Positions 1 to 30,803 of a DNA stretch of 30,803 nt are shown piece after piece (the stretch's first letter is position 1; each line of letters opens with the position of its first letter). A program made the position numbers and the translations under genes. The notes under the pieces were generated by a model, which worked only from the letters and a program-made list of their open reading frames with translations, ran no database searches and had not been told where the DNA came from. Origin of the DNA: a virus; the IMG/VR virus record IMGVR_UViG_3300048837_000095, positions 1-30,803 of that record. One strand, given 5' to 3'.

Positions 1-124
1 CAGAGCCGGGACCGCCAGCAAGACCAACCGCTGCCCACAAAGCATCGAGTTGCTCGTCAGTGGTGTTCCGACGAACCTCATAGTTATCACGTTTGAAGAG
101 ATATTTCTGAGAGCCGTAAGCCAT
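1..124 (-). CDS. Start of an unknown protein downstream of the coat gene (partial)
   Basis: An open frame begins with ATG at 124 and runs off the left edge, giving about 41 residues that begin MAYGSQKYLFKRDNYEVRRN. A TAAGGA ribosome-binding sequence lies about 11 bases upstream. The gene is on the same strand as the coat gene and separated from it by about 75 bases holding a strong hairpin. Its place directly after the coat gene suggests a head-completion, adaptor or decoration role, but that is position only; I recognise no family in the visible part. Confidence 0.6.
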   Translation of the reverse strand, partial: MAYGSQKYLFKRDNYEVRRNTTDEQLDALWAAVGLAGGPGS

Positions 125-149
125 GTGTGTAGATTGTCCTTAGAGGAAA

Positions 150-185
150 TCCCTCCCGTAGCTTCGTAAAGCCAGAGGGGAGGGA
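150..185 (-). terminator. Hairpin between coat gene and next gene
   Basis: TCCCTCCC at 150-157 pairs perfectly with GGGAGGGA at 178-185, and GCTT at 161-164 pairs with AAGC at 169-172 around a CGTA loop. Read on the minus strand it lies between the coat stop codon and the next start. No clear U-tract follows, so it may be an attenuator or mRNA-stabilising hairpin rather than a full terminator. Confidence 0.45.
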
Positions 186-200
186 CCTATTTTACAGAGA

Positions 201-1502
201 TTAGCTCTGGTTGATGCGAACAATCCGACGACGATCACGGATGTTGGCCGTGAGAGCAACGTCGAAGCGGACACGGTGATCGCCAGTAGCGAACGAAGAG
301 TCGCGCCACATACGAACCGACACCGGAACCTTGCTGAGCGACTTGCGAGAAGCCTCGCCGGTCGCAGGCATAATCAGGTCCTTGGTGTTGACCACAACAG
401 CCTGCTTCTGGATGATGAAGCGAGGCTTGTAAGCAGTCGAGGCCGTACCAACCCACGTAATCACAGCGTTGTCAGCCGGAGCCGCAGTCACCGTGGCGTG
501 AGCAGTGTTGACGTTGATGTCGCCACCAGTACCCGAACCCGGAACGATGAACGCCGGGAAGACACGGAGAGCAGCGATAGCACCCGCACCGTCAGCAGTT
601 GCATCAGCCACAACCACATGCTGCGACAGACGACCGAGGCTCTGCTGAGCACGGTTATCGTAAGCAAACACGTTGGCAACAGTGAACACTTCGCCCTTCT
701 TGACGGTAGCGTTGGCACCGAGGCCGTCAACCGCAATGGTCTGGGACATGTACTGGCCCGGAGCCGCCGAGGTCGAGACTGCCTTGTAGTTGACGTTCTG
801 AGCAGCACCGTTAATGGCACCGTTCGTGCGAGTACCCGTGGTAAGCAGGGGAAGCTGCTGGGTGAACGCAGTCGGAATGCCGTTAATCTCGCCCTCGAAG
901 CCCTTGCGGAAGTTCGTGGTCGAGAGGCTATCAGTCGCCGGGTAGGCAACGATGGTGTTGGACAGAGCTTCACGGTCCTGATAGGCGAGCATCGAGCGGA
1001 GGTCCGACTCGTCCACACCTTCTTCCATCAGACGGGTGAAACCAGCCGCCATGTCACCGAAGTCCGAGATACCACCAGCAGGTGTGGTCGTAACCCAGTT
1101 GTTCGATGCAGTCGAGATGGCATCAAGAACGTGCTTGTCGATCTTTTCAGCAAGCTGGATAGCTGCATTCTTAAGAGCGACGTTCTGTCGAGCGGTGTCG
1201 ATGTCACGAATAGCCTGCCAATCGCTCCAGCCCATCGAGGTGCCGAAGGTGCGGTTAACCGTGAACTGTTCGGAACCGAAGACGGTATCCTGAACACCAG
1301 TCGTCAGATCGGCAACACCATTGACGGTTTCAGTAACCGTGTAGCGAGGACCAACCTGTTCCGAGACAGTAAATGCGTCTCGGTCATTCATTTCACCAGA
1401 ATACTGGTTCCACGTAACGAGGTCCGCCGAACGCAGAGCGTTCTGGAAAATAGCGGCAAACGAATTGAGGACCAGCTTGGCTTGATCTACCTGAACAGCC
1501 AT
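201..1502 (-). CDS. Major capsid (coat) protein, P22 type
   Basis: A 433-residue protein that would form the icosahedral shell. Length (P22 coat is 430 residues), alanine/threonine-rich beta composition and position after a scaffold and a 716-residue portal gene all fit the P22 gp5 coat family. A segment around residues 265-290 (KKGEVFTVANVFAYDN) resembles the small barrel domain seen in P22-type coats. ATG at 1502 has AAGGAAG about 9 bases upstream. The family call rests on architecture and gene order plus weak sequence resemblance; a distant HK97-fold coat outside the P22 family is the alternative. Confidence 0.85.
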   Translation of the reverse strand: MAVQVDQAKLVLNSFAAIFQNALRSADLVTWNQYSGEMNDRDAFTVSEQVGPRYTVTETVNGVADLTTGVQDTVFGSEQFTVNRTFGTSMGWSDWQAIRDIDTARQNVALKNAAIQLAEKIDKHVLDAISTASNNWVTTTPAGGISDFGDMAAGFTRLMEEGVDESDLRSMLAYQDREALSNTIVAYPATDSLSTTNFRKGFEGEINGIPTAFTQQLPLLTTGTRTNGAINGAAQNVNYKAVSTSAAPGQYMSQTIAVDGLGANATVKKGEVFTVANVFAYDNRAQQSLGRLSQHVVVADATADGAGAIAALRVFPAFIVPGSGTGGDINVNTAHATVTAAPADNAVITWVGTASTAYKPRFIIQKQAVVVNTKDLIMPATGEASRKSLSKVPVSVRMWRDSSFATGDHRVRFDVALTANIRDRRRIVRINQS

Positions 1503-1530
1503 AATTTATTACTTCCTTTTTGGATAGAGA

Positions 1531-2517
1531 TTACCCCCCCTTTTTGACAAAGAACATGTCAGAGAAGGCGTCGAGATCATCGGTATCCGGGTTGATCGCC
1601 GTGCGGGTCTTAGAACCTTTATTGACCTGCGGGGGTGGCGGAGCCTTGGATACCTTGGGTTCGGCTTTCCGAGTAGTTCCCTTGAACATAGCATTGATCT
1701 CGCCAAGAGCAAGCGTAGCTGCTAGTGGCCCACTCTGCACAAACTGCTTGGCTTCTTCCAAGTTATTGGCAAAGTAGTACAACACCTCAGGACCATGATC
1801 CAACGACTTAATGGTAGTGACCAAATAGTCACTGTAAGCCGGGTCAAGCCCATCAAATGCGCTTTCCAGACCCATTGTTTTATCAATGAAGTCTTCGTGC
1901 TGTTCAGTCATCGGGGTAAGCTTTTCAACCCACTGAGCCTGTAGGGCTTCGCGGGCAGCAGCTTCCTGACGCTGAGCAGTTTCCTGCGCTTCCTGTTCTT
2001 TTCGTGCTGTCCATTCCTTGTCTATGGTATGACGCGCCATATCGCGGATGTACTGAGGATCAAACTCACCGAGCGGATACTTATCAGAACCATCTTCGTT
2101 CTTAGCATCCGGGTTCGGAGCGTCGTCCTGTACGACAGGAGTGGCAGGCTTAGGAGCCTCGGTCTGCTGCTGCTGTTGGGCTGCTTGCAGTGCCGCAAGA
2201 GCACGTTCTGCTTCCCTAGCTTTAGCAGTTAGTTCGTTAATTCGTTCCTGATAGCGATTGACCTTCTTCTTCGGTTTATCATCAACCTTATCCTCGGAGT
2301 CGTCGTCCTCGTCAGGAGCCTCATCGTCAGCGGTTTCAATAGCCTCAGTGTTGTCTTCGTCATCAGCGTCGGTATCAACTTCGACGTTTGTGATCTTTGG
2401 CTCGTCATCCTCCGTCTTGAGTACCTGTGCCTTACCATCTAGCAAGCTAGTGAAAGCATCGAGGTCATCTGTATCCGGGGCAACAAAGTTCTGATCGTTG
2501 GTAGGTTCAATAGACAT
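1531..2517 (-). CDS. Scaffolding protein, P22-like
   Basis: A 328-residue, very acidic protein likely to guide coat assembly and then leave the procapsid. The first about 85 residues are Asp/Glu-rich. Residues about 85-130 are charged and Gln-rich (ending in a QQQQQ run) and probably form a coiled coil. A central helical region follows, and the C-terminus is short and basic before its last acidic segment, as expected for a scaffold whose C-terminal part binds coat. P22 scaffold is 303 residues. The gene sits between portal and coat, the usual place. ATG at 2517 is preceded by AAGGACC. The role is inferred from composition and order, not from a conserved motif. Confidence 0.75.
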   Translation of the reverse strand: MSIEPTNDQNFVAPDTDDLDAFTSLLDGKAQVLKTEDDEPKITNVEVDTDADDEDNTEAIETADDEAPDEDDDSEDKVDDKPKKKVNRYQERINELTAKAREAERALAALQAAQQQQQTEAPKPATPVVQDDAPNPDAKNEDGSDKYPLGEFDPQYIRDMARHTIDKEWTARKEQEAQETAQRQEAAAREALQAQWVEKLTPMTEQHEDFIDKTMGLESAFDGLDPAYSDYLVTTIKSLDHGPEVLYYFANNLEEAKQFVQSGPLAATLALGEINAMFKGTTRKAEPKVSKAPPPPQVNKGSKTRTAINPDTDDLDAFSDMFFVKKGG

Positions 2518-2566
2518 AGCTATTTTTGCGGTCCTTCACCGAATGCTGCTTTTGTTTTGCGAGTAT

Positions 2567-2616
2567 CCGGGAGAGGAGCGAGCGTAACCCCTCCCGGCTC
2601 GAAGTTGTTAGAGCCG
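2567..2616 (-). other. Two competing hairpins between portal and scaffold genes
   Basis: CCGGGAG at 2567-2573 pairs with CTCCCGG at 2591-2597, and CGGCTC at 2595-2600 pairs with GAGCCG at 2611-2616. The stems share bases 2595-2597, so they cannot both form fully. They occupy the gap of about 110 bases between the portal stop and scaffold start and could set relative expression of the two genes. No U-tract is present. Confidence 0.4.
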
Positions 2617-2627
2617 TCTGGCGACTC

Positions 2628-4778
2628 TTAGGCTACGCCCTGAGGAGCGGCCTGAGCTTGTGCGGCTTGCATTTGCTGTTGTTCCGACATCTGTTGCTGT
2701 CGTTCAGTCATTTGCTTGCCATGTTCGTGTGCATCAATCTCGATGTCAGCCTTTGTCAGTTTGAGACCACCCTCAAGAATTGCTTGAATGTCGTTTCGTT
2801 CTGAAAGCTCAGCATCGACCTGATTATCCGACAGAGCACGAATACGCTGCGTTTCAGCATTGTAAACGTCGATGATTAGCTTCTTAAGGTCAATTTCCTT
2901 ATCCACCTTAAGCTGCTGGTTCTCTTGCATGAGAGCCTGCATAGCCATTTCCATCTGCTGAACCTGAGGATCAGGTCCTTCCCGATCTTCTGGATCAAGG
3001 AACTGCTGCGGAATAGTCTTCTTGAGACGTTCGGCAAGATCATCAGCACCGGGCCAATCCTGTGCCTTCGCAACAAGATCGCCAGCCACTTGAAGAAGCT
3101 GTGGCCAAACTTGAACGGCGTCCATCATCGCCTGAGCAGCTTCAACCCGGCGGGTCGTGTAGCTTGCACCAGTCGCAAGAGCAACGTCGTAACGACCAAC
3201 GGATAGGTCAGGAGACCTTGGGTCGTTTGGATCATTGATCTTAAGGAACTTAGTCTTCTCGTCCTCCCCGATTACTCGGATAATACGAGTGCCGTCATAA
3301 ATCTGGCTGATAAGCTGGTTCATAACGTCACCAGCCTCAAGAACAGCAGCATTGCCGTTGTCATAATAAGTGATGGCCGCAATATCACCTTCACGCTGAC
3401 GAGCGTTAATGGCGCGACCAGAAGTTTCATTCGACCTGATACCCAGCGACGCATCGTGGATACCTGTAACGTCCTTCATATCCTGTACGTTAGCTTCTGC
3501 TTCCTGATGGAGAGCAGCCTGCCACTTGGGAGGATCAAGACGTTGGATATTCTGGCCGATGATAGCGTCATCAGACACCTTGATGAGAGGATCACGAGAC
3601 AAGTGAGCCTTGCGAAGCTCATCCTCGTACCCTTCCACTGCACTTTCTGTTGCAATCCACTGTGCCTTAGGGGCGTAGCCCAATTGCTCAGCCGCAACAC
3701 TGCGATGGAAGTTCCTCAGGCGTACTGAGTCCTTCATAAAGCGGACAATACCGTAACGGATGCGCTGACCAGCTACGTTGACCACTCGACCACTCATCCG
3801 AATAATCGGAACGCGGTTTAGACGATACTCATACGGGCCTGACAAGATGTCATAACCAGTAACCAAGTGCATTTGAGCGTAGGTGCAAGGAGCAACACGC
3901 GATTTAACGGGGTTGCCGTGCTTGCTGACCAGTTCATCAAGGTTCTCATCCACGAAGCGGACTGAACCGTCTTCAAAAAGGACAAGCAAGCGATCACGGT
4001 CGATCAATCGCCAGTATTCAGTTACCCGAATACCATCCGACTCGATCCAGCGATCAGAAACCATCTGTGAATATTCACGATTAGATAGCTCAGAAGGCTT
4101 TGCATCCGGCCATTTACGTTCAAAATCCTTTGTAGGGATCAGATCGTCCACAAAACAGTGACGAGCATCGCGCCCAGTAGGATCAACACTCAGGCGGTCC
4201 CAAACAACACTCAAGGCGTCGTCAATAGGGCGAATGAAGATGTCTTGATCGAACACATCGTCCTTAGCGTACTCTACAGCGATGCGGAATGCACCATCGC
4301 CGCAGGACACAGCAGACTCAAAAGCGTTGTCGTACACCCTGTCAGCCCGGCTTTGGGTTTCAACAGAGCGAACAAGGTCTGCTCGAATGTCAGCGAGGTC
4401 TTTATCGCCTTCCTCTGTAGGAAGAATCTTAACTCCTCGCTTGCTTTCACGCCAATCACCTACAAGTTGGGCGATGAACTGTGGTACAGAGTTAATAACG
4501 AGGCACGGAAGACCCTTACGCTGTTCTAGGACGATTGGGTCCCACTGCTGTCCAGCAGCAAAGCGTTTGTCTTCAAGTGCATTCTCGCGGTTGTCACGGT
4601 CGAAGTCATAGTCGAGTTGGTACTCTTCCCTCATATCCTGTAGGAAGTCCTCGACGGTATCAAAACCCTCAGGAACATAATCCTTTTCCACAGGAGAAGA
4701 GTCGTACCGAAGCACATCTACCTTCGTTGCGGTGTCAGTTACCTTTTGGTCTGACTTGGGGTTAGGTTTCTTCGCCAA
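2628..4778 (-). CDS. Portal protein, P22-like
   Basis: A 716-residue protein, close to the 725 residues of the P22 portal. It would form the dodecameric ring through which DNA enters and leaves the head. The N-terminal third carries the charged and aromatic pattern of the family, with a segment near residues 85-100 (FAAGQQWDP then VLEQRKGLPC) typical of P22-type portals. The last about 100 residues are Gln/Met-rich and helical (QMEMAMQALMQENQ and MTERQQQMSEQQQMQAAQ), like the barrel of P22 gp1. The start is TTG at 4776-4778, with AGGA 6 bases upstream, just 3 bases after the terminase stop codon, implying translational coupling. Confidence 0.88.
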   Translation of the reverse strand: MAKKPNPKSDQKVTDTATKVDVLRYDSSPVEKDYVPEGFDTVEDFLQDMREEYQLDYDFDRDNRENALEDKRFAAGQQWDPIVLEQRKGLPCLVINSVPQFIAQLVGDWRESKRGVKILPTEEGDKDLADIRADLVRSVETQSRADRVYDNAFESAVSCGDGAFRIAVEYAKDDVFDQDIFIRPIDDALSVVWDRLSVDPTGRDARHCFVDDLIPTKDFERKWPDAKPSELSNREYSQMVSDRWIESDGIRVTEYWRLIDRDRLLVLFEDGSVRFVDENLDELVSKHGNPVKSRVAPCTYAQMHLVTGYDILSGPYEYRLNRVPIIRMSGRVVNVAGQRIRYGIVRFMKDSVRLRNFHRSVAAEQLGYAPKAQWIATESAVEGYEDELRKAHLSRDPLIKVSDDAIIGQNIQRLDPPKWQAALHQEAEANVQDMKDVTGIHDASLGIRSNETSGRAINARQREGDIAAITYYDNGNAAVLEAGDVMNQLISQIYDGTRIIRVIGEDEKTKFLKINDPNDPRSPDLSVGRYDVALATGASYTTRRVEAAQAMMDAVQVWPQLLQVAGDLVAKAQDWPGADDLAERLKKTIPQQFLDPEDREGPDPQVQQMEMAMQALMQENQQLKVDKEIDLKKLIIDVYNAETQRIRALSDNQVDAELSERNDIQAILEGGLKLTKADIEIDAHEHGKQMTERQQQMSEQQQMQAAQAQAAPQGVA

Positions 4779-4781
4779 TGT

Positions 4782-6188
4782 TTATCCTGCCATCCAGCCG
4801 TTAGGGGAATTAAGAACGGGAGGAACGTAAGCCGCTCTCTCCTTTCTAGTGATTAGGTCTCTTTCGCTTTTTTCGCTACGACGCCTTCCGGTTAGTTTGT
4901 CGAACAGTTCGGTAAGACCCCACACTAGGGCGTCAACTCGGTCAGGAGAACCCATACCGTTACCTCTGATGTTGTCCACACTGAACGTACACATCTGATC
5001 TTCAAGCTTGTCGTGACGACCAACGTGATGGATGCGGTTCTGTTCGTACAGAGAAGAAATAGGCTCGGCTCGAATGTACTTCCCTCGGCTGGCGTGTACT
5101 AGCTTAGGAGTGATGCTGCGATCTACCGCCTTGATAACAGAAGCCACCATTTCGCCGCCCTGATTTTTCTCAGCGACAATCTTGTCTGCTTCCCACTTGC
5201 GGTACAGATTAACAGCGCGACGTGCCCACTCTTCGGGAGAACCTTTCAGCGAGCCGTCTTCGAGCACGTAACCTCGTGCGTATCCATCTGTGTCACGACC
5301 AAGGCCGACAACAACAATACCTGTCTCGTCACTTCCCTCTTCGTTACTCGTAGCCGGGTCAACAGCCACGATCACTCGTTCGAGGTCGAGAGGAGCATCG
5401 GTCACTCGATTAGCGTCGATCCCGCTGCGCTGCCAAAGAGCGCCGGGGATGTCGTCGAGGATTTCAGCTTCAAGTTCCTGACGACCAAGGCGAGTACCTT
5501 CGTACTCTTCTGTGATCTTCTTAAGGAACGGAGCAGCGAGGTTCCCTGCGTTGTCGTAGGTCCGACCCTTCGTTACCACCGTGTCTTTGTCATTCAAGAT
5601 TTTCTTGATGAGTTCAAGTGGACGAGGAGTCGTCGTGATAACTTGCTGCGGCTTTTCACCCAAGCGAAGGCCCATCTGGACCTGATCCCACGTAGCCTGC
5701 ATGTACTTCCACTTGGCGATCTCATCACACCACGCGAAGTGATGCTGAGGGCCGCGAAGCTGGTCAGGCTCAGTAGCGTTGTAGGTTTCTGCGATTGACC
5801 CGTTCGGCCAGACAAGCTGTCTGTTGGTCGGGTAGTAGGTCGGCATGAAATCGGGAGGAGAGATAGCAAGGATGCCGCTCTCCCCATCGACCATGACTTT
5901 CCGGCAGTCAGCCGCCGTTTCACCCACTAGAGCGATGCGACAGCCGGGATGCTCGAAAGCCATCTTGCGAACCCACTCAGCACCGCACCGGGTCTTACCA
6001 AATCCGCGACCTGCAAGAAGCAGCCACGTAATCCAGTCACCCTCAGGTGGAAGTTGATTGGGTCGTGCCCAGAAGGGCCAGTGCCACTTTAAGGCAGCAA
6101 GCTCCTTCGCGGACAGCTTTGATAGCTCTTTATTCCGAGCTTCCTCGTCTAGCGAGGCGAGCAATTGCGCTGGTGAAATCTGCGACAT
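4782..6188 (-). CDS. Terminase large subunit (TerL)
   Basis: The 468-residue packaging motor and genome-cutting nuclease. From the chosen start, Walker A is GRGFGKT (60-66), Walker B is FAWCDE (151-156) and the coupling region is ITTTPRP (184-190). The RNase H-like nuclease has its first aspartate in VIVAVDPAT (D277), a glutamate in IVAEKNQGG (E340) and a third acid in SPDRVDALVW (D419). I start at ATG 6188 (MSQISPAQ) because upstream codons would only repeat the end of the small-subunit gene in another frame. This leaves a 59-base overlap with that gene and only a weak AAGAAG site, so translation is probably coupled. Confidence 0.95.
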   Translation of the reverse strand: MSQISPAQLLASLDEEARNKELSKLSAKELAALKWHWPFWARPNQLPPEGDWITWLLLAGRGFGKTRCGAEWVRKMAFEHPGCRIALVGETAADCRKVMVDGESGILAISPPDFMPTYYPTNRQLVWPNGSIAETYNATEPDQLRGPQHHFAWCDEIAKWKYMQATWDQVQMGLRLGEKPQQVITTTPRPLELIKKILNDKDTVVTKGRTYDNAGNLAAPFLKKITEEYEGTRLGRQELEAEILDDIPGALWQRSGIDANRVTDAPLDLERVIVAVDPATSNEEGSDETGIVVVGLGRDTDGYARGYVLEDGSLKGSPEEWARRAVNLYRKWEADKIVAEKNQGGEMVASVIKAVDRSITPKLVHASRGKYIRAEPISSLYEQNRIHHVGRHDKLEDQMCTFSVDNIRGNGMGSPDRVDALVWGLTELFDKLTGRRRSEKSERDLITRKERAAYVPPVLNSPNGWMAG

Positions 6189-6690
6189 CTTCTTTGATCT
6201 TCTGTTCCATCTTGATGGCGTCACCGTCAGGACCGCTGATTTCAGTCCGTTCAATGAACATACCGAGGTGACGAGCCAGAAGCTCATGCCCTCGCAGCAG
6301 TGCGTTGAGGTTGCCTGCCTCTTCGGCAAGCTTGATTGCTTTCTGGATGCCCCTCAGAACGAAGTCCTTGGTGACATCTGTGTGATTGGAACGCTCCGCT
6401 CTTAGGCCGTCGATAGCGATGCGGATCGCCTGATTTTCCATAAGTTGATAAGCTACTTGCTTGGCGTTGTTCTGCGAGTAGCCTGCCCGCAGAGCTGCCT
6501 GAGTAGCGTTTAGGTCCTTGAGGTATTCCTCACAAAAGACCCGCTGACGATCCGACAAGCTGTCGATCACCGCCTGAATGTCTCCGGACTCGATTGCCTT
6601 GAGGGACTTCTGAGAAATTGTTTTACGCTGTTCGCGCTTCTTGGCCACCACCTTGTTGGTGTGCAAGGGGAGGCTTTTTGGTTCGGTCAT
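6130..6690 (-). CDS. Terminase small subunit (TerS)
   Basis: A 186-residue protein that recognises the packaging site and recruits TerL. The segment near residues 48-82 (RQRVFCEEYLKDLNATQAAL then RAGYSQNNAKQVAYQL) is the helix-turn-helix signature of the Terminase_2 family; the C-terminal half is helical and fits the oligomerisation core. I chose ATG 6690 because GGGGAG sits 8 bases before it. An upstream in-frame ATG at 6705 would lie only about 7 bases from the predicted transcription start. It is the first gene of the minus-strand structural operon. Confidence 0.93.
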   Translation of the reverse strand: MTEPKSLPLHTNKVVAKKREQRKTISQKSLKAIESGDIQAVIDSLSDRQRVFCEEYLKDLNATQAALRAGYSQNNAKQVAYQLMENQAIRIAIDGLRAERSNHTDVTKDFVLRGIQKAIKLAEEAGNLNALLRGHELLARHLGMFIERTEISGPDGDAIKMEQKIKEDVADFTSAIARLARRGSSE

Positions 6691-6718
6691 TTGGAAACTC
6701 CCCATACCTTATACACAT

Positions 6719-6747
6719 ATTATACCAAAAATCCCACCACTTGTCAA
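6719..6747 (-). promoter_or_regulatory. Sigma70-type promoter for the structural operon
   Basis: On the minus strand TTGACA (6742-6747) and TATAAT (6719-6724) are both exact consensus, with a 17-base spacer. Transcription should begin near 6712, leaving about 22 bases to the small-terminase start with its GGGGAG site. It implies host RNA polymerase reads the structural genes. Confidence 0.88.
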
Positions 6748-6781
6748 CAAAAAAATGAAGGACAACAGGAAAAATCTTCTC

Positions 6782-6810
6782 TTGACATTTTTCATTTTTT
6801 ATGCTACCCT
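6782..6810 (+). promoter_or_regulatory. Rightward promoter in the divergence region
   Basis: TTGACA at 6782-6787, a 17-base spacer, then TACCCT at 6805-6810 preceded by TG (extended -10). It lies back to back with the leftward promoter, with only 34 bases between the two -35 boxes, and would yield a long untranslated leader of over 1 kb before the first likely gene. Confidence 0.6.
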
Positions 6811-6814
6811 ATCT

Positions 6815-6863
6815 ATTCTATAGAATATATATAGAATATGAATATAGAATAAGGAATAGAATA
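6815..6863 (+). repeat. Four phased TAGAATA repeats with a palindrome
   Basis: TAGAATA occurs at 6821, 6832, 6845 and 6857, so copies lie 11-13 bases apart, close to one helical turn each. The palindrome ATTCTATAGAAT (6815-6826) overlaps the first copy. The block sits directly downstream of the rightward -10 box, where a bound protein would affect early transcription, or where strands might open at an origin. Confidence 0.7.
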
Positions 6864-7161
6864 AGCTAATAGAACCTTGGTAAAGTTCTAGGCTGGATGG
6901 GCCGTCTTGGGGTAGGTTCTGGTGAGGATGGGCGACCGTTAGGGAGCCTCACTGCTTGTCAAGGTCCGTCTCTTGACGAGACTATAGCCTAGAAGCCCCT
7001 CAGAGGCACCGTACAGAGGTTTTACGAGGGTGGGTGGTACTTGGGTAGCCTAGAGTTGCTGGCACGTCTCTACGGGGCTTAAAAAGCTTTATACTAAAAA
7101 CCCCGACTTGAAATTTTTTATGTTGCACAAGACCTAGACCCTTTGAGGCAAGGGGGTATAT

Positions 7162-7192
7162 CCCGTCCCACCCCTCCCCCCACCCCTACCCC
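7162..7192 (-). other. Potential G-quadruplex tract on the minus strand
   Basis: The plus strand carries runs of C (3, 3, 4, 6, 4 and 4 bases) separated by one or two bases. The complementary strand therefore has six G-runs with very short loops, meeting the usual four-run G-quadruplex pattern. It lies in the middle of the non-coding divergence region. Confidence 0.6.
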
Positions 7193-7270
7193 TGCATTAT
7201 TGCAAATGCGTCGCAATAGCACAATCCCCTCGGCCCCTCGCTCTGCTGAGAATGAAATGATAATGATATG

Positions 7271-7297
7271 CAATAGCATACACACACCATGCTATTG
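7271..7297. repeat. 9-bp inverted repeat CAATAGCAT/ATGCTATTG
   Basis: CAATAGCAT (7271-7279) and ATGCTATTG (7289-7297) are perfect complements around a 9-base spacer. Related half-sites GTCGCAATA recur at 7210 and 7309, and TGAGAATGA occurs on both sides of the repeat. This resembles a protein-binding cluster. Confidence 0.5.
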
Positions 7298-7370
7298 TTG
7301 AGAATGAGTCGCAATATAAGGTCGCCCCTTGATAGCGAGAGAGAACACACGCCTAACGCGCCCGCACGTA

Positions 7371-7517
7371 GCGCAACAATCTTGCTTTGTTAGCCCCAAT
7401 CCTGAAACATTCGACAAGTCACCGCCGCGTCGCACATCACAATCTTACGCTTTTACGCAACATTCTTGCGCCTCAGCAACAATCTTTCACAGCGCCCCTA
7501 TTCCACGCAACAATCTA
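7371..7517 (+). repeat. Iteron-like CAACAATCT repeats
   Basis: Direct repeats with core CAACAATCTT or close variants occur near 7371, 7437 (ATCACAATCTTA), 7456 (GCAACATTCTTG), 7475 (GCAACAATCTTT) and 7505 (GCAACAATCTAT). Spacing is irregular, from about 19 to 66 bases. The same ACAATC(C/T)TT string occurs at the -35 regions near 7629 and 7777. Possible roles are initiator or repressor binding sites. Confidence 0.5.
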
Positions 7518-7628
7518 TCAAAGTCTAGCCAAACAACGCAATAAAATAACACTTGCAATCCGCCCAATCCTCCCCCATATTCCAATCACCGAACGGCAAC
7601 GGGCTTCCAGCCTAGCGCCAATCGGGGC

Positions 7629-7657
7629 TTGACAATCCTTTGAGGCCAGTCTAAGCT
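7629..7657 (+). promoter_or_regulatory. Possible promoter with CTTGACA -35
   Basis: TTGACA (7629-7634) in the context GGGCTTGACAATCC, a 17-base spacer, then TAAGCT as a weak -10. The -35 context is nearly identical to that at 7777. Confidence 0.4.
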
Positions 7658-7776
7658 CTAAATATCGCTGAAAGAGTCCGCTAACGGGCTTGATTGCGAC
7701 AAGGCATAAGCAAAGGCGCTAGGCGCTTCCCTGCTAAGGTGCCAGCGTCCGGCCTAGGCGATAACAAAATTAGGGC

Positions 7777-7805
7777 TTGACAATCTTTCGGGGTTCAGAT
7801 AGCTT
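7777..7805 (+). promoter_or_regulatory. Possible promoter before the first small early gene
   Basis: TTGACA (7777-7782) in GGGCTTGACAATCT, a 17-base spacer and TAGCTT as a weak -10. It lies about 65 bases upstream of the small gene at 7872. Confidence 0.42.
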
Positions 7806-7871
7806 GAAAACATAGCAAGAAGACACAGCGAAAGCTGGCCGTCTGATTGCCAACCAAGAAAGGCTTGTGAC

Positions 7872-8066
7872 ATGAGCACAAGAAATGAACGCAAGCGTGC
7901 TGCTAAGGCCCGTAAACTGGAATTGCTTGCTGCACAAGCGCAAGCCTTTGCAATCGACGCCGAAAAGCAAGCGGTGAAAGCTGCACGCAATGAAGCATTG
8001 ATTGCCGTTAATAAATGGCAACGCCGCGGCACTCGCTGCATTTGCGACCCGGGGTTGGCTTGGTGA
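7872..8066 (+). CDS. Small basic alanine-rich protein, unknown
   Basis: A 64-residue protein. Residues 1-45 are rich in Ala, Lys and Arg and should form one amphipathic helix; the end has a Cys-x-Cys (CIC). ATG at 7872 follows AAAGG at a spacing of 8, and a CTTGACA promoter-like sequence lies upstream. It is the first plausible gene right of the divergence region, a position where small phage proteins acting against the host are often encoded. No family is recognised. Confidence 0.55.
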   Translation: MSTRNERKRAAKARKLELLAAQAQAFAIDAEKQAVKAARNEALIAVNKWQRRGTRCICDPGLAW

Positions 8067-8074
8067 TTTAACGC

Positions 8075-8103
8075 TTGACACGTCCTAAGCATGACGCTAA
8101 AAG
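8075..8103 (+). promoter_or_regulatory. Possible promoter downstream of the first small gene
   Basis: TTGACA (8075-8080) in ACGCTTGACA, a 17-base spacer and TAAAAG as a weak -10. Its CTTGACA core matches the other rightward sites in this region. Confidence 0.42.
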
Positions 8104-8206
8104 GCAATATATATCAGCAGGACGACACGTTCTAGCTTAGTGGCGCAAGCCTATGCTAGTCTGGACGTTATCCTTTAAGCCATAATCTAGGTTTAATCCT
8201 AGTGCA

Positions 8207-8443
8207 ATGGAGCCTAGTTTGCAGCTAAGGCATTGCGACCAAACGCCTATGAACCTTTCGGTTTGCGTGAGTTGCATTGTGTTTGCAAAGGACGGTAAAC
8301 CATATAAGTTGCACGATTATTGCTTGCATCCAGCATGTTACGCTAGGCGGGAACGGGTATGCGCCGTTCACAAGTCATCGCCACAAGCGGACAGGATAAC
8401 AGTCTTACAAGCTGCCTGTCTGTCAAGCCCTAGCCGCAAGTAA
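8207..8443 (+). CDS. Doubtful small cysteine-rich protein
   Basis: An open frame of 78 residues containing CVSC near residue 20 and a following CLHPAC, a pattern that could bind zinc. Neither the ATG at 8207 nor the internal ATG at 8249 has a good ribosome-binding site, and codon choice is not clearly phage-like. It may be real, since it fills a gap and has paired cysteines, but non-coding leader RNA is equally likely. Confidence 0.3.
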   Translation: MEPSLQLRHCDQTPMNLSVCVSCIVFAKDGKPYKLHDYCLHPACYARRERVCAVHKSSPQADRITVLQAACLSSPSRK

Positions 8444-8543
8444 GCGCGAAAGTCTTACTCGTTTAACATTTAGTTAGGCGGACGAACAGATAAACTGTAA
8501 GAAGTCACCACAAAAGACTGATACAGTTAGTCTTAGTAAACCG

Positions 8544-8857
8544 CCTTGCTAGATATAACGCTATGACTTGTGATGCCCGAATGAACCACCCCAACATCAT
8601 ATTTAAGAAAGGATAACCGCTATGGCAAGAGCATCTTATCAGCACATTCCTAACATTATGCTAGGCAAGCCTAAGAAATCCACAAGTCGCCAGACGGCTC
8701 TCAAGAAAAAGACGAAACCCGTCAAAGGTGAGACATTCTCGCCCCAATCTACACCATATTCTTCGCCCGTTTCTGTTTCTCCGAAACCAGTCCGCCCCAA
8801 ATTGACACTCAAGTTTTGAGCAATGGTTGGTCTGTCGTAGCGTTATATCTAGCAAGG
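8544..8857. repeat. Perfect 20-bp inverted repeat bracketing a small gene
   Basis: CCTTGCTAGATATAACGCTA at 8544-8563 is exactly complementary to bases 8838-8857. The 274 bases between hold one small gene (8622-8819). No flanking target duplication is visible. In RNA the arms would form a long stem enclosing the whole gene; in DNA they could be recombination sites or ends of a small element. Confidence 0.9.
8622..8819 (+). CDS. Small basic Ser/Pro/Lys-rich protein, unknown
   Basis: A 65-residue, strongly basic protein with Lys-rich middle (KKKTKPVKG) and Ser/Pro-rich C-terminal half, probably disordered and able to bind nucleic acid. ATG at 8622 follows AAAGGAT at a spacing of about 8. The gene is the only content of a segment bounded by a perfect 20-bp inverted repeat. 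No family is recognised. Confidence 0.65.
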   Translation: MARASYQHIPNIMLGKPKKSTSRQTALKKKTKPVKGETFSPQSTPYSSPVSVSPKPVRPKLTLKF

Positions 8858-8901
8858 ATGAGCCAAGCTAGAGGACAACCTATGTGAAAGGACAACCTAC
8901 A

Positions 8902-9492
8902 ATGTCACTTAAGAAAATCGACGCCAACCTTGTGCGTATCACCGCAAATGGCGACAAGCTTAATGTGTTAATCCACACAACCGCCATGCTAATTTTGAAG
9001 CACGCCACTAAATCGGGTGATTGTACCCGTGCCCTTGCGTTGGTCAAGGCAATGCCCGCTTCGATGCGCCGGACAACGCTAATCCAATGGTTCACGAAAT
9101 ATTCGCCGATCCGGGTTGTGTTCCAGAATGATGCTGTCGGTATGCTCAAGAAGGGTGACAAGGGCTATACCGCCTTCAATCTGGACAAAGCGGACGAAAA
9201 TCCGTTTTACAAGATCGCCGAAAATAACGCTGAGCCGGGCTTGCTCGATTTCGACAAGTTTATCAAGATGATCCAGAATATGGCCAAGCGGGAAGCCGCG
9301 AAGGCCGACGAAGGCAAGGTCAAGCCGGAAGATGTGGCGTCGATCAAGGCGGCCTGTGATGTGCTGGCTGGATTGAAGTTCACTCGTGTCGAACCGGCGA
9401 ACGATACCGACAAAAAGGACGACGAAGCGCCCCAGGACGATGCTGGTGAAGATGAAGCGTTTGGCCCTGCGCCTCTCGCGGCTGTCGGCTAA
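8902..9492 (+). CDS. Unknown protein with acidic C-terminal tail
   Basis: A 196-residue soluble protein. The first about 140 residues look folded and mixed alpha/beta, with helical segments such as SMRRTTLIQWFTKYSP. The last about 35 residues are Asp/Glu-rich, ending in Pro/Ala, probably a flexible tail. I chose ATG 8902 with AAAGGA about 10 bases upstream; a GTG at 8884 would place the start before that site. A duplicate of the same initiation region lies 17 bases upstream. A role in DNA metabolism is conceivable from the acidic tail but not shown. Confidence 0.85.
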   Translation: MSLKKIDANLVRITANGDKLNVLIHTTAMLILKHATKSGDCTRALALVKAMPASMRRTTLIQWFTKYSPIRVVFQNDAVGMLKKGDKGYTAFNLDKADENPFYKIAENNAEPGLLDFDKFIKMIQNMAKREAAKADEGKVKPEDVASIKAACDVLAGLKFTRVEPANDTDKKDDEAPQDDAGEDEAFGPAPLAAVG

Positions 9493-9505
9493 GGCTTCCC
9501 CGCCC

Positions 9506-9519
9506 GCCCCTTGCGGGGC
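9506..9519 (+). terminator. GC-rich hairpin after the 196-residue gene
   Basis: GCCCC at 9506-9510 and GGGGC at 9515-9519 close a TTGC loop just after the stop codon, followed only by TT. It is probably a weak terminator or processing hairpin. A second hairpin at 9575-9592 (GACCGCC with GGTGGTC, one G-U pair) lies in the leader of the next gene. Confidence 0.45.
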
Positions 9520-9612
9520 TTCACCTGAGCAAAATCCGCCCACGGGTGGACTGTGAATAAAAGGCTCAATTTAAGACCGCCTCTTGGTGGTCGGCTATCA
9601 AGGAGATAGATT

Positions 9613-9762
9613 ATGTTGACCATCCAATTGACTTGCATTGACGGATCAACCGCGTCTGTGCAAGTGCAGGCCACGTCCAATCTTACGGACCTGTCATCGT
9701 TTTACAGCGATGTGTATGGTGTCGAAGTGGTTTCCGCCGAGATACTTGCATATCGCCCGTAG
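9613..9762 (+). CDS. Small protein of 49 residues, unknown
   Basis: ATG at 9613 follows AAGGAG at a spacing of 7, an excellent initiation site. The product begins MLTIQLTCIDGSTASVQVQA and ends in ILAYRP; alternating hydrophobic residues suggest a small beta-rich fold. Codon choice matches neighbouring genes. No family is recognised. It is short enough to be missed by length cut-offs. Confidence 0.72.
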   Translation: MLTIQLTCIDGSTASVQVQATSNLTDLSSFYSDVYGVEVVSAEILAYRP

Positions 9763-9792
9763 CCTGTAATATTTCATGGAAAGGAAGTGACA

Positions 9793-10041
9793 ATGGCACA
9801 GTTTTCAGCCCCCGCCGGTATTGGTCACAATTCGGTGCAAATCCCGCACGATGGCAAGTTCGTCAAGGGTGCAAAGTTCAAGGCTCGTTCGTTCTTTCGC
9901 CCAACCGGAATGAGCGTGGCAATGGCTGCTGCGGGTATCGTCCCCGATGTTCATCTTGTTCGTGATTTGGTCTGCACGGCAACGCTGCGGCACAAGCACG
10001 ACAATCGCAATATCCGTCCGTCGGCGCGGGTGGCTTTTTAA
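9793..10041 (+). CDS. Small basic protein with GIGHN motif, unknown
   Basis: An 82-residue basic protein starting MAQFSAPAGIGHNSVQ. The GIGHN string near the N-terminus is a motif I associate with small proteins of alphaproteobacteria and their phages; its function is not known to me. A basic region (KGAKFKARSFFRP) follows. ATG at 9793 lies 6-8 bases after AAGGAA; a GTG at 9787 overlaps that site and is less likely. Confidence 0.75.
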   Translation: MAQFSAPAGIGHNSVQIPHDGKFVKGAKFKARSFFRPTGMSVAMAAAGIVPDVHLVRDLVCTATLRHKHDNRNIRPSARVAF

Positions 10042-10119
10042 GCCAGTTGTGCGTTTTAGGGCTTGACAGCCTTTTAGCGCGGTTTTCAGCCGATTTTCAA
10101 TTGTCAAGAGGAGAATACA

Positions 10120-10476
10120 ATGCCCGAAGCACGTCCCACCATCCGTGAAGCTGTCGCCGATACCCTCGGCAATCTGTCCGAGCGGACCCGCAATCAGGTT
10201 GTCGAGCATTTCGCGGCCATTGAAGCGACCAAGCAGGCCAACGCCATAATCGGCGGTCTGGACAAGCTGGCCTCGCTTGAAAACGAGCGTCGTCGCATCA
10301 AGCCTGCCTATCATGGTTACGACCTCGAAGGCAAGGGCATCGGTGAGCCGCTGTTCAGCAAGGAGCAGGTCGAGCAGAACAAGAAGCTCGGCGAGCAGAT
10401 CGAAAAGCTGACCAAGGCGATCAACAAGGCAGACGAGAACGCCGACTTCGGCGACCTCTACAACCTCGTCAAGTGA
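10120..10476 (+). CDS. Helical charged protein, unknown
   Basis: A 118-residue, mostly helical protein. Residues about 80-108 (KEQVEQNKKLGEQIEKLTKA) have a heptad pattern typical of a short coiled coil. ATG at 10120 follows AGGAG at a good distance, and CTTGACA at 10062-10068 may be a -35 box although no clear -10 is seen. The stop overlaps the next start (GTGA), showing an operon with the two following genes. No function is recognised. Confidence 0.82.
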   Translation: MPEARPTIREAVADTLGNLSERTRNQVVEHFAAIEATKQANAIIGGLDKLASLENERRRIKPAYHGYDLEGKGIGEPLFSKEQVEQNKKLGEQIEKLTKAINKADENADFGDLYNLVK

Positions 10477-10754
10477 GCGTTGCGACCCTGCGGGCAGCGA
10501 TAGATGATCGTGCCCAAGACTTGCGGACAGCAGCATTGTTGTCCGTAGGTGTCTCTCATCATGCAAGACGCAGGGGTGGCTGGCGACAGTGCCCTTGTTC
10601 GTGGTGTGAGAAAAAGCGTGAGGCTACGGCTGTTATCGGCTCTCACGTTCCTCGCATCTGGCGTGGTGCCTATGTCGAGGACATTCGTGGTGTTTGGCGC
10701 GAGGAAATGCGTGTCAAGTATCGCGCAGCACTCAAACAGTTGGAGGCAGCATGA
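10473..10754 (+). CDS. Small basic protein with CPCSWC motif, unknown
   Basis: A 93-residue basic protein. A cysteine cluster CPCSWC near residues 40-45 suggests metal binding. The start is GTG at 10473, overlapping the previous stop by the GTGA arrangement, so expression is probably coupled. It ends in ATGA overlap with the next gene. No family is recognised. Confidence 0.65.
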   Translation: MSVATLRAAIDDRAQDLRTAALLSVGVSHHARRRGGWRQCPCSWCEKKREATAVIGSHVPRIWRGAYVEDIRGVWREEMRVKYRAALKQLEAA

Positions 10755-10927
10755 TCGGCGATGTTATGGTTGGCGACCAAGTTACGCTCGACGATGAGGA
10801 CGATTGCATCGTTCCTCCCGGCACTTACACGGTGTCTAAGGTGAATGAAAATGGTTCTTTCCATGTGGGCGGCAGCACCGCTGTATGGCCTCGTCGCATC
10901 CTGTCAATCTTGACCAAGCAGAGGTAA
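10751..10927 (+). CDS. Small acidic beta-rich protein, unknown
   Basis: A 58-residue protein starting MIGDVMVGDQVTLDDEDDCI. The pattern of a short strand, Gly-Asp turn and later VSKVNENGSFHVGG resembles a small SH3-like barrel, but this is a composition-level guess. ATG at 10751 overlaps the previous stop codon (ATGA), and its own stop overlaps the 5' arm of a perfect hairpin (10926-10948). Confidence 0.7.
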   Translation: MIGDVMVGDQVTLDDEDDCIVPPGTYTVSKVNENGSFHVGGSTAVWPRRILSILTKQR

Positions 10928-11735
10928 CAACGGCCTTCCACCGTTGTTGTTATCACCTGAGCATGTGGGTAAACTGCTCACTCGCCCAAAGATCAGATGG
11001 GCACACAGTTTCGGCAGGGCTGGATTACAGTCGGCTAGTAGCGGGGTGTAGGCGCGTCAAAATTAGCGTCCACTTGCAAGTGCATCAATTCATTAGCGGA
11101 AGCATGTAAGAGAGGGAGCGCTCGTAAGGCGCAATGATCTCTAATCACCAGTAACGCGGTGACGAACGAGCATGTGTTAAGCTTTTGGGTTTTCCGTAAA
11201 CACCGACTCCGGCACGGCCCAGACCCTCTTAGATATTAGTTCTAAAACAGGGTTTCGATCTCCTGTGTTTCTGTGTGTCCTTCTGACCTTTGGTCAAGTA
11301 TTGAGCAACGCTTCGTTGCGAAGCTCTTACCCTTGGGTAGTGGCCTACTACTCACTCATAGTCCCGGTAAGCCCATTGGAAGTAGCGAGCCAATAACGCA
11401 AACCTGAAAAAGACCGTCTCAAAACCGCCTCCAACGCGGTGGTCAATGATGAGGACAAACTCATACCCTCTTCGCCCAGTTGCACGTACCAACGTGCTCA
11501 GTGTCGAGGATAGGCAATGGATCGTCAGTCTATAAACGGATGATTGCCGATAGAGTAATGAGGACTATGCGGTTCAATTCCGCACCAAGGGACTAAGTAA
11601 CCAGTTACCGAGCGCCTGTCATCAGGCTGGGAGACAGGATTGCTTGGTAAACAGGGTGTTGATCCCCAGCATCGTAAAGGGCATGATGATGGGTTCTCGT
11701 GAGAGACGATCCACCCCAACAATTTCATAAAGGAG
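10926..11735 (+). ncRNA. 0.8 kb non-coding region dense in RNA stems
   Basis: No convincing gene lies between 10927 and 11742. Potential perfect stems are unusually dense: AACAACGG/CCGTTGTT (10926-10948), GCTCGT/ACGAGC (11120-11171) enclosing TCACC/GGTGA, TGACC/GGTCA (11284-11296), nested GACC and ACCGC stems (11412-11444), GCACGT/ACGTGC (11482-11497), GGCAAT/ATTGCC (11513-11548) and an 8-bp stem TTACCGAG/CTTGGTAA (11605-11650). Size and ornateness recall giant phage RNAs such as GOLLD or ROOL, but no consensus motif of either was recognised. No promoter was found; it may be part of the long early transcript. Confidence 0.45.
11330..11592 (+). ncRNA. tRNA-like closed structure around a 190-base insert
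   Basis: A textbook T-arm is present: TGCGG, seven-base loop TTCAATT, CCGCA (11568-11584). Immediately after it CCAAGGG (11585-11591) pairs perfectly over 7 bp with CCCTTGG at 11330-11336, with A as discriminator position. Next to the 5' strand a D-arm-like hairpin can form (AGTG/CACT or GTAGT/ACTAC), and TAGTCC (11359-11364) pairs with GGACTA (11562-11567) directly before the T-arm. This helix order resembles the tRNA-like domain of tmRNA, but the sequence lacks its conserved 5' motif, an encoded CCA and an alanine-type G-U pair. Confidence 0.45.
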
Positions 11736-11741
11736 TTGACT

Positions 11742-11906
11742 ATGACAGTCACCGCTCTTCGCACCCTTCGACAGACAGGGGACGAATGCCCCATTTGCGG
11801 AGGAAAGAACGGACAGCACGAGTTCATTCGTGTTCCCTATCCTTATCCGTTCAACAAGGCTGTGTTCAAATACGCCCCGTGTCCTTTGGAGGCTAAGGAT
11901 GAGTAA
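11742..11906 (+). CDS. Small zinc-ribbon-like protein, unknown
   Basis: A 54-residue protein with CPICGG (Cys 16 and 19) and a later Cys near residue 47, a partial zinc-ribbon pattern. ATG at 11742 follows AAGGAG at a spacing of 7. The final codons overlap the start of the gamma-glutamylcyclotransferase-like gene by 8 bases, making it the first gene of the amidoligase operon and placing it directly after the structured RNA region. No specific role is recognised. Confidence 0.72.
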   Translation: MTVTALRTLRQTGDECPICGGKNGQHEFIRVPYPYPFNKAVFKYAPCPLEAKDE

Positions 11907-12243
11907 CATTCTTTACGTTTACGGAACGCTACGCCCCGGCAATGCGGACACCGTGATGGTGAAGGGCCAGCTTTACGATCTTGGCTGGTTTCCCGGCATC
12001 AAGCTGGGCGGCACAGGCGATGTTGTCTGTAAGAAGATCGAAGTTGATGATTGGGCAGCGGTAGATCGTTACGAAGGCTACATGCCCTCTGACCCGGCCA
12101 ACAGCCTTTACATTCGTGTGCCGTTTGGTGACGGCTTCATCTATGAGTTTAACCGTGATGTCAACCCGGTCAAGCTAGTGCCCACTGGTGACTGGTTGGA
12201 TTACACCCAAGAAAAGCGAGGCATAAATGGTGGACGTTTCTGA
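11899..12243 (+). CDS. Gamma-glutamylcyclotransferase-like protein
   Basis: A 114-residue protein of the GGCT/AIG2-like fold. The N-terminal YVYGTLRPG (residues 6-14) is the family signature that binds the gamma-glutamyl group, and DRYEGY (about residues 56-61) carries the expected catalytic glutamate. Known members release 5-oxoproline from gamma-glutamyl amines or dipeptides, or trim gamma-glutamyl-amine links. Beside amidoligases and amidotransferases it probably edits or recycles gamma-glutamyl products. ATG at 11899 has GGAGG 7 bases upstream; a longer upstream frame exists but would run through the previous gene. Confidence 0.88.
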   Translation: MSNILYVYGTLRPGNADTVMVKGQLYDLGWFPGIKLGGTGDVVCKKIEVDDWAAVDRYEGYMPSDPANSLYIRVPFGDGFIYEFNRDVNPVKLVPTGDWLDYTQEKRGINGGRF

Positions 12244-13168
12244 CACAGTTTTGAAGGCAGCTAAGAAGAAGCTGCATGAAAAGACGAAGAATTGGACTGG
12301 CGGCGTGTGTGACGGTGCTGTTCTGTATCTTGACGGCAGCGAAGTCACTTACGCTCACACAGCCTGTCATGCGTGGGTCACGTATGCTTTCCGTAAGGCC
12401 TGTAAGATTGGTTCGATGTTTGACTTCACGTTCCAGTCATATCCCGAAGGTGCCAAGGACTTCATGGTTCTGACGTGCCACAAGAAAGCGAAGTCAGCAG
12501 CCAGTGCTGCGGCGATGGATGCAATCATTCTGTGGATGGCCCGCGAGTCTCCCTTCGCCAAGTACGTGCTGAACGCTGACGACACTGACAGCCTGACCAA
12601 CGACGGTGCTATCATCCTGTGTGGCCCGAACGGTGCATCTCTTGCGGAAGCTATGTGGATGTGCAAGGTTCTTCGCTATTCGACGGAAGGCAGCCGCGCC
12701 CTTGATACGTGGAAGACGCTGTATGACGGCGGTGTCAACCCCATGCTCGCTGTCCTTATCTGCACTCACATATCGTCTGTGAAGGGCAGCACGTTTGGTG
12801 CGTCTGAGGTATGCAGTCACGTCCGCGTCTTCAACTACCGCGAAAGTGCTGACCCCGACATTTTCAACCTGTTGCGTGGTGAGAGCAACCCCGGTGCAAA
12901 GGATACATCGTCGCTGTTCAATCACGGCAAGTCCAAGAACGCTGGCAAGAAGGTTCCCGCAGTTTCGGGCAAGGTTCGCGGCTTCTGTAAGCCATTCAAG
13001 AAGTCTGATGGCTGGGGCGGCTTTATTGAGGGTAACGGTGCTGATGCCACCGAGTTGGTTGAGCGCGTCCTCAAGTGGCAGCGCGAACTCGAAGATACTT
13101 TCGAGATGGCACAAGCTGCACCTGCCATGCCTGATAGCAACACTGTTTATCTCGAACTCGATCTTTAA
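12227..13168 (+). CDS. Unknown protein of the amidoligase operon
   Basis: A 313-residue soluble protein starting at ATG 12227, overlapping the previous gene by 17 bases. No family is recognised. The sequence is Cys- and His-bearing but without regular metal motifs; residues about 215-260 are Gly/Ser/Lys-rich and likely a flexible linker (SLFNHGKSKNAGKKVPAVSG), followed by a compact C-terminal segment. Tight packing between gamma-glutamylcyclotransferase-like and class I amidotransferase genes suggests a part in the same pathway, perhaps as substrate-binding or scaffold protein; this is context only. Confidence 0.85.
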   Translation: MVDVSDTVLKAAKKKLHEKTKNWTGGVCDGAVLYLDGSEVTYAHTACHAWVTYAFRKACKIGSMFDFTFQSYPEGAKDFMVLTCHKKAKSAASAAAMDAIILWMARESPFAKYVLNADDTDSLTNDGAIILCGPNGASLAEAMWMCKVLRYSTEGSRALDTWKTLYDGGVNPMLAVLICTHISSVKGSTFGASEVCSHVRVFNYRESADPDIFNLLRGESNPGAKDTSSLFNHGKSKNAGKKVPAVSGKVRGFCKPFKKSDGWGGFIEGNGADATELVERVLKWQRELEDTFEMAQAAPAMPDSNTVYLELDL

Positions 13169-13183
13169 CCAAGGAGCGTAAAT

Positions 13184-13867
13184 ATGATGACACCAGCCGA
13201 ACAGAAGCGTCTCGAAGGCGAGGCCACCATGCGGGAGATTTACGATCTTCGTGTGTTGGTCGTCGGAGGCGGCTTCCAGTATCTCAAGATGTTCTACGAC
13301 GCTGGCATGAAGGGCGCTAAGAACGTCGAGGATGCAGACATCATCTGCTTCACTGGCGGCGAGGACGTGGACCCTGCCATGTACGGCGAGGAACCTATCC
13401 CCGAAACCTACTTCAACCCGAAGCGTGATGCTGTTGAAGCAGGCATCTATGCCGATGCTTTAGTTGCTAAGAAGCCTATGATCGGCATCTGTCGTGGTTC
13501 GCAATTCCTCAACGTGATGAACGGCGGCAAGCTGTGGCAGGATGTGAACAACCATGCGTGTCGTGGCGGTCACAGCATCATCCACATGGGGACAGGTGAG
13601 GTCAAGCACAACATGACCAGCACTCACCATCAGCAGATGCGTCCTACGGATAACGCGGAGATTATCGCTGTTGCTGAACTGTCCACCAAGAAGGTCAGCA
13701 TGAGCGAAGTTATCAGCCGTGACGAAGCTGAGGACGACGACATTGAGGTTGTCTGGTATCCTGACAGCTTGTCTCTGTGTTTTCAGCCTCATCCTGAGTT
13801 TCAGCATGGCGAGTGCCGGAACTATTTTCTTGATCTCGTCGATAGTTACATCCTTCCAGCCTGTTAA
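13184..13867 (+). CDS. Class I glutamine amidotransferase-like (peptidase C26 type)
   Basis: A 227-residue protein of the class I glutamine amidotransferase fold, nearest to the gamma-glutamyl hydrolase / PuuD-like C26 group. CFTGGEDVDPAMYG (55-68) is the typical loop; the nucleophile elbow is GICRGSQFLN with Cys103, and QPHPEF supplies His203 and Glu205, so the triad is complete. Such enzymes hydrolyse gamma-glutamyl amides or release ammonia from glutamine. In this operon it may cleave a gamma-glutamylated intermediate or feed ammonia to a ligase. ATG 13184 follows AGGAG at a spacing of about 8. Confidence 0.93.
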   Translation: MMTPAEQKRLEGEATMREIYDLRVLVVGGGFQYLKMFYDAGMKGAKNVEDADIICFTGGEDVDPAMYGEEPIPETYFNPKRDAVEAGIYADALVAKKPMIGICRGSQFLNVMNGGKLWQDVNNHACRGGHSIIHMGTGEVKHNMTSTHHQQMRPTDNAEIIAVAELSTKKVSMSEVISRDEAEDDDIEVVWYPDSLSLCFQPHPEFQHGECRNYFLDLVDSYILPAC

Positions 13868-13879
13868 GGAGAATTGAAT

Positions 13880-15091
13880 ATGTGTGGTCTTGTAGGCATT
13901 TATTCGTCCAACATGATGGCGAAGCACAAGGACGCCCTTGCTGCTTTGCTGTATCTCGACACTTGGCGAGGGCGTGACAGTACCGGCGTGGCGGCTATCC
14001 GGCACAACGCCGACACTCACATCCTCAAGTCCACGGTGCCGGGCTACGAGTTCGTGGAAGGACCGAAGCTGGATCAGCACCTCAAGCTGAATGACTTCTG
14101 TTGGATTGGTCACAATCGTGCCGGAACGATGGGCAAGAATATCAAGACGAATGCCCACCCGTTCGAGATACTGGACGACGATGGTTCGTGCATTCTTGTT
14201 GGTGCTCACAACGGCACCCTCAAGAACAAACACGCCTTGATGGATCATGTCGAGTTCGGCACTGACAGCGAGGCATTGTACAACCACATCGCCAACACAT
14301 CGTTGGAAGAGACGATCCCCTTGGTCGAAGGTGCGTGGGCACTGACCTACTACGACCACATTGCCGAAGAATTGCGGTTCATTCGTAACAAGGAACGTCC
14401 TCTGTTCTACGCCTTCGAGGAAGGCAAGAAGACTCTCATCTGGGCGTCGGAAATGTGGATGATCCGCGTTGCGTGTTCGCGGTTCGACATCAAGTTGCAG
14501 GACGACAAGGTGTTCTCGTTCGCAGAGGATACTCTTTATGCCTTCCCTGCCCCGGAGAAGCTTGACGAGGAGCTGACCCATACCCGCAAAGGAGGGCTTG
14601 TCGGTAAGACCCCCGCTTTTTTTCAGGGCGAAGCCTGGGAGAACGGACGGTGGACTTCTGGGAGTCGTGGGCAAGGGAGCAACACGAACCAAACCACTCA
14701 CACGCAAGGAACGCAAACGGCTCAAAGCACAGCAACGAGCACAGCGGCGCTGACAGCGGGGGGCGCGGGCAGTTCGAGTTCGCAATCTGGGACGAGCAGC
14801 GGAAGCAGTGGAGGGAAGCAACCCTCAGCGAACGCTACTTCATCCAGCGGAGCGTCAAGCAATGTGCGTAATATCCTGACGGCCAAGAAGTTCAAAGGCT
14901 ATCAGGGTGTATTGCTATCCAAAACCGAACTGGAGAACCAGCTTGCTGGCGGTTGCGGATGGTGTGAGGCCGAGTTCATCGGCGATAAAGATCGGTATGC
15001 TTGGCTTGCTCCGGGCAAACCCGTGTGTGCTAAGTGTCTCGACGGCACACATGAACCAAGTGAGACACAGACCAAAGTTTCGGTTCACTAA
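13880..15091 (+). CDS. Class II glutamine amidotransferase with linker and zinc ribbon
   Basis: A 403-residue protein. ATG 13880 (AAGGAG at spacing 8) puts Cys at position 2, the N-terminal nucleophile of Ntn-type amidotransferases; an upstream TTG would bury it and is rejected. Family motifs follow: RGRDSTGVAAI (30-40), GHNRAGT (77-83), AHNGTL (109-114) and TDSEAL (128-133). No synthetase domain is fused. After residue about 255 comes a roughly 70-residue Ser/Thr/Gly/Ala-rich linker, then a C-terminal part with CGWC and CAKC that probably binds zinc. It would hydrolyse glutamine and pass ammonia to a partner ligase. The linker region also reads as a protein-like sequence in the -1 frame. Confidence 0.92.
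   Translation: MCGLVGIYSSNMMAKHKDALAALLYLDTWRGRDSTGVAAIRHNADTHILKSTVPGYEFVEGPKLDQHLKLNDFCWIGHNRAGTMGKNIKTNAHPFEILDDDGSCILVGAHNGTLKNKHALMDHVEFGTDSEALYNHIANTSLEETIPLVEGAWALTYYDHIAEELRFIRNKERPLFYAFEEGKKTLIWASEMWMIRVACSRFDIKLQDDKVFSFAEDTLYAFPAPEKLDEELTHTRKGGLVGKTPAFFQGEAWENGRWTSGSRGQGSNTNQTTHTQGTQTAQSTATSTAALTAGGAGSSSSQSGTSSGSSGGKQPSANATSSSGASSNVRNILTAKKFKGYQGVLLSKTELENQLAGGCGWCEAEFIGDKDRYAWLAPGKPVCAKCLDGTHEPSETQTKVSVH
14650..14871 (+). CDS. Possible nested gene or -1 frameshift extension inside the amidotransferase gene
   Basis: In the -1 frame relative to the amidotransferase, an open stretch ends at TAA 14869-14871. Its second half (GQFEFAIWDEQRKQWREATL then SERYFIQRSVKQCA) has aromatic and charged residues and codons like neighbouring genes, whereas the amidotransferase frame here is low-complexity. 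It could be reached by -1 slippage at T TTT TTT (14617-14623), which is correctly phased, or start independently at GTG 14650 with GGGAG 8 bases upstream. It may also be an old frame made silent by compensating frameshifts. Confidence 0.4.
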   Translation: MDFWESWAREQHEPNHSHARNANGSKHSNEHSGADSGGRGQFEFAIWDEQRKQWREATLSERYFIQRSVKQCA

Positions 15092-15101
15092 GGAGTAGAA
15101 T

Positions 15102-15926
15102 ATGACGATGAAGATCACAATCGGTGCTGATCCTGAACTGTTCGTAACTCAGGACGGCAAGTTCCGGTCAGCGCACGGCCTGATCCCCGGCACCAAGGAT
15201 ACCCCTTTCAAGGTTGAGGGTGGCGCTGTTCAGGTAGATGGAATGGCACTGGAGTTCAACATTGATCCGGTGGACAATGCTGACGACTTCGTTCGCAACA
15301 TCAACGTGGTCATGGACCAGATGCGTGAAATGGTTCCCGGCTACGAGTTCGCCGTGGTCCCTTCGTGCAAGTTCAACGGCAACCACTTCCGGACACAACC
15401 CGAAGAAGCCAAGGAGCTAGGTTGCACTCCCGATTACAACGCTTACACGTTGAAGGAGAACCCGCGTCCCGACAACAAGACCACCATGCGGACTGCCTCT
15501 GGGCACATCCACATCGGCGGCTTCGAGACCGATGATCCGATGAGCGACGAACACATGATCCGTTGCGCTACGTTGGTCAAACAGCTCGACTGCTACCTTG
15601 GTCTGCCGTCTTTGCTGTGGGATCGTGACGTTACCCGTCGCAAGATGTATGGCGCTGCCGGTGCATTCCGACCGAAGCCTTATGGCGTTGAGTATCGTGT
15701 GTTGTCGAACGCATGGTTGCTGAACGAGAACCGTATGCGGTTCGTATTCGCTCAGACTGTTCGCGCCGTCAATGATTTGATCGGTGGCAACCGTCCTGTT
15801 GGCCTAATTGGCGACCAGCACCTTATCCAAGCGATCAACAGTTCGGATCGCGACAGCGCCGCATACTTTATCGAGAATTTCCTCAAGGGCGGGTCCGAGA
15901 TTTATCAGGAAGCCAAGGCACTTTAA
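15102..15926 (+). CDS. phiEco32-like COOH-NH2 ligase (type 2, glutamine synthetase fold)
   Basis: A 274-residue protein matching the amidoligase family first noted in phage phiEco32. The N-terminal GADPEL (8-13), ALEFNI (49-54), the histidine strand SGHIHIGGF (133-141) and GVEYRVLSNAW (195-205) are the expected metal- and ATP-binding elements of the glutamine-synthetase-like catalytic barrel. The reaction class is ATP-dependent joining of a carboxyl to an amine, often making peptide or isopeptide bonds. ATG 15102 follows AGGAG at spacing 8. It lies directly after the class II amidotransferase gene, the arrangement expected if ammonia or an amine is supplied to it. Confidence 0.93.
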   Translation: MTMKITIGADPELFVTQDGKFRSAHGLIPGTKDTPFKVEGGAVQVDGMALEFNIDPVDNADDFVRNINVVMDQMREMVPGYEFAVVPSCKFNGNHFRTQPEEAKELGCTPDYNAYTLKENPRPDNKTTMRTASGHIHIGGFETDDPMSDEHMIRCATLVKQLDCYLGLPSLLWDRDVTRRKMYGAAGAFRPKPYGVEYRVLSNAWLLNENRMRFVFAQTVRAVNDLIGGNRPVGLIGDQHLIQAINSSDRDSAAYFIENFLKGGSEIYQEAKAL

Positions 15927-15941
15927 TCGGAGGCGTTTATC

Positions 15942-16601
15942 ATGTCGCTCAAAGGAGATAAGTACGAGACGCAGGAAGAAGCCAATTTCCGTCTCAACAA
16001 AACCGTAGTGCTGTATAACGGCAAGCCCGTCTATATCACCCGTGTCAACATGCCCGAAGTCGAGGATAAGGAGGAGATCGCTAGGGTTTTCTTCGTTGAA
16101 TTGCCTTATGGTAAGATGATCGTCGATGGCGCGAAGGAGACCCGTAAGTATCTTTCTTCGCGTAAGTTCGATCTGGCCCCGTTTCGTATGGGCTATTTCA
16201 ACCACAACGGAGAGGCTATCTTTGCATCTCGCACCCCTGTCCGCCAGAATCAGCAGGGTTTGAACGCAAGGAATGTCACCTTTGTTGATGCTCGTGGTAA
16301 GCGGGCGGACAACATGAACTTCAACGAGATGATTAAGTCTCAAGGGTTTGTGGACATGGTGAATGGTGTGTTCCCTGATTTCACTGCGGCTGGGGAGATG
16401 CTTGGCAATAAGGACAATTCGTCGATTGCGGTGAGCCGTTCGTTCGCTTTCCATGTGGACCACGATCTTGAAGCCTTGCTGCTTCTGCACAAGGGTATCC
16501 GATGTGGTATTGCTTTGAAGGGCGACCGTGCATTGAAAGTTCCTCCGAAGTTCCACTTCCTTCGGGAAGAAATGGAACAGTGCCGTATCCCGCTGGCTTA
16601 A
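15942..16601 (+). CDS. Unknown protein between two amidoligase genes
   Basis: A 219-residue protein with GGAGG 9 bases before ATG 15942. The N-terminal half is beta-rich (NKTVVLYNGKPVYITRVN), the C-terminal half mixed. I recognise no domain. Short spacing on both sides (16 and 15 bases) places it firmly within the amidoligase operon, so it may be a substrate carrier or accessory subunit, as inference from position only. Confidence 0.85.
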   Translation: MSLKGDKYETQEEANFRLNKTVVLYNGKPVYITRVNMPEVEDKEEIARVFFVELPYGKMIVDGAKETRKYLSSRKFDLAPFRMGYFNHNGEAIFASRTPVRQNQQGLNARNVTFVDARGKRADNMNFNEMIKSQGFVDMVNGVFPDFTAAGEMLGNKDNSSIAVSRSFAFHVDHDLEALLLLHKGIRCGIALKGDRALKVPPKFHFLREEMEQCRIPLA

Positions 16602-16616
16602 GAATGAGAGGTTACT

Positions 16617-17816
16617 ATGACTAGGTTACAAGATTTCCTCAACTCCTCTGTGTCCAGTGTAGCCCCGATGGGCCGTCACCCCAAGCAGGGTGATTTGTTC
16701 GGCGTGGAGCTGGAATGTGAGGGCGTTAATGTCGGGTTCTACGGCATGAACGAGAAATTGCTCAAGGATTGGGCACCCCACAACGACGGCTCTCTGCGGG
16801 CCTACAAGGGTAATCCTCCTTGTGAATGGGTCTTCAACGGCCCTGTGAAGTACGAACAGGCGGTCGAACGTGTGAATAGCATCTTTGACTATTTCGACAA
16901 GCAGAAGACCAGGCTGGTCCAGTCCAACCGAACCTCCGTTCACGTTCACTTTAACATGAGTGACAAGAACGCTTACCAGCTTGTCAATATGTTCATCCTC
17001 TTCACCATTCTTGAAGACTTGATGGATCGTTATTGCGGTGAAGACCGTAATGGCAATCTGTTTTGTTTGTCCTCGCGCCATGCGGAAGAACAGGTTCGTT
17101 GGATGCAGGATGCTTGTTTCAAGAATTTCCGTTTCAACTACAACGAACAGAACCGTTACACGTCTTTCAATGTCGCTGCCATCAATAAGTTCGGCACGGT
17201 CGAGTTTCGTGGTATGCGTGGTCTGGACAATCGTGAAGACATTCTGGCTTGGCTGGATATTCTTAACGAGTTCACCGATTACGCTTGTTACAAGATGGAG
17301 AACCCGGTTACGTTGATTGAAGAAATCAGCATCAAGACTCCCATCGGTTTCATCAAGGAGGTATTCTCGAAGGAAAACTTCCTGCGTCTGACCAAGGGTA
17401 TCGACGAGAGCGACATTAACAATTCGATCTACGAAGGTCTGCGTCTTGTTCAGATGCTCTGCTACAAGATCGGCACCGAGTTCGATCAGGTGCGTCTTCG
17501 GGGTCGTGATTTCTGGGCTTCATTCAACAACGATGTTGAACCGGAGCCGGATATTGATCCGGGAGTTTTGCTGGGTCGCGCAGCGGCACCTCCCAAGCCC
17601 CGTGGTGGACGTGGTGGTCTTCGTATCGAACCAGTTTTGCGGCCTGATGCGGCTCGTGCACAGCTTCTCCGCAATGAAGCGCAAGCTTTGCAAATTAATG
17701 ATATGCTGAATGCTTTCCGTCAGGCTCCTGCCGGTTTGCGTGACGCACAGTGGGCGATTGCACCGCAACCACCTGCTCCCGAACCTCGTGAAGATGGAGA
17801 TGACGTTGGCTTTTAA
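16617..17816 (+). CDS. Amidoligase (glutamine synthetase fold)
   Basis: A 399-residue protein of the putative amidoligase family (PF12224 type). Visible signatures are FGVELECEG (28-36), HNDGSLR (55-61), CEWVF (69-73), RTSVHVHFN (105-113) and GTVEFRGMRG (193-202), which together form the glutamine-synthetase-like active site. Residues about 310-399 form a Pro/Ala/Arg-rich tail (PPKPRGGRGG and APQPPAPEP) that looks disordered and may bind a partner. It is distinct from the phiEco32-type ligase upstream, so two different ligases of this fold occur in one operon. ATG 16617 starts 15 bases after the previous gene. Confidence 0.93.
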   Translation: MTRLQDFLNSSVSSVAPMGRHPKQGDLFGVELECEGVNVGFYGMNEKLLKDWAPHNDGSLRAYKGNPPCEWVFNGPVKYEQAVERVNSIFDYFDKQKTRLVQSNRTSVHVHFNMSDKNAYQLVNMFILFTILEDLMDRYCGEDRNGNLFCLSSRHAEEQVRWMQDACFKNFRFNYNEQNRYTSFNVAAINKFGTVEFRGMRGLDNREDILAWLDILNEFTDYACYKMENPVTLIEEISIKTPIGFIKEVFSKENFLRLTKGIDESDINNSIYEGLRLVQMLCYKIGTEFDQVRLRGRDFWASFNNDVEPEPDIDPGVLLGRAAAPPKPRGGRGGLRIEPVLRPDAARAQLLRNEAQALQINDMLNAFRQAPAGLRDAQWAIAPQPPAPEPREDGDDVGF

Positions 17817-18549
17817 GGTTTACCCGTATAAGCAAGGAAGTGCTGGCGCTAAGGCGCTGGCCCTTGCTCTCGATGGAAAGGTGCTTAAGCATGTTGGTTC
17901 CAAATATCGACCTCGTGTTGGTGATGTTGTTGTTAATTGGGGTGCTGCTGTGGTTCCTCAATTCGCCCCCGCCACCACCCTCAACCGCGACGTAACCCGT
18001 GCACAGTGCAAGCTCGCCTCCTTCAAGGCGTTCGCTGAGGCTGGTGTCCGAGTCCCGCCCTTTGTCGAAACCAAGGAAGAAGCCGCGAAGCTCAACTTCC
18101 CCGTGGTATGTCGAACGAAGCTCCGGGGACACTCTGGAGACGGTATCGTCATCGCCAACAAACCGGACGAGTTGGTTGCCGCCCCGCTCTATACGCAATA
18201 CGTCAAAAAGAAGGACGAGTATCGGGTCCACGTATTCGGTGGTCGTGCCTTCTTCATCCAACGCAAGGCGCGTAAGCGTGAAGTCGAGAACCCGAACTGG
18301 CAAGTCCGTAACCTCGCTGGCGGTTTCATCTTTGCTGAGGTGGATCACGCCGAAGTTCCTGCCGATGTTCTTGACAGTGCTGTCAACAGCATCGCTGCTC
18401 TGGGTCTTGACTTCGGAGGCGTAGATGTAGTGTGGAACGACAAGGAAGGTAAGGCTTATTGCCTTGAGGTGAACACTGCCTGTGGTCTTGAGAACCGCTC
18501 TGCGGAAAAGTACCGAGAGGTTTTACAGAATTACATTGACAATGTGTAG
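17800..18549 (+). CDS. ATP-grasp ligase (RimK-like)
   Basis: A 249-residue ATP-grasp protein. PVVCRTKLRGHSGDGI (101-116) gives the ATP-binding lysine and glycine-rich loop; YTQYVKKKDEYRVHVF (131-146) is the hinge and strand; GLDFGGVDVVW (202-212) and CLEVNTACGL (221-230) give the magnesium-binding acid and Asn. Members form amide bonds through acyl-phosphates, often adding amino acids to peptides. The exact start is uncertain: ATG 17800 (GAAG upstream) overlaps the amidoligase by 17 bases; ATG 17794 and TTG 17806 (GGAG upstream) are alternatives. Its last about 20 codons have a diverged second copy beyond the HNH gene. Confidence 0.92.
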   Translation: MTLAFKVYPYKQGSAGAKALALALDGKVLKHVGSKYRPRVGDVVVNWGAAVVPQFAPATTLNRDVTRAQCKLASFKAFAEAGVRVPPFVETKEEAAKLNFPVVCRTKLRGHSGDGIVIANKPDELVAAPLYTQYVKKKDEYRVHVFGGRAFFIQRKARKREVENPNWQVRNLAGGFIFAEVDHAEVPADVLDSAVNSIAALGLDFGGVDVVWNDKEGKAYCLEVNTACGLENRSAEKYREVLQNYIDNV

Positions 18550-18564
18550 TGTTTATGATATAAT
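18536..18564 (+). promoter_or_regulatory. Promoter for the HNH gene, inside the ATP-grasp 3' end
   Basis: TTGACA (18536-18541), 17-base spacer, TATAAT (18559-18564): exact consensus boxes. The -35 box lies within the last codons of the ATP-grasp gene, so it may have arrived with the HNH cassette. Confidence 0.82.
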
Positions 18565-18589
18565 GTAGGTACAAAGGAGAGACTTACAT

Positions 18590-18991
18590 ATGTCTAATAC
18601 TACAGCAGAACGATGGGAACGGTGGTCTAAACGCAACCCTGAGAAGGCAAATCAAAGGATGAGAGACTGGCGACGCCGTAACCCTAAATACATGCTTCGT
18701 CATTCAGCAGAGCGCAGGGCCAAGGCGAAAGGAATTGAGTTTGCTCTTACTCTTGATGATATTCCTGATATCCCTGATCGCTGTCCTATTACTGGGATTA
18801 TTCTTAGCCCCCGTAATGACGGCAGGCGTGGTCCTTGCGACAGTAGCCCCAGTCTCGACCGCATACAGAGTGAGTTTGGGTATATCCCCGGAAACGTCCG
18901 GGTCATTTCTCACCGAGGAAACCGGTGGAAAGGAGAAATGACCCGTGATGAAGTCCAACGAGTCCTCGACTATATCGACGGAAAAATTTAA
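18590..18991 (+). CDS. HNH homing-type endonuclease
   Basis: A 133-residue protein of the small free-standing HNH group common in phages. A basic Trp/Arg-rich N-terminal region (RNPEKANQRMRDWRRRNP) precedes CPITGI (about 65-70), SLDRIQSEFGYIPGNVRVIS (about 90-109) and a closing HRGNRWKG: the His, Asn and metal-site layout of the family. It would nick or cut DNA at a specific site and promote spread of its own gene. AAGGAG lies upstream, and it has its own promoter. It sits between the ATP-grasp gene and a second, diverged copy of that gene's 3' end, direct evidence of insertion. Confidence 0.9.
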   Translation: MSNTTAERWERWSKRNPEKANQRMRDWRRRNPKYMLRHSAERRAKAKGIEFALTLDDIPDIPDRCPITGIILSPRNDGRRGPCDSSPSLDRIQSEFGYIPGNVRVISHRGNRWKGEMTRDEVQRVLDYIDGKI

Positions 18992-19256
18992 CACACAGCT
19001 TGCGGCCTCGAAGACCGAACCGCAGAAAGATACCAGCAAGCGATTACTAATCCTATCGAGGGTTAAGGACGAAGAGTTCCGCAGACAGCTTGAGATTAAC
19101 GATAGCTGGACTGCTGGCCTCACCTTCACTGGCGACGAAGAAGTAAAAGCCAAGCAAGAGTTAGCTTGGTTGCAATCCAAGAACATCATCAGAGAATACA
19201 TGCTTGTTGCAATCATCGACAGGTATGGAGACCTTGATGATGAAATCCCATTCTAA
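18945..19256 (+). CDS. Small acidic protein ending in an SSB-like tip
   Basis: A 103-residue frame from GTG 18945 (GGAG at spacing 9; ATG 18948 is the alternative), overlapping the HNH gene. The first about 35 residues are read through the HNH end and the ATP-grasp remnant in another frame, so are probably accretion; the conserved-looking part is residues 38-103. The C-terminus is DLDDEIPF, close to the DDDIPF tip by which bacterial SSB recruits partner proteins. Function unknown. The original start may have been lost when the HNH cassette inserted. Confidence 0.65.
   Translation: MMKSNESSTISTEKFNTQLAASKTEPQKDTSKRLLILSRVKDEEFRRQLEINDSWTAGLTFTGDEEVKAKQELAWLQSKNIIREYMLVAIIDRYGDLDDEIPF
18995..19066 (+). 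pseudogene. Second copy of the ATP-grasp gene's 3' end
   Basis: Reading from ACA 18995 to TAA 19066 gives TACGLEDRTAERYQQAITN plus PIEG, aligning with TACGLENRSAEKYREVLQN at residues 226-244 of the intact protein. Eleven of 19 positions are identical and most others conservative; DNA differences fall largely at third codon positions. It has no start and overlaps another gene in a different frame. It is best read as the original end of the ATP-grasp gene, displaced when the HNH cassette arrived with a related replacement end. Confidence 0.85.
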
Positions 19257-19269
19257 CAGGAGAATATCA

Positions 19270-19485
19270 ATGTTCAGTATCTCATTTCGCATTCTGGTTG
19301 GTTCCATTCACGGCTCCAACATCTACGTCAACGGTTGCGCATGGTCGGATACCTATTTGAAGAAGGGCACCATCATTGAAGTTCGTAGCAATGGTTTGTC
19401 CGATGCTATTGCGGAAGTTGCAACTGTGATTGAAAGCAGCAGCACTCAGCGTCAGCCCAACTCGTATCAGTGGGAGATCGTGTGA
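19270..19485 (+). CDS. Small protein of 71 residues, unknown
   Basis: ATG 19270 follows AGGAG at spacing 8; a longer frame starting at 19204 would overlap the previous gene and is unlikely. The product begins MFSISFRILVGSIHGSNIYV and appears beta-rich, without motifs I recognise. A GGGAG before its stop serves the tiny membrane-protein gene that follows directly. Confidence 0.72.
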   Translation: MFSISFRILVGSIHGSNIYVNGCAWSDTYLKKGTIIEVRSNGLSDAIAEVATVIESSSTQRQPNSYQWEIV

Positions 19486-19578
19486 TTGGTAACGGTCTGG
19501 TTTAAGACCGCCATCTTCGTGCTAGTGGTTTCAGCTTTGGCTGCCGTCATCAACCGGAAACAAGGGCGACGAAAATAA
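19486..19578 (+). CDS. Thirty-residue single-span membrane protein
   Basis: TTG 19486 immediately follows the previous TGA, with GGGAG 9 bases upstream. The product has a hydrophobic stretch FKTAIFVLVVSALAAVI followed by a strongly basic tail NRKQGRRK, the pattern of a one-span membrane peptide with its tail inside. Possible roles include lysis control or inhibition of a host membrane process; sequence does not decide. Short length keeps confidence moderate. Confidence 0.5.
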   Translation: MVTVWFKTAIFVLVVSALAAVINRKQGRRK

Positions 19579-19581
19579 TGC

Positions 19582-19609
19582 TTGACAAATCCGTCAAGCG
19601 TGGTATAAT
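19582..19609 (+). promoter_or_regulatory. Promoter with an overlapping palindrome
   Basis: TTGACA (19582-19587), a 16-base spacer, then TATAAT (19604-19609). A 7-bp inverted repeat, GCTTGAC (19580-19586) with GTCAAGC (19593-19599), covers the -35 box and looks like an operator. It drives the gene at 19666 and probably those after it. Confidence 0.8.
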
Positions 19610-19665
19610 ATCTTTGTAGGATCAGGGGTAAAACCCTCCCCAGAGATAGGACCAAGGAGACAAGA

Positions 19666-19935
19666 ATGAGATGCCATATCTGTGATAAGGCTTTAAGCGA
19701 AGCTGAAATCCAATACATCCCTCAGACCAAAGAGTTTGATTGTTGTTCCACCTGCCTTGAGGTAGCGATGGACGCAGCTTACTGTGATGGTTTCGTGAAG
19801 GAAGACCCGCTCGACGATCCTGAACTCGAAGAGCAGTTCGGCAACGGGGCAGCCGAGATACTCGACCCTGACACCTATCGTTCTACCTTCGATCACAGTG
19901 ACTACGGGGATGGAGATGACTATGATTATCCCTAA
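19666..19935 (+). CDS. Small zinc-binding acidic protein
   Basis: An 89-residue protein with CHIC (Cys 3 and 6) and CCSTC (about 26-30), a likely zinc ribbon, then a very acidic C-terminal half ending in an Asp/Tyr-rich stretch (HSDYGDGDDYDYP). ATG 19666 follows AAGGAG at spacing 8. Acidic DNA-mimic or regulator roles are possible; no family is recognised. It is the first gene after a strong promoter and overlaps the next gene. Confidence 0.78.
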   Translation: MRCHICDKALSEAEIQYIPQTKEFDCCSTCLEVAMDAAYCDGFVKEDPLDDPELEEQFGNGAAEILDPDTYRSTFDHSDYGDGDDYDYP

Positions 19936-20149
19936 CAGGTGGGTTGTTGAAATCTGGACGCCATCGGCGAGGATCGCTGCCACCTATGAAGGCATGGATG
20001 TAACTGCGTTTGACGATCCTCGTGAAGCGTTAGCCTTCGCTAAGAAAGAAACTAAGGGCGGCTATTCAAGTGCTACTATCCGACCTGATACTCAGGAGTG
20101 GGAGACGTGGGAGTTTGAAAAAGCCCTTGAGTCTGGAGAAATTACATGA
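19922..20149 (+). CDS. Small protein of 75 residues, unknown
   Basis: Starts most likely at ATG 19922 (GGAG at spacing 6), overlapping the previous stop; in-frame ATGs at 19910 and 19916 are alternatives. The product (MIIPNRWVVEIWTPSARIAA onward) has a strand-helix-strand look and a C-terminal acidic helix. No function is recognised. Its end overlaps the next start by 4 bases (ATGA), so the group is an operon. Confidence 0.72.
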   Translation: MIIPNRWVVEIWTPSARIAATYEGMDVTAFDDPREALAFAKKETKGGYSSATIRPDTQEWETWEFEKALESGEIT

Positions 20150-20370
20150 GTATATTTAAGTGGTTGTTTCCTGATCCAACCCCGGACGAAGCCCTCATAA
20201 CGGAACTTCGATCCCATGTTGAAGCCGTGCAGCGGCTAAGCAAGAAGGCTAAGTCGCGGGGCATAACCGTGTGGTTACACCATGATGGATATAAGGGTGG
20301 AATTTTCACCCCGTACACCCTCACCTTCCGTGAAGCATACAGGACACGGACAGACTACATTAAGGCTTGA
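20146..20370 (+). CDS. Small basic protein of 74 residues, unknown
   Basis: ATG 20146 has GGAG 8 bases upstream and overlaps the preceding stop. The sequence begins MSIFKWLFPDPTPDEALITE, with an amphipathic helix around residues 18-40. No membrane segment or known motif. The last codons overlap the -35 box of the next promoter. Confidence 0.7.
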   Translation: MSIFKWLFPDPTPDEALITELRSHVEAVQRLSKKAKSRGITVWLHHDGYKGGIFTPYTLTFREAYRTRTDYIKA

Positions 20371-20395
20371 CAAATGCCGTAGAGTTGTGTAATAT
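20367..20395 (+). promoter_or_regulatory. Promoter for the replication genes
   Basis: TTGACA (20367-20372), 17-base spacer, TAATAT (20390-20395). The sequence around the -35, GCTTGACAAATGCCGT, resembles that at 19580, suggesting co-regulated promoters. It lies just upstream of the nucleotidyltransferase-like, primase-helicase and polymerase genes. Confidence 0.78.
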
Positions 20396-20419
20396 AGGTA
20401 TATAAGGAGGAACGGAATT

Positions 20420-20827
20420 ATGCAGTTTCAAGATTGTGTTCTGAAAAGTCATCCAACCGGCAGTCGTTACATCTGCAACCCCGACCCTACGGACACAGAT
20501 AATGACACTGTTTTTCTGGTTAATGGTTATCACGATTGGGTTTCCATTCTATTGAATGACGGCTGGGAAGACTGCGGTAAGCAATATGAAGGACATGATG
20601 CCGAGTTTCGAGCCTTCCGTAAAGGGGAAGAAAACTATATCGTGACTGAGGATATTCAGTTTTATCTTTCATATCTGAAAGCAACAGAAGGAGCAAAAGC
20701 TCTTAACCTGTTGAACAAGGAAGATCGCATAAAGCTGTTTCAGGCTATCAGTTGCACCACTCTTAACGGGCTTCATAACCCTATGACCGCACATGACATA
20801 CATGCTATTGAGGCTATTCCGTTTTGA
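20420..20827 (+). CDS. Possible nucleotidyltransferase-fold protein
   Basis: A 135-residue protein. GSRYICNPDPTDTDNDTVFL (14-33) resembles the nucleotidyltransferase-fold signature: Gly-Ser, then two acids separated by one residue. A conserved-looking C-terminal part follows (FYLSYLKATEGAKALNLLNK). Similar proteins occur near replication genes in T7-like phages, as far as I recall. ATG 20420 follows AAGGAGG. It ends in EAIPF, partly like an SSB tip, and its stop overlaps the primase-helicase start. Confidence 0.6.
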   Translation: MQFQDCVLKSHPTGSRYICNPDPTDTDNDTVFLVNGYHDWVSILLNDGWEDCGKQYEGHDAEFRAFRKGEENYIVTEDIQFYLSYLKATEGAKALNLLNKEDRIKLFQAISCTTLNGLHNPMTAHDIHAIEAIPF

Positions 20828-22449
20828 GTAAGTTCATTCGACACGAGGGTTGCCCCAAGTGCGGTTCTTCCGACGGGCTGGCAATTTACGAAGACAACAA
20901 ACATTGCTTTGTTTGTGGTTATCACGAAGGAGAAGGTAACATTTCTGACAAACACGAAATCCGACACGCCGCCGACCGAGACCTTACCCCTGTTCCTGTT
21001 CAAGACCAGATCGCAATCAAGGATCGTGGCATCAGTGCAGGTGCGGTCAACAAATACAAGGTCACTGTAAACACTAACCCGGAAAGCCAAGTAGGCCATG
21101 TCTATCCCTATTTCGATGCTAACGGAGCACACGTTGCAAACAAGGTTCGCCGTAAGGGTGAGAAAGCTTTCTTCTGGGAAGGTGACGTTGCAGCAGGGAC
21201 GCTCTTCGGTCAGCAATTGTTCCCTGCTGGCGGAAAAGCTATTACGATTGTTGAAGGAGAGTGTGACGCACTCGCAGGGTTCCAGCTTACTGGAAGTAAG
21301 TATCCTTGTGTATCGGTCAAATCAGCAAGTGAAGCTAAACGTAATTGTGTAGATAACTTCGAGTATCTCGACAGCTTCGAGAAGATTGTTATCTGCATGG
21401 ATAACGACGAGCCGGGTCAGAAGGCAGCAGGCCAGATCGCTCAGCTCTTTGCACCGGGTAAGGCACACATTCTTAAGCTGGAAAAGGCTAAAGACCCTAA
21501 CGATTATCTTGTTAAGGGTATGGAGAAGGACTACATCAACGAGTGGTTCCGTGCTCCGGCCTACATGCCTGATGGTCTGCGTCTTGGCTCTGACAAGGGG
21601 CTTCTGGACGAGATCATCAACTACAAGGAACCAGAGTGCATTCCGTATCCGTGGGCTGGTCTGAACAACAAGCTCTATGGCATCCGTCTTTCAGAACTTA
21701 CCTTGTTCACTGCTGACACTGGCATTGGCAAGACTACGTTTATGAAAGAGATTGAGTATGCTTTGCTGCAAAGCGAAGACCTCAAGGAGCGTGGTTACGG
21801 TGTGGGCTTTCTTCACCTTGAAGAACCTAAGCGTGAAACCCTGCTAGGTATGCTCTCGATCCACCACAACAAGCCCTATCACCTTCCCGACACTCCAAAA
21901 AGTCCTGAGGATTTGACGCGGGCTTACAAGGAAGTGCTGGATAACAAGCGTGTCGTGGTGTATGACCACTTCGGATCGAATGAGATTGACACTATTCTCG
22001 CTAAGATCAGGCACATGGTTGCTCTCGGCTGTCGTTACATTGTTCTCGACCACCTCAGCATCATCGTGTCCGACCAGAGTGGAGACGAACGTAAGCAGCT
22101 TGACGAGATCAGCACCAAGCTTAAGAGCTTGACGATGAACCTCCAGATTGCTGTTGTTGCAGTCATTCACATCAATCGTCAAGGACAGGTCCGTGGCTCT
22201 GCTGGTCCTGAACAGGTCAGCAACAACGTCATTCGTTTGACGCGTGACAAGAAGGAAGTAGATGATTGGCGTAGGAACGTCACACAGATGGACGTTGAGA
22301 AGTGTCGTCTGAGTGGTCGAACAGGTCCGGCTTGCTGGATTTTCTACGATAATGAAACTGGTCGTCTTGTTGAGCTGACTCCTGACCTTGTTAAGAGGTT
22401 TCAGGAAGGCGGCTCAATAGCAGGCGGAGAGTTTGAAGCATACAGTTAA
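20824..22449 (+). CDS. DNA primase-helicase, T7 gp4-like
   Basis: A 541-residue bifunctional protein that primes and unwinds DNA at the fork. The N-terminal zinc domain has Cys10, Cys13, Cys28 and Cys31 (CPKCGSSDG and CFVC). The TOPRIM primase core has VEGECDAL (143-150) and CMDNDEPG (191-198). The RecA-like helicase has Walker A ADTGIGKTT (297-305), HLEEPKRET (331-339), Walker B YIVLDH (405-410) and a later VIHINRQGQVRG arginine-finger region. The start is TTG at 20824, overlapping the preceding TGA; no later start would keep the zinc domain. Confidence 0.96.
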   Translation: MSKFIRHEGCPKCGSSDGLAIYEDNKHCFVCGYHEGEGNISDKHEIRHAADRDLTPVPVQDQIAIKDRGISAGAVNKYKVTVNTNPESQVGHVYPYFDANGAHVANKVRRKGEKAFFWEGDVAAGTLFGQQLFPAGGKAITIVEGECDALAGFQLTGSKYPCVSVKSASEAKRNCVDNFEYLDSFEKIVICMDNDEPGQKAAGQIAQLFAPGKAHILKLEKAKDPNDYLVKGMEKDYINEWFRAPAYMPDGLRLGSDKGLLDEIINYKEPECIPYPWAGLNNKLYGIRLSELTLFTADTGIGKTTFMKEIEYALLQSEDLKERGYGVGFLHLEEPKRETLLGMLSIHHNKPYHLPDTPKSPEDLTRAYKEVLDNKRVVVYDHFGSNEIDTILAKIRHMVALGCRYIVLDHLSIIVSDQSGDERKQLDEISTKLKSLTMNLQIAVVAVIHINRQGQVRGSAGPEQVSNNVIRLTRDKKEVDDWRRNVTQMDVEKCRLSGRTGPACWIFYDNETGRLVELTPDLVKRFQEGGSIAGGEFEAYS

Positions 22450-22458
22450 GGAAACCAT

Positions 22459-24258
22459 ATGTACCTCGATTGGGAAAACAGACCAGAGGATTATTACGCA
22501 GTTGACATTGAAACGGACGGCCTTGATGCGAAAGTTATCTGGGTCATGTGTTGGGAGAATATCCGAACTAAGGAAACAGGTAAGTGCATCGGCGAGGCGG
22601 AAGTCAAGCAGTTCTTTGACGAGACTGCTGGAAGCATTTACGTCGGCCATAATATCCTCAAGTTCGACGCTCCAACCATTAACCGGCTTGCCGGTACGCA
22701 GCTTGTTGTCTCCAAGATTGTGGATACACTTGTCCTTTCCACGCTCTACAGCCCGTCTATAAAGGATGGACACTCTCTTGCAGCGTGGGGCCAGAGGATT
22801 GGGTATCCTAAGCTTGAGTTCAACGACTGGACTCATCTATCGGATGAGATGATTACCTACTGCCACAAGGACGTAGAGGTCACGGCCCAACTGTTTCGTA
22901 AGATCACCAAGGTCTTGACTAAGATTGGGTTCAGTGAGATGTCGTGCTACATCCAACACAACATCACTGCAATCCTTGCTCGACAACAGCGTAACGGTTT
23001 CTACTTCGACGGTGAACGAGCTTTAGCATTTTACCAACAACTTCGCAATCGTGAAGAGGAATTACAGGAGCAAATTAGACATGCTTTCCCTGCGGAGAGG
23101 GTCTTCATACGAGAACGAAATGTTTTCACAAAGTCTGGCCAAGTTACGGCTCTCTATAAACGAGACCGACAAACTTATGAAACAGAACTATTTGATGACG
23201 GAAGAAGCTATCGAGCATATGAGAACGTCCCTTTCAATATTGGAAGCCCAAAGCAGAGAGTTGAAAAACTTACTGCGCTCGGATGGGTGGCTGATGAAAA
23301 AACTCCGACAGGGCAGCCAAAGCTAACCGAGAAGTCTGCTGTTGCCTTTGCCGAAAGCAGTGGTATCAATGAAGTTGCACTGATTACCAAGTGGATGTCC
23401 GTCAACGGACGGGCTAACATGATTAACACTTGGTTGAATGAATGGAACGAAGATGACAGATGTATCCACGGTAACTTGTTCGTGGCGGATACACTCCGCT
23501 TCCGGCACCAGCGACCTAATACAGCAAACATTCCCGCTGTTCGAGTTGCGAAGTCAGGTGAAATCCTTTATGGAGAGGACGGATACTACACTTACGAAGC
23601 TCGTGATCTCTGGACCGCAAGGCCAAACCGTGTTCTCGTGGGAACAGACGCCGCTGGGCTTGAGCTTAGGATGCTTGCTCACTATCTTAACCGTGCTGAC
23701 TTCACAGAAGGCGTAGTTAATGGTGATCCGCATCAGGTAAACGCAGACATCGTAGGCATCGAACGACCGCAAGCAAAGACCTTGATCTACGCTGTGTGTT
23801 ACGGTGCTGGACCACCTAAGATTGCAGCAACCTTGAAGGTCCCTGTTGCCGAGGGTACACGAATTAGGACCTTGTTCCTTGAACGCTTAGGTCTTAAAGG
23901 ATTGATTGAGGATTGTCAACGTGAACAAGAAGCCGGACGTATATGGCTTGTGGATGGCTCAGGGGTTATCTGTCCATCTCCACATGCAGCACTCAACTAC
24001 AAACTTCAAGGTGGTGGTGCCAGAGTCATGGCACTCGGAGCCATCTTTTTGGAGAAGCATATACGACGTGCTGGACTGGACAGTCTCAAAGTTGGAGACA
24101 TTCACGACGAATGGCAATACGACGTTGCACCTGCGGATGCACGGGAGCACGCCCGACTTAGCGTTCAGTCAATTCGAGAAGCTGGTGAAGAACTTAACCT
24201 CAATGTCCCTCTTGATGGGACCGCAAAGGAAGGATTGACATGGGCGAGAACACATTAG
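22459..24258 (+). CDS. DNA polymerase, family A, T7-like
   Basis: A 599-residue polymerase, about 100 residues shorter than T7 gp5. The 3'-5' exonuclease is intact: DIE (Asp16, Glu18), GHNILKFD (63-70) and YCHKDVE (134-140). Polymerase motif A is VGTDAAGLELR (394-404, Asp397), motif B is RPQAKTLIYAVCYGAG (436-451) and motif C is GDIHDEW (546-552, Asp550). In T7 the thumb loop binds host thioredoxin; a comparable insertion is not obvious, so processivity may be achieved differently. ATG 22459 follows AAGGAA 10 bases after the primase-helicase stop. Confidence 0.96.
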   Translation: MYLDWENRPEDYYAVDIETDGLDAKVIWVMCWENIRTKETGKCIGEAEVKQFFDETAGSIYVGHNILKFDAPTINRLAGTQLVVSKIVDTLVLSTLYSPSIKDGHSLAAWGQRIGYPKLEFNDWTHLSDEMITYCHKDVEVTAQLFRKITKVLTKIGFSEMSCYIQHNITAILARQQRNGFYFDGERALAFYQQLRNREEELQEQIRHAFPAERVFIRERNVFTKSGQVTALYKRDRQTYETELFDDGRSYRAYENVPFNIGSPKQRVEKLTALGWVADEKTPTGQPKLTEKSAVAFAESSGINEVALITKWMSVNGRANMINTWLNEWNEDDRCIHGNLFVADTLRFRHQRPNTANIPAVRVAKSGEILYGEDGYYTYEARDLWTARPNRVLVGTDAAGLELRMLAHYLNRADFTEGVVNGDPHQVNADIVGIERPQAKTLIYAVCYGAGPPKIAATLKVPVAEGTRIRTLFLERLGLKGLIEDCQREQEAGRIWLVDGSGVICPSPHAALNYKLQGGGARVMALGAIFLEKHIRRAGLDSLKVGDIHDEWQYDVAPADAREHARLSVQSIREAGEELNLNVPLDGTAKEGLTWARTH

Positions 24259-24273
24259 TTTGGAGATGTCGAC

Positions 24274-24426
24274 ATGAGACCTAGATGGCAAACTGCAATA
24301 ATAATTTTCACCACTCCTTTATGGATCATACCTGCGATGTTTTATATAGGCTGGATCGAAGGCGGTAAGGCGTATTTCAAAGAATTTCCTTTCGCCCTCC
24401 GCTATATTTTTAAAGGTAAAACATAA
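24274..24426 (+). CDS. Fifty-residue membrane protein
   Basis: ATG 24274 has GGAG 8 bases upstream and the stop overlaps the next start (TAATG). The product has a basic start MRPRWQ and a hydrophobic span TAIIIFTTPLWIIPAMFYIG, then a basic tail FALRYIFKGKT, giving one or two membrane passes. No family is recognised; a role in lysis or at the host membrane is possible. Confidence 0.65.
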   Translation: MRPRWQTAIIIFTTPLWIIPAMFYIGWIEGGKAYFKEFPFALRYIFKGKT

Positions 24427-24980
24427 TGTCTGGACGAACTTGGGTTTACAGTGACCCCCACTTCTACCACGGCAACATCTGTAAGTTCGAGCGTGAACCC
24501 GGCGTAAAGTTGCGTCCGTGGGATGATGCCGAGCAGATGACTGAAGATATGATTCTTTGGTATAATGAAATGGTTGATAACGGTGATCGCGTTTACATTC
24601 TCGGAGATGTGGCGTTCACTCCGGGTAAGTTTAGGGATGTAATGCTGAGACTTAAAGGACGTAAAGTTCTAGTGCCGGGAAATCACGAACCAAGACGATT
24701 TGATAAAGTTTGTGCTGACACTGATGTTGAGGTTCGTGGGTATGTGGTGAAGAAGGGTTTTATCATGTCTCACATCCCCATCCATCCGGGTTCTTTAAGC
24801 AGATGGCAGCTTAACATTCATGGACACACCCACGCCAATCAAGTAGAACCTATCGTGGGCGGACCGTGGGTCGGCTATGAGGAGTCCTACGATCCTCGTT
24901 ACTTCTGCGCTTGCGTAGAACAGACGAACTTTCGGCCAATACTTCTGGACGACATTCTGAAATCAAGAGGTCTAGTATGA
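24426..24980 (+). CDS. Calcineurin-like metallophosphoesterase
   Basis: A 184-residue enzyme with the complete two-metal signature: SDPHFYHGN (9-17), GDVAFTPG (about 58-65), VPGNHE (about 80-85), SHIPIHP (about 117-123) and HGHTH (about 134-138). It would hydrolyse phosphomonoesters or phosphodiesters. Its substrate is unknown; position beside the polymerase suggests nucleic-acid ends or nucleotides, but also fits a stand-alone phosphatase. Overlap on both ends with neighbours shows it is in the replication operon. Confidence 0.92.
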   Translation: MSGRTWVYSDPHFYHGNICKFEREPGVKLRPWDDAEQMTEDMILWYNEMVDNGDRVYILGDVAFTPGKFRDVMLRLKGRKVLVPGNHEPRRFDKVCADTDVEVRGYVVKKGFIMSHIPIHPGSLSRWQLNIHGHTHANQVEPIVGGPWVGYEESYDPRYFCACVEQTNFRPILLDDILKSRGLV

Positions 24981-25186
24981 TGACCGAACATGAATACGGC
25001 TTCCTTACAGGCTCGTGGACTGGGCCCAAAGGCGCAGCCTACAACCAAGTGTACGAGTTCTGTAAGGAGTTCGGCTGGCTGAAAGGGTTCTACAGTAACG
25101 GAACTCCTGAGCTGACACACAAAGGCATGGACGCTATCAAGGCGTATCAGGCCAACGAAAATTATAAACGCATCGACTGCATTTAG
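24977..25186 (+). CDS. Small protein of 69 residues, unknown
   Basis: ATG 24977 overlaps the preceding TGA and is preceded by GAGG. The product (MMTEHEYGFLTGSWTGPKGA onward) has an aromatic-rich middle, VYEFCKEFGWLKGFYSNGTP, suggesting a helix-turn fold, but no known motif. It is the last gene before the candidate RNA gene. Confidence 0.7.
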   Translation: MMTEHEYGFLTGSWTGPKGAAYNQVYEFCKEFGWLKGFYSNGTPELTHKGMDAIKAYQANENYKRIDCI

Positions 25187-25189
25187 TTC

Positions 25190-25217
25190 TTGACTTTTGC
25201 TGTCAGTGTGTTATAAT
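25190..25217 (+). promoter_or_regulatory. Promoter of the candidate RNA gene
   Basis: TTGACT (25190-25195), 16-base spacer, TATAAT (25212-25217). Transcription should begin near 25224, exactly where the first strong RNA stem starts, with no start codon or ribosome-binding site nearby. Confidence 0.8.
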
Positions 25218-25550
25218 TAGGTATAAGGTATGGAGATTGAGCCTATAACAATCAAGCATTGTAGGAACTCAACTAACAGTAAGCTCTCCATATCTTAGTG
25301 GTGTCACCCGAGAAGAGCGCCGTTGTAAGGCGAGTCGGTGAAACTCCGAACAGACACCACAGCAATTGACACTAGACGCTTATAACGGGCCGGGACTTAC
25401 CCAGCCGGGCGCACCACTAGGCCGACTGCGTAGCGGAAGGCGGTGCCAGAGGACACTAGGTCTTTTCCTCTATAACAGAAGGGTGCTCCGGGAAGGTGCA
25501 CTTAAATGAATGGACCCCAAAAAGTATCAACGCCTTCTGTTTTTATTTTG
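25218..25550 (+). ncRNA. Candidate non-coding RNA of about 320 bases
   Basis: The segment lies between its own promoter and a terminator and has no plausible gene. A 13-bp stem with one G-U pair joins 25224-25236 to 25285-25297; it is directly followed by a perfect 8-bp stem GTGGTGTC/GACACCAC (25298-25305 with 25353-25360) enclosing CGCC/GGCG. Later stems are GCACC/GGTGC (25411-25446) and AGAGGA/TCCTCT (25448-25471). The inner motif GAGCGCC..TAAGGCG resembles GAGCGCTCGTAAGGCGC at 11117 in the other structured region. It is not a recognised tRNA, 6S, RNase P or intron. It could be a regulatory or host-targeting RNA, or a long leader of the SSB-like gene. Confidence 0.65.
25474..25550 (+). terminator. 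Terminator-like stem with U-tract ending the RNA
   Basis: AACAGAAGG (25474-25482) pairs perfectly with CCTTCTGTT (25533-25541), followed by TTTATTTT. The 50-base loop contains a small GTGC/GCAC hairpin (25483-25501). Stem plus U-tract is typical of intrinsic termination, though the loop is unusually long. The SSB-like gene begins 14 bases later and would depend on read-through. Confidence 0.65.
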
Positions 25551-25563
25551 AAAAGGAGACTAA

Positions 25564-26070
25564 ATGCAAATTCGAGGTAAGGCATATTGGACCAAGCTGG
25601 ATAAGCCTGTCGCCAATTACAACAAGACTAAGAAGATTATGAAGGACGGCCAGCCTGATGGTTGGGGTGACGAATGGTCTATTGAGGTCGCCAACCTTTC
25701 TGCCGACACAAAGAAGGCTCTCAAGAAGGAGGGTCTGCTTGGTCTGGTGAAGAACAAGCTCGACGAACGTGAAGACTTCATTACTTTCCGTCTCTCAACC
25801 GAGAAGCGCGATGGCACTGCCAACGATGCTCCGAAGGTTGTTGACGAGAATGAGAAGGAATGGGATTGGACCACGCGAGGTAAGATCGGTAACGAGTCTG
25901 ACATCGCAGTGAAGTTCAACGTCTGGAAGAACCCCGGCAATGGTAAGGCTTCGGCTTTTATTGTTGCTGTTAAGGTTCTTGAACACGTTCCTTACGAGGC
26001 CGCAGAGAGCACTGCGGACTATGAAGACCCCGATAATTGGGGCAACCTTGACGACGAAGTTCCTTTCTAA
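25564..26070 (+). CDS. Single-stranded DNA-binding protein-like
   Basis: A 168-residue protein with a basic, beta-rich N-terminal domain consistent with an OB fold and a long acidic tail ending NLDDEVPF, nearly the DDDIPF tip of bacterial SSB. Position among replication and recombination genes supports a role like T7 gp2.5: coating single strands and contacting polymerase and primase-helicase. The OB fold is inferred from size and tail rather than a signature. AAGGAG precedes ATG 25564 at spacing 6. Confidence 0.75.
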   Translation: MQIRGKAYWTKLDKPVANYNKTKKIMKDGQPDGWGDEWSIEVANLSADTKKALKKEGLLGLVKNKLDEREDFITFRLSTEKRDGTANDAPKVVDENEKEWDWTTRGKIGNESDIAVKFNVWKNPGNGKASAFIVAVKVLEHVPYEAAESTADYEDPDNWGNLDDEVPF

Positions 26071-26077
26071 TTGAGAT

Positions 26078-26340
26078 ATCAACCATCGTCTAAAGAAAAG
26101 ACCTTGTATTGTTACAGGAGATGCAGGAATGAGAGGTACTGCTGGTTGATAGAGGTAGCCCGAGCAGTCGCTTAGACGCGATCATAGAGGCTAGGGTCAG
26201 GATGATAGTTGTTGTGAGCACCTGATCGACCCAGCGTGAAGCCGTCTGTTAAGACGCGACTAAATCGTCTGAATTGCAGCAGCAGAGGTGTGCTATAGAG
26301 CGCCCCGGCGGGTGGAAGGCCCGCACCTGTTTTAAGAGGT
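26078..26340 (+). promoter_or_regulatory. Structured leader with a possible ribosome-site switch
   Basis: The 274 bases between the SSB-like gene and the next gene hold many stems: TATCAACCA/TGGTTGATA (26077-26151), TAGCC/GGCTA (26156-26193) enclosing TCGC/GCGA, GGGTC/GACCC (26194-26232), CGTCT/AGACG (26243-26256) and GCGGG/CCCGC (26308-26324). CACCT (26324-26328) can pair either with AGGTG at 26286-26290 or with AGGTG at 26337-26341, which contains the ribosome-binding site of the following gene. No promoter is seen; it is probably transcribed from upstream. Confidence 0.45.
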
Positions 26341-26344
26341 GAAG

Positions 26345-26584
26345 ATGCCCACATATTCCGTATCTGTTAAGGTAGATCAAATTGTAACAAAGGAAGTGAA
26401 GCTCCAGATTGTTGCAGGTTCGGAAGAAGAAGCCGAAACCAAGGCCCGCGAAGCCTTGCAGACCTACCCAGAACCAGTGACAGTGAAAGGTGTGAACCGC
26501 ATCCTCACTGCCAAGTCTCACTACTGGATACCCCGCAGTATCGAGTTTATCAAGATCAGCAAGGATAAAGAAGCTAGTGGCTAG
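26345..26584 (+). CDS. Small protein of 79 residues, unknown
   Basis: ATG 26345 follows GAGG at a short spacing; the site can be hidden in a hairpin. The product begins MPTYSVSVKVDQIVTKEVKL and has a strand-strand-helix (SEEEAETKAREAL) layout seen in small alpha/beta phage proteins. No function is recognised. Its end overlaps the HNH gene start. Confidence 0.72.
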   Translation: MPTYSVSVKVDQIVTKEVKLQIVAGSEEEAETKAREALQTYPEPVTVKGVNRILTAKSHYWIPRSIEFIKISKDKEASG

Positions 26585-26963
26585 TACATTACGTCAAAAA
26601 GAGTGGTATCAGGAAAACTTAGAACGAGAACGTAAGAAACGCAGAGATTATTCTCGTCGAATGACAACCGATTTTACTGCTCGTAAAATGTTTGATGCAG
26701 CTAGAAATCGTTGCTCTAAAAACGGGACTATTTTCTCCATCACTTTAGACGATGTGGTGATACCAGAATTTTGCCCAATTTTGAAACAACCTCTAAAAGT
26801 TCGCACACGTTATGCACCTTCTCTTGATCGCATCGTTCCCTCTCTTGGATATGTTCCGGGAAATGTTTGGGTTATTTCACGTAAAGCTAACGTGATGAAA
26901 AATGATGCAACTTATGAGGAATTACAGGAGTTTTCCAAATGGGTAAAGACCTTTCAACCTTAG
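26577..26963 (+). CDS. Second HNH homing-type endonuclease
   Basis: A 128-residue HNH protein with the same layout as that at 18590: basic N-terminus (RERKKRRDYSRRM), CPILKQPL (about 68-75), SLDRIVPSLGYVPGNVWVIS and a final RKANVMKN. The two share domain order but differ widely, so they are separate acquisitions rather than a recent duplication. Codons are more AT-rich than in neighbours, a sign of transfer. The start is GTG 26577, overlapping the previous gene; the end overlaps the exonuclease gene by 25 bases. No duplicated flanking coding sequence is seen. Confidence 0.88.
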   Translation: MASTLRQKEWYQENLERERKKRRDYSRRMTTDFTARKMFDAARNRCSKNGTIFSITLDDVVIPEFCPILKQPLKVRTRYAPSLDRIVPSLGYVPGNVWVISRKANVMKNDATYEELQEFSKWVKTFQP

Positions 26964-27787
26964 TAGCAGACATCTATGGTCTGTTCGGGACAGATGAGAA
27001 GTTTGATCTCAACTTGTTCGATCAGTTCGGTGAGAACCTGAAAGAGCTGATGGATCAACGCTTCCACCAAAAGTACGAAGGTGATCCTTATCTTCGCATG
27101 TCAAACATAGGACGCCCTGACCGGCAGCTCTGGTTTGACATGAACTTCAAAGGAAACAAGGAGAAGCTTCTCCCTCAAACCTTAATCAAGTTCGCATACG
27201 GTGATCTTATTGAGCAGATGATGTTGCTCTATGCCAAGATGGCGGGTCACACTGTAGAACAGGAGCAAGCAGAAGTTGAAGTTGACGGTATTAAGGGTCA
27301 CATCGACGCTGTTATTGACGGCGTTGTTGTTGACGTTAAGTCAGCCTCGTCGAACTCGTGGCAGAAGTTCGACACCGGGGCACTACTGGAGCCGGGTAAC
27401 GACCCCTTCGGGTATGTCGCACAGCTTGCTGGCTACGTCGAAGCAGTAACTCCCGGAGCAGATGGTGCCTTCCTTGCGGTTGACAAGACCCTTGGTAAGC
27501 TCACTCTTCTTCGGGTTCCTGCCGAAGTGTTGGCCAAATACAGAGTTCGGGATCGCATTACCCACATCAAACAGGTTGTTGCGGACCCTAACATGCCTCC
27601 TCGTTGTTACGATGACGTGCCTGACGGCAAGTCTGGTAACATGAAGCTGGACACTGGCTGTAGCTATTGCCCGCACAAGTTTAATTGTTGGGATGGTCTC
27701 AGGACCTACTTCTACAGCACCGGACCACGGTACTTGACAAGAGTAGTTCGAGAGCCGAAGGTAACGGAGTTCTCTAGTGAAATTTAG
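26939..27787 (+). CDS. Cas4/RecB-like PD-(D/E)XK exonuclease
   Basis: A 282-residue nuclease. GHIDAVIDGVVVDVKSAS (about 120-137) gives the metal-binding Asp pair and catalytic Lys of the PD-(D/E)XK core, followed by a YVAQLAGYVEA (about 160-170) Gln-Tyr motif. A C-terminal CSYCPHKFNCW (about 238-248), probably with another cysteine, fits the iron-sulphur cluster of Cas4/AddB-type nucleases. No cas genes or repeats are nearby, so the role is phage recombination or DNA degradation, analogous to T7 gp6. GGAG lies 8 bases before ATG 26939. Confidence 0.9.
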   Translation: MGKDLSTLVADIYGLFGTDEKFDLNLFDQFGENLKELMDQRFHQKYEGDPYLRMSNIGRPDRQLWFDMNFKGNKEKLLPQTLIKFAYGDLIEQMMLLYAKMAGHTVEQEQAEVEVDGIKGHIDAVIDGVVVDVKSASSNSWQKFDTGALLEPGNDPFGYVAQLAGYVEAVTPGADGAFLAVDKTLGKLTLLRVPAEVLAKYRVRDRITHIKQVVADPNMPPRCYDDVPDGKSGNMKLDTGCSYCPHKFNCWDGLRTYFYSTGPRYLTRVVREPKVTEFSSEI

Positions 27788-28205
27788 GAGCAAATACGAA
27801 GAAGAAGTGTACAACAACGTAGAAGAGAATGGCTTTACTGTCGCATATGAGCCATACTCACTACCTTATTTAGTGAAAGGGAACTACTACCCTGACTTTG
27901 TTCTGACTAACGGTATCATCGTAGAAGCGAAAGGCTATTTCGACAGTCGCGCCCGAGCTAAGATGATTGCAGTGAAGAAACATAATCCTGAACTGGACAT
28001 CCGGTTCATCTTTATGAATAGCAGGACGAAGTTGCGGAAAGGGAGCAAGCTTACTTACGCCGACTGGTGTGAGAAGTATGGATTTCCATTCGCAGATGGA
28101 ATGATACCGCTCAAGTGGTTCAAAGAGAGTTATCAGAACAACATGGAAACTAATCCTTGGGTCAGCCTTGCTGGCCTCAAGTCAAGCGAAGGCGTCGGGG
28201 GCTGA
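27777..28205 (+). CDS. Endonuclease I (Holliday junction resolvase), T7 gp3-like
   Basis: A 142-residue homolog of T7 endonuclease I, which cuts branched DNA and helps degrade host DNA. FRSKYEEEVY at the N-terminus, YYPDFVL (Asp40), IIVEAKG (Glu50, Lys52), NPELDIRFIF and SRTKLRKGS with CEKYGFPFADGMIP match T7 gp3 closely in order. The start is GTG 27777 with GGAG 8 bases upstream, overlapping the exonuclease stop. The C-terminal about 12 residues overlap the wall-hydrolase gene. Confidence 0.95.
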   Translation: MKFRSKYEEEVYNNVEENGFTVAYEPYSLPYLVKGNYYPDFVLTNGIIVEAKGYFDSRARAKMIAVKKHNPELDIRFIFMNSRTKLRKGSKLTYADWCEKYGFPFADGMIPLKWFKESYQNNMETNPWVSLAGLKSSEGVGG

Positions 28206-28503
28206 TGACAATTGCATCAGACGCGTCGTCTGGGCCGAAGCGAGAGGAGAAAGCAAGCGTGGACAGGAAGCAGTTGCTCACGTTATCCTTAATAGAGCTA
28301 GACAAAGCAGGAAGTCTGTGTGCTCAGTTGTGGCGGAGCGGGGACAATTCGTCCAAGCCACTCCTCCTCACAACTTTAGAGTCACTACAACGGGTCCAGA
28401 CCCTACTGGTGGCGCTACACACTTCCGAACTAGAGACATGCCAAGATGGCTTGGTCTCCGAAGATACGTCAGAATAGGAGGACATACATTCTATGGCGAG
28501 TGA
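28168..28503 (+). CDS. Cell wall hydrolase, SleB-like (probable endolysin)
   Basis: A 111-residue protein of the SleB/hydrolase_2 family: VVWAEARGESKRGQEAVAHV (20-39) carries the catalytic Glu, followed by ILNRAR and a C-terminal HFRTRDMPRW region. It probably cleaves peptidoglycan in lysis. The only ordinary start is TTG 28168, without a clear ribosome-binding site. The frame is open further upstream and there reads TTWKLILGSALLASSQAKA, a convincing signal-peptide shape, but has no ATG, GTG or TTG before it (ATC at 28132 is the nearest candidate). The true start is therefore uncertain. Confidence 0.8.
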   Translation: MLASSQAKASGADDNCIRRVVWAEARGESKRGQEAVAHVILNRARQSRKSVCSVVAERGQFVQATPPHNFRVTTTGPDPTGGATHFRTRDMPRWLGLRRYVRIGGHTFYGE

Positions 28504-28645
28504 CATCTACAAAGAATTGGCATACGATATTTTTGCCAATACTTCGACTGATCTAGCACAAGCAGAGAACATTGTCGATTGGTTAAAGCATGAGGGTCTT
28601 CTCGACTATGATAATTTGAAGGAATATTATGACGAAGATGCCTAA
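28493..28645 (+). CDS. Small acidic protein of 50 residues, unknown
   Basis: ATG 28493 has GGAGG 11 bases upstream and overlaps the wall-hydrolase end. The product, starting MASDIYKELAYDIFANTSTD, is a compact acidic helical protein ending in EYYDEDA. No family is recognised. The end overlaps the following gene by 17 bases. Confidence 0.68.
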   Translation: MASDIYKELAYDIFANTSTDLAQAENIVDWLKHEGLLDYDNLKEYYDEDA

Positions 28646-29345
28646 ACTTTTAGTGCTTGACATCGAAACTAGACCAGCAACAGCATACGTTTGGCGGACG
28701 TTCAAAGAGAACATCGGATATGAGCAGGTGCTCGAACCCGGTGGTATGATTTGCTTTGCTGCTAAGTGGATCGGTGATCCAGAAGTTCATTTCTATGCAG
28801 ATTGGACTCACGGCAGGGCAGAAATGGTGCGAGCAGCCCATGCTTTGTTAAGCGAAGCTGACGCAGTCATTACCTACAATGGTGACAAGTTTGATCTTCC
28901 TAAGCTCCACGGTGAGTTCCTGTTGGATGGTCTGGCACCGCCGCCCCCGCTGACCAGCATCGACGTGGTGAAGCACATTCGTAAGCTTGGGTTCTTGATG
29001 AACCGACTAGCCTTCATTGGTCCGCTTCTTCGTGTTGGTGAGAAGGTTAAGCACGAAGGCTTCGAGCTGTGGGCTAAGGTAATTGCGGGCGACGAGAAAG
29101 CTCGTGGCCGAATGCAGAAGTACAACATCCAAGACGTAGTTCTATTGGAAAAGTTGTATCAGAAAATCAAGCCTTACATCAAGAACCATCCGCATCTCGG
29201 TGACGAGAAGCATGAATGTGGTGCTTGTGGCAGTAACCGCTTGCAGAGCCGAGGCTACTACCGGACGAAGATGTTCCGAGTGCAGCGCCTCCAATGCACT
29301 AAATGCGGTAGTTGGCAGACAGGCAAGCGTAAAAAGGTAGCATAA
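28629..29345 (+). CDS. DEDD-type 3'-5' exonuclease-like protein with zinc ribbon
   Basis: A 238-residue protein with an RNase H-like exonuclease domain: LVLDIETRP (8-16, DxE motif), ITYNGDKFDLP (about 85-95) and YNIQDVVLLEKLY (about 170-182, final Asp), as in YprB-like exonucleases. A C-terminal zinc ribbon CGACG then CTKCG follows (about 200-230). It may trim DNA or RNA during replication or recombination; the polymerase has its own proofreading domain, so this is an extra nuclease. AAGGAA precedes ATG 28629. Confidence 0.85.
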   Translation: MTKMPKLLVLDIETRPATAYVWRTFKENIGYEQVLEPGGMICFAAKWIGDPEVHFYADWTHGRAEMVRAAHALLSEADAVITYNGDKFDLPKLHGEFLLDGLAPPPPLTSIDVVKHIRKLGFLMNRLAFIGPLLRVGEKVKHEGFELWAKVIAGDEKARGRMQKYNIQDVVLLEKLYQKIKPYIKNHPHLGDEKHECGACGSNRLQSRGYYRTKMFRVQRLQCTKCGSWQTGKRKKVA

Positions 29346-29348
29346 AAG

Positions 29349-29522
29349 GTGACGCTAGAAGAATTTGAACAAGACGCAATTAGGGACCGACTGGAGGGCT
29401 GGGAATTGGTAGAGTTTCTCCAAGTCCCTATTGAACAAGTTCTTCTAGTGGCCCTTGAAAATGATTGGATTAACGATGAAAACATCAAAGATGTTCAAGA
29501 GCTGGTTGGACTTAGGCAATGA
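29349..29522 (+). CDS. Small acidic protein of 57 residues, unknown
   Basis: GTG 29349 begins a 57-residue acidic helical protein (MTLEEFEQDAIRDRLEGWEL onward), with AAAAAGG about 11 bases upstream. It ends in a 4-base ATGA overlap with the next gene, supporting that it is real. No motif is recognised. Confidence 0.62.
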   Translation: MTLEEFEQDAIRDRLEGWELVEFLQVPIEQVLLVALENDWINDENIKDVQELVGLRQ

Positions 29523-29998
29523 ATGAGTCCCTGTTCTGTGGCGTCCCTTTGTCTAAACTAGACCACTGGGACGTTCAGACAGCTATGCTTGATGGGGTAA
29601 TGTCAAGCGAGCTGGCTCAAACAATAGAGGATTACCACAACATGAAAACTAAAGAGTTTACAAATGACTCGAAAGACAAGATCGCAATCGGCGGCATTAA
29701 GTATGACGGTGGAAAGGCTCCAATTTTTCGGGGAGCAGTTTCTTATTTCCCTAGAGCAATTGAAGCAGTTGCTGCCGTCTCAGCTTTCGGAGCAAGTAAG
29801 TATGCTTGGAAGGGGTGGGAGTCCGTCGCTGACGGATACAATCGCTACTCTGATGCAATGGTACGACACCTTGCCTACGAAGGAAAAGGCGAAGTTCTGG
29901 ACCCTGACAGTGGACTTCTTCATGCTGCCCACGCCGCATGGAACGCCCTCGCACGGCTAGAACTATTGCTCAAGGAACGTGACAATGCCGTACATTAA
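29519..29998 (+). CDS. DUF5664 / dATP-dGTP diphosphohydrolase N-terminal-like protein
   Basis: A 159-residue protein. KYDGGKAPIFRG (about 62-73), YFPRAIEAVAAVSAFGASKY (about 76-95), WKGWESV and DSGLLHAAHAAWNALARLEL (about 130-149) match the family described as the N-terminal domain of dATP/dGTP diphosphohydrolases, related to MazG-type all-helical NTP hydrolases. It probably adjusts nucleotide pools. No PurZ-like gene is present in the window, so replacement of adenine is not suggested. ATG 29519 overlaps the previous stop. Confidence 0.85.
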   Translation: MNESLFCGVPLSKLDHWDVQTAMLDGVMSSELAQTIEDYHNMKTKEFTNDSKDKIAIGGIKYDGGKAPIFRGAVSYFPRAIEAVAAVSAFGASKYAWKGWESVADGYNRYSDAMVRHLAYEGKGEVLDPDSGLLHAAHAAWNALARLELLLKERDNAVH

Positions 29999-30236
29999 AC
30001 CTGACGATAGGTGGTTTCGTTGGGAGATAGACGATCCTTACACATTTCCTCTAAATTCCGGTGAGCTAAATTACTTACTGACAATTATTGCTCACCAGTA
30101 TTGGAAAAGCAACGGACAGAATTACCAAGCTTTCAACGATATCCTTGGGGCGTTAGAAGGGTGTAAACTCGAACTGTATCGGAGGAAAGTCGTTCCGTAT
30201 GAAGACGGAAAGATTGAGGAAAATGGCGATGTCTAA
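29985..30236 (+). CDS. DUF6899-like small protein
   Basis: An 83-residue protein: MPYIKPDDRW, GELNYLLTIIAHQYW, then NDILGALEGCKLELYRRKVV and PYEDGKIEENGDV. This is the layout I recognise from the DUF6899 family, frequent in phages and of unknown function. ATG 29985 lies 8 bases after AAGGAA; a GTG at 29979 is less likely. It overlaps both neighbours, so the last genes form one operon. Confidence 0.85.
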   Translation: MPYIKPDDRWFRWEIDDPYTFPLNSGELNYLLTIIAHQYWKSNGQNYQAFNDILGALEGCKLELYRRKVVPYEDGKIEENGDV

Positions 30237-30603
30237 AAAGATTTATATTGCGGGACCTATGTCCGGTATCCCTGAGTTCAACTTCCCCGCGTTCTATGAA
30301 GTAGCGAATAAGTTTGAGACAGAGGGTTGGACGGTGCATAACCCAGCAAACAAAGAAGGCGAAACACTGTCGGCTCGTTCGAGAAAATCTGGTGACCCTA
30401 TGCTGGCCCAGAAAGACGGTTTCAACTTCCGTGAAGTCTACCTTTGGGATGTAGAGAAAGTCATCGAATCTGATGCTATTTATATGTTGCCGGGGTGGGA
30501 AAACTCACCCGGTGCGAGAGGAGAACATGCGGTGGCAGTAGCCATGAAGAGACACTACCCCAGCTATGAGATAATCTATGGTTGCGATCAGAAGGCTGCC
30601 TGA
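30229..30603 (+). CDS. DUF4406 / nucleoside 2-deoxyribosyltransferase-like protein
   Basis: A 124-residue protein starting MSKKIYIAGPMSGIPEFNFP, the signature of DUF4406, related in fold to nucleoside 2-deoxyribosyltransferases. LWDVEKVIESDAIYMLPGWE (about 70-89) and SPGARGEHAVA (about 91-101, with the active-site-type Glu) complete the pattern. It probably acts on nucleotides or bases. ATG 30229 with AGGA upstream is preferred over longer starts that read through the previous gene. Confidence 0.88.
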   Translation: MSKKIYIAGPMSGIPEFNFPAFYEVANKFETEGWTVHNPANKEGETLSARSRKSGDPMLAQKDGFNFREVYLWDVEKVIESDAIYMLPGWENSPGARGEHAVAVAMKRHYPSYEIIYGCDQKAA

Positions 30604-30686
30604 GAACGACAGACGGCGAGTGCGTAGGTCTTACAAAGGCCACAAGAACTCTTACAGACATAAACCAACCTACAAGGAGACACGTA

Positions 30687-30803
30687 TTGAAGATCAAGAA
30701 AATGACTGACGAGGAATGTATCCAGAAGTTTCTGGAGTTCCTTGATGAACGTATTACTATTAACACGGCATTTGTACGAGACCAAGAAACAGGCAATCTA
30801 ACC
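30687..30803 (+). CDS. Start of an unknown protein (partial)
   Basis: TTG 30687 has AGGAG 7 bases upstream and opens a frame to the right edge; 39 codons are visible, beginning LKIKKMTDEECIQKFLEFLD. The helical acidic sequence has no recognisable motif. An internal ATG at 30702 is the alternative start. The 83 bases before it carry no gene. Confidence 0.62.
   Translation, partial: MKIKKMTDEECIQKFLEFLDERITINTAFVRDQETGNLT

Follow-up and report, generated by a model that had tools for sequence, protein, structure and literature searches.

A Likely phiEco32/RIO-1-Type Amidoligase Cassette in a Podovirus-Like Phage Fragment Includes Two Conserved Hypothetical Genes

The DNA analyzed here (the window) spans 30,803 bases and is a linear fragment of a podovirus-like phage, taken from IMG/VR. 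Its minus strand carries the genes for the terminase, a P22-type portal, and the scaffold; eight closely spaced open reading frames (ORFs) occupy positions 11899–18549 of the plus strand and are followed on their 3' side by genes for a primase-helicase (primase, 20824–22449), a DNA polymerase (22459–24258), a Cas4-like exonuclease, and further nucleases. The cassette lies upstream of both the primase and the polymerase, on the same strand as these replication genes. In order, it encodes a gamma-glutamyl cyclotransferase-like protein (GGCT), a hypothetical protein of 313 amino acids (U313), a C26 peptidase-like protein (C26), a class II glutamine amidotransferase (GATase II), a phiEco32-type COOH–NH2 ligase, a hypothetical protein of 219 amino acids (U219), an Amidoligase_2 protein, and an ATP-grasp ligase. 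All eight ORFs have the position and strand given in a preliminary description of this DNA, which had proposed a single operon; the gene junctions range from −17 to +15 nt and most of the genes are preceded by a Shine-Dalgarno-like, purine-rich stretch, both of which fit one operon. Compared with the nearest relative (L006), dN/dS is 0.03–0.19 in all eight genes, indicating purifying selection.

The six enzymes of the cassette all score above the curated Pfam cut-offs, and PHROGs agree with Pfam for all six, strongly for five of them. Their key residues are intact and near-invariant among 30–99 relatives per enzyme, which bears out the initial statement that the active-site motifs are complete. 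The GGCT (114 aa; 11899–12243) matches PF06094 (GGACT; E = 4e-6) with 27.8 bits against a cut-off of 22.8, matches YtfP in the PDB (1xhs, E = 1e-7), and shares its active-site E59 with 30/30 relatives. C26 (227 aa; 13184–13867) belongs to PF07722 (Peptidase_C26; E = 1e-23), with C103, H203, and E205 near-invariant. Its nearest PDB entries are Lin1909, a probable glutamine amidotransferase (7d4r), and PuuD, and it also shows a weak likeness to gamma-glutamyl-CDP-amidate hydrolase. Since its nearest named matches include gamma-glutamyl hydrolases, the class I glutamine amidotransferase label is open to doubt, and judging from these similarities the protein is a probable gamma-glutamyl hydrolase. 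It has the fold family and the Cys-His-Glu residues in common with the PuuD/SpuA-type C26 gamma-glutamyl hydrolases, but scores only 27 bits where the PuuD equivalog model of NCBIfam requires 266, and an assignment as the PuuD gamma-glutamyl-GABA hydrolase itself was rejected.

The class II glutamine amidotransferase (Ntn; 403 aa; 13880–15091) matches PF13522 (GATase_6; E = 1e-12). Its start is placed at 13880, giving MCG, rather than at the TTG at 13874, because Cys2 is the nucleophile; C2, R80, N111, and D129 are near-invariant. The catalytic part is followed by a low-complexity linker and a C-terminal zinc-ribbon-like sequence, CGWC...CAKC (14954–15037), and the CxxC-x-CxxC arrangement recurs in 85 of 91 relatives. 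Of the two amidotransferase classes originally reported, class II is upheld by PF13522 and the MCG start, whereas class I, as applied to C26, is weakened by the gamma-glutamyl hydrolase matches.

Two glutamine synthetase (GS)-like ligases of different types and an ATP-grasp protein complete the recognized enzymes. The COOH–NH2 ligase (type 2; 274 aa; 15102–15926) matches PF14395 (E = 7e-11; 42.3 bits, cut-off 25) and phrog_3815 (E = 9e-87); residues D10, E12, D46, E51, H135, H137, R190, E197, and R199 are near-invariant, and an alignment of 15 phages has 24 invariant columns. Amidoligase_2 (399 aa; 16617–17816; PF12224, E = 4e-8; phrog_7469, E = 6e-49) ends in a Pro-rich tail and retains E31, E33, H109, H111, E196, and R198. 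The ATP-grasp ligase (249 aa; 17800–18549, the start being approximate) is RimK/RiPP-maturase-like. It matches phrog_2599 (E = 2e-77) and passes PF08443 (RimK; E = 1e-4) marginally, at 22.4 against a gathering score of 21, and its TIGR04185 and TIGR00768 scores are below cut-off; E140, R142, D209, E223, and N225 are near-invariant. Placement in the R2K clade was rejected, given scores of 14.3 (R2K_2) and 17.2 bits (R2K_3), where about 26 is required, and an ordinary E-x-N motif.

U313 (12227–13168) has no Pfam domain, is annotated as hypothetical in the records examined, and gave no credible hit in profile searches; direct tblastn in phages returned no matches, and profiles were needed for its detection. 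In the larger alignment of the iterated family, Cys47 (78/78), Arg150 (79/79), His198 (76/77), and Glu154 (73/79) are conserved. Structures of U313 and U219 were predicted with AF2, from alignments without named phage records. The U313 model is confident (pLDDT 85) and places Cys47 immediately before a helix, at its N-terminus. Foldseek returned no PDB match with E < 0.6 for U313, and the matches obtained all came from phages, namely CVT22, CW02, and, less confidently, GAP52, which carries a phiEco32-type ligase. The structure prediction proposed initially for the two hypothetical proteins yielded models of both, with no known fold for U313. The iterated profile reached the LAh_6 copies at E = 0.0015–0.0024 before their inclusion, and phiEco32 gp87 remained insignificant throughout. 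An early guess that gp87 and PaP3 ORF49 are the U313 counterparts was dropped, the first alignment being too weak, as was a likeness to deaminases or Prp proteases, which consisted of chance-level hits alone. U313 might act as an additional thiol enzyme. More tentatively, it could represent a hitherto undescribed family of cysteine-dependent enzymes whose fold is absent from the PDB and which work alongside the C26 hydrolase in a pathway widespread among phages; an acyl- or gamma-glutamyl-transferase may serve as an example of such an activity.

U219 (15942–16601) lies between the two ligases and matches phrog_11055 (E = 6e-21), with only sub-threshold matches in Pfam. Its AF2 model (pLDDT 91) consists of two beta-rich parts and in Foldseek resembles EF-P/eIF5A weakly (best E = 2e-3, TM-score 0.23). 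The conserved residues Gly84, Arg97, Arg101, and Gly106 form no catalytic set, and on this pattern U219 is probably a noncatalytic partner.

A search for relatives of the COOH–NH2 ligase returned 317 phage records; in IMG/VR, at least 554 stretches contain one. We scanned 93 nonredundant loci with iterated profiles built from the eight proteins of the window; as the loci were selected by ligase similarity, close relatives are favored and the figures describe these phages rather than all phages. The ligase is present in all 93 loci, U219, GATase II, and the amidoligase in 90 each, the ATP-grasp in 89, U313 and C26 in 77 each, and the GGCT in 29. U313 adjoins C26 in 74 loci, and most loci have U219 placed between the ligase and the amidoligase. 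Among the loci with full flanks, none lacks the ligase, GATase II, amidoligase, or ATP-grasp (65/65), and U219 (64/65) and U313 (61/65) are nearly always present; by this co-occurrence U313 and U219 are core members of the cassette. C26, the GGCT, or both were found in every one of the 65 fully covered loci. C26 and the GGCT do not form a fixed pair, since most loci with C26 lack the latter, and in two loci (L015 and L065) the GGCT takes the usual C26 position beside U313. A short variant (L108 and L112) combines the ligase with C26, a nucleotidyltransferase (NTase)-like protein, and the GGCT. The commonest order, in 35 of the 93 loci, is U313–C26–GATase II–ligase–U219–amidoligase–ATP-grasp, without a GGCT; the exact order of the window, with the GGCT in front, recurs in 11 other loci. 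The combination had been called unusually rich, a view that these counts and the published record of its enzymes, GGCT included, do not sustain. The neighborhood search suggested at the same time instead revealed strong co-occurrence in related phages, the absence of which would have spoken against a functional set. A scan of genome contigs added only ten from MAGs. Most of these resemble phage DNA and bear the cassette, and among the ten no host operon offered a clue to the substrate.

The prediction that such genes act on peptidoglycan reportedly originated with Iyer et al. in 2009 and has been repeated since, and the work of Hardies et al. in 2013 on phage RIO-1 is cited within the PSA-HP1 paper. 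Similar gene sets are well represented in the literature. In PSA-HP1, ORFs 40–47 form a RIO1-like set termed a "peptidoglycan modification cassette", comprising a GGCT, a glutamine amidotransferase, a gamma-glutamyl amidoligase, a second amidoligase, and an ATP-grasp, and described as common to RIO-1, phiEco32, 7-11, PA11, tf, MR299-2, LUZ24, PaP3, and CW02 (PMC5498523); the description as a "peptidoglycan modification" cassette or module is repeated elsewhere (PMC11945000). Compared via this published description, the RIO1-like cassettes of PSA-HP1 and RIO-1 share the GGCT, amidotransferase, both amidoligases, and ATP-grasp with the window; the account of PSA-HP1 lists seven genes and names a counterpart of neither C26 nor U313 (PMC5498523). 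The Zobellviridae cassettes (PA11, CVT22, the T4S1 and T5S1 phages, and Klyazma) have U313–C26–GATase II–ligase–U219–amidoligase–ATP-grasp–primase in the same order as the window, but their GGCT is missing or located elsewhere, and the window, by contrast, has the P22-type portal. Sinorhizobium phage phiM6 encodes all eight families, differing in a GGCT at the 3' end, an additional class II GATase, and an inserted HNH gene, with the order otherwise retained. The asserted kinship with the ligase and amidotransferase sets of phiEco32 holds, as the same families occur there in rearranged form: phiEco32 and PaP3 (LUZ24-like) have ligase–U219–amidoligase–GATase II–ATP-grasp–GGCT, with GATase II now 3' of the amidoligase, C26 not found, and U313 undetected by sequence. 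The rearranged cassette is also seen in LAh_6 and the crAss-like phage phi14:2. We therefore consider it likely that the phage amidoligase cassette of the window is of the phiEco32/RIO-1 type, standard and complete, and would make and trim gamma-glutamyl-type bonds. New here are the assignment of U313 and U219 to the core, the zinc-ribbon-like end of GATase II, and the finding that no fully covered locus lacks a gamma-glutamyl-cleaving family.

Based on what is known of these families, GATase II would release ammonia from glutamine, and the three ligases (two GS-like, one ATP-grasp) would join carboxyl and amino groups at the expense of ATP, forming gamma-glutamyl or isopeptide bonds. C26 and the GGCT would cleave gamma-glutamyl groups, either for deprotection or for removal of wrong products. 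It can reasonably be inferred that the cassette edits a gamma-glutamyl product, as suggested by the cleaving family in each of the 65 fully covered loci. The reaction presumably takes place early in infection, and its substrate, possibly a precursor of peptidoglycan, is probably cytoplasmic because the cassette proteins have no convincing membrane segment (no 19-residue hydropathy peak above 1.25). Such a precursor is the most likely option for the substrate, at somewhat below an even chance. Published predictions have the product alter host peptidoglycan or block superinfection (PMC5498523, PMC11945000); a biochemical or genetic test of the cassette was not found in the open-access papers that were searched, and the sequence holds no pointer to a wall substrate. 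Related phages have hosts as different as Pseudomonas and Cellulophaga, a range compatible with any universal substrate.

A free metabolite is a rather less likely substrate. In the butirosin (BtrJ/BtrG) and polyamine (PuuA/PuuD) pathways, a gamma-glutamyl group serves as a removable protecting group, and by analogy the cassette might produce a small gamma-glutamyl or peptide compound, for example one for antidefense or signaling. The likeness of C26 to PuuD and gamma-glutamyl-CDP-amidate hydrolase, the ubiquity of a cleaving family, and the gene content of the short variant are all consistent with this; however, the cassette has no transporter, NRPS, or carrier gene, and no such metabolite is known. 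It is unlikely, though still plausible, that the substrate is a protein, with a peptide or amino-acid tag placed on a host or phage target as in RimK-like modification. The ATP-grasp is nearest to RimK and the MvdC/MvdD peptide maturases, and protein modification was proposed earlier for other phage ATP-grasp (R2K) enzymes, but the window's enzyme falls short of that clade, and two GS-like ligases plus two GATase-like proteins exceed the needs of known single-tag systems.

Modification of nucleotides or nucleic acids appears improbable: the cassette adjoins replication genes and the short variant includes a nucleotidyltransferase-like protein, but many early phage genes occupy such a position and no DNA-hypermodification gene was recognized among the ORFs searched. 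That unrelated accessory genes gathered by chance is practically negligible and already refuted by the co-occurrence. Homing HNH genes interrupt some copies, which indicates that insertion is frequent, yet content and order are kept over 93 loci, and the genes of the window show purifying selection relative to L006. The peptidoglycan precursor remains the preferred candidate, and with the residues for mutation now named, this long-repeated guess is open to testing. Many podovirus-like phages, among them some that infect Pseudomonas and Escherichia coli, carry the cassette; its conserved set is now defined, with two overlooked hypothetical genes assigned to it, and U313, if the reading given above is true, would be an undescribed enzyme family within a widespread phage pathway.

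Several smaller features surround the cassette. PADLOC gave no defense match, and a tRNA-like stretch near 11568 was unsupported (ARAGORN found no tRNA and Rfam no RNA in the window). A 54-aa CxxC protein (CPICGG...PCP; 11742–11906, plus strand) has AAGGAG ahead of its ATG and overlaps the GGCT start; it may be the operon's first gene. L006 (96% identical) and L025 (59%) alone have copies in the same location, and a role as the peptide substrate was dropped because the ORF is confined to these closest relatives. At the 3' end of the cassette, a perfect match to an extended −10 sigma70-type promoter (18536–18564, plus strand) points toward the downstream replication genes; it scores 12/12, has TG ahead of its second hexamer, and has only one other zero-mismatch counterpart in the window.

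The P22-like portal protein of the window (2628–4778, minus strand) resembles the portals of VvAW1, BA3 and DSL-LC05, and none of the Zobellviridae phages carrying the amidoligase cassette is found among the best-listed portal matches, which suggests that the genome is a mosaic. The plus strand carries two HNH endonuclease genes, at 18590–18991 and 26577–26963, both belonging to the phrog_3322 family. In GP100, phiM6 and Klyazma, the cassette itself is split by HNH genes.

Perfect matches to an extended −10 sigma70 promoter (TTGACA-17-TATAAT with TG) were found where the ATP-grasp gene ends, directed toward the replication genes (18536–18564, plus strand), and at 6747–6719 (minus strand), directed toward the terminase/late genes; a third perfect hexamer pair, with a 16-nt spacer, lies at 19582–19609. 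No sigma70-type match of equal quality to these three occurs directly 5′ of the cassette. The approximately 640 bases at 11100–11740 contain no convincing gene, and include near 11568 the sequence TGCGGTTCAATTCCGCA, resembling a tRNA T-arm; neither ARAGORN nor Rfam reported an RNA in this region, this sequence included.

At least two adjacent proteins preceding the phiEco32-type ligase share a C-[FYW]-G motif in LAh_6 (L021:3604–8008), phiEco32 (L014:5815–7996) and PaP3 (L020:5764–7838). These may be diverged paralogues of the 313-aa cassette protein U313; among them, only the LAh_6 copies reach a borderline score with the U313 profile. A short variant, encoding the ligase, a C26 peptidase-like protein, a nucleotidyltransferase-like protein with a GDLDIAI motif and a GGCT-like protein, is present in identical gene order in two further loci (L108:953–4571 and L112:5174–8880). 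A gene with an Rpb2 domain of RNA polymerase, also present in L112, points to a jumbo phage. In Slicky01 (L015:1–2269) and LAh_6 (L021:15027–16702), the cassette is adjoined by an NAD-salvage pair, ribose-phosphate pyrophosphokinase and nicotin(amid)ate phosphoribosyltransferase.
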